Shown here one piece after another: positions 1-64,000 of a stretch of DNA of 64,000 nucleotides. Source of the DNA: Candidatus Bathyarchaeota archaeon (GTDB lineage Archaea; Thermoproteota; Bathyarchaeia; Bathyarchaeales; Bathycorpusculaceae); contig JAAYYI010000040.1 in NCBI GenBank assembly GCA_012515445.1, forward strand, positions 1-64,000. Reading direction: 5' to 3'. Made by a program: the position numbers and the translations under genes. Under the pieces are notes generated by a model. That model was not told where the DNA came from. It worked only from the letters and a program-made list of their open reading frames with translations, and searched no databases. Position 1 is the first letter of the stretch. The number at the start of each line of letters is the position of its first letter.

Positions 1-358
1 AAAAGCGCTTGTTTAAGAAGAAGAAAAAATCGTCTTTTTCGGGGGAACCAAAGTTTTTTCTTTCACAGACAATTTTTAGATCAAACATCTTCTGCTTGAT
101 TGAATCAAACGTTTTAACCATTATTTTTAGATTTCTCAATAGTCTTGCCCTCATCAACTAAACCCCAGCAACCGACAAACTCCATCTATGCCCCTTGATT
201 TGCCTACCATCAAGCACATCACCAACCAGCCCAACACAACACAAAAAAATTCTGATACCCAAAAACAAAACAGCAAAGAACTGATGATCCCTACAGTAAA
301 AAACCATAAAAGAAAAATGAAAAATTAAAATTAAAAAAAATAAAAACTGTTTGATCTA
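1..358. other. AT-rich intergenic stretch without a gene
   Basis: No ORF with coding character is visible on either strand. The sequence is A-rich, with several oligo-A runs and CCAACC-type words. It lies downstream of the minus-strand propeller gene that ends at 506. The repeat module at 359-463 follows. I see no RNA gene. Confidence 0.5.
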
Positions 359-463
359 CTGTTAAATAAGGGACGGGGAGGTATCGCTGAGGTAGGTCTA
401 GCCGTTTTTTCAAGCCTAAGTTGAACCTACTGTTGCTGCTTTAAATAGTGGGGTCTAGAAAAA
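359..463 (+). repeat. Dispersed G-rich/TATA repeat, copy A
   Basis: Contains TTAAATAAGGGACGGGGAGG followed by CTGAGGTAGGTCTAG. This aligns closely with the minus-strand copy at 28532-28579 (TTATATAAGGGATGAGGAGG, then CTGAGGTAGGTAGG). Further right, GTTGAACCT followed by CTGCTTTAAATAG and GGGGTCTAG matches the minus strand at 7749-7790 (GTTGAACCT, CTGCTTTATATAAG, GGGGTCTAG). It is one member of a family seen at six places in the window. The copy is cut off by the 3' end of the propeller gene. Confidence 0.7.
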
Positions 464-505
464 AATCGCAAAAACAAAAAAGAAAGGGAAGAGACTTGTG
501 GTCTC

Positions 506-3091
506 TTATGGTTTCTTTGAGACGAGCAGTGCTATTACTGCACCGACAACAACTACTGCAATGATTACGCCGACGATTGCTGGGAGGAAGTACTGCTCTA
601 CTGTTGAGACTGGTGGTTGTGTTGGTGCTGTTGTTGCGTGGGCTGCTGTTACGCTGATTACGCTTTCTGCTTGTGAACCCCAGTAGCTGTTGCTGCCGTC
701 GAAGACTGCGTAGATGCGGTAGACGCCTGGAACTTCTGGTGTGTAGTTGATTGCGTATAGGCCGTTTGAGTCGCTTGTCGCTGTTCCGATGATTACATAG
801 TTTCCGTTGGGGTCAAGCGCCATCAGTGAAACAGTTACGCCTGAAACGTCTGCTGGACGTGGCTGTTGCTGATAGACGTATTCCATCCAAGCGGTCTGGC
901 TTGCTTCTGAAATTGCTGGGACACCGTCTGGGAATCTTGCTGCCTGCTGGTTCTGCTTTGTGCCAGCTGAGATATCCATGACTGTACCCTGAATGAGTAC
1001 GCTGCTGCCTTGCTCTATGACGTCGTTTTGGATGTTAACTGTGGTTTTGCTTGGGCCTTTGCCTAAATTGTAGATTTGTCCGTCGTATGCATTGAGGAAC
1101 GTCATGTATCCGTCTGCGATTGCGATTGGAGCGTTAGATGTGCCGAGTCCCGAAGCTGACCAGTCAAGGAGTGTCCAGAGTTCTTCGCCTGTTGTTGCGT
1201 TGAGTGCGCGTGCGCGGTAGCCAAGGTATAGTGGAGTGTTTGGTGAGTGCTCGCCGGACATTGTGTAGACGATGCCGTTGGCGAATCCTGCAATGTGGGT
1301 TGGGAAGTTGCCCCATGGTGTGTCTGAGCCTGTGTTGGTGCTGTTGCCTGCGCCGCCGTTGCCGTAAGTCCAAAGTAAGCTGCCGTCAGTCATTGAGTAT
1401 GCATAGACAATTCCACCGTAGCCTGCAACGTACAGGTTACCGTATGCTGGCAGACCCTCGCGTGCGCTGTAATACTGGAATTGTGGTGGCATAGATGGAC
1501 CGACTGGACCCCAGAGTTTTTCTCCAGTGTCTAAGCTGTATGCTAAGCGTTGGCCTGTTTCGAAGCGGGTCATAGTGAATGCACGTGTAACTGGGTCAAG
1601 TGGCTGCATGGAGAGCATTTCAGTTTCGTTGCCTTCTGGAGCTGCATAGTTCTTTAGCCAGAGTAGTTGTCCTTTTGAGTCTGCTTTGTCGTTAATTGCC
1701 CACATTGTCCAGGGGTTGCTATTTGGGTTTGGCTGAGAGACTAATCCGATACTGCTGCTGCGTCCAAGGATAACATCACCTGGGAGAACACCGACGATTG
1801 CCGGAGCTGTGCTGCCAGTTAGGTCTGCTGAGATTGTTACGTTAGTTGAGTAGCATGCTGGTTTGCTTGCATCGATGACTACACCTGAACCGACTGCGCC
1901 AGTGGTTTGAGTGGAGCCGCCGTTTGGCCAACCTGGTTCGTTGTTGATTGTTGATTGGCTTAGGATTGCTGCTGTGCTGTTCCAGACTAGCATGCGGCCT
2001 GTTTTTGCTGTAGCGTTGTAGCTTAGTACATAGCGTAGTATGTCGCCGTTGTTTGTGTATACCTCTGTGCCTGATGGTACGTTGGTGAGGTTCATGATCC
2101 ACTGCTTGTTTGCAGCGTTGTGACCGATCCAGGTATTGCCTGAGACCATCCAAAGGATGCCGCCGACTACACCATGCTGGTTTGCGGATTCGTACTCGAC
2201 GAGAGATGCTTTTGTTGGGAAGAATGTATTGCTTTCCCAGATTTCTTCGCCTGTAGCTAAGTCTACGCCAACCATGCGTCCGTTGCCGCCTGCTTCACCG
2301 TTTGGTTCACGGTAATACAAGACGCCCTGCATAACGATTGGGTTGCCGAATCTTGTGTTGTATGAGAAACCGCTGTAGTATGTTGGTGAAGTTAAAGAGT
2401 CTTGACCGTACTGTGTGATTAAGTCGCCAGTTAAGCCGCCGTATTCAAGTGGCTTTGTCCACACTATGTGTGCGCTTGTCGGTGAGATACCGCTTTTCTG
2501 CCAGAGGTCAGATGTTGCTGCACCTGATAGCCAGTTTGAGCTGATCCTTGACCACTGATGGTTTTGGCCAAAGATTGGTCGGGACCAGTACTCTGTTGGC
2601 AGCGGAATTGCCGGTAAGCCTGTTACTGGTGTCTCTTGTACTGTCAGGGTTGTTGATGCGCTGCTTGGTGTGTATGTGTCGTTTTGGTATGCGCCGCCAT
2701 AGTTGTAAACTTGGCCTGGGAAGTTGAAGTGCAGCTGGTAGGTGCCTACTTTGTCAGGTGTAAATTGATAATACTGTGAGGATGTTGTGTCTGTTATTGT
2801 GGGGAAAATCTTTTCTGTTCTTGTTCCGTCAGGTGCAATGATGGTTAAGTTGTAGTTTTGGTAGCGGATGTTGTTTGTGATGCCTGCGCCCTGTATAACT
2901 GTGTCTAGCCAGAAGACGATGTTTGTCTGTTGACCAACGCCGACTGGATTTGGAGCTGCGCTGATGTATGCAAAAGTGGTTATCTGCCATGCGGGTGTAT
3001 GTGCCTGTATGGGTATGATAGTTATTCCAATTGAAGCTGTTAGTAAAGCTACAAGTAGAATTACAGATAGTTTACTTTTTAGGATATGCAT
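506..3091 (-). CDS. Secreted PQQ-like beta-propeller protein, membrane anchored
   Basis: 861 residues. The N-terminus is a signal peptide (a lysine-containing start, then a hydrophobic run LSVILLVALLTASIG). The mature part begins with an Ig-like/adhesin-type domain to about residue 150. Repeated blade motifs follow, such as GVDLATGEEIWES, YSLDTGEKLWGP and ALNATTGEELWTL, typical of PQQ-binding-like (pyrrolo-quinoline quinone) propellers. Near residues 700-830 there is a region resembling a carboxypeptidase-regulatory/Ig-like fold (SGVTVSLMALDPNGNYV). The C-terminus is one membrane helix followed by SKKP, so the protein is probably anchored and faces outside. The ligand is unknown, and such propellers often do not bind PQQ. 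The gene stands alone with an AT-rich upstream region. Confidence 0.85.
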   Translation of the reverse strand: MHILKSKLSVILLVALLTASIGITIIPIQAHTPAWQITTFAYISAAPNPVGVGQQTNIVFWLDTVIQGAGITNNIRYQNYNLTIIAPDGTRTEKIFPTITDTTSSQYYQFTPDKVGTYQLHFNFPGQVYNYGGAYQNDTYTPSSASTTLTVQETPVTGLPAIPLPTEYWSRPIFGQNHQWSRISSNWLSGAATSDLWQKSGISPTSAHIVWTKPLEYGGLTGDLITQYGQDSLTSPTYYSGFSYNTRFGNPIVMQGVLYYREPNGEAGGNGRMVGVDLATGEEIWESNTFFPTKASLVEYESANQHGVVGGILWMVSGNTWIGHNAANKQWIMNLTNVPSGTEVYTNNGDILRYVLSYNATAKTGRMLVWNSTAAILSQSTINNEPGWPNGGSTQTTGAVGSGVVIDASKPACYSTNVTISADLTGSTAPAIVGVLPGDVILGRSSSIGLVSQPNPNSNPWTMWAINDKADSKGQLLWLKNYAAPEGNETEMLSMQPLDPVTRAFTMTRFETGQRLAYSLDTGEKLWGPVGPSMPPQFQYYSAREGLPAYGNLYVAGYGGIVYAYSMTDGSLLWTYGNGGAGNSTNTGSDTPWGNFPTHIAGFANGIVYTMSGEHSPNTPLYLGYRARALNATTGEELWTLLDWSASGLGTSNAPIAIADGYMTFLNAYDGQIYNLGKGPSKTTVNIQNDVIEQGSSVLIQGTVMDISAGTKQNQQAARFPDGVPAISEASQTAWMEYVYQQQPRPADVSGVTVSLMALDPNGNYVIIGTATSDSNGLYAINYTPEVPGVYRIYAVFDGSNSYWGSQAESVISVTAAHATTAPTQPPVSTVEQYFLPAIVGVIIAVVVVGAVIALLVSKKP

Positions 3092-3306
3092 TTTTTTTAC
3101 TTTCTCCTTAAAGGTAAGACTAACGAAAATGAACAGTCAATACTTAAAGCATATTCATATCAGCGTGTTGTGACAAGCGATCAAGCCCTTTAGCAGAAAT
3201 TATTCTTCACCGATACAAATTATACTTAAAGAAAGATAAATCGTTGAAAAATGCTTTTTCAGTCAACAAATGTTAAAAAACGCCTAAAAGGTAGAAAGAA
3301 AGGGGT

Positions 3307-3975
3307 TTACTCTCTGCTTGAGAGAACCAAAATGTAGTCTGCAGTGTCAGCACACATGTCTGCAGCTTGCTCAATAAACTCGATTAAGTCATCAAAGATG
3401 ACCATGGCGCCGCAGTTCATCTCAACACCATACTTGACAAATAAGCCCTTAGCTTTAAGGTACTCATCGTCAATGGAGTGCTCGATGTCTCCGACTTTCT
3501 TTGCTTCACGAATAGCCTCGTTGGGTGCAGAAGAGATCTTTTCTATGCTGCCTCTTAGCGTTTGGGCAGTCTCCACAAGTTTGCTTGTCATAAAAACTGT
3601 CTTGTCAAGGAGCTCTTTTGGGATCTGGGCGTCGTAGAGCATTTCGAGGCATCTAGCTGCGTCTTTAACGTGGTCTGCTAATGTGTCGAGGCGTTTAACG
3701 AGGTGTAGCAGGTCTTCTCGGTAGTCTGAGACTAGGGCTGCACCTTTGGATAACTCCATGAAGGTGTCTGTGCGAAGGGCATCTACTTCCTCTTCGGCTT
3801 TGTAGAGGTTTTCGACGTATTTCTTGGCGTCTTTGTAGTTTTTTTCTGAGAAGCATTTTGTTGCTTTCTGCAGCCAAGTTACTGTATCGAAAGCCTTGGT
3901 TATCTGTTCATGTGCAAGTTCTAAGCCTCTGGTTTTACGTCTCTGCTCGAACCAGTCGTAACTCTTTTTTTCCAA
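3307..3975 (-). CDS. PhoU-like protein of the DUF47/TIGR00153 family
   Basis: 222 residues, all helical, with the acidic helices typical of the PhoU-like DUF47 family (for example KYVENLYKAEEEVDALRTD near residue 55 and VGDIEHSIDDEYLKAK near 165). Family members bind metals through E/DxxxD motifs and are usually linked to phosphate transport (often beside a Pit transporter), although no transporter is adjacent here. The start is TTG (TTGGAAAAAAAG). On the minus strand a TATA-like TTATATC lies near 4013-4021, about 40 bases upstream. The exact role is unproven. Confidence 0.85.
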   Translation of the reverse strand: MEKKSYDWFEQRRKTRGLELAHEQITKAFDTVTWLQKATKCFSEKNYKDAKKYVENLYKAEEEVDALRTDTFMELSKGAALVSDYREDLLHLVKRLDTLADHVKDAARCLEMLYDAQIPKELLDKTVFMTSKLVETAQTLRGSIEKISSAPNEAIREAKKVGDIEHSIDDEYLKAKGLFVKYGVEMNCGAMVIFDDLIEFIEQAADMCADTADYILVLSSRE

Positions 3976-4351
3976 CTACACCAACTCTGTATCTAATCAT
4001 TACTCTATCTTGTAGATATAACCCTTCTCTTGAGATCGCAGTCACGTATGGTTAGCTAATCGTGAATTGCTCTCATTTACGGGCTTTTTCATTTTATCTG
4101 ATGCAATCTATAGCAAAGAACCAATCCAAAAGATCAGTTCTAGCTTTGGCTTGCCGATTCATGTGCTTTTTCTGCAAGTTCTCCCTTCAACCTGTTACTT
4201 ATACGTGAGCAAAGTACCATGAGTCGCTGTTTTTAATACGTTTAAGCTCTTTACTTTTCTGCATAGCAGTGCACACACCTAATTTGACTTTTAGTGCCCT
4301 ATTTAGACTATCCAAATAAACTAGAGACCTCAATAAACTGAAGAGGCGAAT
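3976..4351. other. Intergenic region between cofD and the PhoU-like gene
   Basis: Holds the likely promoter of the PhoU-like gene (TATA near 4013-4021, minus strand). The remainder shows no coding frame, no strong hairpin and no match to the dispersed repeat family. Confidence 0.5.
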
Positions 4352-5272
4352 TTAGGCTTGCAGGACAGCCGTAGCTAAGGCGACTTTGTCATCAAAGGTT
4401 TTCATCACGGTATTAGTGACCTTTACCGCTAAACCAAGCTTCGCAATCCGCGTCTGTTCAGCCGCATCTCGGCTATCGATAACTATCGCATCCAAGAAGT
4501 CAGCGTAAAACTGTGCTACGCCAAAAGCTGAAACCTCAATGCCTAAACCGTTGAGCATCTTGTCAGCAGGACCCTTAATGGTTGCGCCAGCCACAATAGG
4601 GCTAACAGCCACTACACGTGCCTTTGTCCGCAGAAGCGCATCCCTTACTCCTGCAATTGAGAGAATTGTGCCGACGCTGACAACTGGGTTGCTTGGGCAA
4701 ACGATAACCAAGTCAGCATCAGAAAGTGCATCCAGAACTCCCGGCGCCGGCTTGGCTGTGGCTTGGCCGTCGAATTCTGCCGCTAAGAATTGGGGTTTGC
4801 ATTGGTGCTTGACGAAGTACTCTTCGAAGTGCATTGTGCCTTGTGGTGTTTTGATTTTTGTTTCAAAATGGTCGTTGCTCATGGGCAGGAGACATGTTTT
4901 TAGTCCAAGTTTAATGCGGATTTCGTCGGTGACTTCTGTGAGTGTGGCGCCTTGGCGGAGACGGTTGGTTCGGTAGATGTGTGTTGCGAGATCTCTGTCG
5001 CCGAGGTTAAACCATGTGTCTACACCTAGCGTTTTTAGAGTGGTGAGTGCATGAAAGGTGTCGTCTTTTATTCCCCAGCCTTTTGCTTCGTCAACTATTC
5101 CGGCGAGCGTGTAGGTTACGATGTCTATGTCTGGGCTGATATGTAAACCGAAGAGGTTGATGTCGTCGCCTGTATTGATGATTACCGTTAGGTCTTCAGG
5201 CTTTACTATTCTGGCGAGTCCCGTTAGGAATCTGGCTGCGCCCACTCCGCCTGCTAACGCTGTGATTTTCAA
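4352..5272 (-). CDS. cofD: 2-phospho-L-lactate transferase (F420 biosynthesis)
   Basis: 306 residues, the usual CofD length. It opens with the family signature LAGGVGAARFLTGLARI and contains the conserved NTGDD at residue 34. It also has NLGDRDLATHIYRT (residues 94-107) and a Rossmann-type CPSNPVVSVGTIL segment. CofD transfers the phospholactyl (or phosphoenolpyruvyl) group from the activated nucleotide donor to the deazaflavin Fo, giving F420-0 in the cytosol. Its presence implies F420-dependent redox chemistry. No other cof genes are in the window. The gene is monocistronic on the minus strand between eS1 and the PhoU-like gene. Confidence 0.95.
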   Translation of the reverse strand: MKITALAGGVGAARFLTGLARIVKPEDLTVIINTGDDINLFGLHISPDIDIVTYTLAGIVDEAKGWGIKDDTFHALTTLKTLGVDTWFNLGDRDLATHIYRTNRLRQGATLTEVTDEIRIKLGLKTCLLPMSNDHFETKIKTPQGTMHFEEYFVKHQCKPQFLAAEFDGQATAKPAPGVLDALSDADLVIVCPSNPVVSVGTILSIAGVRDALLRTKARVVAVSPIVAGATIKGPADKMLNGLGIEVSAFGVAQFYADFLDAIVIDSRDAAEQTRIAKLGLAVKVTNTVMKTFDDKVALATAVLQA

Positions 5273-5375
5273 GGTGCGTTCTCCAAACTGGGATTTCTTA
5301 AGAGCAGAGAATAAGCTAGTTGCCGGTGACTATTAAGTTGTTTAGAAATTGAAAAAGGAAAAGGATTGGTTAGTT

Positions 5376-6089
5376 TTATTCTGATGATTCTTCTGAAGCT
5401 TCAGATTCTTCTTCTGGTTCTTCTGCTTCAGTTTCTTCTTCAGCTTCTTCCTCTTCTTCGGGTTCTTCTGTGGGTGGCGGTACTGGTGCTTCTTTGGGTA
5501 GGTCTGTTGGGGCTGCGATGAGTTTGGATTTGCGTATGCCGACGTGTCTTAGTGGAGCGACGAGTTTGGCTTGGTTGTAGATGTCTGATGCGATTTTGCC
5601 TAGGACCATTTCCTGTACGAATTGGTCCATTGTTAGTGCTTTGGCTTTGTCGCGGATGATTTTCTCCATCATGTCGCGGATGATTGTTTCCTGTGAGGTC
5701 TTTATGCGTGATAGAGTTAGGGCTGAGACGGAGATGCGTAGTTTGAAGCCGTCTTTTGTGACGATGTTGAATAAGCCGTCTACTTTTGTTGTTCTTCTAC
5801 GAACCAGGCTTCTTAGGAAGTCACGTGAGTATTCGTGTCCTTTGAAGAGGGTTCTGGCTGTTTTGCCTTCGACGTTGTGGATCTGGAAGAACATTTTTAG
5901 GTAGTGATGTGAAAAGTCGCCTGTAATGTCGTATAATGTGGCTTCTACGACTCTTCCGATTAGCATTTGTTCCTCTTGAGCTGGAATGCTACCTAGCTCT
6001 ATGTTGCCGAAGAATGATGGCGCAACGACCATGTACCATGTCTTACTGCGCCATTTATCGCGAATATGCTTAGCTGATTTAGCGGACAA
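5376..6089 (-). CDS. rps3ae: 30S ribosomal protein eS1 (S3Ae)
   Basis: 237 residues with the S3Ae pattern: an N-terminal KWRSKTWYMVVAPSFFG, then IGRVVEATLYDITGDFS, a helical middle with RRRTTKVDGLF, and an acidic tail of Glu-rich repeats from about residue 200. It is a component of the small subunit near the mRNA exit. The start is TTG (TTGTCCGCTAAA), supported by an upstream CGGAGAAATAACC Shine-Dalgarno. The strongly acidic tail of about 35 residues is longer than in many homologues but is compositionally common in this protein. Confidence 0.95.
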   Translation of the reverse strand: MSAKSAKHIRDKWRSKTWYMVVAPSFFGNIELGSIPAQEEQMLIGRVVEATLYDITGDFSHHYLKMFFQIHNVEGKTARTLFKGHEYSRDFLRSLVRRRTTKVDGLFNIVTKDGFKLRISVSALTLSRIKTSQETIIRDMMEKIIRDKAKALTMDQFVQEMVLGKIASDIYNQAKLVAPLRHVGIRKSKLIAAPTDLPKEAPVPPPTEEPEEEEEAEEETEAEEPEEESEASEESSE

Positions 6090-6152
6090 AGGTTATTTCT
6101 CCGAACCGTCCCAAAACAATCTCAAAGGTATATTAAAACTTTTACCGTTTTA

Positions 6153-7442
6153 TTAGCGTTTTTTAGTTATTTTCTCTCTGTTGCCCATGTATTTTCTTAG
6201 CACTTCAGGGATAGTTATCGTTCCGTCTGCGTTCTGGTAGTTCTCTATTATGGCTACGATGGTGCGGCCTGTGGCGATGGCGGTGCTGTTTAGTGTGTGG
6301 ACTGGACCGATTGGCGGCGCACCCTCTTTAACTCTGTAGCGGACTCCTAGGCGGCGTGCTTGGTAGTCGGTGCAGTTGCTGCATGAAACGACTTCGCGGT
6401 AGTCTTCCTGCGCTGGCATCCAGGCTTCGATGTCGTATTTTTTGGCTGCTACAGTGCCGATGTCGCCTGTGCAGACGTTGACTACTCTGTATGCTAAGCC
6501 GAGTTTCTGGTAGATGGCTTCAGCGTTTGCCAGTAGCTCCTCGTGGAGTTTGGGGGAGTCTTCGGGTTTGCAGAAGATGAATTGCTCGATTTTGTTGAAT
6601 TGGTGTGTACGGAAGATGCCTCGTGTGTCTTTGCCGTGTGCGCCTGCCTCTTTGCGGAAGCATGTGCTGATTCCAGCCATTTTGATTGGCATGTCGTCTA
6701 GTTTTAGCACCTCATTCCAGTACATAGCGCCTAGTGGATGCTCTGATGTTGCGATCATGTAGAGGTCTTCGCCCTGGATCTTGTAAAGTACATCCTCAAA
6801 GTCGCCTAGTGAGGTTACTCCCTCGTATGCGTCTCGCTTCATCATGTAGGGCGGCACGATTGGCGTGTAGCCCCTGTTTTGGAGTTCCTCAAGCGCGAAG
6901 TGCATGAGTGCCATGTCGAGCATGGCTACGTCGTTTTTGAGGTAGAAGAATCGTGCGCCTGCGATTTTGCCTGCGCGTTCCATGTCGATCTGGTCAAGTG
7001 GGATGGCGAGGTCTATGTGGTTTTTTGGTGTGAAAGTAAACTGTGGGATTGTGCCCCATTTCTTGACTGTGACGTTTTCGCTGGAGTCTTTGCCGACTGG
7101 CACGCTGTCTTCCAGCAGGTTAGGTAATGTTAGTAGGTAGTTTTTGATTTGGGCTTCCTGCTCAACCACCTGCTTCTCTGCCGCTGTGATTTTCTGGTCG
7201 ACTTCCGCTGCCTTGGCAAATTGGGCGTCTGCGTTCTGGCAGGCCTTTTTGAGCTTCGCGATTTCCATGGTGACCTGTTTGCGGTCGTGGCGTAGGTCGT
7301 TTAGTTTGGTGTTGTTTGCTCGCCATTCCTTGTCGAGTGTGATTAGATCGTCGAGCATTTTTAGGCAGTCAGGATTATTACGTTTAGCAAGGTTGGTTTT
7401 GACGAGTTCAGGATTTTCGCGGATAAGCTTGATATCTAACAT
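6153..7442 (-). CDS. serS: Seryl-tRNA synthetase
   Basis: 429 residues. The N-terminal coiled-coil arm (residues 1-110) binds the long variable arm of tRNA-Ser. The class II catalytic core contains motif 2 (FRKEAGAHGKDTRGIFRTHQF) and a C-terminal motif 3 region (LNSTAIATGRTIVAIIENYQ). It belongs to the common bacterial/eukaryotic-type SerRS, not the rare methanogenic type, judged from the long arm and motif 2. It lies just upstream of eS1 on the same strand with a gap of about 60 bases, so the two may be co-transcribed. Confidence 0.96.
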   Translation of the reverse strand: MLDIKLIRENPELVKTNLAKRNNPDCLKMLDDLITLDKEWRANNTKLNDLRHDRKQVTMEIAKLKKACQNADAQFAKAAEVDQKITAAEKQVVEQEAQIKNYLLTLPNLLEDSVPVGKDSSENVTVKKWGTIPQFTFTPKNHIDLAIPLDQIDMERAGKIAGARFFYLKNDVAMLDMALMHFALEELQNRGYTPIVPPYMMKRDAYEGVTSLGDFEDVLYKIQGEDLYMIATSEHPLGAMYWNEVLKLDDMPIKMAGISTCFRKEAGAHGKDTRGIFRTHQFNKIEQFIFCKPEDSPKLHEELLANAEAIYQKLGLAYRVVNVCTGDIGTVAAKKYDIEAWMPAQEDYREVVSCSNCTDYQARRLGVRYRVKEGAPPIGPVHTLNSTAIATGRTIVAIIENYQNADGTITIPEVLRKYMGNREKITKKR

Positions 7443-7540
7443 TATGGGTCACAGGACTGATTTCTATCTAAGAAGATGTGCTATTTAACTATACTAGCAG
7501 AGAACAGGGCTGAATGGGTAAAGTTTACCCTTACTATATT

Positions 7541-7790
7541 TGGGTTTTAAATTTTAAATTAGAAGAAAGAATGCCGCCCTGCTACTTCATCTTCTATAAC
7601 TAGTTGCAGAAACAGCTGATTTTGGTTCTGCAGTTGGTTTGGGTTGCAGGCTGGTTGTGGCGACAGTACAACCAACACAGCTAGCAAAAGCGTCTTCTAC
7701 AAGCACCTCACAAACCAACCAAGCCACGAGGATAGCTGCGATTTCCGACTAGACCCCCTTATATAAAGCAGTGAAAAACAGGTTCAACTA
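7541..7790 (-). repeat. Long dispersed intergenic repeat, copy F
   Basis: Fills the gap between serS and tmk. Read on the minus strand it starts with GTTGAACCTG, then CTGCTTTATATAAGGGGGTC (a good archaeal TATA). It ends with a block almost identical to 44990-45130: CCACAACCAGCC, GCAGAACCAAAA, CAGCTGTTTCT and GAAGATGAAGTAGCAGGGCG, followed by TTCTTTCTTCTAATTT and AT-rich DNA. No reading frame is conserved between the two copies, so it is more likely an RNA gene or a non-coding mobile repeat than a protein remnant. The T-rich end could act as a terminator. Confidence 0.75.
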
Positions 7791-7793
7791 TGC

Positions 7794-8402
7794 TTAGATA
7801 TATTTTTGGGCTACCTCTATCAAGCCAGACACAGTCCTGTAGAGAGCCTCTGCGACTTGCTCTTTATCTTTGTCGCCATCTACCCGCACGAGTTCACCTT
7901 TCGCTACATACTTCATGTAGACCTCGCGCACCTTCTTTTGTATCTCCAAAGTCTCCATCACCGACTTCTTACGCTGCAATCTCTCAATCACCTTCTCTGG
8001 CGGTACGTCGATGAAGATGCATATGTCAGGTTGCAGGGAGCGGGCGTTGATGTTCTTTATCCATTCCAAGCTTAAACCAGAGTTGCCCTGATAGGCGAGT
8101 GAGGAGTAGATGTAGCGGTCGCAGATGACCAGTTTGCCCTCGTCGAGTGCGGGTTTGACTTCGCTGTACATATGCTCGATGCGGTCAGCGGCGAACATGA
8201 GCGCTTCGGCTTCGGTTGGTAGCCGAGTGTTTTCGTAGAGGCAGGATTCGCGGATGAATTTGCCGATTTTGCCGTGGCTTGGCTCAGCTGTTAGTAGGAT
8301 GTTATGGTTTTTCTTTAGTTTCTCTGCTAAAAGCGCGGCTTGGGTGGTTTTACCGCTCCCATCCAAGCCTTCGATGACTATGAATATGCCTTTTTTAGCC
8401 AT
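7794..8402 (-). CDS. tmk: Thymidylate kinase
   Basis: About 202 residues from the preferred ATG at 8402. The ORF track begins at an upstream TTG (8417), but GGTAGTGA lies just before the ATG, and MAKKGIFIVIEG is the expected start. The P-loop is GLDGSGKTTQ, followed by the DR(Y/I) segment CDRYIYSSLAYQG and the lid region IERLQRKKSVMETL. It phosphorylates dTMP to dTDP with ATP for DNA synthesis. It is divergent from the HD phosphohydrolase gene at 8475; both act in nucleotide metabolism. Confidence 0.95.
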   Translation of the reverse strand: MAKKGIFIVIEGLDGSGKTTQAALLAEKLKKNHNILLTAEPSHGKIGKFIRESCLYENTRLPTEAEALMFAADRIEHMYSEVKPALDEGKLVICDRYIYSSLAYQGNSGLSLEWIKNINARSLQPDICIFIDVPPEKVIERLQRKKSVMETLEIQKKVREVYMKYVAKGELVRVDGDKDKEQVAEALYRTVSGLIEVAQKYI

Positions 8403-8474
8403 ACACGTCACTACCAATCTGTTCAGCGTTACACATTATAGGGAGATACATAAATAATAAACCATCCAATCGAA

Positions 8475-9764
8475 GTGACTTGCTTGCCTAAAGCTTACTG
8501 GGGAGAAATCAAGGATCCCGTACATGGCTACGTGTACATTACTGAAGACGAAAAGGGCATAATCGACACTTACCCCATGCAACGCCTGCGCAGGCTACGC
8601 CAACTGGCGGGATCAGAATACGTTTACCCCGGCGCAAACCACACCCGCTTTGAACACAGCCTCGGCGTCATGTACCTCTCCGGGCAGGTTCTGATTAACC
8701 CAAAAATATCCACAGTCGCATGCAGCGACGAAGTGGACATGTGCCGCATATCCGCCCTCCTACATGACTGTGGCCACGGTCCATTCTCCCACGTTTTTGA
8801 GCACCTCCTGCAGAAAGAACTACACAAAACGCACGAGGACATGACCAGTTGGTTAGTGGAGAAAAGCGAAGTAGCGGATAAACTCTCAAAAATGGGCTAC
8901 AACCCCAAAGAAATCGCCGCGTTAGCCGTAGGAAAACTGCACCGAAAAAACCGCGCCTTCCTCGACCAGATCATCAGTAGTGCTGTAGATGTAGACAAAA
9001 TGGACTTCATAGTCCGCGATACATACCACACGGGCGCCGAGTATGGATTCATCGACGTTTACCGCCTCATACACGCACTTGACCTCTTAGGCGAGAACTT
9101 GGCCGTTGAATTGGGCGCACTATCCGCCCTTGAAGCCTTCGTCATAGCACGTATTGAATCGTTCAAAAGCATCTACTTCCACCGAGTCGGCAGAGCAGCG
9201 CAGATCATGCTATCATTAGCCATGGAGAAAGCCAACGAGGAACTCGGCTTAACCTCATTCAAAACACCCGAAGAGTACCTCGCCATAGACGACTACACGA
9301 TTTGGGGTGCACTCAAGAAATGCAGAGCCTCCAACGAGATCATTAGCAACCTCGAAAACCGCCGCATGCTCAAATGCGCCTACGAACGCACCTTCTACGA
9401 GAAAGACGACATGATATCGAAGCTGTTTGGGCAAGAATCCTACCGTCTTAAGGTGTGTGAAGAGATCGCTCGGGAGGCAGGCGTAGCTCTGGATGCCGTC
9501 ATGATTGACGTGCCCACCGTGCCCTCTGTGCCTTATCATCAGGGTGTATTGATGGGTTCCACGGAGCTTCCAGTGTTCACACGAAGCCCCGCAGGGGAAA
9601 AGAAGATGCAGCGCCTAAGCGAAAGCTCCAAAATATTTGAAACACTCAAGGGCTTCATGAACATCCTAAGAGTATACACCGACGCTGCTAACCGCGCCAA
9701 AGTGGAGAAGGCAACCTCTGAAGTGCTTGGCAAGATTCCTTCAACTGCAAAAATCTCTTTCTAG
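8475..9764 (+). CDS. HD-domain phosphohydrolase (dNTPase/SAMHD1-like)
   Basis: 429 residues. Conserved features of the SAMHD1/dGTPase-like HD family are present: EIKDPVHGYVYITEDE near residue 10, RLRRLRQLAGSEYVYPGANHTRFEHSLG-type H...H region at 37-64, the HD motif LHDCGHGPFSHVFEH, and the downstream aspartate in SSAVDVDKMDFIVRD. It is predicted to hydrolyse nucleotides (dNTP triphosphohydrolase), but the substrate is not proven. The start is GTG at 8475; an in-frame TTG at 8484 is an alternative. It is divergent from tmk. Confidence 0.88.
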   Translation: MTCLPKAYWGEIKDPVHGYVYITEDEKGIIDTYPMQRLRRLRQLAGSEYVYPGANHTRFEHSLGVMYLSGQVLINPKISTVACSDEVDMCRISALLHDCGHGPFSHVFEHLLQKELHKTHEDMTSWLVEKSEVADKLSKMGYNPKEIAALAVGKLHRKNRAFLDQIISSAVDVDKMDFIVRDTYHTGAEYGFIDVYRLIHALDLLGENLAVELGALSALEAFVIARIESFKSIYFHRVGRAAQIMLSLAMEKANEELGLTSFKTPEEYLAIDDYTIWGALKKCRASNEIISNLENRRMLKCAYERTFYEKDDMISKLFGQESYRLKVCEEIAREAGVALDAVMIDVPTVPSVPYHQGVLMGSTELPVFTRSPAGEKKMQRLSESSKIFETLKGFMNILRVYTDAANRAKVEKATSEVLGKIPSTAKISF

Positions 9765-9846
9765 CATCAGATATGTTGTTTCTTAAATACTAGTCATTGC
9801 TCAGTAGAATAAGAACGCAAGAAGAGTGCGTGGGAAGGGAAACATA

Positions 9847-10407
9847 ATGTCCAATCCAGCTAATGCAGACGACAAGAAAATCCTCAGTGTCAGAATCAAA
9901 CGTAAGCCAGAACCTCAACCACCCCAGCAGCCGCCGGTGAAATCAACGCTTTACTCAAGAGAGGAAATCCGCCGGTTCGTCAGCGAATTTGTCTCATCAT
10001 GGATACGCGGCGACATAGTCATCCGTTTCCCAACAGCCGCTGAACTCGCAAAGAAAACCCCGCTAAACATCGCGTTCCCAAATGACCCATCAGTCACGGC
10101 GGAGCTAAAAATCAAAGAACACTACGTTGACACGCTCTCCATCGTCGCAGGCATAAAAGCTGTCCCCACCGACGAGCAAGAGAAGGCAATAGATGAAGTC
10201 TTCAAGATGATGCTAATGTTCCGCAGCTCAAACCGCATTGAGGGGAGAATCATGTCAAGCGACCTCGACAAGCGAATTGCTAAACTTGAGGAAACCGTCA
10301 AGAATCAGGCTAAACTTGTTGACCAGATTACGGGGTACCTGTTTACACCGAAAAAGGGCAAAGCAGCTAAACCCGCTACTGCCAACCCCGCCCAACGTAG
10401 CCTCTAG
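9847..10407 (+). CDS. Protein of unknown function
   Basis: 186 residues from the ATG at 9847. That start is preferred over the upstream GTG at 9826 because GGGAAGGG lies before it. The N-terminus is proline-rich (residues 18-30, with PQPPQQPP), the centre is an alpha/beta region beginning SREEIRRFVSEFVSS, and the C-terminus has a short coiled coil (DLDKRIAKLEETVKNQAKLVD). No catalytic motif is visible and I do not recognise the family. It may be a soluble assembly or nucleic-acid associated protein, but that is a guess. Confidence 0.7.
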   Translation: MSNPANADDKKILSVRIKRKPEPQPPQQPPVKSTLYSREEIRRFVSEFVSSWIRGDIVIRFPTAAELAKKTPLNIAFPNDPSVTAELKIKEHYVDTLSIVAGIKAVPTDEQEKAIDEVFKMMLMFRSSNRIEGRIMSSDLDKRIAKLEETVKNQAKLVDQITGYLFTPKKGKAAKPATANPAQRSL

Positions 10408-10549
10408 GCGGACACTACTACAAATGGTTATGCCAAAAAAGCCCATCTGGAATAAGCTAGAAGAGGCTTAGAGGCTGAATCTGGGCTTCTGGAAGAGGAA
10501 GGTTTATTCAGAAGAGTTTGTATTTTGCTTGTGCTTCGGACTATTGCAT

Positions 10550-10624
10550 GCTCCGGTAGTATAGTCCGGTCAAGTATACCGGCCTTTCGAGTCGGTGACC
10601 CGGGTCCGAATCCCGGCCGGAGCA
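10550..10624 (+). tRNA. tRNA-Glu (anticodon UUC)
   Basis: The acceptor arms GCTCCGG and CCGGAGC pair fully. The anticodon stem CCGGC/GTCGG encloses the loop CTTTCGA, with anticodon TTC at 10586-10588. The T arm is CCGGG-TCCGAAT-CCCGG, with the usual T-loop pattern. The discriminator base is A at 10624 and CCA is not encoded. No intron is present. Confidence 0.96.
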
Positions 10625-10641
10625 CTATTCTCACTTACGTC

Positions 10642-10833
10642 TTATCCATGTGCTTCGTTCGATCTTTTATGCTCTGAATTTTTATGTCTATCAAGCTGGC
10701 TATGGGTATGGAAGGTTTTACCGCATATTTCACAAACAAGATCAGTTTTCGGTTTAACATCAAGCGGCTCCTCCGCAACAGGAGGCGCCCTTGGTAAACT
10801 TGATTTACAGGGGAAAAAAGGGGTTATATTCAT
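10642..10833 (-). CDS. Small single C2H2 zinc finger protein
   Basis: 63 residues. A disordered proline-rich N-terminus is followed by one classical finger: CEICGKTFHTHSQLDRHKNS then EH, that is C-x2-C-x12-H-x4-H with the conserved F and L core residues. Such stand-alone C2H2 fingers are known from archaea but scarce. It probably binds nucleic acid or protein. The gene lies just downstream of tRNA-Glu on the opposite strand. Confidence 0.75.
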   Translation of the reverse strand: MNITPFFPCKSSLPRAPPVAEEPLDVKPKTDLVCEICGKTFHTHSQLDRHKNSEHKRSNEAHG

Positions 10834-10886
10834 AAAATAATGCCTTCAGAAGAATAGCTTGTATGCTTTGCTGATAAAGCTGTGTT

Positions 10887-10920
10887 GTTGTAGCTAAGCA
10901 GCTACAAAAAAAAGAAAAAG
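10887..10920 (-). terminator. Hairpin and T-tract after the DUF996-like gene
   Basis: Reading the minus strand after the stop at 10927, a long pyrimidine tract (CCTTTTTCTTTTTTTTG) is followed by GTAGCTGCTTAGCTAC, a 6-bp stem with a 4-base loop. Archaeal termination mainly needs the T-tract. The hairpin may be incidental. Confidence 0.5.
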
Positions 10921-10926
10921 GAAATG

Positions 10927-11595
10927 TTAGGGTGGCGGGAGCGGTTTTCCGCAGCTGGGGCAGAAGGTGGCGTTTGCGTCCACTGGTGAACCGCAGTTAG
11001 GGCAGTACCTTGTACCTGCCACTGGGCTTGCCGGTGGTGGAGCCGCGTATGGTTGGCTGTAGGGTTGCGTTGGAGCTAGCTTCATCGAAAAGAAGGCTAT
11101 TGCAAGCATTAGAAATGCTATCCAAACCAGTATTAATCCAACTGCTATTATCGTCAGGATTGCACCGTACCAAAGTAGGGTTCCTGCTGTTCTGAACATG
11201 TTTTCGCCTGAACGATCTGCTAGAGTGTTGAATGCACGTCTGAGGTTCATTGCCATCAGCAGATAGAATACGAATGCCACGATCAAGATCACGATAGTGA
11301 GTGCAATTGCGCCTATAGCTGCAAGGAATCCGTCAGTGGCTGGGGCGATAGTGAAGAAGCCTAGAAATAAAGTCGATGATAATGCAGTGGCAGCGATTGA
11401 ACCTATAATGCCGAAGATTAAGCCTTTGAATGCGTGCCCGACGATGCTGGGTTCTTTGTAGTAGTCTGATAAGCCCTTAAGACCGATGAATAGCAAGATG
11501 ATGCCGATGATGCCTATTACCGGAACGAAGCTTAGGAATAATAGCAATGCACCGATTGCCGCTAACATTTTACTTGAATCTGCGTTACTGCTCAA
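10927..11595 (-). CDS. DUF996-like membrane protein with C-terminal zinc ribbon
   Basis: About 222 residues. The first half has the DUF996 pattern: LSFVPVIGIIGIILLFIGLKGLS followed by YYKEPSIVGHAFKG. There are five to six membrane helices and a cytosolic, proline-rich linker. The C-terminus is a double-CxxC zinc ribbon (YCPNCGSPVDANATFCPSCG). The track start is TTG at 11610. A second TTG at 11595 is preceded by GAGGAT at Shine-Dalgarno distance and is preferred here. Function is unknown; zinc-ribbon tails of this kind are common on archaeal membrane proteins. Confidence 0.8.
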   Translation of the reverse strand: MSSNADSSKMLAAIGALLLFLSFVPVIGIIGIILLFIGLKGLSDYYKEPSIVGHAFKGLIFGIIGSIAATALSSTLFLGFFTIAPATDGFLAAIGAIALTIVILIVAFVFYLLMAMNLRRAFNTLADRSGENMFRTAGTLLWYGAILTIIAVGLILVWIAFLMLAIAFFSMKLAPTQPYSQPYAAPPPASPVAGTRYCPNCGSPVDANATFCPSCGKPLPPP

Positions 11596-11745
11596 TTTTA
11601 AAATCCTCAACTAAAAAGTCAGTAGTTAGGGAAATAAAAGCTTTTACAAGCAACCCAGCGCTTAACAAGCAGTAGATCGCCTGCCCCGTCATCCCAACAG
11701 TAATTAAAGCCGACCTACATTGAGAAAACTGGGAAGAACACCACT

Positions 11746-13275
11746 TTGACAGCCAACACAACTCAAACTTACAGGCAACTTTTAGAGAAAACCAAAGACG
11801 CCATGGTTCTCTCCACAGCTGAGGGAGTAATCAATTGGGACATGGAAACCATGATGCCCCCAAAGGGCGTGCAGCAGCGAAGCGAGCAACTGGCGCTACT
11901 AAGCCGCATCCACCATAAACTCGCCACAGACTCCGAAATCGGTAGGCTGCTATCTGAAGTGCAGACGAACCCAGAATATAGCGGAATGGGGCAAGCTGAG
12001 AAGCGAAACATCTACCTCATCAACAAGAGCTACCGAGAACAGACCGCGCTACCTGAGAAACTGGTAGGCGAATTGGCGAAGCAGCAAGCCATCACCGTGA
12101 ATGTCTGGAAGAAAGCTAAAGCCAAAAAAGACTTCAGCCTCTACAAAGCAGACCTGCAGAAGCTCTACACGCTTAATTTGCAAGCTGCAGAAATCCTGAT
12201 GAAAGTTAAAGAAACCAAGACGCCCTACGAAGCACTGATTGACAACTATGAGCCTAAAATGTCAGCGCAGACCATAACTGACACCTTTAACGGTCTCTTA
12301 TCGGGGCTTAAACCGCTTATAGAGAAAGTGGAAGCCACCGAGCAGCCTTCAAGCAACTACCTCAAGCAGCAGGTACCCGTTGAGGAACAACGTAAAATCA
12401 CCCAGTTGATCACCCAGACATTGGGCTACGACACCGCTTCACCCAACGCAAGCGGTAGAGTAGACGAAACCGAGCATCCCTTCACCACAGGCTATTACGA
12501 GGACGTACGCATAACCACACATTACCATCCGGACAACTTTGCAAGCTCATTGTTCTCTGTGCTGCATGAAACCGGCCACGCAGTCTACGAGCAAAACCTC
12601 AACCCTGACTGGATGTATCAGCCGATAGGTAGCCCATGCAGCTACGGCGTGCACGAATCGCAGTCTCGCTTCTATGAGAACATCATCGGCCGCTCCAGCG
12701 AATTCTGGACTGGCTTTATGCCGAAAGTACAGCAGGTAGCGCCAAGCCTAGGTAAGCTGCAACTTAAGCCGTTCCTAGAAGCAATCAACAGAGTACAACG
12801 CTCAAAAGTGCGCATCGAAGCAGACGAAGTAACATACAGCATACACATTATCATCCGCTTCGAACTCGAACGCGACCTCTTCGCAGGCAAAATAAAAATC
12901 GACGAGCTGCCACAGGTATGGAACCAGAAATACCGCGACTACCTAGGCGTAGACGTCAAGGATGACTCAGAGGGTATCATGCAGGATACACACTGGGCAA
13001 GCGGGCTCTACGGTTACTTCCCAAGCTACGCGCTCGGCAACATCTACGACGGGCAAATCCTAGCTGCGTTAACTAAAGACACGCCTGACTGGCGCCTTCA
13101 GCTATATCAGGGAAGTCTCCAGCCTGTGCATCAATGGCTCAAACAAAACATCCACAGCAGAGGAGACATAGTCGAGCCTGAAGAGCTAATCAAGCAGGCA
13201 ACTGGATCAAACATGGATTCAAAACCGTTTATCGCTTACCTGAACGAGAAGTACAGCCGCCTCTACGGATTCTGA
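11746..13275 (+). CDS. M32 family metallocarboxypeptidase (Taq-type)
   Basis: 509 residues, the full M32 length. The zinc site is VLHETGHAVYEQ (HExGH) near residue 270. A downstream glutamate lies in GVHESQSRFYEN, and the family motif DEVTYSIHIIIRFELERDLF sits near residue 363. The predicted activity is stepwise release of C-terminal amino acids in the cytosol. The start is TTG at 11746; GGGAAGAAC lies upstream. Its stop overlaps the stop of the convergent small membrane gene by 13 bases. Confidence 0.95.
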   Translation: MTANTTQTYRQLLEKTKDAMVLSTAEGVINWDMETMMPPKGVQQRSEQLALLSRIHHKLATDSEIGRLLSEVQTNPEYSGMGQAEKRNIYLINKSYREQTALPEKLVGELAKQQAITVNVWKKAKAKKDFSLYKADLQKLYTLNLQAAEILMKVKETKTPYEALIDNYEPKMSAQTITDTFNGLLSGLKPLIEKVEATEQPSSNYLKQQVPVEEQRKITQLITQTLGYDTASPNASGRVDETEHPFTTGYYEDVRITTHYHPDNFASSLFSVLHETGHAVYEQNLNPDWMYQPIGSPCSYGVHESQSRFYENIIGRSSEFWTGFMPKVQQVAPSLGKLQLKPFLEAINRVQRSKVRIEADEVTYSIHIIIRFELERDLFAGKIKIDELPQVWNQKYRDYLGVDVKDDSEGIMQDTHWASGLYGYFPSYALGNIYDGQILAALTKDTPDWRLQLYQGSLQPVHQWLKQNIHSRGDIVEPEELIKQATGSNMDSKPFIAYLNEKYSRLYGF

Positions 13276-13478
13276 GTTGGAGGGGGAACTGGAACCTCAC
13301 AGGTTTCCTTCTTTGTTAACTCATGATAGATGTAGACAATGAGGTAAGCTGCAACTACGCCAATACACATATAGATGCCGCCGTAACCGATCGCGGCGTT
13401 CCATACGTTGGCTCCGACGAGGAAAAGTAGGAAGCCGGCAATAAAAACCGCTAGCAGCAACCAATCAATCTTTTTCAT
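13263..13478 (-). CDS. Small two-helix membrane protein
   Basis: About 71 residues from the ATG at 13478 (MKKIDWLLLAVFIAGF). This start is chosen because GGGGAACTAC precedes it and the upstream 15 codons to 13523 look non-coding. There are two membrane helices (residues 5-25 and 32-52) and a short charged proline-rich tail. No family is recognised. Confidence 0.6.
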   Translation of the reverse strand: MKKIDWLLLAVFIAGFLLFLVGANVWNAAIGYGGIYMCIGVVAAYLIVYIYHELTKKETCEVPVPPPTQNP

Positions 13479-13644
13479 TGTAGTTCCCCGATAGGTTAAA
13501 GATTCCAATGCAAGGCTTGCCATATAAAGATTTACAGAAAACGCCGCCGCACTAAACCGCGCCTGAAAAATGCAGAGAGGAATCGACAGATATTCGCTAA
13601 AAGGCTATGCGCTTAGCAGAATACTCCGCCAATAGTCCGACATT

Positions 13645-13652
13645 TTTATATA
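13645..13652 (+). promoter_or_regulatory. TATA box of the HTH-Fae-Hps gene
   Basis: TTTATATA lies 36-43 bases upstream of the ATG at 13688. This implies a short leader that carries the GAGGT Shine-Dalgarno. The position argues against the longer ORF-track start at 13607, which lies upstream of this promoter. Confidence 0.75.
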
Positions 13653-13687
13653 CCAGCCGAAATACACACACCGCTGAGGTTGAATCA

Positions 13688-15127
13688 ATGTCGGGTGTAG
13701 AAGCAAAAAAACCAAACTCACGCGAAGAATTAGTGAAATTACTTATTGAAGCAGCAAAAAAAGAAGTCGGCTCTAAAGGTAAACCGACAAAACCGACAAT
13801 CATCGGTACAGCAAAAGAAATGGACATTCACAGAGACACACTTTACTCATGGCTAAAGGAATACAATGTCGATTTCAAGGAAATCGCAGATAAGATGTCG
13901 ACAGCCGGTGACGAAGCAGACCAATGCAGCGGCCCAGCATACTTAATCGGTGAATCCCTGGTAGGTGAAGGTAACGAGGTTGCACACGTTGACCTCATGG
14001 TAGGTGACAAAACAGGCCCAGTAGGCCAAGCATTCGCCATGGGATTAACCACGCTCTCAGCAGGCCACACACCACTGCTTGCAGTCGTCCGCCCAAACCT
14101 GCCGCCTAAGCCGCACACGCTCATCGTGCCAAAAGTCACCGTTAAGAACATGGAGGACACTGGTAAAATCTTCGGCCCAGCACAGGCAGCAGTCGCTAAA
14201 GCCATAGCTGACGCAGCAGAAGAAGGCGTAATCCCAGCAGCAAAACTAGACGAGTGGGTTGTCGTCGTAAGCGTATTCATCCACCCACAGGCAAAAGATT
14301 ACCGCAAAATCTACCAGTACAACTATGGCGCAACCAAGATGGCGCTGCAGCGTGCACTCAAGAAGTACCCAACATTAGACAAAGTCAACTATGACAAAGA
14401 CCGCGCAAAGCACCCAATCATGGGCTTCAAAGTTCCACGCCTATGGAGACCACCATACCTACAAATCGCGCTTGACGCACCAAACCTAGAAGGCGCAAAG
14501 AAAGTCATCGAACAGCTACCAGGCAGCGACAGAATCATCCTTGAAGTCGGCACCCCAATGATCAAACGCTACGGCACACGCGTAATCAACGACATCAGAC
14601 AAATTGCAAAAGACAAATTCGTCATCGCAGACCTAAAGACCCTTGACGTCGGCAAAGTAGAAGTTGACATCGCATACGAAGACACCGCAGACGCAGTTGT
14701 CGCAGCAGGACTGGGGCCAGCAGAAACCCTTGACGCAACAGTACAGGAAGCAAGACGCCTAGGAATATACGCAGTAGTAGACATGCTAAACGTAGAAGAT
14801 GTTCTCGCCAAACTAAAATCAATCAAGGACTTCCCAGACATCGTTATCCTGCACAGAGGCATCGACCAAGAAACAGGCAGAAGCAGTGGCTTAGAGCGCA
14901 TAAAGATGATCCGCGAAGCATTCCCCAACAAAAAATTCCTGATCGCAGTCGCAGGCGGCATCGTACCGGAAACAGCTAAAGAAGCACTGGAGAAGGGCGC
15001 AGACATCCTCATCGTCGGCAGATACGTCACTCAATCACGAGATGTTGAACGTGCAGTCCGAGACTTCCTCGAATTGACACCAGCAATGCGTGAAGACATC
15101 GACCTATACAGAGTCCACACAGAATAA
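13688..15127 (+). CDS. fae-hps: HTH domain fused to formaldehyde-activating enzyme / hexulose-6-phosphate synthase
   Basis: 479 residues. Residues 1-70 form an extra domain with a helix-turn-helix look (IIGTAKEMDIHRDTLYSWLK). Residues about 85-245 are Fae, with ESLVGEGNEVAHVDL containing the catalytic histidine, plus VRPNLPPKPHTL and FGPAQAAVAKA. Residues about 265-479 are hexulose-6-phosphate synthase (ALDAPNLEGA, VIADLKTLD, VAGGIVPETA, VGRYVTQS). Fae condenses formaldehyde with tetrahydromethanopterin. Hps interconverts formaldehyde plus ribulose 5-phosphate and hexulose 6-phosphate, which in archaea mainly supplies ribulose 5-phosphate. Fae-Hps fusions are known; the N-terminal HTH is unusual. 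GAGGTTGAATCA precedes the ATG. Confidence 0.95.
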   Translation: MSGVEAKKPNSREELVKLLIEAAKKEVGSKGKPTKPTIIGTAKEMDIHRDTLYSWLKEYNVDFKEIADKMSTAGDEADQCSGPAYLIGESLVGEGNEVAHVDLMVGDKTGPVGQAFAMGLTTLSAGHTPLLAVVRPNLPPKPHTLIVPKVTVKNMEDTGKIFGPAQAAVAKAIADAAEEGVIPAAKLDEWVVVVSVFIHPQAKDYRKIYQYNYGATKMALQRALKKYPTLDKVNYDKDRAKHPIMGFKVPRLWRPPYLQIALDAPNLEGAKKVIEQLPGSDRIILEVGTPMIKRYGTRVINDIRQIAKDKFVIADLKTLDVGKVEVDIAYEDTADAVVAAGLGPAETLDATVQEARRLGIYAVVDMLNVEDVLAKLKSIKDFPDIVILHRGIDQETGRSSGLERIKMIREAFPNKKFLIAVAGGIVPETAKEALEKGADILIVGRYVTQSRDVERAVRDFLELTPAMREDIDLYRVHTE

Positions 15128-15179
15128 ACCTAAGATGCGAGCAAATGCTCGCCAATAATTTTTTATTTCTTTTTTTTGT

Positions 15180-16403
15180 TTATTTGAATATTTTTATGAC
15201 TGCGAAAGCCAAGAGGAACAGTATTCCCGTAATAAAGAACACTAAGTCGTAGCTTAGGGTTGCAGCGATAAAGGGTCCAGCGAGTGCGCCGATGGCAGAG
15301 CCTAAACCGACCATGCCGTCGAAGATGCCTGCTTTTCCTTGAGGGATAATCTCCATTGATAGCGAGAGCATCATGATGTAGTACATTGCATATGAGAAGC
15401 CGAGGATAACAAGTATTACGCAAGTCATCACTGTTGGAAGGAACATATACATGACGACTGCGGTTAAGCTGAAGAGAAGCAGACTTCTGAGAAGTATGTA
15501 CCTTGGCATGTTCTTGCGGATATCCATAGAGTTTGCTTTGCTTCGAATCAGGAAGTACCCTACGGTTGCGCCTATTGAGTTTAGGATATATGCGAGGTAT
15601 ACGTACTCTGATTGACCGCCGAACACTTGCTGCAGGTAAACAGGCAGCGGAGTGAAAAAGATGCCTGTTGCAAGAGAGAACAAAACGATCGCAATGGCAA
15701 ACGACGAAAAGCGGTCCTGCCGCAGTGATCCATCCCAGCGCAGCCCATCCATGAGTCTGGCGGAACCCTCAAATCCGCGGTTGCTGAAATCCAGTTTCCG
15801 CTCTATGCCAACTAGTCTTCGCTCGAAAATCATCAATGGATCAGCGATTAAGCAAACCGCCAACACTAAAGCAACCACGTTTAGGATGCTGCAGAGGTAA
15901 AACGAGTAGTTCGCAAGCAGTGAGAACGCTATGGTTGTTCCGAACATAACCATGCCCGCGGCTAAGCCGATTATGAAGCCGATTTCTGTTAAGCCCTCAT
16001 AGAAGCCAAAGGAGCGTTCCCAGTTGTTGCGGCTGTAATGCTCAGTAACTAGCACATTCTTGGGTGATTCATGCGCTACGTGCAGGAACTGCATGGCTAC
16101 GTAGAGGCCGATGAATACCAGCAGGTTCTGGGCAAACGGTAGTGTCATGAGGAAAAGAATCAGCGCTATTGAGGCGAACGAGAGCAGGATAAATCTCTTG
16201 TAATGCCTTGTTTTATCACAGAGGTAACCCCAAAGGTAGGATGCGGGTATCGAGCAGAAAATCGCGATAGCTGTCATTACACCGAGCGCAAGCATTGGGC
16301 CGCCCAAAATGCTGGTGTCTTGGAATGTAATAACATATAGCGGTATGAATACTGTTAACAGGCCGAAGGCCATGTCGTGGAAGAAGAACCCGAGCCGCCA
16401 CAT
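15180..16403 (-). CDS. Major facilitator superfamily transporter
   Basis: 407 residues with twelve predicted membrane helices in two groups of six. The central cytosolic loop (around residues 195-235) is rich in charge, with RRLVGIERKLDFSNRG. The loop between helices 2 and 3 carries the MFS A-like motif GYLCDKTRHYKR. It is an inner-membrane carrier with unknown substrate. It is convergent with the Fae-Hps gene, separated by a T-rich stretch likely to terminate both. Confidence 0.88.
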   Translation of the reverse strand: MWRLGFFFHDMAFGLLTVFIPLYVITFQDTSILGGPMLALGVMTAIAIFCSIPASYLWGYLCDKTRHYKRFILLSFASIALILFLMTLPFAQNLLVFIGLYVAMQFLHVAHESPKNVLVTEHYSRNNWERSFGFYEGLTEIGFIIGLAAGMVMFGTTIAFSLLANYSFYLCSILNVVALVLAVCLIADPLMIFERRLVGIERKLDFSNRGFEGSARLMDGLRWDGSLRQDRFSSFAIAIVLFSLATGIFFTPLPVYLQQVFGGQSEYVYLAYILNSIGATVGYFLIRSKANSMDIRKNMPRYILLRSLLLFSLTAVVMYMFLPTVMTCVILVILGFSYAMYYIMMLSLSMEIIPQGKAGIFDGMVGLGSAIGALAGPFIAATLSYDLVFFITGILFLLAFAVIKIFK

Positions 16404-16689
16404 GCGAAGACAACGACTTAGAGGTAATATTATAATATTGTCCCAGATGAGAGCGGCATTTGAACTCTAAACAAGGTAGCAGTATATGCATACTCGCCGA
16501 GCGATAGATCCATTTCCGAGACAACTAAGCAATCAAATCCTCAGAATAATAGCCTATATCGCAGAGGAAACCTTTGCAAGGGGCTATGTAAAGCGACTCA
16601 AAAACAATTGGAAATGATATAAAGTCATTTTTGGGCTAAATCCTTAATAGAGAGATTTTCAACTTCATATGCGCTGGAGAGAATATTCA

Positions 16690-17103
16690 ATGGCAAAGTT
16701 CAAAGTCATAGTTTCCGATCCATTATCGGGAGCATCTAAAGTAGTAGAGCTCGAAGAAGGACGCGCAAGCCCACTTATCGGTAGAAAACTGGGCGAAACA
16801 TTAGACGGCGCAGCAGTCGATTTACCAGCTTACAAAGTGCAAGTTCTAGGCGGATCCGACAAAGATGGCGTACCCATGAGATCCAACGTCCACGGTGGTG
16901 TCCGTAGAGCAGTTGTTCTCAGCGGCGGAGCAGGCTTCAAACCCAAAGACAAGGGTCAGCGCAAACGCAAAGTTGTCCGCGGCGACATCATCACTGATGA
17001 AATCGCTCAGATCAACATGAAAATTGTTGAACGCCCAGCCGGAGCAGCACCGATTCCTAAACCTGCACCTAAGCCTAAAGAAGAAGCTGCGGCACAGGCC
17101 TAA
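16690..17103 (+). CDS. rps6e: 30S ribosomal protein eS6
   Basis: 137 residues from the ATG at 16690. This is preferred over the upstream ATG at 16669 because GGAGAG lies 8 bases before it and MAKFKVIVSDP is the expected start. Typical S6e features are GRKLGETLDGAAVDLP and the glycine/arginine segment MRSNVHGGVRRAVVLSGG. A lysine/alanine/proline tail ends the protein. A TATA-like ATGATATAAAG lies near 16615-16625. It heads the cluster leading to aIF2 gamma. Confidence 0.95.
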   Translation: MAKFKVIVSDPLSGASKVVELEEGRASPLIGRKLGETLDGAAVDLPAYKVQVLGGSDKDGVPMRSNVHGGVRRAVVLSGGAGFKPKDKGQRKRKVVRGDIITDEIAQINMKIVERPAGAAPIPKPAPKPKEEAAAQA

Positions 17104-17199
17104 TTTATCGGCTGTGTGCATGCTCAAAACTTATAAACTCCCTTAATTAATTCCTTTTATTCATCTAGTATTTATCTGAGACTAAAGAAGAATAAGACT

Positions 17200-18450
17200 A
17201 TGAGTAACCCATCTAAGGCGCCTCTCCCGAAACAGCCCGAAGTCAACATAGGTACAATTGGGCACGTTGACCACGGTAAAACTACCCTTGTCCAAGCATT
17301 AACTGGTACGTGGGCTTCACGTCACAGTGAAGAACTTAAACGCGGCATCACCATCAAACTCGGCTACGCAGATATGCCGATCTACAAGTGCCCTAAGTGT
17401 CCAGAGCCAAAGAACTATACCATTTATCCGGTCTGCGAGAACTGCCAGAGCCCCGCGGAATTTGTCCGCGCAATCAGCTTTGTCGATGCCCCGGGACATG
17501 AAGCCTTAATGGCAACTATGTTAAGCGGCGCAGCAATCATGGACGGCGCCATACTCGTTATTGCAGCTGATGAACCCTGCCCACAACCCCAAACCCGCGA
17601 GCACCTCGCAGCAGCCGAAGTAAGCGGCATCAAAAACATCATCATAGTTCAGAACAAAATCGACATCGTTGACCAGAAACGAGCACTGGAAAGCTACAAG
17701 GAAATCAAAGCCTTCGTTAAAGGCACTGTAGCAGAAAACGCCCCAATTATCCCAATCTCAGCGCAGCGCATGATCAACATTGACGTACTCCTAGACGCCA
17801 TACAAACAATTATACCCACACCGCACCGCGACCCCAACCTAGCACCTCTAATGTACATCATCAGATCCTTTGACATTAACAAGCCGGGAACCACCATCGA
17901 CGGATTAGAAGGCGGAATCATAGGCGGCACTATAGCGCAGGGTAAATTCCAAGTCGGCGAAGAAATCGAGATTAGACCAGGCATCCAGACTGAACGTGAA
18001 GGCAAAACAATCTATGATCCACTTGTCAGCGAAATCGTTAGCATAAACGCGGGCGAAAGAGACGTTAAAGAAGCAACCTGCGGCGGACTTGTCGGCGTGG
18101 GTACACTCCTCGACCCATCCTATAGTAAAGCAGACGGATTAACAGGCAGCATCGTAGGCAAAACAGGCCAGCTACCGCCCACAGTGACAGAGATCACTAT
18201 GGACACACATGTTCTGGAACGCGCAGTAGGCACTAAAGAGCAGCTTAAAGTCGAAAAAATCAACCCAGACGAGGCATTGCTTCTGCACATCGGCGCAGCA
18301 GTTAACGTCGGAAAAGTAGTGAACATAAAACAGAACCAGATAAAAGTAAAGTTAACCCGACCGATCTGTGCGTTGCCAGGCAGCCGAGTTGCCATCAGCA
18401 GAAAAATAACTGCAAGATGGAGACTAATCGGCTTCGGAATCGTAAAGTAA
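17200..18450 (+). CDS. Translation initiation factor aIF2, gamma subunit
   Basis: 416 residues, full length. G1 is GTIGHVDHGKTTL, G3 is DAPGHEALM and G4 is QNKIDIV. The zinc knuckle CPKC...CENC near residues 66-87 is diagnostic of eIF2 gamma. Two beta-barrel domains follow (the second begins near PLMYIIRSFDINKPGT). The GTPase delivers initiator Met-tRNA to the small subunit as part of the aIF2 heterotrimer. Alpha and beta subunits are not in this window. A TATA-like CTTATAAAC precedes it in the gap after eS6. Confidence 0.96.
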   Translation: MSNPSKAPLPKQPEVNIGTIGHVDHGKTTLVQALTGTWASRHSEELKRGITIKLGYADMPIYKCPKCPEPKNYTIYPVCENCQSPAEFVRAISFVDAPGHEALMATMLSGAAIMDGAILVIAADEPCPQPQTREHLAAAEVSGIKNIIIVQNKIDIVDQKRALESYKEIKAFVKGTVAENAPIIPISAQRMINIDVLLDAIQTIIPTPHRDPNLAPLMYIIRSFDINKPGTTIDGLEGGIIGGTIAQGKFQVGEEIEIRPGIQTEREGKTIYDPLVSEIVSINAGERDVKEATCGGLVGVGTLLDPSYSKADGLTGSIVGKTGQLPPTVTEITMDTHVLERAVGTKEQLKVEKINPDEALLLHIGAAVNVGKVVNIKQNQIKVKLTRPICALPGSRVAISRKITARWRLIGFGIVK

Positions 18451-18461
18451 TTTTTTATTGC

Positions 18462-18893
18462 TTAGTCTTTGACTAAGCCTTTCTTTTGTAGATACTCATG
18501 AGCTTTTATTAGTACATCTTTGCTGTTCTTGAAACTAAGTTTGTCTAATGTATGCTGATAGTCCAGCCAAGCGTAGCCTATATGCTCAAAGGATATTTGG
18601 ACTTTATCAGTCTGGGATTCTATTATGAAGAAGACAACTTCTTTGTTTATGGTTAAGCCCTGTCTGCGGTAGAAGTAATTGATTGACTCACGAAAGGTAT
18701 CTATGAACTCTGCTTGGGTTATGCTGGTTTCCTCTTGGAGTTCACGAGTTACTGTTTGTTTCTCTGTTTCTCCCTTCTCAACGTTGCCTTTCACGAAATC
18801 CCAGTGACCAGCAGTATAATTCAGAAGCAGATACCGAGTTTTATCCTGGTTGTTAATGTAAACTACGGCGCCGCATGACTTTTCGTGAAGCAC
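18462..18893 (-). CDS. Nudix hydrolase (diadenosine tetraphosphatase-like)
   Basis: 143 residues. The Nudix box GNVEKGETEKQTVTRELQEE followed by TSI matches G-x5-E-x7-RE-U-x-EE-x-G-U except that Thr replaces the last glycine. The N-terminal KSCGAVVY and the FVKGNVE context resemble the archaeal/animal Ap4A hydrolase group, so hydrolysis of dinucleoside polyphosphates is likely. The start is GTG at 18893 with AGGTGAATAATGA upstream, a clear GGTGA Shine-Dalgarno. It lies opposite in strand to its information-processing neighbours. Confidence 0.9.
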   Translation of the reverse strand: MLHEKSCGAVVYINNQDKTRYLLLNYTAGHWDFVKGNVEKGETEKQTVTRELQEETSITQAEFIDTFRESINYFYRRQGLTINKEVVFFIIESQTDKVQISFEHIGYAWLDYQHTLDKLSFKNSKDVLIKAHEYLQKKGLVKD

Positions 18894-19017
18894 TCATTAT
18901 TCACCTAATTGTGCACCAATTCAGCAATTCTTAATATTTAAAGTAATACTAAACAAATCTGCGGCAAAAGCTTTATGGCTACAGTGCAAGGAATACAAAG
19001 TAGGAGCCACTGGCAAC

Positions 19018-19440
19018 TTGACGGCTTCGCCGAAAAAACTTGAACCTATTAAAGTCATTCTGGATTCAAACGCTTTCTTCATTCCGCTGGAATTCAAATT
19101 AGACATCTATGAGGAACTGCGAAGACTGCTGAACCGTAACGTAGAGTATGTTCTGCTCTCATCGGTTAAGCATGAACTTGAAGTCTTAGCGTCCGGAGAA
19201 GAGCCGAAGATGCGGCGGCAGGCAGATTTCGCGTTGCGGCTAGCGCAGAAGTGCAAACTTGTAGTTGTAGACGACAAAGACGTAAAGACCGACGATGTTA
19301 TAGTGCGTATAGCTAAAAGCTGGAATACTCCTGTCTTCACGAATGATAGGGAGCTGCGGAGGAGGCTAAGAGATATAAGTGTGCCAGTGATTTATCTGAG
19401 ACAAAAATCGCGTCTAGACATTGACGGGTTGATATCGTAG
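19018..19440 (+). CDS. PIN-domain ribonuclease-like protein (archaeal Fcf1/VapC9 type)
   Basis: 140 residues. The acidic residues of a PIN domain are visible: ILDSNAFFIP (first Asp), SSVKHELEVL (Glu) and PVFTNDRELRRRL (later Asp). In archaea this PIN gene regularly sits between aIF2 gamma and rpoE. That conserved place suggests a housekeeping RNA-processing role, perhaps rRNA, rather than a toxin; no antitoxin is adjacent. The start is TTG at 19018. Its stop abuts the ATG of Rpo7, so the two are translationally coupled. Confidence 0.9.
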   Translation: MTASPKKLEPIKVILDSNAFFIPLEFKLDIYEELRRLLNRNVEYVLLSSVKHELEVLASGEEPKMRRQADFALRLAQKCKLVVVDDKDVKTDDVIVRIAKSWNTPVFTNDRELRRRLRDISVPVIYLRQKSRLDIDGLIS

Positions 19441-20028
19441 ATGTTCAAACTGATTACTCTTCAAGATACTATTCGCATCCCGCCCGATACATTTGGTAAC
19501 CCACTGGAAAAGGTGGGCCGAGACCAAGTAAAGCAGAAGTACGAGGGCATAGTGGATGAAGAATTAGGTTACGTTATAGCCGTAACCGGCATAGAGGTTA
19601 GCCCCATCGGCAAAATCATTCCAGGCGACGGTGCAACCTACCATAAAGTAAACTTTTCACTGTTAACCTTCTACCCAATCATACAGGAAGTCGTAGAAGG
19701 CGACGTAGTTGAAATCGCTGACTTTGGCGCATTCGTACGCATAGGACCAGTCGACGCCCTACTCCACGTCTCACAATTAATGGATGACTACATCAGCTAC
19801 GACGAGAAACAAGGCGTACTACTAGGCAAAGAATCTAAACGCAAACTATCCTCAGGCGACCAAGTCCGCGCACGCATCACAGCAGTCTCGCTGGGTAGAG
19901 CAGGCAGCAGCGGCAAAATCGGCATCACCGCAAGACAACCATTCCTTGGCAAACTAGACTGGCTCAAAGAAGACCAAGCAGCACCTCAAGCAAAGAAACC
20001 AGCAGCCGCACCCAAGGAAGAAGCATAG
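19441..20028 (+). CDS. rpoE1: RNA polymerase subunit Rpo7 (E')
   Basis: 195 residues. An N-terminal RNP-like domain (residues 1-80, LQDTIRIPPDTFG) precedes an S1 domain (VVEGDVVEIADFGAFVRIGP, then LLHVSQLMDDYI). With Rpo4 it forms the polymerase stalk that binds nascent RNA and helps promoter opening. An alanine/lysine/proline tail of about 20 residues is extra. It starts directly after the PIN stop codon. Rpo4 is not in the window. Confidence 0.95.
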   Translation: MFKLITLQDTIRIPPDTFGNPLEKVGRDQVKQKYEGIVDEELGYVIAVTGIEVSPIGKIIPGDGATYHKVNFSLLTFYPIIQEVVEGDVVEIADFGAFVRIGPVDALLHVSQLMDDYISYDEKQGVLLGKESKRKLSSGDQVRARITAVSLGRAGSSGKIGITARQPFLGKLDWLKEDQAAPQAKKPAAAPKEEA

Positions 20029-20040
20029 AGGTAGAAAAGT

Positions 20041-20226
20041 ATGAGCGAAAAAGCATGCACTAACTGCCACTTCATCACCAAAGAAAACGTTTGCCCAAAA
20101 TGCAAATCTACAAGCTTCAGCGAGGACTACGCAGGCTTAGTGGTCATGTTTGACCCAGAGAACTCTGCAGTCGCTAAAAGCATGAATATTAAAGACAAAG
20201 GCAAATACGCCCTTAAAGTCCGCTAA
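20041..20226 (+). CDS. spt4: Transcription elongation factor Spt4 (RpoE'')
   Basis: 61 residues, with the zinc motif ACTNCHFITKENVCPKCKS at the N-terminus and the Spt4 core SEDYAGLVVMFDPENSAVAK. It partners Spt5 (NusG homologue) at the RNA polymerase clamp to support processive elongation. The start has GAGGTAGAAAAGT upstream. It is separated from rpo7 by only 12 bases, so they share a transcript. Confidence 0.95.
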   Translation: MSEKACTNCHFITKENVCPKCKSTSFSEDYAGLVVMFDPENSAVAKSMNIKDKGKYALKVR

Positions 20227-20294
20227 AAACCGGCGGTTACATTCGGTAGCTTCTTAACCTACCGCTATTCTCATATTTTGCTAAGGTTCAACTG

Positions 20295-20822
20295 ATGAAG
20301 ATAGAGTACATGTTGACTCCGAGGCTACGCACTTTTCTTAAGGAACCTTTCGGCATCTTAATCACAGGCACACCCAAAGAAACCATGGCGGCACTTAAAG
20401 CGCTAATTGAAACACAGAAGCCAGCGCGGCTAGTATCAGTAGGTGACGTTGTCTCTCAGAATATGCATGAGTACGGTTTACATCCGCAACTTACAGTTAT
20501 CGATCATATTTCCCTGCGTGATCAAGCGATACCAAAGCTTGCAGCGGTAGAAACAACAGTCTATGTAGATAATCCGCAGGGAACGATAACGCAAGAAGCC
20601 GTCGAAGCAATAAAAAACGCGCTGGAATCCAACGCGCACATCCACATCGAGGTTAACGGAGAAGAAGACCTACTTACGCTAATAGCGGTCTTGTACGCGC
20701 CAGAAAACAGCTTAGTCGTCTACGGCCAGCCCCACTTGGGTGTTGTGGTCGTAAAAGCGTCGCTAGAGAGGAAAGCTCAGGTAAAACAGTTCCTAAACGA
20801 GATGAAAGCTTCGAAAAGCTAA
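20295..20822 (+). CDS. GTP-dependent dephospho-CoA kinase (DUF359)
   Basis: 175 residues. DUF359 signatures include VSVGDVVSQNM (residues 51-61), the acid/His-rich VIDHISLRD, NPQGTIT, and the C-terminal VNGEEDLLTLIAV with VVYGQPHLGVVVV. The family performs the last step of archaeal coenzyme A synthesis using GTP. In many archaea it sits between spt4 and eS24, exactly as here. The 68-base gap contains no clear terminator. Confidence 0.93.
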   Translation: MKIEYMLTPRLRTFLKEPFGILITGTPKETMAALKALIETQKPARLVSVGDVVSQNMHEYGLHPQLTVIDHISLRDQAIPKLAAVETTVYVDNPQGTITQEAVEAIKNALESNAHIHIEVNGEEDLLTLIAVLYAPENSLVVYGQPHLGVVVVKASLERKAQVKQFLNEMKASKS

Positions 20823-20865
20823 ATAAGAAGAATATTGTATGAACTTACGCCTTAAGTGAACATTA

Positions 20866-21174
20866 ATGCAAGTCAAAATTGAATCAACCAAGGAGAATCC
20901 TCTTCTGAAACGGACAGAAGTAGGTTTCACTATAGTTCAGGGTCCAAAAGAGAAAACTCCTCAAAGGTTGGAAGTTAAGAAAGCCGTTGCTGTCGAAATG
21001 AAAGTAGGCGACGATGTTGTTTATGTTAAACGCATGCGCACCAAGACAGGAACCAACATTACTCAGGGAGTTGCTAACGTTTACAAATCAGCTGATCAAG
21101 CTAAACTCGTTGAACCTGAATACATCCAGAAACGCAATAACCCAAAGAAAGCTAAAGATGAGGCGAACGCATAA
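20866..21174 (+). CDS. rps24e: 30S ribosomal protein eS24
   Basis: 102 residues with the S24e core: ENPLLKRTEVGFTIVQ, then RLEVKKAVAVEM and VVYVKRMRTKTGTNITQGVANVY. It is a small-subunit protein. Its TAA overlaps the ATG of eS27 (TAATG), so the pair is coupled. Confidence 0.95.
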   Translation: MQVKIESTKENPLLKRTEVGFTIVQGPKEKTPQRLEVKKAVAVEMKVGDDVVYVKRMRTKTGTNITQGVANVYKSADQAKLVEPEYIQKRNNPKKAKDEANA

Positions 21175-21425
21175 TGCCGCCAGCACCTAAAGCAGCAAAG
21201 CCAGAAGAAGCAGCCGCTCCAGCAGCAAAGAAAGCCGAGAAAGGCAAGAAACAAAAGAAACACAAGGAAGAAAAAGGCATTAAAGCCATGTACAAAGTTG
21301 AAGGCGACAAAGTTACGCGTGTACGCCCTTCCTGTGAACGCTGTGGCCCGGGATACTTCATGGCGGACCACGATACAAGATACACATGCGGTCACTGCGG
21401 ATTTACTCGCTATAAGCAGAAATAA
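21174..21425 (+). CDS. rps27ae: 30S ribosomal protein eS31/S27ae with an Ala/Lys-rich N-terminal extension
   Basis: 83 residues. The C-terminal half is the S27ae zinc ribbon (PSCERCGPGYFMADH and YTCGHCGFTRYKQK). The first 40 residues are an alanine/lysine-rich extension with several KK and AA runs that most short archaeal homologues lack. No ubiquitin domain is fused, unlike in eukaryotes. It ends the eS6 to eS27 cluster. Confidence 0.95.
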   Translation: MPPAPKAAKPEEAAAPAAKKAEKGKKQKKHKEEKGIKAMYKVEGDKVTRVRPSCERCGPGYFMADHDTRYTCGHCGFTRYKQK

Positions 21426-21470
21426 GCAGTTTTAAATCTCCCCACCGCAATTATTCTTTTTTGATCTATA

Positions 21471-21902
21471 ATGCTTAGAGTAAACGTAGTGGTATCTAGC
21501 ATTTCTGCTGAGCGCTACTGGGATATACATAAGCCGGTTCCGCCTATCCAGATTAACACAAACATCAACGTTGTGGGTATGGAGAAGAAGCAGGATGCAT
21601 CGTTGGATGTTCCTTTTGTCTTAACAATTGTTTATAATCCATCTATCGCTCAAATGACGCTTAAAGGCAGTGCTTATGTTATCGGCGAAAGAGAAGAACT
21701 TGACAAAGTTCTCAAAGACTATGAGCAGAAGAAGCCGCCTGCACCGATAATCATTCAGTCAATTTCAAACGTGGTGTTCGTAGAATCAATCCTGATTTCG
21801 CGCACGCTCAATATTCCGCCGCCGGTTCCGCTCCCGCAGATTCCTGAAGCAGGCGCGAAGCCTCCGAGCAAGAAACCTGAAGGCAGAGACTACAGTGCTT
21901 AA
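21471..21902 (+). CDS. Conserved-looking protein of unknown function
   Basis: 143 residues, mostly beta strands (LRVNVVVSSISAERYW, INTNINVVGMEKK, VPFVLTIVYNPSIAQMTLKGSAYV), then a helix and a proline-rich disordered tail. The strand pattern loosely recalls a SecB-like fold, but no motif proves it. It directly follows eS27 with 45 bases between, so it may belong to the same transcript. Confidence 0.65.
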   Translation: MLRVNVVVSSISAERYWDIHKPVPPIQINTNINVVGMEKKQDASLDVPFVLTIVYNPSIAQMTLKGSAYVIGEREELDKVLKDYEQKKPPAPIIIQSISNVVFVESILISRTLNIPPPVPLPQIPEAGAKPPSKKPEGRDYSA

Positions 21903-22414
21903 AGGAAAACTTTGCGTCTAGTCACTAAGTTTCCACGCCGTCAGTGTTATCTGGCGATTCCAATTTTTAATTTATTATTTTAGCCGATGTTGCTTGCCTT
22001 TTTGCTATAGGAAACAAAGCTCTGCGGGAGTACACAATCCCAAACTAGATTCACTGTCGGTTTTTATCGGCCGACCTTCAGGTTAAGTCTAAAAAATACA
22101 GTTTAATCGACATTGATAGCAGTATCCAACAGTTGTATGTCGGAGCAACCGCAGGTGAAGCTTTGCTATTGTAGCTAAACGATAGGTAGTGCATATCTGG
22201 CGCCCTGTATTTGCTTGGGTAGACAATAGAAACGTCTGTTGTCAGGTAGTTTCAGGTGATCGAATTGCAGGGCTATCGCCGTTTTTTAAAAATTAACTGT
22301 TTCCGATATAACATGTCGGAGTATAGGAATGTGTGTTCGAGGGAAAGAAGGTCAACACTCTGGATATGGGAACTTGGATAAAACAAAGAAGTGAAAATAA
22401 AAGAAAAGGATGGT
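21903..22414. other. Intergenic region after the eS27 cluster
   Basis: About 510 bases between convergent transcription units. It includes an AT-rich TTTTTAATTTATTATTTTA run near 21965, a plausible terminator. I find no coding frame, no tRNA and no match to the dispersed repeats. Confidence 0.5.
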
Positions 22415-22819
22415 TTACTTTAGTGGCACGTACATCGAAGATCGTGATGCACCGATACCTGGAGTACCATGTCTAACTGGTTTGTTAGTTATGGCGAACT
22501 CACCTAGGTAGTGGCCGATCATGTCTGGCTTTATGTCGATGGCGACGAATTCTTTGCCGTTGTGTACGCTGATCTTTGAGCCAACCATTTCTGGAAGGAC
22601 AATGAGGTCGCGTACGTGGGTTTTGATTCCGGTGTCTTTGTTTGCTGATTGATTTTCTTTTGCGGTGCGTAGTTTTTCGAGTAAGACGCGTTGATCTGCT
22701 GTGAGACCGCGTTGTAGGCTTCTGCGTTGGCGTGATGGAAGCAGATTGATGAATTCGTCCATAGACATAGCTGAGAGACTTTCGAGGCTGTGTCCACGGT
22801 AGCTAAATTCTTTCGGCAT
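22415..22819 (-). CDS. rps19: 30S ribosomal protein uS19
   Basis: 134 residues, archaeal S19 length. Contains the conserved [17 protein letters not shown] near residue 23, [20 protein letters not shown] and the C-terminal [20 protein letters not shown]. It is the last gene of the uL3 operon here. In many archaea uL22 and others follow, but none do in this window. Confidence 0.97.
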
Positions 22820-22839
22820 GTATCAATTCTCCTTTAATT

Positions 22840-23583
22840 TTAACCTCTGATTGCGCGTTTCTTTTTCTGGCCTGGACCACGAGCTGCGATGAGACCGACT
22901 TTCTGTCCTGGAGGTGCACCGTGGCTTGTAGTTGTGGTTCTGCGTGCGCTGCGTTTGCTGCTACCATATGGGTGAACAGCTGGGACCATTTTGCGGCCGC
23001 TGGTTCTTGGATACTTGTGGCCTTTGGCTTTCATGAGGTGGAATTTCTCGCCTGCTTTAAGGAACGGCTTCTCGATGCGTCCTGAGGCAGAGATGATTCC
23101 GACTGTTGCTAAGCAGTAGTCGTTAACATAGCGGGTTCTACCGGAAGGCAATCTGATCATGGTGCCTTGTGGTGTGTGACCAACTACGGTTGCGTATGCG
23201 CCTGAGCTGCGAGCCATCTTTCCTCCGTCGCCTGGGCGGAGTTCGAGATCGCAAACCATAGTTCCTTCAGGCATCTTGCCGAGTGGCAGGATGTTGCCGA
23301 TTTCAGCGGTGGCTTTTCCACCGTAGGTGATTTCTTGGCCCATAAAGATGCCTTCTGGTGTGATGCTGTACATGAGTGTGCCGTCTTCGAATTCTACTAG
23401 TGAGAGTGGTGAGCCGCGTCCTGGGTCGTGGAGTAAGTCTACGACGACGCCGACTAGTTCTGCTTCAAATGATTCTTTTGGAGCGATAGCTGGATATTTT
23501 GCTGGAGCAACACGTTTGTGGGTTGAGGCACGGAAGTTTTGGCCGCCGCGTCCTCTTCTTTGTACACGAATACGTTTTCCCAT
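22840..23583 (-). CDS. rpl2: 50S ribosomal protein uL2
   Basis: 247 residues. The start is MGKRIRVQRRGRG, and the family signature around VHPYGSSKRSARR and the GQKVGLIAARGPGQKKKR tail are as in archaeal L2. It is part of the peptidyl transferase centre and intersubunit bridge. It lies 20 bases after uL23 and 20 before uS19 in the operon. Confidence 0.97.
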   Translation of the reverse strand: MGKRIRVQRRGRGGQNFRASTHKRVAPAKYPAIAPKESFEAELVGVVVDLLHDPGRGSPLSLVEFEDGTLMYSITPEGIFMGQEITYGGKATAEIGNILPLGKMPEGTMVCDLELRPGDGGKMARSSGAYATVVGHTPQGTMIRLPSGRTRYVNDYCLATVGIISASGRIEKPFLKAGEKFHLMKAKGHKYPRTSGRKMVPAVHPYGSSKRSARRTTTTSHGAPPGQKVGLIAARGPGQKKKRAIRG

Positions 23584-23603
23584 TAGTCAAGCCTTCTTTA
23601 TGT

Positions 23604-23864
23604 TTAGAGGATTCCTAGTTTGATGGCTACGTCGGAAGCGCGGAATTCTGGTTTTAGCTTCACGAAGGCCTTCTTTACGCCTTGTGGAGTGATGAGTACG
23701 TTAACGTTGTCAACTTTGACTTCGTACATGATTTCGACTGCGCGTTTGATGTCCTGTTTGCCTGCTTTCAGGTTAACGGCGAAGATTAGTTTATTGTCGC
23801 GTTCAACCATGACGCTGGCTGATTCAGTCATCAGTGGGTAAGTGATTATTTCGTCTGGTTTCAT
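23604..23864 (-). CDS. rpl23: 50S ribosomal protein uL23
   Basis: 86 residues, typical L23 (IITYPLMTESASVMVERDN, KLIFAVNLKAGKQDIKRAVE, NVLITPQGVKKAFVKL). It sits at the nascent-chain exit and docks signal recognition particle. It starts 2 bases after the uL4 stop. Confidence 0.97.
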   Translation of the reverse strand: MKPDEIITYPLMTESASVMVERDNKLIFAVNLKAGKQDIKRAVEIMYEVKVDNVNVLITPQGVKKAFVKLKPEFRASDVAIKLGIL

Positions 23865-23866
23865 TA

Positions 23867-24649
23867 TTATGCACTTTCTCCATAAAGTGTTGCTAGTTTC
23901 TCGATTGCGCCGTTAGTCCAAACTGTGAGTCTGCCCGGGTGTGTACCTGGTGCAAGCATCTCGGTGTTTAGATTTGTGACTGTTGTTACTTGGACGCCTG
24001 ATAGGTTGCTGGCTGCGTTGATGAGGCTTTTTCCGTCAGCTACCACGATGAGTGGGCCAACTGCTTGCTTCATTTTGCGACCTCGATGTTTGCCTTTACC
24101 TGCTCGTACGTTGCGGCTTTCGCGAACTCTTGTGAATTCTGCGTCGAAGCCCAACTTTGAGAATACGTCTTCAACTTCTTGGGCTTTTGTTAAGCCTTCG
24201 AATGCGTTGTCAACGACAAGGGGTAAACCTACTACTGCGTCGATTCTGTGTCCGCGGCCTGTAACATATTCTTTCTGTGCTGTTGCAGCGATAGCGGATG
24301 TTAGGGCGAGCTTTGCTTCTTTCTTTGGAATGTTTTTGACTATGATTTTTTCTGCGCGTGGTGGGTGTGTCTGTCTGCCTTTAACGGTGAATGGTGCGAG
24401 TGCTGCTCTTCCGCCGCCTTTCATGCGGGGAACTCTTGAGATGCCGCTGCCTGTTCCGCGTGATTCGGCTGTTGTTTTCTTGCCAGCCATTGGGTCTCTG
24501 CCTTGTGGCTGTATTCTGTTGGATTGGATTGCTAAGACTGCACGCTTGATTACGTCGGGTCTTATTGGTGTAGAGAAGACAGCTGGGAGATCGATTTTTC
24601 CAGTTGCTTTTCCCTGTAAGTCAAAGATTTCTGCGGTTTTCTGTGCCAT
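23867..24649 (-). CDS. rpl4: 50S ribosomal protein uL4
   Basis: 260 residues, the archaeal/eukaryotic L4 type. It shows the start AQKTAEIFDLQGKATGKIDL, the extended loop with SRGTGSGISRVPRMKGGG, and RNVRAGKGKHRGRKMKQAVG. It lines the exit tunnel. The neighbours are uL3 (10 bases upstream) and uL23 (2 bases downstream). Confidence 0.97.
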   Translation of the reverse strand: MAQKTAEIFDLQGKATGKIDLPAVFSTPIRPDVIKRAVLAIQSNRIQPQGRDPMAGKKTTAESRGTGSGISRVPRMKGGGRAALAPFTVKGRQTHPPRAEKIIVKNIPKKEAKLALTSAIAATAQKEYVTGRGHRIDAVVGLPLVVDNAFEGLTKAQEVEDVFSKLGFDAEFTRVRESRNVRAGKGKHRGRKMKQAVGPLIVVADGKSLINAASNLSGVQVTTVTNLNTEMLAPGTHPGRLTVWTNGAIEKLATLYGESA

Positions 24650-24659
24650 GTGCTATCAA

Positions 24660-25673
24660 CTACTTTCCTTGTGGACTCTCCACTGAAATATATGTTACTT
24701 GCGGTGCAGCTTCTGGGACCTCTGTCGGTGGACGCGCTGGTACCCGTAGTCGGACTAGACGTTTCTCTGTGCCAGCAACGCTTCCTGAGATGATGATGTA
24801 TGGTCCGTTGACTTCGCCGTATCGGATGTAGCCGCCTTTAACGGTGACGTCTTTGCCGTCTTTGCCGATTTTAAGGATGCGTTTGTTGAATTCGATTCTT
24901 TGGTGGTAACCCATTTGGCCTGCACGTGGAATGCTGTACATTAAGTGGTGTGGGTTCCATGGACCTAAAGTGGCGATGCCACGTTTGGTCTTTTTACCCT
25001 TATGCTGGAGTCTTGTTACACGCCAGCGTTTAACTGGACCTTGCCAGCCTTTGCCAACGGTTACGCCTGCGACGTCGATGTATTGTCCTTCTTTAAAGAC
25101 CTCTTCAGGTGTAACGGTTTTGCCCAAGAGCTGTTTAGCATAATCGAATTGCTGCTGGATGTTTCCTCCGCCGATTTGGATTTCTAGTGTTTCCGGTTTC
25201 TTTTTGGAGAGGCTTGTTAGTGCTGGCTGTGTTGCAGTGATAACACGTACGGAATCTGTTACGTCGATGTTATCCTGAATTTTCTGCAGCATTGCTTCAG
25301 TGTTGAATTCGTCCGGTAGAACTAGAAGTCGGTCGAGGCTTGCTGGTGCTTCCTTCATCCAAGCTTCTGTTATGTTCTTGAGCCCGTATGGTGTTTTTTG
25401 GTATGTTCTTATGCCACAAACAAGGATTGGTGGCGTTTCTAGAATGGTTGCTGCTCGCATGACTTCTTTTCCAAAGTTCGGAGAACGCTTTCTGTCTTCG
25501 ATAGTAAAGATGTAAGTCATGCCTGCTTTGTAGGATGTGAATCCTAAAAGCCTAGGTGAATCTGACTCTATCTTTGGCCAGTATCGAATTCGTGCAGACG
25601 GCTTCTTCGCACGATGCCTAGGTAAATAAGCTAGTGAACCATGTCTTGGAGCATGATGTTTTCGATGTCCCAT
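24660..25673 (-). CDS. rpl3: 50S ribosomal protein uL3
   Basis: 337 residues from the ATG at 25673 (MGHRKHHAPRHGSLAYLPR). This start matches archaeal L3; the ORF track runs nine codons further to 25700. Conserved features are LGFTSYKAGMTYIF, VTVGKGWQGPVKRW and NPHHLMYSIPRAGQMGYHQR. It leads the operon uL3-uL4-uL23-uL2-uS19. A TATA-like GTTTATAAC lies at about 25713-25721 on the minus strand. Confidence 0.97.
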   Translation of the reverse strand: MGHRKHHAPRHGSLAYLPRHRAKKPSARIRYWPKIESDSPRLLGFTSYKAGMTYIFTIEDRKRSPNFGKEVMRAATILETPPILVCGIRTYQKTPYGLKNITEAWMKEAPASLDRLLVLPDEFNTEAMLQKIQDNIDVTDSVRVITATQPALTSLSKKKPETLEIQIGGGNIQQQFDYAKQLLGKTVTPEEVFKEGQYIDVAGVTVGKGWQGPVKRWRVTRLQHKGKKTKRGIATLGPWNPHHLMYSIPRAGQMGYHQRIEFNKRILKIGKDGKDVTVKGGYIRYGEVNGPYIIISGSVAGTEKRLVRLRVPARPPTEVPEAAPQVTYISVESPQGK

Positions 25674-25744
25674 AGTACTTCCGCTTCGCGCCTTTAGCAA
25701 ATATATTCTGTAGTTATAAACGTTACCGTCTAGAACGCAAAACT

Positions 25745-25866
25745 ATGGTGTTGCTGCATAGAAATCAACTTAGCAGCCTTCCAAGCCACCTAGATGCGCT
25801 AAACTTGTGTAGTGTTCCGCTATCGTTTACAACACTACGCATCTAGCAGGGGTTTCGTTTGCTAGA
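25745..25866. other. Structured intergenic region with nested inverted repeats
   Basis: CTAGATGC (25790-25797) pairs with GCATCTAG (25839-25846) and GTAGTGTT (25809-25816) with AACACTAC (25831-25838). Together they form one long hairpin with an 11-base bulge on one side and a 14-base loop. A smaller GCTGC/GCAGC hairpin precedes it, and CTAGCA/TGCTAG could form an alternative stem at 25843-25864. It may be a small RNA, a terminator or a remnant of a mobile repeat. It lies outside the uL3 coding region and upstream of its TATA box. Confidence 0.5.
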
Positions 25867-25935
25867 CAACACAAACAACACCCACCCATATAACCACAAC
25901 AGCCAAAAAACAATTAAAGATGCAAGACACCCCTC

Positions 25936-26088
25936 TTATTCCGCTATTATTTCTATAGGGGTTCTTGCTTCTATGAGTTGTTTAAGTTGGGCTTCCTCTT
26001 GGGGAGTCCACGGTAGTCCTTTTGTCATAGCCAAGCCACTGCCTGATTGGAAGGTAAGCGTTGCATTGAAGCCATAAGGTATCTTTCG
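25936..26088 (-). pseudogene. Truncated SANT/Myb-like DNA-binding protein remnant
   Basis: The frame encodes GFNATLTFQSGSGLAMTKG and then PWTPQEEAQLKQLIEARTPI, which looks like the first helices of a short SANT/Myb-like HTH protein. It stops at TAA right after EIIAE, where such domains normally continue with two more helices. Upstream codons (MAVFCLCFCKLWN) do not look coding. It is probably a degraded gene; a real short protein cannot be excluded. The boundaries are approximate. Confidence 0.4.
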
Positions 26089-26108
26089 TAAACACCAACA
26101 ATTCCATA

Positions 26109-26135
26109 GTTTACAGAAGCATAGACAAAACACAG
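26109..26135 (+). repeat. Micro-repeat TACAGAAGCAT...AAAACACAG
   Basis: GTTTACAGAAGCATAGACAA followed by AACACAG resembles sequences at 29541-29574, 30140-30171 and the minus strand of 45206-45244. It may be a shard of the long dispersed repeat. Confidence 0.4.
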
Positions 26136-26210
26136 CCAAATAGCTTTGGAACCGAGTTAATCTTTACAATTTCTCGTAGGTGCATCCTTAGTCTATAACA
26201 ACATATGAAG

Positions 26211-26483
26211 TCAAGTTTCCGTTAGGTCTTGGGCATTTATTGGGCTTTTCTCTTTAACCCATATTCTAAACAGTTTCTCGCCACTCTGCCCATAGCAGCT
26301 GGATTTCGGCGCCGCAATCTCCTCAATCAAAACATTTTCCTCACCGAAAACTTCACAGTACTGTAGAAGCCAGTTGTTCATGTGAACGCCATTGCCCACG
26401 TACTTTTTTACCCATCGCGTTCCATTAGCATCTATCTTTTCTAGGAATGAGTCTTCATGTGGGTCTATGCAGGTGTCGGGCAT
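26211..26483 (-). CDS. Small protein of unknown function
   Basis: About 90 residues from the ATG at 26483 (MPDTCIDPHEDSF); CAGGTTTGAATACA before it resembles other Shine-Dalgarno regions here. The longer start at 26516 is the alternative. The sequence is compact and mixed alpha/beta (GTRWVKKYVGNGVHMNNWL, EKLFRIWVKEK), with three or four cysteines that are not in an obvious zinc motif. The codon use and composition look genuine. I do not recognise the family. It is divergent from the Dus gene. Confidence 0.6.
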   Translation of the reverse strand: MPDTCIDPHEDSFLEKIDANGTRWVKKYVGNGVHMNNWLLQYCEVFGEENVLIEEIAAPKSSCYGQSGEKLFRIWVKEKSPINAQDLTET

Positions 26484-26610
26484 TGTATTCAAACCTGTGT
26501 AGTCTTTGCTATACATGCTCTTAAATCATGATTATGCAGCGCAGAGTTTTGAATGCCCTGCGGTTAATCTTTATATCACTAATTTTAGTTCTCTGAAAAG
26601 AAGAACCCAA

Positions 26611-27531
26611 ATGAATATCGGCTCTATAAACATCAAAGGCCAGTTCATACTTGCACCCATGGCGGCGGTTAACTGCACAGCTTTTCGGATGCTATGCAAA
26701 GAGAACCGATGTGGCCTGATCTACACTCAGATGATAGAGACCGACATCCTCAAGAACAGGAAACGAAGCGACGTAGAAGAGATTCTAAACATAAAGGATT
26801 ACGAGCGGCCCGTAAGTGTTCAGCTAATAGGCAGTAACGAAGAAGACCTTGTAAGCAGCGTACAGACTGTGGAGGAATTCGCCGACATCATTGACCTCAA
26901 CGTGGGCTGCAGCGAAAAAGAGTTTCTCGAAAGAGGCTACGGCGCATACTTACTTTCAGACCCTACACGGCTAGAGAACATTGTGCGCAAGATGGTTGAG
27001 GCCACAGAGAAGCCTGTTACGGTGAAGATGAGGATCGGCTTGGAGAACCAGAAGATCATCGGCGTCAAAGTTGCCCAGAGCTTGCAGAACGCTGGTATAG
27101 CAGCATTATGCGTTCATGGCCGAACCGCGGATCAGAAGCTTGCTGGGAAAGTTAACTGGACAAGCATTAAGCAGATCAAAGAAAAACTCAGCATCCCCGT
27201 GATCGCGAATGGCGACGTAGTAAGTCACGAGCAGGGACTAGCGATGTTGGAGAAGACGGGCTGCGACTTTGTTATGGTGGGTAGAGGTGCAAGAGATCGT
27301 CCGTGGATATTTGACCCGCTAAAGATGCAGATTGACAATCGGGGCATTAAGAAGCAGATTCTCAGGTTCATAGAGTTATACCGCAAATACGAAAATCGTG
27401 GTTCGGCTCAGGAAGTCCGCGAGCATGTGTTCTGGATGCTTAAGGACTTTAAAACGACGCAGAACACTCGGGCAGTAATGAATTTGAAATCTATCGGCGC
27501 TGTAGAAGAGTTTATTCGATCACTCTGTTAG
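26611..27531 (+). CDS. tRNA-dihydrouridine synthase (Dus family)
   Basis: 306 residues from the ATG at 26611. It is preferred because a TATA-like CTTTATATC lies at about 26570 and AGAAGAAC precedes the ATG, while the ORF-track start at 26506 is upstream of that promoter. The TIM barrel shows LAPMAAVNCTAFRMLC, VQLIGSNEEDL, DLNVGCSEKE, VTVKMRIGL and CVHGRTADQK, then VMVGRGARDRPW. The FMN enzyme reduces uridine in tRNA. The DUS catalytic cysteine is expected after the NxGC region; here a Cys is present in GCSEKEFLERGYGAYL but is shifted relative to bacterial enzymes. Confidence 0.9.
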   Translation: MNIGSINIKGQFILAPMAAVNCTAFRMLCKENRCGLIYTQMIETDILKNRKRSDVEEILNIKDYERPVSVQLIGSNEEDLVSSVQTVEEFADIIDLNVGCSEKEFLERGYGAYLLSDPTRLENIVRKMVEATEKPVTVKMRIGLENQKIIGVKVAQSLQNAGIAALCVHGRTADQKLAGKVNWTSIKQIKEKLSIPVIANGDVVSHEQGLAMLEKTGCDFVMVGRGARDRPWIFDPLKMQIDNRGIKKQILRFIELYRKYENRGSAQEVREHVFWMLKDFKTTQNTRAVMNLKSIGAVEEFIRSLC

Positions 27532-27604
27532 AGCGATTAGCAGTCGGTATGGCTGCGTTCGGTTCAAATAGTCATACTTTCATATTAACTGATAGGGATT
27601 TTTC

Positions 27605-28525
27605 TTGTTTTGCAGAGTTCTATCGACGGTGCTGCTCCTATTCGGTCTATTAATGTTCTCATCATTGGATTTGGCTACATCGCAGGTTAGGACAACCATA
27701 TTCATCAGGCCTGATGGCTCAGTCAGCCCAGCATCCGCTCCTCTCCAGCACAGCGGCGACACCTACACCCTCATCGCCAACCTATACGACCCGATTCTTG
27801 TCCAGAGAAGCAACATAACCATCGACGGAGCAGGGTACTCGCTTATTGGTCCACTGAACGAAAACCAAAAACAGACAGAGCAAATACTGGGCATTGGTCC
27901 AAACGCAACAATAACCATACCCTACATTATCGGGTTAGACTTCGATGACACAGTAAGCGGCGTCACCGTACAGAACCTAAACATTAACTGGTTCAGCATC
28001 GGCGTCTACATCCGCACCACAAACAACACCCTGACAGGTAATGCGGTGAAGGATAACATTGTGGGTGTACTGCTGTCGGGCTCAGCGAACAACATATCGA
28101 TGAATTACATCAGCGATAACCGGCAGGGACTATTCTTCGGCTTCGAGCAGGTGAACGGCAGCTCATTCAATATCCCCGCGGATATAGATGTAAGCCGCAA
28201 CAGTTTCCTATTTAATGAGATGCAACTCAGCGGCTGCGTGTGCGAAGTTTACAATTTCACTGAGGCACGCCACACTTGGGACCATGATGGCAGGGGCAAC
28301 TACTGGAGCGACTACAACGGCACTGACAGCAACGGAGACGGCATCGGCGATACAGCATACATAATCGATCCGCTAAACTACGACCGTTACCCGCTCATCG
28401 AGAGTCCAGCAAGACAGCCAACGCCAAACCAGCCTTTTCCGACAGAGTGGATTATTGCGGTAGTGATAATCATTTTAGTCTTAGCGGTTGCAGTCTTAAT
28501 TGTTAGGTTTAGAAGAAAGCGGTAG
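27605..28525 (+). CDS. Secreted NosD-like parallel beta-helix protein, C-terminally anchored
   Basis: 306 residues. There is a signal peptide (residues 1-26), then right-handed beta-helix repeats with short rungs (NITIDGAGYSLIG, VTVQNLNINWFSIGVYI, NTLTGNAVKDNIVGVLLSG). It carries the NosD-type motif GNYWSDYNGTDSNGDGIGDT near residue 225, a proline linker and one C-terminal membrane helix with an RRKR stop. It probably sits on the outer face of the membrane and binds carbohydrate or metal. The start is TTG at 27605. Its 3' end abuts the dispersed repeat copy B. Confidence 0.85.
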   Translation: MFCRVLSTVLLLFGLLMFSSLDLATSQVRTTIFIRPDGSVSPASAPLQHSGDTYTLIANLYDPILVQRSNITIDGAGYSLIGPLNENQKQTEQILGIGPNATITIPYIIGLDFDDTVSGVTVQNLNINWFSIGVYIRTTNNTLTGNAVKDNIVGVLLSGSANNISMNYISDNRQGLFFGFEQVNGSSFNIPADIDVSRNSFLFNEMQLSGCVCEVYNFTEARHTWDHDGRGNYWSDYNGTDSNGDGIGDTAYIIDPLNYDRYPLIESPARQPTPNQPFPTEWIIAVVIIILVLAVAVLIVRFRRKR

Positions 28526-28531
28526 CCTTTT

Positions 28532-28579
28532 GAGGACCTACCTACCTCAGAAGCACCTCCTCATCCCTTATATAAAGGC
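28532..28579 (-). repeat. Dispersed G-rich/TATA repeat, copy B
   Basis: On the minus strand: CCTTTATATAAGGGATGAGG, then GAGGTGCTTCTGAGG and TAGGTAGGTCC. It shares an exact 15-base GAGGTGCTTCTGAGG with the copy inside treY (62889-62903) and the general layout with copy A. It sits between the stops of two convergent genes. Confidence 0.75.
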
Positions 28580-28594
28580 AAGACAGAGGTAGCA

Positions 28595-29431
28595 TCAAGC
28601 TTTTGCGGATTTGTATTTTAGTTGCGGTTTGCCGTATAGCGAATACAGTCCATTCGAGTAGTTGGCGTCATCCATGAAACGGCGATTCTGAAGCTTGCGG
28701 TTCGGCATAGCCCAAATTGAATTCTTAGGGGTACACACAGAGATGCAGTCGATTAGGTAGCGGGGTTTAGTTTCCCAGTTAATCAACTCTTGGCTGATAG
28801 TAATCAGCCCTGCTTTTTGTGCCATTGCCTCGAAGCCTTCAGCGGTCATACTCCAGCTTCTAAAATGCGACTGGAACCCAAACAATTTAGTGAAGCCGTA
28901 ACTTAGAACATGAAAGTTTCCACGGTCCAGAAAAAGCCGTCTATACGATCCCACGTTAGAGTGGTGTAGCCATGCGACACCGTCTGGTTTGAGCTTCTTT
29001 GCCAGTTGCGTGAGGTAGGCTTCCATTACGTCTGCTTCCACATGGACCAGCGAGTCAAAGCTGAACGCGAAGTCGATGGAGCCGTCAGGTACCATGCTGA
29101 GGCTTTTGCCGTCGTTCACGTAGTAGTCTATGTGGGTGTCGGTTGAGAATCGTTCTTTGCATTTCTGTATGCAGAGTTCGTTTAGGTCTACTACGATTAA
29201 TTTGTTGCAGAGGTCTTTTAGGTAGTTTGTCCATCTTCCGAAGCCAGGTGCGATTTCAAGTATTCTGCCCGCCGGGATGTATCTTTGTATTCGGGGCAGC
29301 ACTACACGGAGCCACTGGTTATTCGGGTTTCCCCAGCTAGTAGACCATGCATCACCGCTGTCAAGCGAGTCCCATGTTGCGGGGTTGTTCCAGGTAGAAA
29401 TGTTCTCTCGAATGGTAGGCAAGTTACTCAC
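28595..29431 (-). CDS. Class I SAM-dependent methyltransferase
   Basis: 278 residues. The SAM-binding motif I is RILEIAPGFGRWTNYL (residue 76 on), motif II is LIVVDLNELCIQKCKE, and the post-motif acidic region is GSIDFAFSFDSLVHV. The C-terminal third (residues 190-278) is a mixed region seen in sugar or small-molecule methyltransferases. The substrate is unknown. The gene is isolated, with the repeat copy B just downstream. Confidence 0.85.
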   Translation of the reverse strand: MSNLPTIRENISTWNNPATWDSLDSGDAWSTSWGNPNNQWLRVVLPRIQRYIPAGRILEIAPGFGRWTNYLKDLCNKLIVVDLNELCIQKCKERFSTDTHIDYYVNDGKSLSMVPDGSIDFAFSFDSLVHVEADVMEAYLTQLAKKLKPDGVAWLHHSNVGSYRRLFLDRGNFHVLSYGFTKLFGFQSHFRSWSMTAEGFEAMAQKAGLITISQELINWETKPRYLIDCISVCTPKNSIWAMPNRKLQNRRFMDDANYSNGLYSLYGKPQLKYKSAKA

Positions 29432-29540
29432 CGTTTAAAATTTAGCGATCTACTTGACTCTATGTATTGAATCCCATAAATAGTTTAATACTTTTTTAGC
29501 CGACGTATAAATGTAGGCAACCGTTTTAATGGATTCAAGC

Positions 29541-29574
29541 AGCCGTATAAGGAAACATCAACAAAACACAGAAG
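29541..29574 (+). repeat. Micro-repeat CCGTATAAGGAAACATCAACAAAACACAG
   Basis: GCCGTATAAGGAAACATCAA followed by CAAAACACAG is close to the minus strand of 45206-45244 (CCGTATACGGAAGCATCAAC) and to 30140-30171. It lies in the gap upstream of the methyltransferase and past the end of the VOC gene. Confidence 0.45.
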
Positions 29575-29584
29575 AAAAAGAGAG

Positions 29585-30076
29585 CTAATGAGTCTGCAGT
29601 ACGGTCTTTATGAATTCAGGCGGCATCATTGTCTTCGTTGCAACCTCATCAAAACTCAAGCCCTGCTTATGCAGCCTCAGAACCGTCTCCGACATGGGTT
29701 CACCGAATTCGACTATGTGGCCGTCAGGGTCATAGATGCGGAAGCTACGCTGGCTCCAAGGATGCTCCTCTACGGCGTGAATGACTTTAACTTGCTGTTC
29801 TATTTGCTTGAAGAAAGCGTCGATACCGCTGCATTCAAAGTATATCTCGGCGTTGTTGGCTCCAACCGGGACCTGTTTGGCTTTGTCTTTGAAAATTATG
29901 TTTAGGGCATAGTCGGTTCGCCAGATGGCTAATCCGCCCTCGAAAGCTACGTTGGCGCCGAAGTCCGTAGTGATTTTTTGACCTAAAACTTCGGTGTAGA
30001 AACGCTTAGATCGTTCGACATCTGCTACGAAGAAGCAGGCTGACTGAAACTTGGGGACTGTGACAGGAGTTAACAT
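29585..30076 (-). CDS. VOC (glyoxalase/bleomycin-resistance) superfamily protein
   Basis: 163 residues. The VOC fold start is QSACFFVADVERSKRFYTEVLG, and the C-terminal repeat contains EEHPWSQRSFRIYDPDGHIVEFGE, which holds the usual metal-binding glutamate. One extra C-terminal helix region (residues 130-163) is present. It could act in dioxygenase, glyoxalase or resistance-like chemistry; nothing nearby narrows the choice. Confidence 0.85.
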   Translation of the reverse strand: MLTPVTVPKFQSACFFVADVERSKRFYTEVLGQKITTDFGANVAFEGGLAIWRTDYALNIIFKDKAKQVPVGANNAEIYFECSGIDAFFKQIEQQVKVIHAVEEHPWSQRSFRIYDPDGHIVEFGEPMSETVLRLHKQGLSFDEVATKTMMPPEFIKTVLQTH

Positions 30077-30139
30077 AGTTATCTACGGGGATTTGTTTGG
30101 CTTCATATTTATTGGTTATTTACAGCTTGCTAGCCAAAA

Positions 30140-30171
30140 CCCCGTATACAGAAGCATCACAGAACACAGAC
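30140..30171 (+). repeat. Micro-repeat CCCGTATACAGAAGCATCACAGAACACAG
   Basis: CCCGTATACAGAAGCATCAC then AGAACACAG. It matches the same core as 29541-29574 and 45206-45244. It lies just upstream of the MazG-like gene and probably contributes to its leader. Confidence 0.5.
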
Positions 30172-30219
30172 TTTACCTTTAATTATCACATCACACTCCA
30201 AGTTTTCAGTGAACCATTT

Positions 30220-30507
30220 ATGCATATAGCTGAATTCCAAGAAATGATGAACCGCCTATACGGCAGCCGCGACAGAGCACGCGGAGTCGACGGCACCTAC
30301 AACTGGCTGCTTGAAGAAGTCGTTGAACTTGGGCAGGAACTCAAAGGCAATGACCGTGTTGCGCTGGAGAAAGAATTCGCTGACGTCATCGCCTGGCTCT
30401 CATCCCTTGCCAACATCATGGGCATTGATCTTGAGAAGGCGGCGCTGGCAAAGTACCCTGACAAGTGCCCCAAGTGCGATAGTTCCCCCTGCAAGTGCAT
30501 ACTCTAG
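30220..30507 (+). CDS. MazG-like nucleotide pyrophosphohydrolase
   Basis: 95 residues from the ATG at 30220 (MHIAEFQEMMNRLYG). The ORF track starts 41 codons earlier in repeat-derived sequence. The metal-binding acids of the all-alpha NTP-PPase fold are visible in NWLLEEVVELGQEL and KEFADVIAWLSSLAN. The C-terminus adds a small cysteine cluster CPKCDSSPCKC, probably zinc-binding. It is likely a house-cleaning nucleotide pyrophosphohydrolase. Its stop overlaps that of the convergent winged-helix gene at 30504. Confidence 0.85.
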   Translation: MHIAEFQEMMNRLYGSRDRARGVDGTYNWLLEEVVELGQELKGNDRVALEKEFADVIAWLSSLANIMGIDLEKAALAKYPDKCPKCDSSPCKCIL

Positions 30508-30764
30508 CCTAGACGTGTCTGGCCGGTTCCAGTTGGCATCCACACATATCGTCTATCGCCATGGCGCTCCACAGTGCCCTCAGATTTTAGGAGCCGCAGA
30601 TGGTACATCACGACGTTGTAGCTAAGTTTGGATTCCCGGGCAAGTTTCGCTGCACCCAACCCCTGTATGTCAAGCAGCACCAGAATCTTGGTTCGAGCAG
30701 AGAGCCCGCTTTTGACGTTGCGGATGCTCTTCAGGTACGCGTTGGGGTGCCAAATCTGCTTAAT
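30504..30764 (-). CDS. Winged-helix DNA-binding protein downstream of polC, probable AUU start
   Basis: Absent from the ORF track because no ATG/GTG/TTG opens the frame early enough. The minus-strand frame gives about 86 residues: KQIWHPNAYLKS, SGLSARTKILVLLDIQGLGA, then a recognition-helix region LARESKLSYNVVMYHLRLLK and a wing (TVERHGDRRYVWMP). This is a typical ArsR-like winged helix. The codon ATT at 30764-30762 is preceded by GGTGA with 6 bases between, the same Shine-Dalgarno spacing as other genes here, so an AUU start is plausible. A one-base frameshift after a GTG at 30774 is the alternative. It follows polC by about 50 bases. Confidence 0.75.
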   Translation of the reverse strand: MKQIWHPNAYLKSIRNVKSGLSARTKILVLLDIQGLGAAKLARESKLSYNVVMYHLRLLKSEGTVERHGDRRYVWMPTGTGQTRLG

Positions 30765-30812
30765 TGGAGGTCACCAGTAGAGTGAGACGTTGTTATCCTT
30801 GAAAAGCTTATG

Positions 30813-33800
30813 CTAAAAATCGAACAGCTTCGTCTGTTTAGGCTTTTTATTGTCAAACATCAGCGTGATTTCCTCTTGGATAAGATCCATGCGCTGTGTG
30901 TAGTAGCTTGCTAACCCGTATTTGTCGACTAAGTGATGCGCGGCTTTTAGGTACTTCTCTATGTTGCCGCGGTAGACGGTCAAGGTGAGGTTGCCGCCGC
31001 ATCTGGTGCATTTACCCACGAGGGGCAGTCGGCGGTATTTGGCGTTGCATGACTTACAGCGGAAGCTCTGAGTAGAGAAGGCACGCATGTTTCCGGCGAT
31101 GTCACGCATGAGGTGACAGTTGAGAACTTTAAGCGCGACCTTTTTTGGAACGACTGCATCGATTTTTTCGGCTAGCCCCAGTTGCATGTTGAGTTTGTCG
31201 TTCATGGATTTGAATTCCTTGTAGCTGCTGTTGGCGTTACCGAGGTTGATGCTTGTCGTGGGGTTTGTGTATTGGAAGCCTTCGAATTGGCCGTCAGTGT
31301 TCAGGCGGTGGCTAAGCACATCCATAAACGCGCTTACTGTTCGTGATTCGCCTTTGGTCCAGGTTTTAGTGTAGAACTCGACGGGGTAGCTTTGGCTGAC
31401 GTCGAAGTCGTGTGCTTGTCGCTGAACTTCTCGGGTGTTGCAGAAGGGCAACATGAGGATTGGGGCATCCATGATCCCGCCGATTTGGCTGGGCAGGAAA
31501 ATCTTGGAGAAGTTGATGAGTGTATCGAGTGCCAGCATGATGGCGTCTTCGTCGCCGTCGCAGTCTCGGCGTTTAGCTGAGTGCCAGACGGGATGCGCGT
31601 ATATGAGGTTGCGATCAGTAAAACCGACAACACGTCCGAGAATGCAGGCACAGGTGTGTGGTGCGAGGCCGAAGATGAGTTGGCCAACCATGTCGCTGGG
31701 TTTTGTGGCTTTGTAGTATGGCGGTAGCTTGTAGACTTTTTCCAGCAGTTCATCTATGAAGCCTGCCACGCGGATGAGGTAGTCGGCTGCTTTGTAGGGG
31801 ATTACGACGTCTTGGATTTTAAGTTCACAGACCTGATTTGGGTCGGTTAGTGGGATGCCGTGGGTGTCGGAGAGGTAGCCCATTTGATGCATCTTCTCGA
31901 TGGAGACGCCGATTTCGGCTGGCGTGATGTGGGTGAGTGGTGCGTTGGTGCCGTCGAAGCGGATTGTGCCGTCTTTGTAGGTTGACACGCTGTATTTGGC
32001 GCGTAGGATTCCCTTCTCGATCATCTCAGGAGTTTTGTCGAGGTTTGTTAAGCCTTTGACGCCTCGGAGCATCTTTGGTTCGGAGCAGCCCAGCCGGGTG
32101 CAGGTAGCCGAGATGACTTCTTTGAAGTTGACGGGTTGCCGCTGGTAGAGCACAGCGTCGGCTTTGCAGCCTCCACAGTAGTTGTCTTTAAGTGGGCGTC
32201 CGCAGCGGGGGCAGCTTTTCTCCTGAACGGTGGGTATGCCGCAGTTGTCGCAGGTGAGTTTGATAGTGTAGGCTTTGCATTCTGGGCATTTGCGTTTAAC
32301 CATCTCGACGAAGACTGGGCCTTTTTTGGCGGCGGCGCAGAGGTCTCGGTGGCTGCCTCCTGCTAAGCCTACGGGGAACAGGACGTGGACGAGTGGGCGC
32401 ATGTCGCGGTGTTTGGCTTTTTCGGGTCTGCCCATGCGGCCTCCTACGTAAGTTGGGGCTTTGTCTTTGACTGTGACGCCGGAGGTTTTACAGAGCAGTT
32501 CAAGCACGGTTGCTGCCTGGATGGGTTCGGCTAGCCGTGACGTGCCATATCCCAAGGTGAATGCGAAGGAGGCGGCGTCTTCGCCTGTAATTGTCACGTT
32601 GCCCTCAACGAGTTTGTGGGGGATGAAGATTTTACGCAACGCCTTTACGACGTCGTCGCCTGCTGCTCCCGTGATCTTAGAGGCTGCCCCGTCTGTCACG
32701 ATCACGTCACAGGCAGCCAGCCACTTACGCAGCGCTTCAACTTCGGGAACTGTTGTTAGGCTGGTCCAGTAATGGGTACAGTTCGGCGCAAGCGGAACAG
32801 AGAGTGTCTGGCAGAGTGCGGCAGCCTCAACAATGGATGGCTTAATCTTGAATGGGTCAAAGATGAAGCCCTCGAGGCGCTCAGCGGGGATTCTGCAGGC
32901 TTCAGCGGCTTTCCCGATGTTGCCGCCGTTGAGTGCTAAAACAGCGTTCTGCAGGTCCTTAGCGTACCATTCTTCGACGTAACCTGAGGGAATCAGGGTT
33001 TTGTTGCTGTAGAGGAAGTCGCCGAAGTCGATGAGCATGTCGCCGAGGTATAAGATCTTGGCGATTTTGCCTTTTACCTCCGGGAAAGATTCGAGTGAGA
33101 CGCGTACGACGGAATTGTCTTTTAGGAGCACAACAGGCTTTTCGAGGCTGTCGACTGGCAGCGTGACCCCTCCTTTGCCGGGTAATTCGAGGCGCATCTG
33201 CGTGCCGCCGGCTAGGAATCCTTCCACCACAGACATGGTAGCGGGGTGGATACCGACAGCTGAGAGTCCCGTGTTGCGTGATCGGCCATAGCGCAGTCGG
33301 AAGCCACCTCGTGTTGAGGGAAACGCAAAGATCGGGCGCCCCGCGATAACGTCGTCCATGAAACCGGCTGATTTTTTCTCGGATTTCTTTTTGAAGTTCT
33401 TGAGCCAGTCCCACTCGTGGAAGTTGATTTTATCACAGACCACCCAGACTTTCTGGGCGCGGCCGACTATGCCATCGTTGATGACTCGAAGGGCGCCTCC
33501 GCGGACGCGGTTGGTTTCTACGCGTTCGAGGTTGCGATACGATGAGACTTCGACGGGGTCGGATTCAGTGCCTGTGCATTCGACGGGGACAATGTTGAGC
33601 GCCTTGCGGAGTTCCTCATCGGGAATGTGGTACTGGAAGCGGCCTACACTACGCTCGTAAAGCCTGAGCTCTTCTACGAATCGGGAGACTTCCTCCTCTG
33701 TGGGCTTATATACATCTAACTGTAAGGTGCGACGTACATAGTCGGCTGCTACAAGCGTCAACGCCTGGTCAGTACCACCGGCAGAGCGAATAGGGCCCGC

Positions 33801-34244
33801 AAAGTAAACTCCTAAATAACGTGTTTGATCAGCGTTTTTCTTAATTTTAACATGTGCGATGCCCTGGATTGGGGCGGCGGTTAAGCCCTCGGTGAAAATC
33901 GCCAGCGCCGTACGGATGGCCTGCTCGGCTAGCCGTTCAGGTTCCTTTTCCTCATCGGTCTGGGCGAATTTGCCTTCAGCAATCTCTTTGGCGGCAAAAA
34001 AGGCGATTTCTTCTCGGGGCATTTTTTTGCTAAGTTCACGGATGCTTATGGCGACGCCTTTGGGGCCGACTAGACCTTCGACAAGGTCGGCGATGTCCTG
34101 CGCAACAAGGCATTCGGTCTTTAACGCGGGGTCGAGTCCGCGGGATCTAGCGGCGTCGCTGATCTCATATAGCCGCTTGAGTTCGGCTTCCATGGTTTCA
34201 ACGTATGTCCGGTATCCCTTGCTTATGCCGCTCGTGATATTCAA
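30813..34244 (-). CDS. polC: DNA polymerase D (Pol II) large subunit DP2
   Basis: 1143 residues, full length without an intein. The active-site region carries AKRRDCDGDEDAIMLALD near residue 900, with the catalytic aspartates of the double-psi barrel. Zinc modules include CPECKAYTIKLTCDNCG, CPRCGRPLKDNYCGGC and, near the end, CKSCNAKYRRLPLVGKCTRC. The C-terminus ends KKPKQTKLFDF; QTKLFDF is a good PCNA-interacting (PIP) motif. With DP1 (42204) it forms the replicative PolD. The gene is in an operon with Elf1 and GGGP synthase upstream and the winged-helix gene downstream. Confidence 0.97.
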   Translation of the reverse strand: MNITSGISKGYRTYVETMEAELKRLYEISDAARSRGLDPALKTECLVAQDIADLVEGLVGPKGVAISIRELSKKMPREEIAFFAAKEIAEGKFAQTDEEKEPERLAEQAIRTALAIFTEGLTAAPIQGIAHVKIKKNADQTRYLGVYFAGPIRSAGGTDQALTLVAADYVRRTLQLDVYKPTEEEVSRFVEELRLYERSVGRFQYHIPDEELRKALNIVPVECTGTESDPVEVSSYRNLERVETNRVRGGALRVINDGIVGRAQKVWVVCDKINFHEWDWLKNFKKKSEKKSAGFMDDVIAGRPIFAFPSTRGGFRLRYGRSRNTGLSAVGIHPATMSVVEGFLAGGTQMRLELPGKGGVTLPVDSLEKPVVLLKDNSVVRVSLESFPEVKGKIAKILYLGDMLIDFGDFLYSNKTLIPSGYVEEWYAKDLQNAVLALNGGNIGKAAEACRIPAERLEGFIFDPFKIKPSIVEAAALCQTLSVPLAPNCTHYWTSLTTVPEVEALRKWLAACDVIVTDGAASKITGAAGDDVVKALRKIFIPHKLVEGNVTITGEDAASFAFTLGYGTSRLAEPIQAATVLELLCKTSGVTVKDKAPTYVGGRMGRPEKAKHRDMRPLVHVLFPVGLAGGSHRDLCAAAKKGPVFVEMVKRKCPECKAYTIKLTCDNCGIPTVQEKSCPRCGRPLKDNYCGGCKADAVLYQRQPVNFKEVISATCTRLGCSEPKMLRGVKGLTNLDKTPEMIEKGILRAKYSVSTYKDGTIRFDGTNAPLTHITPAEIGVSIEKMHQMGYLSDTHGIPLTDPNQVCELKIQDVVIPYKAADYLIRVAGFIDELLEKVYKLPPYYKATKPSDMVGQLIFGLAPHTCACILGRVVGFTDRNLIYAHPVWHSAKRRDCDGDEDAIMLALDTLINFSKIFLPSQIGGIMDAPILMLPFCNTREVQRQAHDFDVSQSYPVEFYTKTWTKGESRTVSAFMDVLSHRLNTDGQFEGFQYTNPTTSINLGNANSSYKEFKSMNDKLNMQLGLAEKIDAVVPKKVALKVLNCHLMRDIAGNMRAFSTQSFRCKSCNAKYRRLPLVGKCTRCGGNLTLTVYRGNIEKYLKAAHHLVDKYGLASYYTQRMDLIQEEITLMFDNKKPKQTKLFDF

Positions 34245-34326
34245 GGCGTCACTTCACAGCCAAGATATGCGCTAAGGGTATTTTGGGCTTTCGAAAACAA
34301 AGAGAGGAGTGCTCCAAGAGATAGGC

Positions 34327-35109
34327 TTACTTGGCTTTTTTGCGTCGGGGTTTGCGTGTGATTTTGATTTTAATTGCAGCGATGATCTGTGATACGCGTT
34401 TTTTGCCTTCGAGGGATTCTGTGATGTTTCCTGTGACGATGATGTCTGCGCCTGCCTCTGCCGCGGCTTGTGCTTGCTCGGGGGTTTTGATGCCGCCGCC
34501 AACGATTAAGGTAACGTTGGTTACAGCCTGCTTGACGGCGCTGATCATCTCGGTGGGCACTGGAACCTGTACGCCGGAGCCGCCTTCAAGATAGATAAAG
34601 CGCATGCCCAGGTATTGGCCTGCTAACGCGTGGGCAACGGCTAGCTCAGGTTTGTCATAGGGGACTTTGATTGCTTTACCAACTTTGCCGACTGTGCCTC
34701 CGTCGCCGACGACAATATATCCCATCGAGATCGGTTCGATACCGAATTTCTTTATGTAGGGTGCACATAGGATTTGGGCGCCCATTATGAAGTAAGGGTC
34801 AGCTGAGTTAAGCATGGACATGAACCAGATGGCGTCGGCGTGACTGCTTATGCCGGTCACATTGCCTGGGAAAAGGATAATCGGAACCTTCACCGTGGCT
34901 TTGATTGCCGCTACAACTTCGTCGAGTTGCTTTTGAGAATCAACAGTTGAGCCGCCGATCATTATGGCTGCTGTTCCATTCTTGGCTGAAGCCTCTGCGA
35001 CCTGCGCGGCTGATTCAGGCGTAACCTTTTCTGGGTCGATTAGCGTCATATGGATTGAGCCGTCGGCTTTGATTTTGTCTAGCAAGTACTGCTCAACAGG
35101 CCCAGCCAT
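34327..35109 (-). CDS. Geranylgeranylglyceryl phosphate synthase
   Basis: 260 residues, TIM barrel. Signatures are MTLIDPEK (residue 21), AIMIGGSTVDSQ, PIILFPGNV, FIYLEGGSG and the phosphate-binding LIVGGGIKTPEQA. It makes the first ether bond of archaeal lipids, joining sn-glycerol 1-phosphate and geranylgeranyl diphosphate. The family is diagnostic for an archaeal host, although some bacterial PcrB homologues exist. It is preceded by Elf1 (16 bases) and followed by polC (82 bases). Confidence 0.95.
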   Translation of the reverse strand: MAGPVEQYLLDKIKADGSIHMTLIDPEKVTPESAAQVAEASAKNGTAAIMIGGSTVDSQKQLDEVVAAIKATVKVPIILFPGNVTGISSHADAIWFMSMLNSADPYFIMGAQILCAPYIKKFGIEPISMGYIVVGDGGTVGKVGKAIKVPYDKPELAVAHALAGQYLGMRFIYLEGGSGVQVPVPTEMISAVKQAVTNVTLIVGGGIKTPEQAQAAAEAGADIIVTGNITESLEGKKRVSQIIAAIKIKITRKPRRKKAK

Positions 35110-35125
35110 ATAGGGTTCCTTCCGG

Positions 35126-35392
35126 TTATGCTTCTTTTTTACTCGTCGGAGTACGCTTCAAGTTTGCGTACACTCGGTCAGTTAGCATGCAGTAGACATC
35201 GACTTCGCCCTGTGCAGATTTGGCGGTGAATTCCTCTTTGAGGCCACAGCTGCTGCATGTTGCTACGGCTTGTCCACCTTCGTCTCGGAAAATTTCTACT
35301 TTGACGGTTTCTTTGCCGCATCTAGGGCAAGAGAAGAACTTTGGTAACTTTTTCTTTGGAATATGAATAGTCTTTTTCCTTCTTCGCCCCAT
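35126..35392 (-). CDS. Elf1-like transcription elongation factor (zinc ribbon)
   Basis: 88 residues. The basic start MGRRRKKTIHIPKKKLPKFF is followed by a zinc ribbon FSCPRCGKETVKVEI and CSSCGLKEEF. Both are typical of archaeal/eukaryotic Elf1. In eukaryotes Elf1 bridges the RNA polymerase II cleft during elongation. AAGGAAACTTT precedes the ATG. It heads the operon. Confidence 0.9.
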   Translation of the reverse strand: MGRRRKKTIHIPKKKLPKFFSCPRCGKETVKVEIFRDEGGQAVATCSSCGLKEEFTAKSAQGEVDVYCMLTDRVYANLKRTPTSKKEA

Positions 35393-35471
35393 AAAGTTTC
35401 CTTCTACATAGTTTGGATGTTGTCATTATTATTTATCCTTCTGCTTAAATACTTGCCTACTAACCTTGACA

Positions 35472-36332
35472 GTGAGGCTGCGAAAAACCTTGAAGTTAAC
35501 GCCTTCAGTACTGACCATAGATTTTTCTGAAACTCAAACCCGCATATGCAGATTCATCAAAGAATACGTCAAAAACGCCGGCGCCAAGGGCATCGTGCTA
35601 GGACTCTCCGGCGGAGTAGACAGCACAGCAGTAGCCGCGTTATCGAGCCTTGCCATCGGAGGCGAAAACGTGTTGGCTCTGCTACTACCAGAGCAGGAGA
35701 CGTTTAAGCAGAAAGACATCGACGACGCCAAAACCGTCGTAGAAATATTCCACCTACAAACCGTTACCGCTGACATGACCGAAGTCCTCGACGGCTTCTA
35801 TAGGAGCATCCCAGCCTACAAGGAAACCGACCGTCTGTGCAAGGGAAACATCAAAGCGCGCACCCGCATGGTATTCCTCTATTATTACGCCAACAGCCAA
35901 GCGCGCATCGTCGCTGGAACATCAGACAAATCCGAAAGCTACATGGGCTACTTCACCAAGTGGGGCGACGCAGCATCAGACATCACACCCATCATCGACC
36001 TCTACAAAACCCAGGTACGCCGGCTAGCCGTGCACCTTGGAGTCCCAGAGGAATTGGCAATGAAGCCAGCCACACCGTCGCTTTGGCCAAACCAGCTAGC
36101 TGAATCCGAGTTGGAAATCAAATATGAAACCCTTGACCTAATCCTCTACGGCCTAGAGCGGTTTATGAAGCCGCAGGAGATCACCGAGCAACTCGGCATC
36201 GAGGAGGCAATTGTTAACCGCGTGCAGAATCGCATACTCGCAACTGAGCATAAGCGCCGTATGCCACTTTCTCCTAAGCTTGGTTTCCGTACTCCTGGAA
36301 ATGATTTTAGGGTTCCAAGACATAGTTACTAA
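35472..36332 (+). CDS. nadE: NH3-dependent NAD+ synthase
   Basis: 286 residues from the GTG at 35472 (the track uses a TTG at 35466; both are possible). The N-type ATP pyrophosphatase signature is GLSGGVDSTAVAAL. KARTRMVFLYYYAN, GTSDKSESYMGYFTKWGD and PSLWPNQLAE match NadE. It amidates deamido-NAD using ATP and ammonia. It lacks its own glutaminase domain. The next gene, 11 bases downstream, is a nitrilase-type amidase that may supply ammonia. Confidence 0.94.
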   Translation: MRLRKTLKLTPSVLTIDFSETQTRICRFIKEYVKNAGAKGIVLGLSGGVDSTAVAALSSLAIGGENVLALLLPEQETFKQKDIDDAKTVVEIFHLQTVTADMTEVLDGFYRSIPAYKETDRLCKGNIKARTRMVFLYYYANSQARIVAGTSDKSESYMGYFTKWGDAASDITPIIDLYKTQVRRLAVHLGVPEELAMKPATPSLWPNQLAESELEIKYETLDLILYGLERFMKPQEITEQLGIEEAIVNRVQNRILATEHKRRMPLSPKLGFRTPGNDFRVPRHSY

Positions 36333-36343
36333 AAGGGAAAACG

Positions 36344-37177
36344 ATGAAATCTAAACTTAAGCTTGCACTCTGCCAGATAGCACCCAAAAGAGAAGACAAA
36401 ACGGCAAACATAGCAAAGATAGAGGAACTGGCAATCAAGGCTAAAGCGGCAGGTACGGATTTAGCCGTTTTCCCCGAGATGACACTAACAGGCTACGTTC
36501 TCAATGACCAAGTTTACGGGCTAGCCGAACCTATTCCCGGCCCTAGCGTAAGCAAAATCGAAGAGGTAGCAAAACAGACAGGCTTGCACATAATCTTTGG
36601 TATGCCAGAGCTCAGCGACAAAGCGCAGGCAACAGTCTACAACACAGCCGTGCTGGTGGGGCCAAGCGGGTTAATCGGTAAATACCGCAAAATGTATCTC
36701 CCAACTCACAGCGTATTTGAGGAGAAGCGTTACTTCCGAGCCGGCTACGAGCCAGCAGCCCTCCAGACCAGCCTCGGCACAATCGGGTTAACGATCTGCT
36801 ACGACGTTTTCTTCCCCGAGGTCTTTCGCATGCATAGGCTACAAGGCGCGCAACTTATAGTTTGCATTTCAGCTTCGCCAGCCGTCCGTAAAAGCTACTT
36901 TGAAATTCTAACTGCTGCCAGAGCACTCGAAAACACATGCTATTTGGCTTATGTTAACCTTGTAGGCATCGAAGACGGCCTTCAATTCTGGGGTGGGAGC
37001 CGCCTTATCGGCCCAATGGGCGACGTTTTAGCCAAGGCAGCGTATGATCAGGAGGATTTTTTGGTCTGCGAAGTTGATTTGGCTGATATTCGTACCGTCG
37101 AAACGTTTGTTCCTACGCTTCGGGATCTTCGCCCAGAGTTTTATGATAAGTTAAGGGTGCTTTCCGAGCAGTTCTAA
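36344..37177 (+). CDS. Nitrilase-superfamily amidase, possible glutaminase partner of NadE
   Basis: 277 residues. The catalytic triad is visible: Glu in FPEMTLTGY, Lys in GKYRKMYLPT and Cys in LTICYDVFFPE. It is a carbon-nitrogen hydrolase. In two-domain NAD synthetases such a domain is the glutaminase. The tight coupling to nadE (11 bases, AAAAGGGAAAACG Shine-Dalgarno) suggests the same role as a separate subunit. Other amide substrates are possible. Confidence 0.88.
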   Translation: MKSKLKLALCQIAPKREDKTANIAKIEELAIKAKAAGTDLAVFPEMTLTGYVLNDQVYGLAEPIPGPSVSKIEEVAKQTGLHIIFGMPELSDKAQATVYNTAVLVGPSGLIGKYRKMYLPTHSVFEEKRYFRAGYEPAALQTSLGTIGLTICYDVFFPEVFRMHRLQGAQLIVCISASPAVRKSYFEILTAARALENTCYLAYVNLVGIEDGLQFWGGSRLIGPMGDVLAKAAYDQEDFLVCEVDLADIRTVETFVPTLRDLRPEFYDKLRVLSEQF

Positions 37178-37210
37178 AGCATCCTCCATATATCCTCTAT
37201 GGTAAACGGC

Positions 37211-37312
37211 TGCGTCACAGCTGAATCACAGGTTGTGATATCAAGTGATTTGGGGCTTAAATCACGCTTTTTTGGTGATGTCACGGTTTTTTTCCATGTT
37301 ATCACATGTGAG
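37211..37312. repeat. Cluster of TCAC/GTGA motifs, left part
   Basis: Within about 100 bases there are TCACA at 37215 and 37226, TGTGATATCA at 37234, GTGATT at 37245, AATCAC at 37260, GTGATGTCAC at 37275, and ATCACATGTGA at 37301. Both orientations occur and some form palindromes (TCACATGTGA). They precede the gene at 37655 and resemble multiple binding sites for one protein. Confidence 0.6.
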
Positions 37313-37654
37313 GTTGATATGTAGAGGTGTTTTTTGCTGCTAGTATTGGCAGCTAAAAGTGTGTTTAATTTAGCTAGGAATGTGTATTTTGGCTGGTGTT
37401 GTTTGTTGGACGTTTGCAAAAGTGCATTTTTTATGTAAAGTTCAGGCTTTTCCGGCGATAAAAACACCGAGAATTTAGCCTTTATTATGTTAAATGCATT
37501 AAATATTGACTTGTTTAATGTTAGGAGTAAAATTTGAATCGCTTTAAGCATTTAAGCGGTAATATGGGCTGCTTTATAGGCCGTTTTCGGGGTTATGTGG
37601 CCTTCTAAAGGATAAAAACCCGGATGGGTATACAAAACTGTATCCATTTACTAT

Positions 37655-38152
37655 ATGGAGGAATTCGTCAGATTGAAGCTAAAAGACGGTGTAACAGCAT
37701 GGTTAAACGGGGCATTAACAGACCCCATTGTACAAATACTGGCTAAAAACAGCCAATTAACTAAAACGCAATTAGAAACGCTCCTTATTGACATTTTGTC
37801 GGAAAATATAGCGGGGAAAGAGCTAAAGTACGATGAAAAGGCCGCCTTAAGGCTAACAAGGGCTAAAATAAGCCGCGGATCGTTTAATAGGACTTTAAAA
37901 CAGTCCCGTGAAAACGTCATAAAATCTATCTACACAGTGCTATTACTAGGTTATTTGGGGGTTTTTGAGAGCACAACTCTTGACCCGTACTTAGAAATAG
38001 CTAACAAATTGCACGAATATGTCGAGGCACACCAGGACATACCCAGCAAGGAAGAGGAACTAAAAGATCACGTAAAACTCATAGAAATCATCAGAAATGA
38101 GCTCGAAACGAGCCTAAAACGGCTTTCTAGCCCATCACAAGAGCCTTTGTGA
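37655..38152 (+). CDS. Unrecognised helical protein flanked by TCAC/GTGA motifs
   Basis: 165 residues, almost wholly helical and highly charged. The middle holds KYDEKAALRLTRAKISRGSF, which has a ribbon or HTH-like look, and KQSRENVIKSIYTVLLLGYL. The end is a possible coiled coil (KEEELKDHVKLIEIIRNELE). There is no signal peptide or membrane segment. The stop codon lies inside the palindrome TTTGTGACGTCACAAA (38146-38161). The motif fields on both sides suggest a DNA-binding or segregation-type protein acting on its own region, which is inference. Confidence 0.6.
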   Translation: MEEFVRLKLKDGVTAWLNGALTDPIVQILAKNSQLTKTQLETLLIDILSENIAGKELKYDEKAALRLTRAKISRGSFNRTLKQSRENVIKSIYTVLLLGYLGVFESTTLDPYLEIANKLHEYVEAHQDIPSKEEELKDHVKLIEIIRNELETSLKRLSSPSQEPL

Positions 38153-38489
38153 CGTCACAAATCACAATTTTTCCCATGCTTTTCCTTGATTTTTTAGGAA
38201 GTAAATCACGCGTCACATATCACATTTTAACATGCCCTGTTTGCCAAAAGAAGCTTAATTTAGACGTATCTTCAAGTATATCTAAATCACAGATTGACGT
38301 TATTATGCATTTATGTGATGTGTGACGTCATAGTTAGGCTCTTTTAGGCCACCGATATCCTTAAATTTCCATGGAATATACTGTGATGTGTGATGCAACC
38401 GCTAAAATCACGTGTAACAATCACAAATCACGTAGAATCACACCGAATAGCCGTTGCGTCACGGATAAATCACAGGTGAAAGCATCACG
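38133..38489. repeat. Cluster of TCAC/GTGA motifs, right part
   Basis: About eighteen TCAC or GTGA words occur in 350 bases, including the perfect 16-bp palindrome TTTGTGACGTCACAAA (38146-38161), ATCACGCGTCACATATCACA near 38205, TGTGATGTGTGACGTCA near 38314, TGTGATGTGTGATG near 38382, and five AATCAC words at 38406-38442. The density far exceeds chance. It fills the gap before the membrane-anchored winged-helix gene. Confidence 0.65.
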
Positions 38490-39398
38490 GTTGACCTCAC
38501 ACTGGTAATCTTAGCCGTACTATTAACAGTAACAGCGGTAGCATCATACGAATACTACCGCCAAATACGCAAAGTACAGCACCAATACGAGGCAACCGTA
38601 CAGGAATACGAAAAAACCCACCAGCAATACGAACAAAGCTACCTGCAATACCAACTGAGTTTACAGGAATATGCTAAAGCAAAAGACTTCTTAGGCGATA
38701 TAGTGCTAAGTTTCGGCCGCGAACTTAAGCGTGAATCAGAAAAGTTTGACACTATGCTGTCAAAGGTCGAGGGCAGCTACAGCACCGCGGACGCCAGCTA
38801 TCGAAAAGTAGAGAGACTAGAAAACAAGATCGAGCCGATAGAGACACAGCTCATCGCCATCACACAAACCCATCGGGAACTCACACAGAGCATCACAGCG
38901 AACTTGGCAGAAAACATACAAAGTAACACTGCCGTAAAGGCTGAGTTAACCAGTGAAATGTTAACGCTACAGACTAAGTTGCAGGAACTCGTATTGGCAC
39001 AGGAAGCAGCCAAAGCAAAGATGACGGGCTTAGATGAACAAGTCCAGAAGCTAGCCGCAGCCCCACCGCAGATACAGGAAATTAGAACCGAAGTTGTGTT
39101 GCCGGCTGTTCCCATCAAACGTGACAAGGCCTTGGCGGCGTTGACTGAGACAGAAATCGTGGTGCTGGAAATGCTTTCAAAGGAAGGAGCTAAGACGGCG
39201 CCTGAGATTAAGGAGAGGGTGGGGCTTAGCCGAGAGCATACGGCCCGGTTGATGAAGAAGATTTATGAGGAAGGTTATGTGGAGAGGGAGGCAGGTAAGA
39301 TTCCGTTCCGTTACACGATAAAGAAGGAGATGGAGGCGCTGCTGCAAAAGACCGAATCTACGCCCCCGTCGCCTCCGCCGACAGCGCCGTCTGTGTAA
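38484..39398 (+). CDS. Membrane-anchored coiled-coil protein with C-terminal winged helix
   Basis: The ORF track starts at a GTG (38703), but the frame stays open to 38469. The extra codons encode one clear membrane helix (TVDLTLVILAVLLTVTAVAS) followed by Tyr/Gln-rich repeats (QYEATVQEYEKTHQQYEQSY). From the ATC at 38484 the protein has 304 residues: membrane helix at 3-23, long coiled coil to about 215, then a MarR-like winged helix (LTETEIVVLEMLSKEGAKTA, LSREHTARLMKKIYEEGYVE) and a proline-rich tail. GGTGA lies 4 bases before the ATC, so an AUC start is possible; a frameshift near the start is the alternative. Confidence 0.7.
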   Translation: MTVDLTLVILAVLLTVTAVASYEYYRQIRKVQHQYEATVQEYEKTHQQYEQSYLQYQLSLQEYAKAKDFLGDIVLSFGRELKRESEKFDTMLSKVEGSYSTADASYRKVERLENKIEPIETQLIAITQTHRELTQSITANLAENIQSNTAVKAELTSEMLTLQTKLQELVLAQEAAKAKMTGLDEQVQKLAAAPPQIQEIRTEVVLPAVPIKRDKALAALTETEIVVLEMLSKEGAKTAPEIKERVGLSREHTARLMKKIYEEGYVEREAGKIPFRYTIKKEMEALLQKTESTPPSPPPTAPSV

Positions 39399-39573
39399 AA
39401 ATTTTTTCGTTGAGGGAAAGGTAGTGCTCTAATCAACTGTTATATTTTCTTTTTCGTAGAGTAATCCATTGATTGAGAGCTTGGGCTTTCAATAGTTGTT
39501 TGCCTATATGCTTTATTAGCCGTTTTATGCAGAAACGTATGGGGTGTCTCTTAGGTCTATGTTTTTGGTTAGG

Positions 39574-39640
39574 TATGAGGGGGAGGTCACTTTGAGCAGC
39601 GTAGGACCGTCTTTAGCTCTTTATATAAGGGGAGGGGGTT
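39574..39640 (+). repeat. Dispersed G-rich/TATA repeat, copy C
   Basis: TATGAGGGGGAGGTCAC, TTGAGCAGCGTAGGACC, 9 bases, then CTCTTTATATAAGGGGAGGG. It has the same order of blocks as the minus strand at 45262-45333. It sits between convergent genes close to the predicted origin. Confidence 0.75.
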
Positions 39641-39680
39641 CTGTGAGAGCAAAAGAAGCATGTCTACAATATCACTCGCT

Positions 39681-39727
39681 TGTGAAAAACTGTGAAACAC
39701 TGTGAACAAGTTGTGAAGTTGTGTGAA
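39681..39727 (+). repeat. Five helically phased TGTGAA direct repeats
   Basis: TGTGAA starts at 39681, 39691, 39701, 39712 and 39722. The spacing of 10-11 bases puts all five on the same face of the helix, as in iterons. The array lies just past the 3' end of the winged-helix gene (stop at 39741), about 500 bases from the predicted origin. Confidence 0.75.
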
Positions 39728-39740
39728 GCTGTTTATGACC

Positions 39741-40199
39741 CTATTTTATGATGCGTTGCTTGATTGCTGCTGGAATGTTTGGAGCAGTCTTATACTTTAG
39801 GTTGTTAGAAGTGCCTGTGCGCATAAGCATACCCTTTGACGCCATACGAGACAGATAAGTGGAGATTGTGCTTAAGCTAACGGGTTCTTTTAGTTCCTGT
39901 TCATACACAGACTGAATATCTTTAGAAGTAAACCAGATCAGTGGAAAATTCTTATGGATAACTGATTGAACTTTCTCGAAACGTGACATTGATCGGCTAG
40001 CTGGTAGTGCTGGGCTCGTGCTAAGCGATGGAGCTTCATCTTGTGATCCGCCTAGCAATTCAACAAGATCAAGCAGGCGCAGAGCTTTGTCGCGGGTCAC
40101 TTGACCCTCAAAGGCAATCGTGTATCGATTACCATCGTTGTCGAACAGCTCAACGCGCATTTTACGAGCCGGCACTAATTTGACACCTAGGTTGTTCAC
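39741..40199 (-). CDS. Winged-helix DNA-binding protein next to the predicted origin
   Basis: 152 residues. The N-terminal third is a beta/alpha region (MRVELFDNDGNRYTIAFEG). A Ser/Pro-rich linker follows, and the C-terminal half is a winged helix: FEKVQSVIHKNFPLIWFTSK, LKEPVSLSTISTYLSRMASK and KYKTAPN. The start is GTG at 40199; an ATG at 40160 is an alternative. Its promoter region carries an inverted repeat TTCACAG/CTGTGA, and related TGTGAA sites lie at both ends of the gene, which suggests self-regulation. It is not a known initiator family I can name. Confidence 0.7.
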   Translation of the reverse strand: MNNLGVKLVPARKMRVELFDNDGNRYTIAFEGQVTRDKALRLLDLVELLGGSQDEAPSLSTSPALPASRSMSRFEKVQSVIHKNFPLIWFTSKDIQSVYEQELKEPVSLSTISTYLSRMASKGMLMRTGTSNNLKYKTAPNIPAAIKQRIIK

Positions 40200-40210
40200 A
40201 ACTCTACTGC

Positions 40211-40236
40211 TTCACAGCATATAACTGTGATGGTGA
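40211..40236. promoter_or_regulatory. Operator-like palindrome over a promoter
   Basis: TTCACAGCATATAACTGTGA followed by TGGTGAA: the half sites CACAG and CTGTG flank a minus-strand TATA (TTATATGC). It lies just upstream of the GTG at 40199, so a protein bound there would block transcription of the winged-helix gene. It shares TGTGA/TTCACA with the phased array. Confidence 0.6.
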
Positions 40237-40367
40237 ATCAGGGCATTGTAAAAAGCTCAATTTGAGCATATTTTTGGTATAGAGTAGTTTTTTGGTTTGA
40301 TTATGGGATTACCAGCTTCACATGTTCTGTAACGACAAAATAGCTTATCTTTCACGGTTAGATCGGG

Positions 40368-40391
40368 TTTTCCAGTAGAAGTCAAGGGGTG
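40368..40391 (+). other. ORB-like origin recognition box 1
   Basis: TTCCAGTAGAAGTCAAGGGG followed by TG. It matches the archaeal ORB/mini-ORB layout (TTCCAGTGGAAAC...GGGGT). It lies on the orc1-distal side of the AT-rich stretch. Confidence 0.75.
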
Positions 40392-40477
40392 CCACCTTCA
40401 CTGTATACAAGCAGAATTTGGGTAAATTACAGAAAACGAGGCTTGTTAAGTAGCTGATTTTTTGCTATTTCACACAT

Positions 40478-40495
40478 ATTCACAGTTTTGTGAAT
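40478..40495. repeat. Inverted repeat ATTCACA-GTTT-TGTGAAT
   Basis: A perfect 7-bp dyad with a 4-base spacer, followed by another TGTGAA. It is the same word as the phased array at 39681-39727, in palindromic form, inside the predicted origin region. Confidence 0.65.
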
Positions 40496-40708
40496 GTGAA
40501 GCGAAGCCAAACTTAACAATGAAAAAGTCTTGAAAACTCTGTAGGAAGATATTGACCGAGTTAGTTGCCTACTTGGTGGATTTCGTTGGGTTTTTCCATG
40601 GTTTTAGGGGTTTAGCCACACCCCTATGTTTCCAGTCGAGTATTTTACGGTAAAAAAGAATTTTGGGAAGCCCTGAAAAGATATTCAGAGGCTCTGTCTA
40701 ATTTCTTG

Positions 40709-40800
40709 GATAACTACACTTAATATACTAAATGTCAATTAACTATTTAGAGTATATATTTTCATATATTAATAATAAGAATTATCTTTATAGCAACTAT
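40709..40800. other. AT-rich stretch, candidate duplex unwinding element
   Basis: About 90 bases, overwhelmingly A and T (TTAATATACTAAATGTCAAT, AGTATATATTTTCATATATT and so on). It lies between ORB1 and ORB2. In archaeal origins the unwinding element lies between or beside ORBs. Confidence 0.65.
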
Positions 40801-40802
40801 TT

Positions 40803-40826
40803 TTTCCAGTAGAAATCAACGGGTGT
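40803..40826 (+). other. ORB-like origin recognition box 2
   Basis: TTCCAGTAGAAATCAACGGG followed by TG. It differs from box 1 at two positions over 22 bases, in the same orientation, immediately right of the AT-rich stretch. The identity between the two boxes is unlikely by chance. Confidence 0.8.
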
Positions 40827-40916
40827 GTGTTTTCCTCCATTACATTGATTACTATCGCTTGTTTTCATCTTGTTTTAGGATAATTGTGCTTCCAAACCAG
40901 ATTTCTGTACTATACT

Positions 40917-40923
40917 CTTTATA
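40917..40923 (+). promoter_or_regulatory. TATA box of orc1/cdc6
   Basis: CTTTATA lies about 55-60 bases before the ATG at 40978. Transcription would begin near 40945, inside or at the edge of ORB3. GGTGGGTAACAT precedes the ATG as Shine-Dalgarno. Confidence 0.6.
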
Positions 40924-40947
40924 GGTTCCAATAGAAATAACGGTTGT
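40924..40947 (+). other. ORB-like origin recognition box 3 (degenerate), in the orc1 promoter
   Basis: TTCCAATAGAAATAACGGTT follows directly on the TATA box. It keeps the TTCCA-TAGAAAT core but has lost the G-run. Binding of Orc1 here would repress its own gene, an inference from position. Confidence 0.6.
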
Positions 40948-40977
40948 ACCTCTGAAGAATAGAATGGTGGGTAACAT

Positions 40978-42201
40978 ATGGGAAACTCTATACTAGATGA
41001 CGTATTCGACAGCTTCGTTAACGGCGCAAAACTATTCAAAGACCGCGAAGTCCTAAGACACGACTACCTACCAGAAAAGCTCCCACACAGAGAAGATCAA
41101 ATCCGACTATTAGGCTCAACAGTAGCACCTGTATTGAAAAACGCAAGATGCTCAAACATCTTCATCTATGGCAAAACGGGAACGGGAAAAACAGCTGTCG
41201 CAAAATACGTCCTAAGTCACCTTGAATCAAAAGCCAAAGAGTACGGTGCCCAAGTAAGATTCTGCTACGTTAATTGCAGAATGACTGGCTCGGAATATCG
41301 AGTTTTCGCAGCCCTAAGCCAAAGCGTAGGACTATCAATTCCATTTACTGGTTTATCAGTCGGTGAGGTTTTCGACAGATTCCGCACGGGCTTAGACCAG
41401 TCTCGCATAATATTCATAATTGTTCTGGATGAAGTTGACGCACTAATCAAGGACCGGGGCGACGCATTCATGTACGAACTTACCAGAATCAACGAAACAC
41501 TCCGCCAGAGCAAAGTCTCAATCATCGGCATCTCAAACGATCTGCGCCTAAAAGAATTTCTTGACCCAAGAGTCTTCAGCTCCTTAAGCGAAGAAGAACT
41601 CGTATTCCGCCCATACGACGCAGGAGAACTCCGAAATATCCTTCTTGAACGCTCAAAACTTGCGTTCCAAGATGGCGTGCTATCCGAATCGGCGCTAAGC
41701 ATCTCTTCTGCTTTGGCTGCAGCTGAGCATGGCGACGCCAGACGTGCACTTGATCTTTTACGTGTAGCAGGCGAAGTGGCTGAACGTGCAGGCGCAAAAG
41801 CAGTAACAGAGGAACATGTCCGCCAAGCCGAGAAGCATATTGAGCACAACCGCGTTATCGAAGCCCTCAAAAACCTCACATTACACTCGAAACTGGTGCT
41901 GCTAAGCGTTTATCACCTAAACAAGTCAAGTGCATCAACCGGCGAAATCTATGAAGTCTACAACGAACTCTGCGGCGAAATGGGCGCTGGACTACTAACT
42001 CAGAGACGCTTGAGCACTTTAGTTAACGAGCTTGACACCATGGGGTTAGTGAATGCCCGCGTTGTCAGTATGGGACGCTATGGCCGAACAAAAAAGATAC
42101 GGCTAGAAATCAGCCGCGGCTTAATCAAAGACGTGTTTGGCGACGATAACCGTTTTAGCGAATTACTAAAGTATGAACCTAAATGCCTGCACAAAGAGTA
42201 A
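40978..42201 (+). CDS. orc1/cdc6: Orc1/Cdc6 replication initiator
   Basis: 407 residues. The AAA+ ATPase domain has Walker A GKTGTGKTAVAKYV, Walker B IIFIIVLDEVDAL, sensor 1 GISNDLRLKEFLDPR and sensor 2 EHGDARRALDLLRVAGE. The C-terminal winged helix (STGEIYEVYNELCGEM, LLTQRRLSTLVNELDTMG) binds origin boxes. It marks origins and helps load MCM. ORB-like boxes just upstream fit its family's usual arrangement next to oriC. It is convergent with the PolD small subunit gene, stops 3 bases apart. Confidence 0.96.
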   Translation: MGNSILDDVFDSFVNGAKLFKDREVLRHDYLPEKLPHREDQIRLLGSTVAPVLKNARCSNIFIYGKTGTGKTAVAKYVLSHLESKAKEYGAQVRFCYVNCRMTGSEYRVFAALSQSVGLSIPFTGLSVGEVFDRFRTGLDQSRIIFIIVLDEVDALIKDRGDAFMYELTRINETLRQSKVSIIGISNDLRLKEFLDPRVFSSLSEEELVFRPYDAGELRNILLERSKLAFQDGVLSESALSISSALAAAEHGDARRALDLLRVAGEVAERAGAKAVTEEHVRQAEKHIEHNRVIEALKNLTLHSKLVLLSVYHLNKSSASTGEIYEVYNELCGEMGAGLLTQRRLSTLVNELDTMGLVNARVVSMGRYGRTKKIRLEISRGLIKDVFGDDNRFSELLKYEPKCLHKE

Positions 42202-42203
42202 CG

Positions 42204-43832
42204 TTACTCAATGGGGTTCATGAAGTCCAGTACTCTGAGCTCCATTGTCTGTAGGTTAATCACTGGCACCTTTCCAGGAGTTGGCATCAAACCCAGTTTC
42301 TCCATATACTCGGTCTGAAGCTGCCAGCCGCCTGAATTAACCACAAGGGTATTGCGGTACTTGCAGTAACCCAATACGTGGATGTGGCCTCCGTGGAAGA
42401 TGTCTGGAACTTTGTCCACCACCATATAGTCTCTGTTTTCCGGCGAAAGCATGGTTTTTCCGCCATACATCGGCGCTAAATGGCGGACCTGCATAAGAAG
42501 CTTCATAGACTTCTCAGGATGATCATTATCCATTCCTGGGACGACGCCGATTATGTCGTTTAAGCTTACGCCGTGATACATTAGGACTTCGACGCCATGC
42601 AAGCTGAGGTAGCAGGGGCTGCCGACTAAGTGAATGTTCGGTCTGTCCTTGATTGCACTGAGGTATCCTTCTGGGATGGCTGGCTGTGGCTGGGATTTGC
42701 GAGCAGCATCGTGGTTGCCCGGTGAGAGTACGATTTCGATGTAGCTTGGGACCCGTTTGAGGTATTCAGCTGCGAAATTGTATTGCTTGTGTACGTCGCG
42801 TATTGTGAGTTCCATTTGCTGGCCGGGGTAGATGCCGACTCCGTCGACTATGTCTCCTGCGATCAGCAGGTACTTTATTCGACCGGCGATTTCCCGCATC
42901 CAGGGTTCGCCGTATTTGCCTCTTAGCCAGAGGATGAAGCGTTTGAATGCTTCTTTAGTAAATTTTGTGCTGCCAACATGCACGTCTGAGGTGAGTACAG
43001 CCCAGATTGGCTCAGAAGCACGCAGTATTGGTTTTCCGCCGACTTCAGGAAGGATAATGTCTTCAGCCATCAGCAGGTTGGTACGGGTTTTGATGACCGC
43101 TGCGCAGAACACTGTATCTGGCAGTAGCATAAGCACTTTTTTCTTTACTTCCTCAGGCGCTTTGCCCGGAACAATGATTGTGGCGCTGCCATGCGGGTCC
43201 TCGACTGAGAGTATAGTATTGTTTTTGGAGTCACGCCTCTCGGTTAGCATACAAATAATTTTGAGTTTAGCTTTAGGCTGGGACTTGAGCGCTTCAGAAA
43301 TCGGCGTAGCTGAACGCACGTCCATGCGGCTTCTCAGAATTTTCTCAACGCGCTTGAAACGGTCTTGGAAGAGCCCAACATATTCTTCGAGTGTGCCGTT
43401 GGAGGTTAGTTTGCCTGTGGGGTCCTCGATTATTTTAAGGTCTGAGGCGATGTCTTTGGCGTATGGGTAGAAGTAGCCGCTCGCATCCGGCGCTGCGTTT
43501 ATGGCTGGCTCTGTGTAGGTTTCAGCTTGCGGCTCAGGTGATGCATAAGCTGCTGGTTGAGGTACTTTTTCCTGTTCAGCTTGCTCTTCCATTGCCTGCT
43601 GCATCTCTGCCACAGCCAACTGATGGATAACAGACACTAGCCGATCCCGATCGATAAACATCGGTTTGTCCTGCAACGCGGCTAGCTGCATGAGCGCCAT
43701 GTTCATGACCGCTTCGGGATCCATATTTTCCGAGTTCTCGGTGAGGAACTCGAAGGCTTCGCTGTTCAGCGAGTAACCCGCTATTATTGCGGCTTCGATT
43801 GCCTTCTGGAGTTTCTCTTGTGCACTCATCAA
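42204..43832 (-). CDS. polB: DNA polymerase D small subunit DP1 (exonuclease)
   Basis: 542 residues. An N-terminal helical domain (1-85) and a Gln/Pro-rich linker (85-140) precede an OB fold and a calcineurin-like phosphoesterase domain with all motifs: TSDVHVGS, IAGDIVDGVG, LSPGNHDAAR, MYHGVSLND and FHGGHIHVLG. These give the Mre11-like 3'-5' proofreading activity. It partners DP2 (polC, 30813-34244). The gene faces orc1. Confidence 0.96.
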   Translation of the reverse strand: MMSAQEKLQKAIEAAIIAGYSLNSEAFEFLTENSENMDPEAVMNMALMQLAALQDKPMFIDRDRLVSVIHQLAVAEMQQAMEEQAEQEKVPQPAAYASPEPQAETYTEPAINAAPDASGYFYPYAKDIASDLKIIEDPTGKLTSNGTLEEYVGLFQDRFKRVEKILRSRMDVRSATPISEALKSQPKAKLKIICMLTERRDSKNNTILSVEDPHGSATIIVPGKAPEEVKKKVLMLLPDTVFCAAVIKTRTNLLMAEDIILPEVGGKPILRASEPIWAVLTSDVHVGSTKFTKEAFKRFILWLRGKYGEPWMREIAGRIKYLLIAGDIVDGVGIYPGQQMELTIRDVHKQYNFAAEYLKRVPSYIEIVLSPGNHDAARKSQPQPAIPEGYLSAIKDRPNIHLVGSPCYLSLHGVEVLMYHGVSLNDIIGVVPGMDNDHPEKSMKLLMQVRHLAPMYGGKTMLSPENRDYMVVDKVPDIFHGGHIHVLGYCKYRNTLVVNSGGWQLQTEYMEKLGLMPTPGKVPVINLQTMELRVLDFMNPIE

Positions 43833-43963
43833 GTATTCTGCCCATTACCTGCGCTTTAATTGGTGGTAGCAGGTATGGCGTCTGAGTTATTTACTGTTTA
43901 TTGTTGCGCACAGGTGCTTTCCCTTGACGCTGCTTATCCCAAGCGATGGGGATTTGGTGATAG

Positions 43964-43971
43964 TTTATATA
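43964..43971 (+). promoter_or_regulatory. TATA box of the AbrB/PhoU-type regulator
   Basis: TTTATATA lies 30-37 bases upstream of the ATG at 44001, predicting a leaderless or nearly leaderless mRNA. Confidence 0.7.
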
Positions 43972-44000
43972 TGAACTGATTTGTTTAGATAAGTTATAAC

Positions 44001-44984
44001 ATGGTGTCTTCGATGAGTGTTACGCGCAAGGTTCAGCAGACTCCAACAGGCACATTCTTTGTTTGCCTACCACGCAACTGGGCTAACCAGAACCAGCTTG
44101 AGAAGGGCAGCGAAATCAGCCTCGAAGAGACAAGCGACGGCAAACTCTTAGTCTACACTAAAACTGAAGCTGAACCGCAACTCAAAGAAACCACACTTGG
44201 TATTGGGCCATATTTGAGCCGCGAAATCATCGGTCGCTACCTGCTTGGCTATGACGTAATCAAGGTAGAAGCCAAAAGCCGCATCGACGCAGGTATGCGC
44301 AACATAATCAAATCCACCGTGAACTCGCTAGCAGGACTGATGATCGTTGAGGAAACCACTTCGTCGATGACGCTTCAGTGCCTCATGCAGCTACCTTTCA
44401 CGTCTCCAGAAAAGATCCTCACACGTAACCAAGCCAGTACTGTTCGGATGATCCGGGACGCCGCAAGCTCCTTTGTCACCTCAGACATGGATCTAGCGAA
44501 AAACGTGATTGAACGCGATGTTGAGAACAACAAATTCTATTTCCTGCTCGTGAGAATCCTGCGTACAATCCTTCAGAACCCACGGTTGAGCGAAAAACTA
44601 GCTATTGTGCCAATCGAGTGCCTAGATTACCGTTTAGCCGCAGGCTTCATTGAGGGAATCGGCGACGCATGCGTCCAGATAGCTTCAAGCACACTGGAGC
44701 TCGATGGCACAAAACTCTCTGATGAGCTACGTAAGCTGATGCTGGAGCTGCAGTCGACCTGCGTGGAAGCTAACGAGCAGGCTTTCAAATCATTCTTCGG
44801 CAAAGACATCGAAAAAGCGGAAAGCGTGCGAAGCATGCGAGCCAAAATAGACGACAACTGCGCAAGAATAGCTGATGCAGCAAAGGATTCCTCTGTGGAT
44901 CTGCTGCCTCAGGTGCTGGCGGCCGTATCTTTCCTACGCCAGATTTATGAGGGAAGCGTAGACATGGCAGACCTCGTTGTCTAG
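44001..44984 (+). CDS. PhoU-domain regulator with N-terminal AbrB-like DNA-binding domain
   Basis: 327 residues. Residues 1-55 match a SpoVT/AbrB swapped-hairpin domain (TRKVQQTPTGTFFVCLPRNW, LEKGSEISLEETSDGK). The remainder is two PhoU-like helical repeats with acidic metal-site patterns (VIERDVENNKFYFLLVRIL, RAKIDDNCARIADAAKD). Such proteins are archaeal phosphate-uptake regulators. It likely senses phosphate state and binds DNA. No Pst transporter is nearby. An in-frame ATG five codons in (44013) is a possible alternative start. Confidence 0.88.
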   Translation: MVSSMSVTRKVQQTPTGTFFVCLPRNWANQNQLEKGSEISLEETSDGKLLVYTKTEAEPQLKETTLGIGPYLSREIIGRYLLGYDVIKVEAKSRIDAGMRNIIKSTVNSLAGLMIVEETTSSMTLQCLMQLPFTSPEKILTRNQASTVRMIRDAASSFVTSDMDLAKNVIERDVENNKFYFLLVRILRTILQNPRLSEKLAIVPIECLDYRLAAGFIEGIGDACVQIASSTLELDGTKLSDELRKLMLELQSTCVEANEQAFKSFFGKDIEKAESVRSMRAKIDDNCARIADAAKDSSVDLLPQVLAAVSFLRQIYEGSVDMADLVV

Positions 44985-44989
44985 GCTTT

Positions 44990-45335
44990 AAATTTTTAAT
45001 TCGAAGAAGAGACGCCCGCCCTGCTACTTCATCTTCCTAAACTTTTGGAAGAAACAACTGTTTTTAGTTCTGCGTCTGATTTTGGTTGCTGGTTGGTTGT
45101 GGGCTTTGTACAAGGTAGTTCAGTAGCGTCTGTTTTGCACTCTACTTTTCTGTGCTGCTTGCTGGTTGAGGTGTTTTCTACAAGTAGCTACTTGCAAAAT
45201 ACAGCGGTTGCTTTTTTTTGTTGATGCTTCCGTATACGGCGGCGTTGTTGCTCTGCAGTTACCCCCTCCCCTTATATAAAGCGATTTTTCAGGGACCTGC
45301 CTGCCTCAGTGTGACCTCCCCATCCCTACCAGACG
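44990..45335 (-). repeat. Long dispersed intergenic repeat, copy D
   Basis: On the minus strand: GGGATGGGGAGGTCACACTG, AGGCAGGCAGGTCC, then GCTTTATATAAGGGGAGGGG, a CCGTATACGGAAGCATCAAC block and a perfect palindrome CAAGTAGCTACTTG (45181-45194). A 3' block matches 7541-7680: CCACAACCAACCAGCAACC, GCAGAACTAAAAACAG, GAAGATGAAGTAGCAGGGCG, then TCTTCTTCGAATT. It looks like a TATA-driven transcription unit of roughly 280 bases with a T-rich end and no coding frame. It lies between the PhoU-type regulator and pyrE. Confidence 0.75.
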
Positions 45336-45450
45336 ATTTTCATAGCCCTGAGAGGACCCCACATAGTTTCTGCAATGATATCCTATTAGGCGCCAAATAG
45401 ACTGCTAAAGGGTTAAATCCCAAGTCACATATTCACATTGGGGAACAACT

Positions 45451-46071
45451 ATGTCCACTTCAACCGATAGAATCGCAAACGCACTATACCAGTCACAATG
45501 CCTCAGGTTTGGCAGCTTTAAAATCAAGTCAGGCGCAACCAGCCCATACTACATCGACATGGCCCGCGTCTTATCCGCACCCAGAAAGCTAGACATCCTC
45601 GCAGTGGAGGCAACAGAGAAAATACGCGAAATCCAGAAAACAGACCCCATCAACAAGTTGGCGTCCATCGAATTAAAGGGCGCCCTAATCGCACCCAGCA
45701 TCGCAGTTAAACTGGACATGCCCTGCATCATAGTTCGTAAAGAAGAGAAAGTTTACGGCGTCACAGGCCGCATAGCAGGAGCAGACGTAGCGAAAGGCGA
45801 TAATGTGCTCTTCTTCGATGACGTCATAAGCGAAGGCCTCTCCAAAATAGAGGGCATAAAACCCTTAACTGAGTTAGGCGCCAACGTGAAGCATATGCTG
45901 GTCGTGGTTAACCGTGAGCATGGTGGAAAAGAGAAACTCGAGCAACTCGGCTACAAGATCCATGCACTCGCAAAGATAACCGACGTCGTCAACTCACTGT
46001 ACGCGAATAAGCATATCTCTAAAGAGGAAGCAACAAAAGTACTAGACTACGTTCAGCAGTTCAAGAACTGA
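45451..46071 (+). CDS. pyrE: Orotate phosphoribosyltransferase
   Basis: 206 residues. OPRTase features are FKIKSGATSPYYIDMARVLS near residue 24, IVRKEEKVYGVTGRI, and the PRPP loop DNVLFFDDVISEGLSK. It converts orotate and PRPP to OMP in pyrimidine synthesis. In the loop, SEGLS replaces the usual TTGGS, a modest divergence that leaves the two aspartates. AACA-rich sequence with GGGGAAC precedes the ATG. No other pyr genes are in the window. Confidence 0.9.
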   Translation: MSTSTDRIANALYQSQCLRFGSFKIKSGATSPYYIDMARVLSAPRKLDILAVEATEKIREIQKTDPINKLASIELKGALIAPSIAVKLDMPCIIVRKEEKVYGVTGRIAGADVAKGDNVLFFDDVISEGLSKIEGIKPLTELGANVKHMLVVVNREHGGKEKLEQLGYKIHALAKITDVVNSLYANKHISKEEATKVLDYVQQFKN

Positions 46072-46305
46072 ACGTAGCAGTCAACTATTTTAGCCGTTGC
46101 CCTATCGGAGTAACCCTGATTAAGTAAAGCCTTCCTCAAATCAGCGGACTTCTCAACCTTCACGGCAATCCACAAAAAGCTACCTAGCTGGCACCATATA
46201 AAGATCATCAATTATTATCCGGCCAAGGAAACTGTACAACACATAGGCACCCCTAACTTTATTGCCGCCCGCCCCACACATTACCACTAAAAGGGTGAAC
46301 CAGAA

Positions 46306-47310
46306 ATGCAGCCTAACCCCATAGTCGACGCAATGCTAAAACCCCAAACTTACCCTGAACCCACAGGAAAAATAGACCTTATCCAAACACACATCTCATT
46401 CGTTTTCTTAACAGAAAACTACGTTTACAAAGTCAAGAAGCCAGTAAACTTCGGCTTCCTAGACTTCTCCACACTAGACAAGCGCAAATTCTACTGTGAA
46501 AAGGAGCTCCAACTCAACAGGCGCCTCTGCCCAGACATCTACCTCGAAGTAGTCACAATCAACAAATCAAAAGCCCTTAAGATCAAAGGCGAGGGCGAAG
46601 CAGTCGAGTACGCATTAAAAATGAAGCGCCTCCCGCAGGAGTGCATAATGACTCAGCTGCTTCAGGAAGGTAAAGTCGATAAAAAAGCCATTGACGAAAT
46701 CGCCTCAATTGCGGCCAAGTTCCACTCCGAAGCACAGACAAACGCGGAGATAACTAAAGTCGGCGGTATCAAAGCAGTCAAGTTCAACTGGGACGAAAAC
46801 TTCGCCCAAACCACCAAATACATCGACAAGACGCTGAGTAAAGCAGACTACACCTTCATGCAGGACAAAATCAACAGCTTTATGGCCGAAAACAAATCCC
46901 TCTTCGAAGCCCGCATGGCCGAGGGACATGTTCGCGATTGCCATGGCGACCTACACTCAGGCAACATATTCATAACCCCGAAAATCTGCATATTTGACGC
47001 TATAGAATTCAACGACCGCTTCCGATACAGCGACACAGCCGCAGACGTAGCCTTCCTGGCCATGGACCTTGACTACCAGAACAGAAGCGACCTAGCCGAC
47101 CACTTTATCGCGCAGTACCAGAAGTACTCCAAAGACCCGCAGCTCCAAACTTTGCTTCCATTCTACAAGTGCTACCGCGCCTACGTCAGGGGCAAAGTCA
47201 TCAGCTTCAGGCTAGACGACCCTAACATTAAAGCCGAGGACAAGAAAGCGGCAATCAGAGACGCCGCAGCATACTTCAAGCTGGCCTTGCAGTACGCCAA
47301 AAACCTCTAA
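46306..47310 (+). CDS. Aminoglycoside phosphotransferase-like kinase (COG2187 type)
   Basis: 334 residues. The N-terminal HISFVFLTENYVYKVKKPVNFGFLDFST-type lobe and the catalytic loop VRDCHGDLHSGNIFITPK with the following IFDAIEFND motif match the APH-like family. In bacteria this domain is usually fused to a P-loop kinase (COG0645), here encoded separately at 48192. The substrate is unknown. GGTGAACCAGAA precedes the ATG. Confidence 0.85.
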   Translation: MQPNPIVDAMLKPQTYPEPTGKIDLIQTHISFVFLTENYVYKVKKPVNFGFLDFSTLDKRKFYCEKELQLNRRLCPDIYLEVVTINKSKALKIKGEGEAVEYALKMKRLPQECIMTQLLQEGKVDKKAIDEIASIAAKFHSEAQTNAEITKVGGIKAVKFNWDENFAQTTKYIDKTLSKADYTFMQDKINSFMAENKSLFEARMAEGHVRDCHGDLHSGNIFITPKICIFDAIEFNDRFRYSDTAADVAFLAMDLDYQNRSDLADHFIAQYQKYSKDPQLQTLLPFYKCYRAYVRGKVISFRLDDPNIKAEDKKAAIRDAAAYFKLALQYAKNL

Positions 47311-47314
47311 TTCT

Positions 47315-48184
47315 CTATTTTTTAAATTGCTCTTTTACCCATTCTGGGATCGATACTGTGCCTATTATGACGGGTTTCTGGTGGCAGTCGCTCCCGCCCG
47401 TCATCAAAAGCCCGTGTTCTTTGGCGAATGCGATGTAGTGCTCCGTTGACTCCGGCGTGTGGCTTAGGTGCCAGCATTCTATACCGTCGATGTAAGGCAG
47501 CATAGAGTCTTCGATTATTGCTGTTTGCTTAGATAACGCTTTAGTAATAGGTAGCAGCGAGATTCCGCAGGCGTCAGTTGGGTGCGCAATCACCAGTTTC
47601 CCACCCGCATCTCTGATGAGCTTCGAGGCTTCCTGCAGATGTAGCGGGTACTTGGGGACGTCGCATTTGACGAGGTACTTGTTGAAGGCCTCTAGCCGAT
47701 CAGCAACGATGCCTTTCTTGATGAGGTAATCGGCGATGTGGGGTCTGCCTAAGCTACCCTCGACGTTTTCCTGAATCCTGCGCAGATCCTCACCAGTCAG
47801 CTCAATGATGCCTTCTTTTCTGAATTCAGCGTTGAGGTTATCAAGGATTTTTGCCGCCCGTTCCTCACGGTACTTGGCCATCAACGCAAGCTTCTCTGTT
47901 AACGCCTTATCGGTGTGGTTGAATTGGTAGCCTAAGAAGTCAAGCGAGAAGGGTTTGCCCTCTTTGTATTTGGGGTTGGAGAAGGTGACGTTTAACTCGA
48001 CGCCGGTGACGTATCCGATGCCCAACCGCTTCGCCTCAGAGGTGGCTTCCTCCTGCGCGCTTATGTTATCATGGTCCGTGATAGCCATAAACGAGATTTT
48101 GCGTGTCTTAGCCTCTGCAAAAAGCTCCTTGACGCCTAGTTTGCCGTCGGAGTCTTTGGAGTGAATATGCAGATCAATCGTCAT
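47315..48184 (-). CDS. PHP-domain metal-dependent phosphoesterase
   Basis: 289 residues. The PHP motifs are visible: TIDLHIHSKDSDG, ITDHDNISAQEEA, GVELNVTF, LVIAHPTDACG and MTGGSDCHQKP. Trinuclear-metal phosphoesterases of this type cleave small phosphorylated compounds or nucleotides. It starts 8 bases after the neighbouring P-loop kinase, so they are one operon, convergent with the APH-like kinase. Confidence 0.9.
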   Translation of the reverse strand: MTIDLHIHSKDSDGKLGVKELFAEAKTRKISFMAITDHDNISAQEEATSEAKRLGIGYVTGVELNVTFSNPKYKEGKPFSLDFLGYQFNHTDKALTEKLALMAKYREERAAKILDNLNAEFRKEGIIELTGEDLRRIQENVEGSLGRPHIADYLIKKGIVADRLEAFNKYLVKCDVPKYPLHLQEASKLIRDAGGKLVIAHPTDACGISLLPITKALSKQTAIIEDSMLPYIDGIECWHLSHTPESTEHYIAFAKEHGLLMTGGSDCHQKPVIIGTVSIPEWVKEQFKK

Positions 48185-48191
48185 CTGTCGG

Positions 48192-48812
48192 TTACCTTTT
48201 CTCTACTTTAGTTACAATCCAGTTGCACATGCCATACTGGCAGGTATCAACCACTGCGTAGGTGACTTCCAGCTGAGAAAACTTTTTCTTAATTGAGTCA
48301 ACGTCTACGGGTTCGAATTTCTTCTTGTTCGCCAGATACGCTTCTTCTGTCAGGGCGTTCGACTCATACTTCTCTTTAGTGCGCTTCTTAATCCGCTCCA
48401 GCGCAAGCTCCTGCCGACAGCTTGTCTCGATGATAACCAGCGACATGCCATGTTTAGCTGCTACTTCAGCAGCTCGCATCCGCAGTTCCTGAGTGACGAA
48501 TGTCGCATCCAAGATCAAACCTCCTACACTTCCAGCGGCCTGTATGTCTGCACGTCGGAACATTTCCTCATAAACCGACATTCGCTTATTCAAGTCGCCG
48601 GCGACTTTCGCATCAAAAATGTCCTGACCCTTTAGAATCTCGCGCCGAATCATGTCACTGCGTAGAATCGGGTAGCCCTTCATTTTGGAGGCTTCCTCTG
48701 CGATTCCGCTTTTAAAGCTTGCAGGCAACCCGCAGGTAATCAGCAGTGTTCTGGGCTTAAGGTTTAATTGAAGAAAATCAGCAAAGGATTCACTCACGCG
48801 GGGCCACTCCAT
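48192..48812 (-). CDS. P-loop kinase of the AAA_33/COG0645 type
   Basis: 206 residues. The Walker A is ITCGLPASFKSGIAEE, followed by PILRSDMIRREILKG, LILDATFVTQELRM and an arginine-rich lid (RIKKRTKEKYESNALTEEAY). It is predicted to phosphorylate a small molecule. The matching APH-like domain is encoded opposite at 46306. The pair resembles a split form of a bacterial two-domain protein. Confidence 0.85.
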   Translation of the reverse strand: MEWPRVSESFADFLQLNLKPRTLLITCGLPASFKSGIAEEASKMKGYPILRSDMIRREILKGQDIFDAKVAGDLNKRMSVYEEMFRRADIQAAGSVGGLILDATFVTQELRMRAAEVAAKHGMSLVIIETSCRQELALERIKKRTKEKYESNALTEEAYLANKKKFEPVDVDSIKKKFSQLEVTYAVVDTCQYGMCNWIVTKVEKR

Positions 48813-48948
48813 TACGGTTAGTTTACCTCAAGATATAATTTAACTTTTCCAGCCTAAGCGTTTACTCGCCTACTTTACACCTTATGAAAAGTAGGTAAAT
48901 TCTAAATAAGGAGAACCACACACAGTCCTCTAAAAGAAGGAACCCCTA

Positions 48949-50205
48949 ATGGAAAATTATCAGGTTAAAGACATCAAGCTCGCACCGCAAGGTCACTTAC
49001 AGATCGAATGGGCAGCAAAACACATGCCCGTCCTAAACATCATTAAACAACGATTTGAAAAAGAAAAACCGCTCGAAGGCCAAACCCTCGTAGCATGCTT
49101 ACATGTAACAAAAGAAACCGCAGTACTAATCAAAGTACTCATCGCAGGCGGCGCCAAAGTAGCCTTATGCGGCTCTAATCCGCTCTCAACCCAAGACGAC
49201 GTAGCCGCAGCACTAGCAGACAGCGGCGTACACGTCTACGCTTGGAGAGGCCAAAACACCGAGGACTACTACAAATGCATCGCGAAAGTCCTCGAATACA
49301 AACCAACCATCACAATGGACGACGGAGCAGACGTCGTCGGCATGATACACAGCAAACGCACAGACCTCATAGCAAACATCAAAGGCGGAACTGAGGAAAC
49401 CACCACAGGCGTCGTCAGACTAAAAGCCATGGAGCAAGACGGCAGCCTCAAATATCCAATCATAGCGGTCAACGAAGCACTCACCAAGTATCTGTTTGAC
49501 AACCGCTACGGCACAGGCCAAAGCACAATCGACGGCATCCTACGCGCAACCTCCGTGCTCTTAGCAGGCAAAAACTTTGTCGTCGGCGGATACGGCTGGT
49601 GCAGCAGAGGCATCGCTATGCGTGCACAGGGCCTAGGCGCAAACGTCATAGTCACAGAAGTACAGCCAACCCGCGCGCTGGAAGCAGTTATGAACGGACT
49701 CCGCGTCATGACCATGGCTGAGGCAGCGTCAATCGGCGACATCTTCGTCACTGCCACAGGCGACATAAACGTCATCCGCAAGGAACACATGGAGAAAATG
49801 AAGGATGGAGCCATAATGTGCAACAGTGGCCACTTCAACGTAGAAATCAGCATCCCAGACCTCGAATCAATCAGCAAATCAAAACGAACAATGCGCCCCA
49901 ACATGGAAGAATACACAACCAAAGATAACCGCCACCTCTACCTGCTCGGAGAAGGCCGCCTAGTCAACCTCGCCGCAGCCGAAGGCCACCCATCAGAAGT
50001 CATGGACATGTCCTTTGCCAATCAGGCACTATGCAGCGAATTCGTAGCTAAATCAGGCAAACTAGAAACCAAAGTCTACAACGTACCAAAAGACATCGAC
50101 GAGAAAATCGCTGAAACAAAACTGGCAAGCATGGGCATCAAAATCGACGAACTCACTGAGGAACAGAAGAAGTACCTCTCAACATGGGAAATGGGCACAA
50201 CATAA
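48949..50205 (+). CDS. ahcY: S-adenosylhomocysteine hydrolase
   Basis: 418 residues. The substrate region includes [20 protein letters not shown] and [13 protein letters not shown]; the NAD-binding segment is [20 protein letters not shown]. The conserved [14 protein letters not shown] and [11 protein letters not shown] are present. It converts S-adenosylhomocysteine to adenosine and homocysteine and so relieves inhibition of methyltransferases. GGAACCCCTA precedes the ATG. The bacterial-type C-terminal KPxRY is absent, as in archaeal enzymes. Confidence 0.96.
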
Positions 50206-50289
50206 ACAAGCCCTTCCCTGACAGGCATGACAAACTTTAAATTGATTAAGCGAATACATGGCTACTAAAGTAATAAGGTGAATTACCAA

Positions 50290-50622
50290 ATGGTTAGCAA
50301 AGATCAAGGAATCGGTGGAGCAATACTCGCCGTCTGCGTTATCGTAGCAATAGGCTACCTAGTAACACTCTTCTATCCACAATGGCTTGTCACAGTTGGC
50401 TTACTCAGCAGCACAGCAAACGTTCAATTCTGGGTAATTGCAATACCAGTTTTCATAGCCTTCGTCGCTATCCTATTCATCGGCGCATGGATCGGATGGA
50501 CAATGGCAACAACACCGCCACCAAAGCCAATCGAAGAGATCACCACTGAAATCGAAGACAAGAAAGAAGAGCCAAAAGCTGAAGAAGCAGCCACCGAAGA
50601 AGCATCCAAGAAGAAGAAATAA
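50290..50622 (+). CDS. Small two-helix membrane protein with charged tail
   Basis: 110 residues from the ATG at 50290. This start is preferred because AAGGTGA lies 8 bases upstream; the track start (GTG 50278) is part of that Shine-Dalgarno. Two membrane helices (LAVCVIVAIGYLVTLFYPQW and FWVIAIPVFIAFVAILFIGAWIGW) are followed by a cytosolic tail of Glu/Lys repeats. The family is unknown. It lies 73 bases after ahcY. Confidence 0.7.
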   Translation: MVSKDQGIGGAILAVCVIVAIGYLVTLFYPQWLVTVGLLSSTANVQFWVIAIPVFIAFVAILFIGAWIGWTMATTPPPKPIEEITTEIEDKKEEPKAEEAATEEASKKKK

Positions 50623-50715
50623 GCTTTTTTCTTTTTTCAATTTTTCAAATCTTTCTTTACTTTTTATCGCTATAAGCCCCTGCAACTTGACGCCGTTTGT
50701 CAGCCAAAAAAGTCA

Positions 50716-51072
50716 CTATTCAACATGCATCTTATTGAGCATGCACTCAACAATGTCCCTGCAAGTCAAGCAACCGTCCGGAATCTCCTTTTTACCCCGC
50801 ATACTAAGATAACCCAGATGAAACTGACACCCAGCTGGCTTATCACCCTTAGAACTCTGCTTATGCAACACTTCAACAGGTTTAGCCGCGGCGACTTCCG
50901 GCGTTGCTTTATCCAGTTTCACCTGTTCCTGCGTCTCTATTCTTGTTAAGCAAACGGGACAGGCATAGTATGGTTCGCTGGGATTCATCTGCAGATCCAA
51001 CGTTTTAAGGGGCGTGCTGAATGTCTTTTTGCAGGCAGTGTTTGGGCAGGTGCAGCTTTTCTTTTCCCCCAT
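50716..51072 (-). CDS. Cysteine-rich protein of unknown function
   Basis: 118 residues from the ATG at 51072. Two cysteine pairs at the N-terminus (CTCPNTACKKTF and YYACPVCLTRIE) look like a zinc ribbon. The C-terminus holds a further set (GCQFHLGYLSMRGKK, GCLTCRDIVECML). The arrangement suggests a metal-stabilised protein, with the last Cys/His group possibly binding a second zinc. No known family is recognised. T-rich sequence separates it from the convergent membrane gene. Confidence 0.7.
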   Translation of the reverse strand: MGEKKSCTCPNTACKKTFSTPLKTLDLQMNPSEPYYACPVCLTRIETQEQVKLDKATPEVAAAKPVEVLHKQSSKGDKPAGCQFHLGYLSMRGKKEIPDGCLTCRDIVECMLNKMHVE

Positions 51073-51247
51073 TGGAATCAACAGAGTTGTCTCTACTCTA
51101 CCTTGGATAGGTAGTTTATAGTGTTGATGAATTCACAATAAGAATTAAGGGTCGCCCTTGCTGTTTGGTCCATAATCAATAATGCGGTATGCATGTTGCT
51201 AAAGCCGAGCTACACTGTAGACTGGGGCTGAAGTGATAAGCCTTGCC

Positions 51248-52021
51248 TTAAAGCAGCTGGAATATTATTTCTATTAGGCTTACCGCTACTGCAATTGAGC
51301 ATGCGCCAAATACGTTTCTTGTCTTCCAGGTTACAAAAAGCTTTGTAGTAAATGTGAGTGTACTGCATATTTGCCATGGCAACGAATTAATCATATAGCT
51401 CTGGTATGCCAGCCAAGCTATCACCGCCAGTAACATCACGTTCTCTTTTCCGACGAATCGGTTGAAGAGGATACCAACAAAGAACATTGTTTGCAGAATT
51501 ACCGAGGCTACGCTAACAAGGACAACCCATAGGATCATTCCGTCTTGAGTGTAACCTTGGACCCATTGCTGGTGGAAAAAGGCATCTGTCGTCAGAAAGA
51601 ATGTGGACGCAAGAACAAACCCCGCGGCGGTGTATACAGCTGTCTTTTTCCAACTGTTAACTCTAAAACCTAAGTCGTCAACCGTGACGCGCCTACTCAA
51701 AGCAAAAATCACAATGATCGGAACAATAGCGTAGGCTATGACGTTTGTGAGAGTATAGTTAAGTGTTAGACCGTTATCAAACAGGGGGCGCTCGGGTAAA
51801 GAGATGGGAAACATGTACTGCTGTATTATGACGCCGTGGAAAGTTTGGAAGACAAAGCCAAGGAGAAAGAGCAGTAGCGCCCACTCGAAAAGTCTGGTTT
51901 CTTTATATCTGATTTTTAAGAAAACTGCGATTCCAAAAACAACCAAAGAGCCTGCGATGGTGGTTGCGTTGATTCCGATTGGTCCAAAATACATTGGTTG
52001 GGCGTGGATTGGAAGGCTCAT
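51248..52021 (-). CDS. Polytopic membrane protein, possibly a degenerate CPBP/CAAX-protease relative
   Basis: 257 residues with about seven or eight membrane helices. The segment VTVDDLGFRVNSWKKTAVYT, followed later by SVILQTMFFVGILFNRFVGK, lines up with the CPBP (CAAX prenyl endopeptidase-like) layout, in which the second part is normally EExxFRG. Here Gln-Thr replaces Glu-Glu and Val replaces Arg, so protease activity is unlikely if the relation is right. The family assignment is tentative. Other polytopic families are possible. Confidence 0.6.
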   Translation of the reverse strand: MSLPIHAQPMYFGPIGINATTIAGSLVVFGIAVFLKIRYKETRLFEWALLLFLLGFVFQTFHGVIIQQYMFPISLPERPLFDNGLTLNYTLTNVIAYAIVPIIVIFALSRRVTVDDLGFRVNSWKKTAVYTAAGFVLASTFFLTTDAFFHQQWVQGYTQDGMILWVVLVSVASVILQTMFFVGILFNRFVGKENVMLLAVIAWLAYQSYMINSLPWQICSTLTFTTKLFVTWKTRNVFGACSIAVAVSLIEIIFQLL

Positions 52022-52193
52022 GCGTAGTCTGTATGGGGTTGGTGTTTCGGGAAGTTATTTTTTGAGGTACAGTTGTTTACCAAGAAGTGGCTGGATTTGA
52101 TTGATGTGCCGGCTTTAAGCTAAAAGAAGAAGAAACTGTTCGCCCTTACAAGTCTTCTTAAAAGCGGACTTTTGGGCGGTTATATTCTGGCGT

Positions 52194-54311
52194 CTAAACT
52201 TTGTTGTGTGGATGGCTGTTTACAGCACCCTGAGGAGACTGCTGTTTGCTTTTTGGCTGATAGACGCACCAAGGGTCTTCAGTCAAGTAATCTTTCTTCT
52301 GCTCTGCTGGAACATGTAGGTCGCCGCAGTAGTCGATGAAGTCGCTTGATAGGCCATAAGCGCGTGCCCGGCAGCCGCCGCATACTGTTTTAAATTCGCA
52401 TGCGCCGCATTTGCCTTTGAGAGTGTTTAGGTCACGCATGTTTTTGAAGACCTCTGAGTTGAACCAGACGTCTTTGAAGCTTTGTTCCTTTATGTTTCCC
52501 AGCTTGATTGGCAGGTATGGGCAGGGTGTTACGTCGCCGTTGGGGTAGATGCGGCAGTAATGCATTCCGGCGAGGCAGCCGCGGACCCATTGCCTCATGT
52601 CTAAGCCCATTCCCTGTGCGATGCGCATAAACTGCGGTGCGCAGGAGGGTTTAACGTTTAGTCTGTGCTTGTGGACTTTACCGAATGTTTTAGTTATCAT
52701 TTCCTCGTACTTCTGCGGTGAAATGTCTTCCAGTTTTACTCCTCGACCTGTAGGTACCAAGAAGAACAGGTGGAAGTTTTCGACGCCTATGGATTCAGCC
52801 AGTGTCATGATGTCGTCTATTTGGTCATAGTTGTCATGTGTGAGGGTCGTGTTAACCTGCACTAGGATACCATTATTCCGTAGTGCTTTGCAGGCGTTCA
52901 CTGATTTCTCCCATGCGCCCTCTACACCACGGAAAGCATCATGTTGAGCTGGAATGCTTGAATCAATACTAATTGAGACAGTTGCGATGCCTGCTGTTTT
53001 AAGTTTCTTGGCAACTGCATCATCGATTAAGTAGCCGTTGCTACCCAGCCCGATTTTTAGTCCTTTCTTTGTTCCGTACTCGATAAGTTCGTAAATGTCT
53101 TTGCGCAGTAATGGTTCGCCACCGCTTAAAATAAGCAACGGGCTGCTGACCTGATGAATCTGATCGATCACCATCTTTGCTTCTTCAGTGGATAATTCAT
53201 CCTCAAGTTTCTTTTCTGTGGCGTTGATGTAGCAGTGGTTGCATTTCATGTTGCATTCTCGAGTCACGTTATAGGACATGACTAAGGGAACAAACCGCTC
53301 ATCATTCTTGGCTTCCGGCGAATAAGCCATTTTCAGGTAATACTCACATACGCCGTCTTTCGCCATAAGTTTAGGCTGCCAAAGCGTGAATGGGAACGGT
53401 AGGACAGTGTCTAGCATGGCTTTGGCGTGTGCAAAGCAGAAGTTGTTGCAGAACAAAGTGGATACTTTAGGGTCAACGCCATATTTCTCTTGGGCGTAGC
53501 CGTGACCGCCATGGATCGGGCAGTTAAGGAATGTCATTCTGCCGTCGAGAGTTGAGCCATCCATCTTCATGTTAATGAAGTGGTCTGCCAGCATGACTGA
53601 TTGCAATTTTTCTCTGCGCATGCCAACTTTAAGCGTAACGTCCAAAGCTATGTTGACGGTTTTTTGGCCGAATTCGTCTTTGACACGCTGCATAGCGGCT
53701 TCAACGGCTTCGTATCCATGGGTTTTAACGAGTTCTGTTAGAATAAGGAGGCCTTTGATTGTTTCGTACTCTTGGGTAAACCTCATGAGGACGACTTGCT
53801 GTGCCCAGTCGTTAAAGAGCTTCTCTAAGGCTTGAGCTGCTTTAGGGTCTTTGTTGGCTATTTGGGCTTCAATGGCTTTTTGGCTCTGTTTGAGTTTGGT
53901 GAAGAGCGCAATTTTTTCTTCGCTGTTTAGATGTTTAGTTTCTGCTATGACGTTTGCGTCGAAGTCTAGCCGCATAATATTTTTTGTGAGTTCTTTTGCG
54001 TCGTCGTAGAAGGCGCCGTAAATCTTGTTAAGGGTTGATGTGACGTTCGGCAACTTTACTTTTAATTCATCAAGGAGCACTTGGGTTTCTGACTCCATCT
54101 TGGTGACCATTGCCATATGGTAAAGTAGTGAACCTGCCATGCCTGGATCTGATTGCTTGCCCATGACGCCGCCAAAAATTTGGCTAGTTAATTTTATGGC
54201 TGCCTCAGAATCTTGCTTTTCGATGGCGCATACCGCTTGGTTGAGTTTCTCTTTACGGTCAGCTATAAGTTGAGCCCATTTATGGCAATGCCTAGAGTCA
54301 AAGTTTGTCAT
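52194..54311 (-). CDS. Radical SAM/SPASM protein with large N-terminal domain
   Basis: 705 residues. The first 330 form a separate domain, mainly helical, ending with NCPIHGGHGYAQEKYGVDP and LFCNNFCFAHAKAML. The H/C pattern recalls the ATC-hydrolase-like (L-2-amino-thiazoline-4-carboxylate hydrolase) group, a tentative match. The radical SAM core follows with the [4Fe-4S] motif TRECNMKCNHCYINAT and ILSGGEPLLRKD. The end is a SPASM domain with RIYPNGDVTPCPYLPIKLGN and CGACEFKTVCGGCRARAYG for auxiliary clusters. Such proteins modify peptides or tetrapyrroles. The partner is not evident nearby. Confidence 0.88.
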   Translation of the reverse strand: MTNFDSRHCHKWAQLIADRKEKLNQAVCAIEKQDSEAAIKLTSQIFGGVMGKQSDPGMAGSLLYHMAMVTKMESETQVLLDELKVKLPNVTSTLNKIYGAFYDDAKELTKNIMRLDFDANVIAETKHLNSEEKIALFTKLKQSQKAIEAQIANKDPKAAQALEKLFNDWAQQVVLMRFTQEYETIKGLLILTELVKTHGYEAVEAAMQRVKDEFGQKTVNIALDVTLKVGMRREKLQSVMLADHFINMKMDGSTLDGRMTFLNCPIHGGHGYAQEKYGVDPKVSTLFCNNFCFAHAKAMLDTVLPFPFTLWQPKLMAKDGVCEYYLKMAYSPEAKNDERFVPLVMSYNVTRECNMKCNHCYINATEKKLEDELSTEEAKMVIDQIHQVSSPLLILSGGEPLLRKDIYELIEYGTKKGLKIGLGSNGYLIDDAVAKKLKTAGIATVSISIDSSIPAQHDAFRGVEGAWEKSVNACKALRNNGILVQVNTTLTHDNYDQIDDIMTLAESIGVENFHLFFLVPTGRGVKLEDISPQKYEEMITKTFGKVHKHRLNVKPSCAPQFMRIAQGMGLDMRQWVRGCLAGMHYCRIYPNGDVTPCPYLPIKLGNIKEQSFKDVWFNSEVFKNMRDLNTLKGKCGACEFKTVCGGCRARAYGLSSDFIDYCGDLHVPAEQKKDYLTEDPWCVYQPKSKQQSPQGAVNSHPHNKV

Positions 54312-54465
54312 GCATCCATACCCTTAGTGCATAGAGTTATAATATGCCACTAAAAAAGGCTAGCAAAGTTTTTCATAGCTTACTTCGTGTCATCTTTACC
54401 ATTTGTCTAACCCAATAGCCTAATTAAGCTCCATAGGACTTAGCCAACTAAGAAGGGTGAACCAT

Positions 54466-54783
54466 TTGGATTTAGACGCAAACACAATTAACTTAATTCT
54501 GGCTCTAGCCGGATTCCTTGTTATGTTCGGTTACCTCGGCGGAATAGGCATCAACAAGCCCCGCGGCATGAGCAACAAAACATGGTGCGCAGGCTACCTT
54601 GCCATGGCAATCGTATTTGACGTTTTAGCCGTTATAGGCATGATCTTTGGCTATACCTGGTTAACATATCTACTGGTCGGTTTAGCTGCAGGCGCCTCAA
54701 CCGGCTTAGGCTTCCACGTTGCCCACCACATAACCGAAGAAAACGATCATGAACATGAACACAACCCAATAATGGGAATGTAG
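54466..54783 (+). CDS. Small three-helix membrane protein with His-rich tail
   Basis: 105 residues from the TTG at 54466. AGGGTGA lies just before it; the track start (GTG 54457) is within that Shine-Dalgarno. Three membrane helices (LILALAGFLVMFGYLGG, GYLAMAIVFDVLAVIGMIFG, WLTYLLVGLAAGASTGLGF) and a C-terminal HVAHHITEENDHEHEHNP that could bind metal. No recognised family. Convergent with the TreT-like gene. Confidence 0.65.
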   Translation: MDLDANTINLILALAGFLVMFGYLGGIGINKPRGMSNKTWCAGYLAMAIVFDVLAVIGMIFGYTWLTYLLVGLAAGASTGLGFHVAHHITEENDHEHEHNPIMGM

Positions 54784-54790
54784 TTCATTC

Positions 54791-56038
54791 CTACTCTTTT
54801 TTAGTTCCCAGTAAATCACTGAAAAGCAGCAGGTAATCCCTCAACTCGCCGAGCACCAAAAAATTCTCCCTAACATGCTCTCTTCCGTTTATACCCATCC
54901 GCTTGGCTTCTTCTCTATTCTTAAGAAGATGGCATACACGCTCAGCCGCTTGCTCAACCGTATCAACTAAGTAGCCGTTGACGCCGTCGATAATCTGCAG
55001 CGGTATGCCTCCGACTTTGCGGCCGACAACAGGCACACCCTTCCAGAGCGCTTCCGCGACGGTTAAGCCGAAGCCTTCACGCGTCGACATCTGAAGCACC
55101 ACTTGGCTTGCACGCTGCAAAGCGTTCACTTCTGTCTCTCGTACACCTTTCAAATCGGTTAGCAGATACACATCGGGGTCTTCGCCCGCATGCCGCGCAC
55201 TCTTCTCCAGATACAGCCAGCCCTCTGGGTCATCAGCCGCCATACCAGCAATCAGCAGTAACTGAACCGCGGGAAACTGCTTTTTAACTATCCGGTAGAC
55301 ATCGATGGCGCCTGAGGGATCCTTCCATGGGTCGAAGCGTCCCACCTGCGTGATTATGGGTTGGTCTGCTTTTATTTCCAGCCGCTTTAGAACCTCTGCA
55401 ACCTCTGAATCGCTCATATCTCGGTTTTTCTCGCTTAACGGGTTGATTGATGGCGGCCTAATCGCAAGTGTAGGTACAGCTAGGCTTGGTACGACATACT
55501 GTTTTGCTGTGAAGATTGCTGCTTGGTAGCGGCTTATGTACGGTTCAAGAAATCCCCAGACTGACAAGTTAGGTGTTGAGAGATCGACGTGGCACCTCCA
55601 GATCCATGTGTTGTTTTTGTTGGGGTAAAACTGGATTAACGCTGCTGGCTGTGCATCGTGGACCATGACGAGGTCTGTGTCTAGGATTGAGAGTTCACTG
55701 TTCATCTTGTTGTATTCGAGGTAGAGGCGTTCCTCCTCTTTGCTTAGTGGTATACTCATGCCCTGTAGGGCGTTATGGATTTTTTTTGTTACAGTAAAGA
55801 AATCAAAGCCGCCCTTAATGACTTCCCAGTGTACATCCATGTTAGCGTCGCGCATAAGCGGTACCAAACTATGCAGGATTTCCGCGACTCCTCCACCGAA
55901 CGATGTAGAGTTCACGTGAGTGACGGATTTACCCTTAAGCTTCTCGCCTAACTGTCGGATCAGCTCGATATCGCCCTCCTTAACGATGCCTTCGTAGTCG
56001 CTAAGCATGATTTTTCGGTTTAACTCAACACGTAACAC
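54791..56038 (-). CDS. Trehalose synthase/phosphorylase-type glycosyltransferase (TreT-like, GT4)
   Basis: 415 residues. GT4 retaining glycosyltransferase: HVNSTSFGGGVAEILHSLVP near residue 40, VHDAQPAALIQF, RCHVDLSTPN, then the donor half with TQVGRFDPWKDPSGAI and STREGFGLTVAEALWKGVPV. This pattern is typical of trehalose glycosyltransferring synthase, which joins NDP-glucose and glucose to give trehalose (reversible). The neighbouring TreZ/TreY/MalQ genes support a trehalose role. The start is GTG at 56038; an ATG ten codons in (MLSDYEGIV) is an alternative. Confidence 0.9.
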   Translation of the reverse strand: MLRVELNRKIMLSDYEGIVKEGDIELIRQLGEKLKGKSVTHVNSTSFGGGVAEILHSLVPLMRDANMDVHWEVIKGGFDFFTVTKKIHNALQGMSIPLSKEEERLYLEYNKMNSELSILDTDLVMVHDAQPAALIQFYPNKNNTWIWRCHVDLSTPNLSVWGFLEPYISRYQAAIFTAKQYVVPSLAVPTLAIRPPSINPLSEKNRDMSDSEVAEVLKRLEIKADQPIITQVGRFDPWKDPSGAIDVYRIVKKQFPAVQLLLIAGMAADDPEGWLYLEKSARHAGEDPDVYLLTDLKGVRETEVNALQRASQVVLQMSTREGFGLTVAEALWKGVPVVGRKVGGIPLQIIDGVNGYLVDTVEQAAERVCHLLKNREEAKRMGINGREHVRENFLVLGELRDYLLLFSDLLGTKKE

Positions 56039-56225
56039 GGCTATTTACCCCTAAAACAAAAAGCAGCAGTACCCCAGATGTAGGTACAAAGTATTATTTA
56101 GTTCGCCTCCAATAATAAAGGTTGATGTTAATGCGGTTTTAACGGTTAAAACCCTGAACCAGACGCTTTTCTACATGCCTTAATCCGACATAGCCGTTAG
56201 AATCCGACAGTGGGAGGACTTTGCC

Positions 56226-58064
56226 GTGCATATCGGAGCTGATTATCAAGATGGTGCCTGTCGATTTGTAGTGTGGGCTCCATACCTCAGCCGCTTAACG
56301 CTGATTCTTCCAGCCATCGACCAGCATATATCCATGGATAAAGCAGGCGGCGGCTACTGGACTCAGACCGTTGAAGGCTTGGAATCCGACACAGTCTACT
56401 TGTTTGAGTTGGACGGTGGAGCTGTTAAGCCTGATCCGGCGTCTCATTATCAGCCGCAGGGTGTTTTTGGGCCTTCACAAGTCATCGAACACGACAGTTT
56501 CCGCTGGGGCGACCGTGATTGGCGGGGCTTAGCTCTCAAGGATTTGGTTTTTTACGAGTTGCATGTCGGAACCTTCAATCCTGAGGGAACCCTAAAAGCT
56601 GTGCTGGGTCGTCTAGAGGAGCTGAAGGAGCTGGGCGTCACTGCAGTCGAGCTTATGCCGCTTACCCAGTTCTCAGGGCTGCGTAACTGGGGCTATGATG
56701 GCGTGTTCCCTTTTGCTCTCCAGAACAGCTACGGTAGACCTGACGACCTGAAAGCGCTGGTTGACAGGTGCCATCGTCTTGGTCTTGCATTGTTTGTGGA
56801 TTTTGTGTATAATCATTTGGGGCCAGAGGGTAACTGCTTGAACGATTATGGGCCCTACTTTCCGAGTTCAAACATGGGGCTGTGGGGAGCCAACATAAAC
56901 CTCGACGCAGCCGACAATGAAGGCGTCAGAAACTACTTTTTGGAGAACACGATTCACTGGCTAAGCCACTATCACATCGACGGCATAAGGCTCGATGCTG
57001 TTCTCTCGATGCGTGACAGTAGCCCAAAGCATTTTCTGCTGGATTTAAACGAGCATGTGCAGGCCTTCAAAGAGGCCGCTGGCAGAAGAATCCATTTAAT
57101 CGCCGAAAGCGGCTATAATGTTCCGCTTGTGCTTGGACCCGTTGAGATGGGAGGCTGCAAATTCGACGCGCAGTGGCTAGACGACTATCAGCATGCACTT
57201 TTCGCGCTAATAACCGGTGAAAGGGAAGGATACTACCGAGACTACGGCGGCATCAACGACTTAGTCGAAGCCATAACCGAAGGCTACGTGTACGTAGGCG
57301 ACCAGCAGGACTTCAGGCGAAGACCAAAAGAAGAGTCCTATCCTTGGATACCTACCAGCAGACTCGTTGTATTCGCCCAGAACCATGACCAAGTCGGAAA
57401 CCGCCTAGTAGGCGACCGCTTAACAACAATATCCGGTTTAGAAGCAGCTAAGCTCGCCGCTGGCTTAGTCATCCTGTCGCCTTATCTGCCGCTGCTTTTC
57501 ATGGGTGAAGAGTACGGTGAAACGGCACCCTTTCAGTTCTTCACTGACTACAAAAGCAGAGACCTAATCGAGGCTGTACGGGTGGGGCGTCGGAAAGAGT
57601 TTGATAGCTTTCACTGGGATGGTGAGATGCCTGATCCGCAGAGCGTCGAAACCTTTGAGCGGTCCAAGCTGCGCTGGGAGCAACGCTACGGTGGGCAAGG
57701 CCAAAAGATGGTGCTCTATTACCGTGCGCTTCTTGAGTTAAGGTGTCGGCACCCGATTTTCCACTCAGATACGGATCGGCACATAAAGCATGCTGCGCCT
57801 GAGGGAAAGGTTCTCTTTATCCATAAACAGCAGGGCGAAACTGAAGCAGAAATAGTGGCCAACTTATCCAAAGAGCCAGCGAGGATTAGTTTCCAATTTG
57901 GAGAGGACACCTACGTTAAAGTCCTCGACTCCGTAGACAGAGCCTACGCAGGTACCGGCGTATCTTTACCTACTTCAGTCGTCACAGGTGACGAGCACCA
58001 GATCGGCGGCTTCAACTTCGCCGTCTACTTCAAAGAAGACAAGGATGGTAACCCCATTGGCTGA
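56226..58064 (+). CDS. treZ: Malto-oligosyltrehalose trehalohydrolase (GH13)
   Basis: 612 residues. An N-terminal Ig-like domain (GADYQDGACRFVVWAPY) and the GH13 barrel: NWGYDGVFPFALQ, FVDFVYNHLGPEG, HIDGIRLDAVLSM, HLIAESGY and FAQNHDQVGNRLV. TreZ releases trehalose from maltooligosyltrehalose. The start is GTG with GTGGGAGGAC upstream. It overlaps the GH57 gene by 20 bases and forms the operon treZ-GH57-treY-malQ. Confidence 0.95.
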   Translation: MHIGADYQDGACRFVVWAPYLSRLTLILPAIDQHISMDKAGGGYWTQTVEGLESDTVYLFELDGGAVKPDPASHYQPQGVFGPSQVIEHDSFRWGDRDWRGLALKDLVFYELHVGTFNPEGTLKAVLGRLEELKELGVTAVELMPLTQFSGLRNWGYDGVFPFALQNSYGRPDDLKALVDRCHRLGLALFVDFVYNHLGPEGNCLNDYGPYFPSSNMGLWGANINLDAADNEGVRNYFLENTIHWLSHYHIDGIRLDAVLSMRDSSPKHFLLDLNEHVQAFKEAAGRRIHLIAESGYNVPLVLGPVEMGGCKFDAQWLDDYQHALFALITGEREGYYRDYGGINDLVEAITEGYVYVGDQQDFRRRPKEESYPWIPTSRLVVFAQNHDQVGNRLVGDRLTTISGLEAAKLAAGLVILSPYLPLLFMGEEYGETAPFQFFTDYKSRDLIEAVRVGRRKEFDSFHWDGEMPDPQSVETFERSKLRWEQRYGGQGQKMVLYYRALLELRCRHPIFHSDTDRHIKHAAPEGKVLFIHKQQGETEAEIVANLSKEPARISFQFGEDTYVKVLDSVDRAYAGTGVSLPTSVVTGDEHQIGGFNFAVYFKEDKDGNPIG

Positions 58065-60492
58065 GCACTGCATCTGCATCCACGGCCACTTCTACCAGCC
58101 GCCCCGCGAGAATCCCTGGCTTGAAGAAGTCGAATTCCAGGAATCCGCAAAGCCCTACCATGACTGGAACGAGCGCGTCACCGCCGAATGCTACGCACCC
58201 AACGCCGTATCACGCGTGATGGATCCAGAGTGGCGCATTATTGGCTTAATCAACAATTATAGCCGCATTAGCTTCAACTTCGGCCCAACACTTCTGTACT
58301 GGCTGGACCGGCATCGCCCCGAAGTGTACCGCTCTATCCTCGACGCTGACAGGGAAAGCATGAACAACTACTCAGGCCACGGCTCCGCCATCGCGCAGGT
58401 CTATAACCACATGATTATGCCGCTTGCTAACCGCCGGGATAAGGAGACGCAGGTGAAGTGGGCTATCCGCGACTTCGAGGTGCGATTCGGCAGGTTCCCG
58501 GAGGGTATGTGGCTGCCTGAAACGGCGGTGGATGTGGAGTCGCTGGAGGTGCTAGCGGAGAACGGAATCAAATTCACAGTTCTTTCTCCTCATCAAGCCT
58601 CCAAAGTCCGGCGGTTAGATCAGCAGCAGTGGATTGACGTGTCAGGGAGCAGAATAGACCCCCGTTACCCGTATCTTTGCAGGTTGCCTTCTGGGCGCAG
58701 CATCAGTTTGTTCTTTTTTGACAAGCGCACTGCCAGCGACATCGCGTTTGGAAACCTTTTGTCTAATGGGGAGGCGTTTGCGAAGCGGCTGGTTGAAGCT
58801 CTCAACAGCAACAGTGACACAGCCATGATTGAGAGTGTGGCAAGCGACGGTGAACTCTACGGTCACCATCACCCACACGGCGACATGACGCTGGCTTACT
58901 GCATCTACCATATAGTCGCCAACGAATCAGTCAAGCTAACTAACTACGGCGAGTTTCTGGAGAAGCATGCACCTGAGAGTGAAGTTGAGATTGTTGAGAA
59001 TACTTCATGGAGCTGCATCCATGGGGTGGAGCGTTGGCGAAGCGACTGCGGAGACAACATGGGGCACGCAGGCTGGAAGCAGGAGTGGCGTAAACCGCTT
59101 CGGGAGGCGATGGATTGGTTAAGGGACAAAGTGGTGCCTAAGTTTGAGCAGGAAGCAGCTAATTACCTAAATGACCCTTGGCAGGCACGCAACCACTACA
59201 TAGACCTGATTTTGGATCGCGCAGGCGAGCACGTCGAAAGCTTCCTCTCCCAGCATGCTAAATACCCACTGTCGATAGAGGAAAAGCGGCGAGTCATAAA
59301 ACTCCTTGAGATGCAGCGGCATGCGATGCTGATGTATACGAGTTGCGGCTGGTTCTTTGACGAAATAAGCGGAATAGAAACCATCCAGGTCATGATGTAC
59401 GCTGCGAGAGTGATGCAGCTAGCAAAGGAACTGTTCGGCGTAAACCTCGAGGGACAATACCTCAGCATACTTGAAACTGCGCCAAGTAATATCCCAGAAT
59501 TCAAGAACGGGGCAAGAGTTTATGCTCTCTTCGTCAAGCCCTCAGTCGTTGACTTCGCCAAGATTGGCGCACAAAACACAATAAGAGAACTTTTTTCTGA
59601 AGGTATAAAAAGTAAATCCGTGCCATCACAGTTTCCTAACTGCTCATTTAAAACGGCGCCTGAAGTGACTGAGAGGTACGATGACGGGAAAATCCGTTTA
59701 ATTGTCAATCGCGCCGTGATTAGCTCTCAAACGACGCTTGATGAGGAGACCTTTAGCTGCGCGGCGATCTGGCTTGGAGACCATAACGTCACCTGCGGTG
59801 CCAGAAGTAACATGCGAAAAAAAGCGTTCAACGCAATGCGTGATAAGCTTGTAGACTGCTTTAACAAGGGACAGATAAACGAGATAATCGTGTGGCTGTC
59901 AAAGTATTTTGGGCAAAACAGCTACTCCCTCAAGGACGTCTTCCGAGATGACCAACGCTATATCCTTGAATACATAGTTGCAGACGGCCAGAAGAAGGCA
60001 AAGGATCTCTATGACATAATCTACCATGACAACTCCGCTATGCTGCGGTTCATGAAGGAAAACCGGATACCCTCACCGCGGCCGCTGCTTTCAGCTGCAG
60101 AGATAGTGCTAAACACGGAAATCGGGCAACTGCTTGAATCTGACAAAACTGACTTGGAGCAGCTACGCCGGTTGCTTAATGAAATGCGACATCTGGCGGT
60201 GACGCTTGATTCAGTAACGCTGGGGTTTCAAGCTAGCCAAAAAATCGCCGCTGAACTTACTTTTCTAGCCGCAGCGCCAAGTAACATTGAAGCGCTGAAA
60301 ACCGCTGTAGCGTTGATACGCATAGTAAAAGAGTTGCCTATCGAACTCAACCTGTGGGAATCACAGAATATCGCTTTCAAAATGTCCCGCAACCAGTACC
60401 AAACATACAAGCAGAGCACAGACGAAACCTCAGCGGCATGGGTAGACGCTTTTCAGCAGTTATGTGACCTAATCGGTATAAGGTTGGAGTAA
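58045..60492 (+). CDS. GH57 family glycoside hydrolase (amylase/amylopullulanase-like, DUF3536 type)
   Basis: 815 residues from the ATG at 58045. The track begins further upstream at 57988, inside treZ; a TTG four codons into this ORF (58057) is also possible. It has the GH57 start CICIHGHFYQPPRENPW, the motif region MWLPETAVDVESLEVLAENG, SYD-like ASDGELYGHHHPHGDM, and a long helical C-terminal half typical of DUF3536-containing GH57 enzymes. It probably acts on alpha-1,4-glucans, feeding TreY/TreZ. It ends 3 bases before treY, so they are coupled. Confidence 0.9.
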   Translation: MVTPLAEHCICIHGHFYQPPRENPWLEEVEFQESAKPYHDWNERVTAECYAPNAVSRVMDPEWRIIGLINNYSRISFNFGPTLLYWLDRHRPEVYRSILDADRESMNNYSGHGSAIAQVYNHMIMPLANRRDKETQVKWAIRDFEVRFGRFPEGMWLPETAVDVESLEVLAENGIKFTVLSPHQASKVRRLDQQQWIDVSGSRIDPRYPYLCRLPSGRSISLFFFDKRTASDIAFGNLLSNGEAFAKRLVEALNSNSDTAMIESVASDGELYGHHHPHGDMTLAYCIYHIVANESVKLTNYGEFLEKHAPESEVEIVENTSWSCIHGVERWRSDCGDNMGHAGWKQEWRKPLREAMDWLRDKVVPKFEQEAANYLNDPWQARNHYIDLILDRAGEHVESFLSQHAKYPLSIEEKRRVIKLLEMQRHAMLMYTSCGWFFDEISGIETIQVMMYAARVMQLAKELFGVNLEGQYLSILETAPSNIPEFKNGARVYALFVKPSVVDFAKIGAQNTIRELFSEGIKSKSVPSQFPNCSFKTAPEVTERYDDGKIRLIVNRAVISSQTTLDEETFSCAAIWLGDHNVTCGARSNMRKKAFNAMRDKLVDCFNKGQINEIIVWLSKYFGQNSYSLKDVFRDDQRYILEYIVADGQKKAKDLYDIIYHDNSAMLRFMKENRIPSPRPLLSAAEIVLNTEIGQLLESDKTDLEQLRRLLNEMRHLAVTLDSVTLGFQASQKIAAELTFLAAAPSNIEALKTAVALIRIVKELPIELNLWESQNIAFKMSRNQYQTYKQSTDETSAAWVDAFQQLCDLIGIRLE

Positions 60493-60494
60493 CC

Positions 60495-63098
60495 TTGAAT
60501 GTGCCAACAGCTACTTATCGAGTTCAATTCAACAGGGATTTCACATTCAGCCACCTCAGAGAGATTTTGCCGTATCTGAGCCAACTCGGTATATCCCACA
60601 TCTACGCTTCGCCAATCTTCCAAGCTAAGAGTGGCAGCATGCACGGCTACGACGTAACCGACCCCACAGCAATCAGCCTGGAACTGGGCGGCAGGGCAGG
60701 CTTTGAGGCAGTAAGGCGGGAGGCTTCAGCTTTAGGGTTAGGCTGGATACAGGACATAGTACCAAATCATGTCTCGTATTCGTTGGAGAACTCCCGGCTA
60801 GCCGACGTCATGGCTAAAGGTACGGGGTCAATGTATGCGAACTATTTTGATGTAGACTGGAACTATCCCGCCGAGAAGATCATGGGGAAGCTTTTCTTGC
60901 CCTTTCTACTCAGATTATATCGCCGATGCTTACACGACGGTGAAATAACTCTTGTGCATGATGGCGGCTTCAAAATCAGGTATGGCGCGCTTACGCTGCC
61001 CGTGAACGCTTCGACTCAGCAGCATCTTCAATTAAATGGCTTGGTAGAGGAAACACTTGAAAAGTACAACAGCAACAAGCCGCTTCTTAATTCACTGATA
61101 CTCCGTCAGTACTACAGGTTAGGTTACTGGAAAACCGCGCTCAAACACATCAACTACCGCCGCTTCTTTGACATAACCGACCTGATAGGCGTCCGTATTG
61201 AATACCCTCAAGCGTTTGAGGTGCTTCACGGCTTAATTTTTAAGTTGGGGGCAAATGGCAGTTTTTCTGGGCTGCGGGTGGACCATATCGATGGTCTATA
61301 TGAACCACAGAATTACCTTCGACAACTCAGAGAGCGATGCCCAAACAGCTATTTAGTGGTGGAGAAAATCCTCACTGGAACTGAACAGCTATCTGACAAC
61401 TGGCCGGTTGAAGGCACCACCGGATACGACTTCATAAACTACCTAAACAAGCTATTCGTTAAATCCGCTTCTGAGCAACAACTCGACAATGTTTACAGAG
61501 ACTTCACTGGCTGCAACCAAGCCTTCGGGGAGTTGCTCTACGAAGCAAAGAAGACGGTTGTTGAAGCCTCGTTTATGGGTGATATCTTTAACCTTGCAAG
61601 GTTATTTCACAGGGCGCTTGGCAGGCTGGGCTATGAGGCTTCGCTTGGGCGGCGAGGCTTCGTCGAGGCTGTTGTGGCGCTGCTGGCTAGCTTCCCCGTC
61701 TACCGCACTTACATCGGCGAGCAGAAGGGCACTGCCGTATTCAGGGAGGCGCTACGGCTAGCTGAGGAACGTAACTCCCAGTTAGCGGCTGTCTTCAAAT
61801 CATTTGAAAAGCTACTGAATGAAGCCGAAAATTCGCCAGAGGCATTGGATGCCATTATGCGTTTCCAGCAATTCACCGGAGCTGTTATGGCGAAGGGATT
61901 CGAGGATACAGCGCTCTACAGGTACCCGCGGCTGCTATCGCTGAATGAAGTTGGCTCTAACCCTGATCAATTTGGTATTTCAGTGGCGTCTTTTCATGAA
62001 TTTAACTGCTTAAGGCAGCAGAGGTGGCCTCTGACGATGAATGCAACTAGCAGCCATGATACCAAGCGGGGCGAAGATGTGCGGGCGAGGCTAAACGTGC
62101 TAAGTGAGCTAGCCGAAGAGTTCCAGATGCGCCTTGCAGATTGGAGAAGGATTAACGCCGCAAGCAAGAGGAAACTTAACGGTGCTTCTGCACCCGACTG
62201 CTGCGAGGAGTACTACCTCTACCAGACGCTTCTGGGTGCTTACCCGTTTGAGGCAAACGAAGGTTTTGCTGAGCGTGTCAAGCTGCACCTGGTTAAGGCG
62301 CTTCGGGAAGCAAAAGTACACACGAACTGGCTAGCGCCCAACCTGCGATATGAAGATGCAGTAACAGTTTTCATTCAAGAAATCCTATCCAGCCATGACT
62401 TCATGGATGCATTTCTGCCTTTCCAGCAGACCGTCGCCTACTATGGCTGCATAAACTCGTTAGCCCAGACCCTACTAAAAGCCACCTGCCCCGGCATCCC
62501 CGACTTCTATCAGGGCACTGAACTCTGGGACCTAAACCTCGTTGACCCCGACAACCGCAGACCAGTTGACTACAAGCTTCGGAAAAAACTGCTAGCCGAA
62601 ATAACCCAGCTGCCGCCCGCTAAAGCCCCTGAGTTGCTAAATACCCTTGCGACTGGACAGGCCAAACTATTTGTTACCTACAGGTCGCTCCAGCTCCGCC
62701 TCCACCGTAAGCAACTCTACGAGCAAGGCGCTTATTTGCCGCTAGCCGCTGAAGGCTCCTGCGTCGAAAATGCAGTTGCATTTTTAAGGAAAAAAGGCGC
62801 TGAATTCGCCCTTACGGTTGCGCCAAGGTTTCCGGTGTCGCTGCTTCATATAGGGGGAGGGGGGTACTTGGCAAAGCAACAGGGAGGGCGAGGTGCTTCT
62901 GAGGAGGGTAGTAGTCGCCAGCTTAAGTGGAATCCGGATTGGTTAGATACCTGTATCCTTTTGCCTGAAGATGCACCGCCCGATTGGCGTGATGTCTTCA
63001 CAGGCAGAGAACTTCATGCCACTTCTACTAAGTTGCCCCTGGGCGAAGTTTTAGGCAGCTTCCCGGTTGCATTACTGGAGGGTGAAGGACACGGCTAG
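60495..63098 (+). CDS. treY: Malto-oligosyltrehalose synthase (GH13)
   Basis: 867 residues. PTATYRVQFNRDFTFSHLRE and YASPIFQAKSGSMHGYDVTD open the barrel. GWIQDIVPNHVSYS, GLRVDHIDGLYEP, LVVEKILTG and TMNATSSHDTKRGEDVRARL follow. It rearranges the reducing-end bond of maltodextrins to alpha,alpha-1,1. Near the C-terminus (HIGGGGYLAKQQGGRGASEE) the coding sequence contains a copy of the dispersed G-rich repeat, giving a low-complexity insert before LPEDAPPDWRDVFTGRE. The start is TTG at 60495; GTG 60501 is possible. Confidence 0.95.
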   Translation: MNVPTATYRVQFNRDFTFSHLREILPYLSQLGISHIYASPIFQAKSGSMHGYDVTDPTAISLELGGRAGFEAVRREASALGLGWIQDIVPNHVSYSLENSRLADVMAKGTGSMYANYFDVDWNYPAEKIMGKLFLPFLLRLYRRCLHDGEITLVHDGGFKIRYGALTLPVNASTQQHLQLNGLVEETLEKYNSNKPLLNSLILRQYYRLGYWKTALKHINYRRFFDITDLIGVRIEYPQAFEVLHGLIFKLGANGSFSGLRVDHIDGLYEPQNYLRQLRERCPNSYLVVEKILTGTEQLSDNWPVEGTTGYDFINYLNKLFVKSASEQQLDNVYRDFTGCNQAFGELLYEAKKTVVEASFMGDIFNLARLFHRALGRLGYEASLGRRGFVEAVVALLASFPVYRTYIGEQKGTAVFREALRLAEERNSQLAAVFKSFEKLLNEAENSPEALDAIMRFQQFTGAVMAKGFEDTALYRYPRLLSLNEVGSNPDQFGISVASFHEFNCLRQQRWPLTMNATSSHDTKRGEDVRARLNVLSELAEEFQMRLADWRRINAASKRKLNGASAPDCCEEYYLYQTLLGAYPFEANEGFAERVKLHLVKALREAKVHTNWLAPNLRYEDAVTVFIQEILSSHDFMDAFLPFQQTVAYYGCINSLAQTLLKATCPGIPDFYQGTELWDLNLVDPDNRRPVDYKLRKKLLAEITQLPPAKAPELLNTLATGQAKLFVTYRSLQLRLHRKQLYEQGAYLPLAAEGSCVENAVAFLRKKGAEFALTVAPRFPVSLLHIGGGGYLAKQQGGRGASEEGSSRQLKWNPDWLDTCILLPEDAPPDWRDVFTGRELHATSTKLPLGEVLGSFPVALLEGEGHG
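62843..62916 (+). repeat. Dispersed G-rich/TATA repeat, copy E, inside treY
   Basis: TTCATATAGGGGGAGGGGGG, a spacer, then GGGCGAGGTGCTTCTGAGG and AGGGTAGT. It shares 15 exact bases (GAGGTGCTTCTGAGG) with copy B. The treY frame continues through it without a stop, so the repeat is translated. Confidence 0.7.
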
Positions 63099-64000
63099 CC
63101 TCAAACGTGCCTCAGGCATATTGCTGCATGTATCGTCTCTACCATCGGCTTATGGCATCGGCGATTTGGGACCCGAAAGCTACCGCTTCGCTAAACTGCT
63201 CGCAGACATGAGACAGCGTTACTGGAGCATACTACCGCTCACGCCGACACGCACATCGGATGGCAACTCGCCGTACCTTACGAGCTCTGCCTTTGCCGGC
63301 AACCCACTGCTGATTAGCCCGGAACTGCTAGTCGAAAACGGATTCCTGCACAAATTACCCGCTAAAGAGGGTCAGGAGTGCGCTAGCCGAGTTGATTATC
63401 AAGAAGCAACCCTGCAGAAAGAAGCTATCCTAAAACAGGCGTTCGCCACTTTCAAAGAAACCGCCATACAACAAGCGGAATTCGAAGCGTTCTGCATCCA
63501 AAACACCGCATGGCTAGACGACTATGCACTGTACGTTGCACTCAGGCAGAAAACCGGCAAACCGTGGTACATGTGGTTGCCATCAATTCGCAAACGCGAT
63601 CCCCAAGCCCTCGCTCAAAAGCAGCGCCAGCTAGTCAAGGAAATCGAACAAGAAAAATTCAAGCAGTACCTGTTTTTCAGCCAATGGAGCAGACTTAAAC
63701 GTCACTGCAATAACCTCGGCGTCAAAATAATCGGCGATATGCCCTTCTATGTTGCCCACGACAGCGCCGACGTTTGGGTACACCCTGAAATTTTTAGCCT
63801 GCATGCTAACGGTCAGCGCCGATACGTCGGGGGGGTTCCGCCGGATTATTTCAGCGCAACAGGGCAACTGTGGGGCAACCCAACCTACAACTGGCAGCGG
63901 CACCAAGAAACAGACTTCAAATGGTGGATAGAGCGCATACGCCACAGCCTGCTGCTCTGTGATCTTCTGCGGCTAGACCATTTCCGGGGCTTCATCGCTT
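63082..64000 (+). CDS. malQ: 4-alpha-glucanotransferase, partial (runs past the window end)
   Basis: Not in the ORF track because it has no stop in the window. From the GTG at 63082 the frame reads ASGILLHVSSLPSAYGIGDL, then YLTSSAFAGNPLLISP, IIGDMPFYVAHDSADVW, GVPPDYFSATGQLWGNPTYN and LLRLDHFRGFIA, all hallmarks of GH77 amylomaltase. It transfers glucan chains between maltodextrins, supplying longer substrates for TreY. It overlaps the treY stop by 17 bases, with GGAG just before. The C-terminal part is missing because the window ends. Confidence 0.93.
   Translation, partial: MKDTASLKRASGILLHVSSLPSAYGIGDLGPESYRFAKLLADMRQRYWSILPLTPTRTSDGNSPYLTSSAFAGNPLLISPELLVENGFLHKLPAKEGQECASRVDYQEATLQKEAILKQAFATFKETAIQQAEFEAFCIQNTAWLDDYALYVALRQKTGKPWYMWLPSIRKRDPQALAQKQRQLVKEIEQEKFKQYLFFSQWSRLKRHCNNLGVKIIGDMPFYVAHDSADVWVHPEIFSLHANGQRRYVGGVPPDYFSATGQLWGNPTYNWQRHQETDFKWWIERIRHSLLLCDLLRLDHFRGFIA

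Follow-up and report, generated by a model that had tools for sequence, protein, structure and literature searches.

BOX is a bacterial dispersed repeat that is named alongside ERIC and RU-1. The last of these is a 127 bp bacterial repeat (PMC2759123). The repeat described here is closest to the prokaryotic MITEs, as these are presented in the review PMC10969869: like them it is short, non-coding, multicopy and intergenic, a subset of its copies bears terminal inverted repeats (TIRs) in common with a transposase element, and short target duplications flank part of its TIR-bounded units. We analysed it in a window of 64,000 nucleotides (the whole stretch of DNA under study, from the start of contig JAAYYI010000040.1 of a Candidatus Bathyarchaeota archaeon), in the 2.44-Mb genome to which that contig belongs (127 contigs, a short-contig assembly from which near-identical copies may be absent), and in related genomes.

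Two copies of the repeat lie in the window (Table 1) and align over 130 nt with 73% identity. A sequence-only reading had taken them for a unit of about 250 bases with a box in its 5' part, a shared 3' end and a T-rich tail. The conserved unit is in fact only a core of ~120 nt that starts near TTGTACTGTCGCCACAACC and contains a 19-nt motif, GAAGATGAAGTAGCAGGGC, identical in both copies (minus strand, 7576-7594 and 45018-45036). The common 3' end was seen again, but the core finishes in the A/T-rich CTTCTTCTAATTTAAAAAT and not in a clean T-tract. As for the box, TTTATATAAG does lie upstream of both cores (minus strand, 7758-7769 for copy 1 and 45271-45282 for copy 2); it belongs, however, to a module separate from the core, at a distance of about 90 nt in copy 1 and about 160 nt in copy 2. 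Upstream of the core the copies diverge, some showing a degenerate duplicate of the core start, a TIR or a TATA-G-rich module, and many showing nothing recognisable; the two window copies are TIR-less copies placed behind TATA modules. Because the 3' ends are common and the 5' parts vary, retroposition with 5' truncation was considered; it was set aside, since both ends of the core are fairly constant and its 5' part is made of modules.

Table 1. Location in the window of the two repeat copies and of the elements that accompany them.
Feature	Position	Strand	Evidence
Core repeat, copy 1 (serS / tmk spacer)	7551..7670	-	nhmmer E about 1e-36, sequence-only covariance model E 7e-31; among best-matching copies
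3' hairpin, copy 1, left arm TAGAAGATGAAG, right arm CTTTCTTCTA	7560..7596	-	Sequence
5' extension, copy 1, holding a degenerate duplicate of the core start (CTTGTAGAAGACGC...)	7672..7722	-	Common to a subset of copies
Separate promoter-like repeat module GTTGAACC...TTTATATAAGGGGGTCTAGTCGGAAATCGCAG, copy 1	7730..7792	-	Repeats elsewhere, also without core, e.g. window 430-470
TATA-like box CTTTATATAAG inside the promoter-like module of copy 1	7758..7769	-	Sequence
Core repeat, copy 2, downstream of convergent PhoU-domain gene	44992..45112	-	nhmmer and sequence-only covariance model
Promoter-like module, second type, with TATA box TTTATATAAGGGGAGGGGGTAACTGCAGAGCAAC, copy 2	45245..45282	-	Sequence comparison
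Third module type GGGGAGGTCACACTGAGGCAGGCAGGTC, copy 2	45294..45324	-	Sequence comparison

That the repeat is dispersed, as had been claimed from these two copies, was confirmed: both align and belong to a genome-wide family far above chance. The genome-wide search for further copies that had been proposed found many of them, the sequence-only covariance model of the core giving 97 matches at E<=0.01 in the window's own genome. With a 250-nt query, 40 copies were scored there, every one with E below 1e-25, and the 19-mer, when up to 3 mismatches were allowed, matched the genome 72 times (compare with 2 matches for the reversed control pattern). We put the number of intergenic core copies in this genome at roughly 80-97. 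Many ends of the TIR type CAGTAGATCAAA are found close to the ends of contigs, a few hundred bases away at most (for example G000 C8:201, C9:30, C33:159, C117:150, C123:157); the assembly is therefore probably interrupted at TIR elements, and the copy numbers may be underestimates. With gene calls made by a simple ORF rule, copies were found between genes in all four orientation classes. The dispersed non-coding repeat family is genuine.

By the core model, the family is present in 16 of 32 genus members and gave no match in the other half. The sister genomes yielded 72 (G031), 39 (G033), 30 (G027), 19 (G038) and 18 (G034) matches, weak matches occur in other genera of the same family, and the version of the core differs from species to species. 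Mean identity among copies is 75%, the closest pair in the own genome reaching 90%. G031 and G033 hold recent core duplicates that are 94-98% identical over 120-226 nt and sit in unrelated flanks; for some of them, identity ends inside the element. At the locus of copy 2, G031 has a core between the same two genes and in the same orientation; since the remaining spacer is arranged differently, both retention and repeated insertion are possible. The serS-tmk spacer was unusable for such a comparison, gene order being different in the relatives. A scan of GTDB contigs with the exact 19-mer gave two unrelated bacterial matches, which is about chance level, near relatives possibly lying outside the scan. 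The literature offered background on MITEs and repeats and nothing on this repeat family, and the curated Rfam models matched a tRNA and a 5S rRNA nearby but not the repeat.

We then looked at the ends of the elements. In 12 of 70 copies of the own genome the TIR CAGTAGATCAAA precedes the core by 38-40 nt (0.4 expected from shuffles), and in 14 of 59 copies of sister species it does so by 32-47 nt (0.6 expected), which makes 26 of 129 copies overall with a TIR at fixed spacing, the two window copies not being among them. Complete TIR-core-TIR units measure 173-197 nt. Among 29 TIR-bounded units, a few of which may be chance pairings, 21 adjoin a G-rich TATA module, against a background of 2.7% of TTAA/TTAT sites; these elements mostly sit in the TATA box of the separate G-rich repeat module. 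An exact 4-bp duplication, definable only for TIR-bearing copies, flanks 12 of the 29. The same ends bound a 1.1-kb element of G031 (L220, C22:38857-39969, 1,113 nt, CAGTAGATCAAAAAT ends), which lies beside a G-rich module with a TTAT duplication and encodes a 349-aa protein with a DDE_Tnp_1 (Pfam) domain, ISH3/IS4-like; its best model is ISH3 NF033541 of NCBIfam (E 4e-51), with 173.8 bits against a curated cut-off of 225, which it does not reach. In the assembly of the own genome no such transposase turned up. The TATA-type boxes and this ISH3-like transposase point to an archaeal host. G000 and G031 also contain elements of ~175-180, 260-290 and 410-425 nt with CAGTAGATC ends and unrelated interiors (L221-L233).

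The ~120-nt core is non-coding and multicopy, and we consider it rather probable that the repeat as a whole is a MITE-like, non-coding, hairpin-ended dispersed repeat. Its copy number and intergenic spread, the absence of coding capacity, the TIRs, the transposase with the same ends, the frequent siting beside the G-rich TATA module, the 4-bp duplications, the recent duplicates and the species-specific core versions all argue in this direction. On the other side, a TIR cannot be recognised in most copies, the 5' part is built of modules, the own assembly did not yield the transposase, and conservation of the core is uneven and far exceeds that of the TIRs. Indeed, 37 columns of the core have an entropy below 0.3 bits, where simulated uniform decay gives at most 2, and nearest copies differ by 2.7% at conserved columns compared with 28% at the most variable ones. 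Such uneven change points to constraint or homogenisation of the core; dead MITEs that simply decayed would not account for it, nor for a core so much better conserved than the TIRs. In the scheme that we propose, an ISH3/IS4-like transposase acting in trans would have spread the TIR-framed core copies, at least partly; the inverted repeats would later have eroded in most copies, and recombination among copies, selection on the hairpin and the conserved blocks, or both may have kept the core alike.

Site-specific conservation of the core would also be expected of a multicopy small-RNA gene family, whose transcription would start at the TATA module and run through leader and core, the 3' hairpin stabilising or ending the RNA and the TIR-framed copies being hitchhikers. 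We hold this to be unlikely, although several observations favour it. Of 129 copies, 12 have a TATA+GGG module upstream of the core at a distance of no more than 220 nt, when about 0.5 is expected from shuffles, and ten of these twelve modules are 67-97 nt from the core; more than 90% of the copies, however, are without it, and modules also occur where there is no core (for instance at 39619-39659 and 430-470 of the window). The first of these, of the GAGAGCAAC type, is a TATA-G-rich module in a long gene-poor spacer. At 350-475 of the window, a TIR end, TTTGATCTACTG, stands before two consecutive TATA-G-rich modules of different kinds, a composite that has 44 genome matches.

The 3' hairpin was the other element in favour of an RNA. 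Its arms read GAAGATGA...TCTTCTTC in the own genome and GTAGATGATGA...TCATCTAC, GTTGTTG...CAACAAC or GTTGATGA...TCATCAAC elsewhere, and in the relatives the hairpin homologous to that of copy 1 shows covariation above that of shuffles. Hairpin cells are paired in 81.2% of cases (compare with 76.6% in shuffles) and 28 of them are double-changed (15.9 in shuffles), values that none of 500 shuffles reached; slid versions of the hairpin gave lower covariation scores, and pairing was better between cognate arms (17.85) than between arms exchanged among copies (16.55; 0 of 2000 permutations). The covarying pairs that the sequence-only reading had asked about show up as modest compensatory change in this hairpin across species. 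Given related copies and low-complexity arms, we regard this as moderate evidence only for structure. Consistent structure support was not found in the rest of the core, and RNAalifold predicted no base pair in the 63-copy alignment of the own genome. That G031 also has a core in the spacer of copy 2, with its orientation unchanged, likewise fits a small-RNA family; the lack of an Rfam match does not. When the two copies were first read, a transcribed RNA gene and a non-coding mobile repeat had been offered as alternatives. The latter agrees with a multicopy, intergenic family that partly bears transposon ends; the former is possible, but the small share of copies behind a module and the empty consensus fold tell against it. 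More doubtful still is a combined version, in which a structured small-RNA family restricted to the genus would seed new copies via transposon ends in promoter-like modules and be kept alike within each species by concerted evolution.

Less well supported, and in our view quite improbable, is that the repeat acts like a terminator for convergent neighbours. This would make it a 3'-end element whose A-rich 3' end, read on the other strand, puts T-rich sequence directly behind the stop codon of the convergent gene. For 37 of 71 copies the gene beyond the 3' end of the core is indeed convergent (median gap about 32 nt), and in 7 of 28 loci of G033 and G027 (L181, L188, L192, L193, L194, L201, L205) the 3' end of the core faces that of a tRNA gene at a few to tens of bases. 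However, for the remaining copies, about half, there is no such neighbour, small gaps after a stop codon are also expected from tolerated insertions, and the conserved blocks lie in the core and not in the A-rich tail. An origin of the repeats as relics of a protein-coding gene's 3' end is nearly refuted: by eye, one copy (C103_45461) has a frame that stays open across the core and some differences look codon-like, but over 72 copies the best forward frame has a synonymous fraction of 0.30, within the column-shuffle range (95% point 0.32), and core copies have stops in all six frames, which upholds the earlier statement that no common reading frame exists.

These data document a sizeable intergenic repeat system, made up of a hairpin core, promoter-like modules and short TIR elements that target TATA boxes, from uncultured, archaeon-like genomes of a group that has received little study. 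If the core were a functional RNA, it would represent a new RNA family; if, as we favour, the repeat is a MITE, the preferred target of its transposon would be a promoter-like repeat. To ERIC, RU-1 and BOX the likeness is in form only, all being ~120-nt intergenic, palindromic or modular dispersed repeats, and those belong to another host group. The ISH3 family is linked to the repeat through the 1.1-kb element, which shares with it the best model match, at a score under the cut-off, and the 4-bp duplication, and which is known here from the sister genome G031 and not from the own assembly. Compared with the prokaryotic MITEs of PMC10969869, the family differs in that most of its copies are without TIRs, its interior is more conserved than its ends, and its preferred target is the TATA box of another repeat.

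Follow-up and report, generated by a model that had tools for sequence, protein, structure and literature searches.

The locus analysed here raises the question of why a short word, TGTGAA, is repeated five times in helical phase beside a winged-helix (wHTH) gene and near the orc1/cdc6 initiator gene in a 64,000-nt stretch of Candidatus Bathyarchaeota DNA (the window). The copies start on the plus strand at 39681, 39691, 39701, 39712 and 39722, in steps of 10, 10, 11 and 10 bp, exactly as the preliminary description of this DNA had claimed. The total number of TGTGAA words in the window is unremarkable (36 versus 38.8 expected in 64 kb), and it is their clustering that is unusual: the longest run phased at 10/11 bp comprises five copies versus one or two in 300 simulated windows, and no hexamer whatever gave a phased run of three in 40 simulated windows. 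A chance origin of the array is ruled out by this simulation, in which a phased TGTGAA run never exceeded two copies. Twelve of the 36 copies fall within 39681–40500. Throughout the 2.44-Mb assembly, single TGTGAA words occur outside the origin as well, and it is pairs and arrays alone that are confined to it. TGTGAA-N4-TGTGAA has four matches in the whole assembly, all inside the same 0.8 kb at the origin, and TTCACA-N4-TGTGAA has a single match, at 40479–40494, so that paired boxes are restricted to the origin in this genome. A search of 37–42 kb against Rfam returned no non-coding RNA family beyond one chance-level match.

The relatives of the window are Candidatus Bathyarchaeota, including Ca. 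Bathycorpusculum. Phased TGTGAA copies (two to five) at the 3′-end of the wHTH gene were found in only seven of 24 same-genus loci, and the ten phased triple matches among 32 same-genus genomes come from six genomes and all lie at this same 3′-end. Conservation of the array as such, for which the preliminary description had proposed looking near orc1 in related genomes, is ruled out beyond a subclade; the conserved boxes are located instead in the intergenic region between the wHTH gene and orc1. The label "iteron" suits the direct repeats in helical phase at 39681–39727, but the units are 6-bp boxes that elsewhere occur in both orientations and at other spacings. The spacings that recur at the origin are 9–11 bp, together with 15–16 and 20–21 bp; strict 10.5-bp phasing for all origin boxes is ruled out by the recurrent spacings of 15–16 bp and a best-fitting period of 5.7 bp. 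As far as the sequence indicates, the five-copy array is an outlying, subclade-specific cluster of a word that recurs in the origin. The proposal that it serves protein binding was thus partly borne out, in that the word is linked to the origin and the neighboring wHTH protein appears to be the best candidate binder, but the five-copy array is not the conserved element.

The region between the wHTH gene and the divergent orc1 gene is a typical archaeal oriC, with Orc1 sites (ORBs) and an AT-rich segment. The features of the array, the wHTH gene and the origin are as follows.

39681–39727, plus strand: five-box TGTGAA array, immediately beyond the 3′-end of the wHTH gene
39741–40175, minus strand: wHTH gene (144 aa, GTG start), encoding the proposed box-binding protein
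40195–40200, minus strand: TGTGAA box close to where transcription of the wHTH gene is inferred to start, in a conserved column block
40211–40216, minus strand: TGTGAA box adjoining the TATA-like element of the wHTH gene, from the alignment
40218–40225, minus strand: GTTATATG, inferred to be a TATA-like element for the wHTH gene, with boxes on both sides, in a conserved cTTATA.cTGT
40232–40237, plus strand: conserved variant box GGTGAA (ATGGTGAA), from the alignment
40317–40322, minus strand: TGTGAA box in the TACCAGCTTCACA block, from the alignment
40370–40391, plus strand: ORB1, TTCCAGTAGAAGTCAAGGGGTG, one mismatch (0.01 expected)
40469–40500: box cluster between ORB1 and ORB2, with boxes at 40469 (minus), 40479 (minus), 40489 (plus) and 40495 (plus), including the dyad at 40478–40495
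40619–40640, minus strand: ORB2, inverted (CTCGACTGGAAACATAGGGGTG on the minus strand), from the alignment
40690–40800: AT-rich segment between inverted ORBs, a candidate unwinding element (GC 18% at 40700–40799)
40804–40825, plus strand: ORB3, TTCCAGTAGAAATCAACGGGTG, an ORB match
40978–42201, plus strand: orc1/cdc6 initiator gene, divergent from the wHTH gene

The intergenic region adjoining orc1 thus contains two near-perfect ORBs, at 40370 and 40804, with one mismatch each (0.01 expected), and one inverted ORB, and the AT-rich segment (18% GC) is flanked by the inverted pair ORB2(−)/ORB3(+). The half on the wHTH side holds TGTGAA boxes at 40195, 40211, 40317, 40469, 40479, 40489 and 40495, in addition to GGTGAA at 40232, while no TGTGAA is present between 40640 and 40978. 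The perfect dyad reported at 40478–40495 was confirmed (7-bp arms, ATTCACA GTTT TGTGAAT), and the operator noted near 40211–40236 was recovered as TTCACA and GGTGAA flanking the TATA-like element at 40211–40237. What we take, from their sequences, to be both DNA polymerase D subunits are also encoded in the window.

TGTGAA boxes are found at conserved positions among the ORBs across the genus and the order, and in an alignment of 30 loci the conserved blocks that stand out are the boxes and the ORBs. An unbiased hexamer count of 85 wHTH–orc1 intergenic regions, judged against shuffles, gave two main signals, namely pieces of the ORB and TGTGAA; the latter is present in 84 of the 85 regions, with 446 copies versus 53.6 expected (approximately eightfold), counts that are not independent because the sequences are related. 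When Bathyarchaeia loci were picked by the wHTH protein alone, the divergent neighbor of its gene was orc1 in all 76 with enough flank, and the link to orc1 pointed out in the preliminary description is deeply conserved.

The bounds of the wHTH gene had been given as 39741–40199; its start is most likely the GTG at 40175, from which the protein begins MPARKMRVE, a start conserved in relatives. In the predicted structure, a beta-beta-alpha unit at the N-terminus is joined by a flexible linker to a C-terminal winged helix predicted with confidence (pLDDT about 85 for residues 65–130); the solved folds closest to this winged helix are the DNA-binding domains of Fur/Zur (Z 11.1, rmsd 2.1–2.5 over 69–70 residues). 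A sequence search yielded no known solved relative, and the score for Penicillinase_R (PF03965, BlaI/MecI), 19.3 bits, is below the curated cut-off of 22.6. Of 120 good genomes from the class, 100 have an ortholog, as do 153 of 245 genomes in the phylum sample; it is nearly always single-copy.

In ammonia oxidizers, the same layout is accompanied by a different box. All 23 Nitrosopumilaceae intergenic loci carry TGTTAA instead of TGTGAA (218 copies versus 20.0 expected), TGTGAA being down to 20 copies; the members tested are AmoA-positive, and two further families with AmoA-positive members (f58 and f61) likewise carry TGTTAA. In the recognition helix, SLST is replaced by KLSV, KLSI or KLSM in ammonia oxidizers, T103 being V, I or M, and many residues besides T103 also differ. 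Since the change of the box together with T103 is essentially one evolutionary event, it supports, and does not prove, the reading of the box by the wHTH protein. Most of the Nitrosopumilaceae origins L197–L216 keep one TGTGAA, usually in the context TGTGAAT (17 of 20 copies), and in one member of this family (G343), which has the same layout, the wHTH gene (1644546–1644926, minus strand) and orc1 are arranged back to back, the contig ends falling between them. For N. maritimus (1645 kb), one mapped origin is reported (PMC5333045).

A second DNA-binding gene with a box of its own is located on the other side of the array.

38134–38474: ten TGTGAT/ATCACA words within 340 bp, a second, different box, upstream of the transmembrane coiled-coil wHTH gene
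38487–39398, plus strand: gene for a conserved coiled-coil protein with an N-terminal transmembrane segment and a C-terminal MarR-like wHTH domain, convergent with the small wHTH gene

TGTGAT is the top-enriched hexamer upstream of this gene, forming arrays in all 70 Bathyarchaeia loci tested (384 copies versus 31.3 expected), and it is also enriched in eight ammonia-oxidizer loci (41 versus 4.6). The gene is close to the origin wHTH gene in both Bathyarchaeia and ammonia oxidizers; as each of the two has its own box, two such DNA-binding genes stand beside the origin over a deep split. Its apparent start codon is ACG (38487–38489) in the window and in many same-genus relatives, with ATG at this position in two relatives, and the window frame contains no ATG, GTG or TTG upstream of the transmembrane segment. 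A 165-aa ORF (37655–38152) with no Pfam family lies upstream of the TGTGAT array; its product resembles, by eye, that of the gene at the same place in ammonia oxidizers. Speculatively, the transmembrane coiled-coil wHTH protein is a candidate membrane tether. It is conceivable, though doubtful, that Bathyarchaeia and ammonia oxidizers share an origin-organizing module predating their split, in which a wHTH protein coating TGTGAA or TGTTAA and a membrane-anchored wHTH protein binding TGTGAT would tether the origin and control initiation.

The TGTGAA word at fixed places in the origin and the neighboring wHTH gene point to an origin control factor besides Orc1. We infer that TGTKAA boxes are probably recognized by the wHTH protein, which would repress its own gene and work alongside Orc1 as an accessory factor at the origin. 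The 144-aa protein would recognize TGTGAA boxes across the orc1-side replication origin: those around its own promoter, at the TATA-like element, would mediate autorepression, and those flanking ORB1 on either side, as well as those in the stretch from ORB1 to the inverted ORB2, would also be occupied. Acting in trans with Orc1, it may organize the ORB region or gate initiation. In the subclade of the window, it would additionally bind the phased array that follows the 3′-end of its own gene, an array that is perhaps a lineage-specific extra loading or titration cluster; this is the weakest step of the explanation.

If the boxes were plain operators, the wHTH protein would repress only its own gene and orc1 and have no part in replication. 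Boxes do flank, as this idea predicts, the conserved TATA-like element that immediately precedes the wHTH gene, but boxes are also found around the ORBs and in the intervals between them, hundreds of bases away from the start codons of both genes, and the 3′ array is not at the promoter of the wHTH gene or of orc1. Pure autoregulation moreover does not account for boxes that persist at the orc1 origin once the wHTH gene has moved: in three families (f35, f39 and f50) the gene is located away from orc1, yet three to seven TGTGAA words remain upstream of orc1 (0.3–0.5 expected). A role as operators only is thus unlikely. In another locus (L158, family f30), an ORB-like sequence and TTCACA/TCACAA words adjoin the wHTH homolog on its upstream side, with orc1 on another contig, and the origin there may sit at the wHTH gene. 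A very improbable explanation is that TGTGAA is a second, weaker site for Orc1 itself beside the ORBs, similar to mini-ORBs, as the interleaving of boxes with ORBs and the TTCAC directly after ORB1 might suggest; it does not account for genomes that have kept orc1 and ORBs and lack boxes. The average in ten genomes with no detectable wHTH ortholog is 0.8 TGTGAA (range 0–4) versus 5.7 in Bathyarchaeia with the gene (rank test, P = 3e-7, to be read loosely as kinship is ignored). In four of the ortholog-less genomes (G210, G208, G094 and G095), no TGTGAA was found in 800 bp; G210 retains its ORBs, and G210, G208 and G095, with orc1 and ORBs and no ortholog, thus have few or no boxes. Likewise, family f10, in which a distant wHTH homolog is encoded elsewhere (E about 1e-26), is almost boxless upstream of orc1 (mean 0.6), and the loci of Orc1 paralogs have almost no TGTGAA upstream. 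Family f10, keeping a homolog with hardly any boxes, also speaks against the wHTH protein as the binder, as does an outlier, G212, which has four boxes and no wHTH gene found in an assembly that is 66% complete. In six genomes (G111, G026, G195, G181, G164 and G115) the contig stops near orc1, and absence of the gene was therefore not counted as loss.

The boxes could alternatively form a centromere-like site through which the wHTH protein would tag the origin for segregation and not control initiation. Such a role would suit a single-copy, predicted DNA-binding protein with clustered sites near the origin, and an adjoining gene for a membrane-anchored coiled-coil wHTH protein with its own array; it is nevertheless distinctly unlikely, as the boxes are intertwined with the ORBs instead of being set beside the origin, and no ATPase partner was identified. 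The simplest account, an accessory origin factor that acts with Orc1 and controls its own gene, is compared with known systems below.

Iterons are long direct repeats of about 17–22 bp that accompany a cognate Rep initiator gene. Like plasmid iterons and DnaA-box clusters, the array repeats short words in phase with the helix close to the gene of an initiator, but its unit is 6 bp, boxes are found in either orientation, and the proposed binder is neither Rep nor DnaA; the wHTH neighbor protein gave no match to Rep, and the combination of long repeats with a Rep gene is not found here. BlaI/MecI are similar in a distant wHTH sequence resemblance and in dyad-type sites in their own promoter, whereas the protein encoded in the window has another N-terminal domain, an origin location and a score below the Pfam cut-off. 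Archaeal orc1-linked oriCs comprise orc1, ORBs ending in GGGGTG and an AT-rich segment between inverted ORBs (PMC4010727, PMC4164010). All of these are shared by the window. What is added is a dedicated wHTH gene and, besides the ORB, another conserved box, which reads TGTGAA or, in ammonia oxidizers, TGTTAA. WhiP, a Cdt1-related winged-helix protein, serves Sulfolobus oriC3, an origin without ORBs (PMC4010727); it too is encoded beside the origin that it serves, but the origin in the window has orc1 and ORBs, in contrast to recognition free of Orc1 and ORBs.

Descriptions of archaeal origins name ORBs, the sites of Orc1, and an AT-rich stretch, and no report of the box or of the wHTH gene at origins was found in the open-licence literature. 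As the gene, the box and the box switch are known in lineages that include cultivable ammonia oxidizers with a mapped origin, the proposed role is directly testable. The sole sequence-specific accessory origin factor found in the open-licence literature is UBP, restricted to two orders (PMC12141716). UBP is a 111-aa beta-hairpin DNA binder that recognizes the ucm motif, with more than 300 genomic sites, at origins of Sulfolobales and Desulfurococcales; its authors regard ubp as a relatively recent acquisition of these orders and raise the question of analogous proteins elsewhere among the lineages (PMC12141716). In both systems, Orc1 would be joined by a small sequence-specific protein whose recognition motif lies within the origin. 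They differ in that ucm lies inside the unwinding element, whereas several boxes are present here, all outside the AT-rich segment, and in that the wHTH gene usually adjoins the origin. With a predicted wHTH fold in one and a beta-hairpin in the other, the two proteins appear to be analogous, not homologous.

Follow-up and report, generated by a model that had tools for sequence, protein, structure and literature searches.

A well-supported Orc1/Cdc6-type chromosomal origin in a Bathyarchaeia archaeon and a candidate second origin-binding protein

Where does a Bathyarchaeia archaeon begin to replicate its chromosome, and which proteins recognize that place? The question is raised by an intergenic region in the window, the whole 64,000-nucleotide stretch of DNA analysed here, which the initial annotation had read as a chromosomal replication origin beside an orc1/cdc6 gene. 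Positions 40175–40977 are well supported as the chromosomal origin of this archaeon, of the Orc1/Cdc6 type, with origin activity itself predicted from sequence. The origin belongs to a known kind, the archaeal Orc1/ORB chromosomal origins, and gives Bathyarchaeia a placed origin; none is described for this group in the open-licence literature searched. The initial annotation holds in part: its origin call stands and its contrast in box orientation falls, and it missed an inverted ORB, an array of TTCACA sites and a divergent winged-helix gene. The wider proposal, considered probable, is that this chromosomal origin is served by two protein systems, Orc1-1 and a winged-helix protein acting on TTCACA.

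The initiator gene (40978–42201, plus strand) follows the boxes at once, as first annotated, and encodes a 407-residue Orc1-1 orthologue with the Pfam domains Cdc6_C, Cdc6_lid and AAA. Its best match among solved structures is SsoOrc1-1 (2qby_A, E 1.8e-109), followed by 2v1u (E 2.1e-106); its nearest counterparts are Sulfolobus Orc1-1 and the Aeropyrum protein, and the residues of the winged helix and wing are largely retained. A second Orc1/Cdc6 paralogue, 34% identical, lies on another contig, C5 (L002, G000:C5:2928-4031), and no ORB core was found upstream of it. Convergent with orc1 is the gene for the PolD small subunit, DP1 (42204–43832, minus strand), retained in 69 of 80 loci.

Two near-identical boxes, 92% identical and 434 bp apart, lie upstream of orc1. 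ORB1 (40367–40396, plus strand) contains the first box, TTTTCCAGTAGAAGTCAAGGGGTG, at 40368–40391, where it had first been placed, and ORB2 (40801–40830, plus strand) contains the second, TTTTCCAGTAGAAATCAACGGGTG, at 40802–40825, one base to the left of the original call; their matrix scores are 35 and 39. That the two share a strand was read correctly, but the contrast drawn with the inverted pairs of other archaea does not hold. A third full ORB, ATACTCGACTGGAAACATAGGGGTGTGGCT, occupies 40614–40643 on the minus strand (matrix score 23, genome-wide E 0.001), and with this inverted copy the AT-rich element again has oppositely oriented ORBs on its two sides. This element (40720–40803), a candidate duplex unwinding element, is 86% A+T versus 52% for the window, and the 80-mers starting at 40711–40726 have the highest A+T content of the whole 64 kb. 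It had been described as having the two direct boxes on either side; the stretch exists, and it adjoins ORB2 rather than lying midway. The inverted ORB and ORB2 flank it with their G-runs directed outward, which is the canonical inverted ORB-DUE-ORB layout. At threshold 8, the 30-nt ORB matrix matches shuffled sequence about 0.007 times per 1500 bp; it was built from the relatives' loci, the same loci that were scored, and its core agrees with known ORBs. A degenerate box reported in the orc1 promoter is also present (TTCCAATAGAAATAACGG, 40926–40943), as part of a mini-ORB (40926–40948, plus strand) within a block conserved in the genus alignment (40898–40952). Relatives often carry such a mini-ORB at about −46 to −60, and its position over the orc1 promoter likely reflects autoregulation.

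The genomes nearest to the window are Candidatus Bathycorpusculum and other Bathyarchaeota metagenome-assembled genomes, and comparison with relatives bears out the chromosomal origin claim. The boxes are kept in nearly every Bathyarchaeia orc1 locus read. In nearly all loci of the class with enough upstream sequence, the ORBs follow the order +/−/+ at about −610, −360 and −172 from orc1, and the inverted ORB keeps its place and orientation in almost all of them; this position reading leaves out the minus-strand members of loci L006–L034, which are unoriented. The ORBs are also confined to the locus in the archaeon's own 2.44 Mb genome, where a sequence-only covariance model finds exactly three matches at E<=1, all at the origin. 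In nine relatives the best matches to this model likewise cluster upstream of orc1.

The other side of the intergenic region is occupied by a divergent gene (39741–40175, minus strand) for a 144-residue protein with a C-terminal winged helix. Its start is the GTG at 40175, where relatives begin MPARK. The structural model, of moderate quality (pLDDT 74, pTM 0.46), comprises an N-terminal beta hairpin and helix followed by the winged helix. Searches of PHROGs, PADLOC, NCBIfam and Pfam returned no convincing match and none above cut-off, Foldseek against the PDB gave generic winged-helix matches only (none below E 0.001), and no viral relatives of the protein were found. Among known winged-helix families, Penicillinase_R, Fur and CopY show weak similarity below the curated cut-off and were rejected. 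The gene is single-copy in 178 of 251 Bathyarchaeia genomes and in 127 of 200 genomes from across the phylum, with never more than one per genome, and in nearly all Bathyarchaeia loci whose upstream sequence reaches far enough it stands in divergent orientation to orc1. The divergent winged-helix/orc1 arrangement extends to AmoA-bearing ammonia oxidisers (family f29) and to families f34, f51, f32, f41 and f43. The Bathyarchaeota chromosome CP070749.1 (L107) has an orc1 locus lacking ORB1, TTCACA sites and the winged-helix gene all at once, in keeping with a link between gene and motif. Bathyarchaeia family f9 (G044, G174, G176, G207 and relatives) shows no Orc1-1 match at E 1e-60 and no winged-helix gene; G044 is 98% complete.

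A second motif is arrayed around ORB1. In the promoter of the winged-helix gene, a TTCACA pair (40195–40200 and 40211–40216, plus strand; offsets −172 and −156 from ORB1) and an inverted GGTGAA (40232–40237, offset −135) provide three half-sites that surround the gene's TATA-like box (40217–40224); a bacterial-type promoter scan was set aside as not applicable to archaea. The most widely retained site lies at 40317–40322 (plus strand, offset −50). A degenerate TTCACT (40397–40402, plus strand, offset +30) abuts ORB1, and 36 of 58 loci have TTCACA there. Beyond ORB1 stand another TTCACA pair (40469–40474 and 40479–40484, plus strand; offsets +102 and +112) and a reverse TGTGAA pair (40489–40494 and 40495–40500; offsets +122 and +128). 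Five direct copies spaced 10–11 bp apart follow the 3' end of the winged-helix gene (39681–39727, minus strand), a run found only in close relatives. Altogether, 12 of the 36 copies of TGTGAA/TTCACA in the 64 kb fall within 39640–40977, a 23-fold enrichment.

The spacing is fixed across relatives. In 58 Bathyarchaeia loci the TTCACA offsets from ORB1 are −172/−171, −156, −50, +30, +103 and +113/114, with a reverse site at +123. When every hexamer was counted at every offset in these loci, TTCACA topped the ranks beside the ORB core, and its top rank holds in the 26 loci that diverge most from the window. Column conservation is 0.77 for TTCACA, 0.76 for ORB1 and 0.56 for other columns. Genome-wide, six of the eight TTCACA pairs 4–10 bp apart sit at the origin locus; by that measure, therefore, TTCACA is not a scattered nucleoid-protein motif. 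No paper bringing together TTCACA, archaea and a replication origin was found in the open-licence literature. The phase-locked motif and its conserved candidate binder are likewise absent from the open-licence literature searched, and to that extent form a new part of this origin.

Which protein reads these sites is suggested by their distribution. The pattern TTCACA-N(34–58)-ORB was searched in 200 genomes of the phylum, including lineages without the winged-helix gene. It occurs in 47 of the 127 genomes with the gene versus none of the 73 without it (Fisher p 1e-11, with genomes not independent), and by family in 13 of 26 versus 0 of 15 (p 0.001); the reversed-pattern control gave one match. 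By position comparison, the listed matches adjoin orc1 or the winged-helix gene. In families f39 and f35 TTCACA still stands beside ORBs near orc1 although the winged-helix gene has relocated. Against the link, the strict pattern is absent in 80 of the 127 genomes with the gene, and one genome (G063, locus L145) has the gene with no TTCACA upstream. The gene–motif co-occurrence and the promoter overlap make the winged-helix protein the most likely binder of the TTCACA sites. With half-sites over the winged-helix promoter and the mini-ORB over the orc1 promoter, the layout would suit autoregulation by both proteins.

An unlikely alternative is that the origin is real and TTCACA is bound by some other factor, such as a nucleoid protein, the second Orc1/Cdc6 paralogue or a replisome protein, with the winged-helix protein merely a neighbouring regulator. 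Such a paralogue exists on another contig, the assignment of TTCACA to the winged-helix protein draws on sequence comparison, and UBP of Sulfolobus is an unlinked general protein that serves an origin motif (PMC12141716). However, three observations argue against another binder. First, the motif–ORB pattern is found only in genomes that have the winged-helix gene, unlinked cases included. Second, TTCACA sites cover that gene's own promoter. Third, few TTCACA pairs at close spacing lie outside the origin locus, unlike the sites of a general nucleoid protein.

That the region is merely a divergent promoter for orc1 and the winged-helix gene, with replication beginning elsewhere, is highly improbable. 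TTCACA sites and the mini-ORB do overlap both promoters, as this reading would have it, but a promoter needs far less than three full ORBs grouped about the element richest in A+T, and the genome has no ORB matches at E<=1 elsewhere. Moreover, the ORBs go with either gene once the two separate. In families f48, f30, f54 and f46 (loci L310, L314, L316, L318 and L320), one to three ORBs per locus are found ahead of the winged-helix gene, while the region upstream of the distant orc1 showed none; in these families origin and orc1 seem to have become separated. Strand composition bears on the same point. Because the window's genome is in 127 contigs, skew was sampled in 20-kb stretches from five single-contig relatives (G192, G048, G165, G194 and G210). 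In G192 the contrasts between the left and right sides of orc1 in GC skew and in coding strand each rank first of 40 rotations, and in G048 GC and AT skew about orc1 rank first of 20. The sampled stretches of G165, G194 and G210 show no GC-skew signal at orc1. GC skew thus agrees with an origin at orc1 in two of five relatives; the split at orc1 in G192 and G048 speaks against the promoter reading, the flat skew of the other three would suit it, and the skew evidence overall is supportive but mixed. Shared ancestry of close relatives or chance, with no function, can practically be dismissed as the source of the regularity: relatives are non-independent samples and short words recur in AT-rich DNA, but the fixed offsets persist across other families and classes while neighbouring columns diverge, a between-family comparison that contradicts this reading, and the reversed pattern was matched only that once.

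The ammonia oxidisers count against the assignment of TTCACA to the winged-helix protein. A single origin has been mapped in Nitrosopumilus maritimus (PMC4010727). The thaumarchaeal orc1 locus resembles the present one in having the same divergent winged-helix/orc1 pair in AmoA-bearing genomes, and differs in its shorter intergenic region and in carrying GTTAAC instead of TTCACA. In these loci (family f29; L283–L290, L300 and L301), GTTAAC stands at nearly fixed positions between the two genes, and ORB-like cores are also present. For the assignment to hold, the motif must have shifted in this lineage. The recognition-helix triplet, LST in TTCACA lineages, reads LSV or LSI in ammonia oxidisers, a correlation only, and it is possible that the motif shift is paired with this change of T to V or I.

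In the proposed mechanism, Orc1-1 would occupy ORB1, the inverted ORB and ORB2, and MCM loading and duplex opening would take place at the AT-rich element between the inverted ORB and ORB2; this part is drawn from the Sulfolobus oriC1 model. The mini-ORB in the orc1 promoter is probably a further Orc1-1 site. The winged-helix protein would most likely bind TTCACA both over the promoter of its gene and at set distances around ORB1. By folding or bracing the ORB1 side of the origin, it may shape a defined nucleoprotein complex through which initiation is controlled or tuned. We infer the identity of the TTCACA binder, and the effect of its binding, from the comparative evidence.

Three Sulfolobus systems invite comparison. 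WhiP, like the Bathyarchaeia protein, is of the winged-helix kind. It is associated with an archaeal origin, Sulfolobus oriC3 (PMC12141716, PMC4010727). Compared by description, WhiP takes the place of Orc1 and defines an origin of its own, whereas the Bathyarchaeia protein would accompany Orc1-1 and ORBs. PMC12141716 describes Sulfolobus oriC1 as an Orc1-1 origin of ORB2-DUE-ORB3 layout, with inverted ORBs flanking an AT-rich element and a further ORB outside. The Bathyarchaeia locus shares the Orc1-1 orthologue, the inverted ORBs around an AT-rich element and the extra outer ORB, and has in addition TTCACA sites at fixed spacing around ORB1 and a dedicated winged-helix gene facing away from orc1. 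Nearest in role is UBP of Sulfolobales and Desulfurococcales, which, as proposed for the winged-helix protein, is a non-Orc protein on a conserved origin motif, ucm (PMC12141716). UBP is a 111-residue saddle-shaped beta protein with more than 300 genomic sites and a recent phyletic range, and ucm lies inside the DUE (PMC12141716). In contrast, the Bathyarchaeia protein occurs in several classes, hardly any of its candidate close paired sites lie away from the origin, and the TTCACA sites there surround ORB1. Its model is a winged helix and not a beta saddle; the UBP family was therefore rejected as its identity, the folds being unrelated by UBP's description.

Most of what is known about non-Orc proteins at archaeal origins comes from Sulfolobus, and the UBP study raises the question of whether analogous proteins exist in more divergent lineages (PMC12141716). 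It is on balance favoured, with somewhat less assurance than the wider proposal, that the winged-helix protein serves across much of Thermoproteota as a second, dedicated origin-binding factor, recognizing TTCACA (GTTAAC in ammonia oxidisers) and building the initiation complex with Orc1-1, and thus a counterpart of UBP where none is known. The locus points to a particular candidate and the sites it would bind, present both in Bathyarchaeia and in ammonia-oxidising archaea that can be cultivated, so that the question can be put to the test with purified protein and short DNA.

Two further genes lie near the origin. A 231-residue coiled-coil protein with a C-terminal MarR-like domain (38703–39398, plus strand) is encoded beside it in 42 searched loci. 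A 165-residue protein of no known family (37655–38152, plus strand) is encoded near it in 39 searched loci, with 85–89% identity in close relatives.
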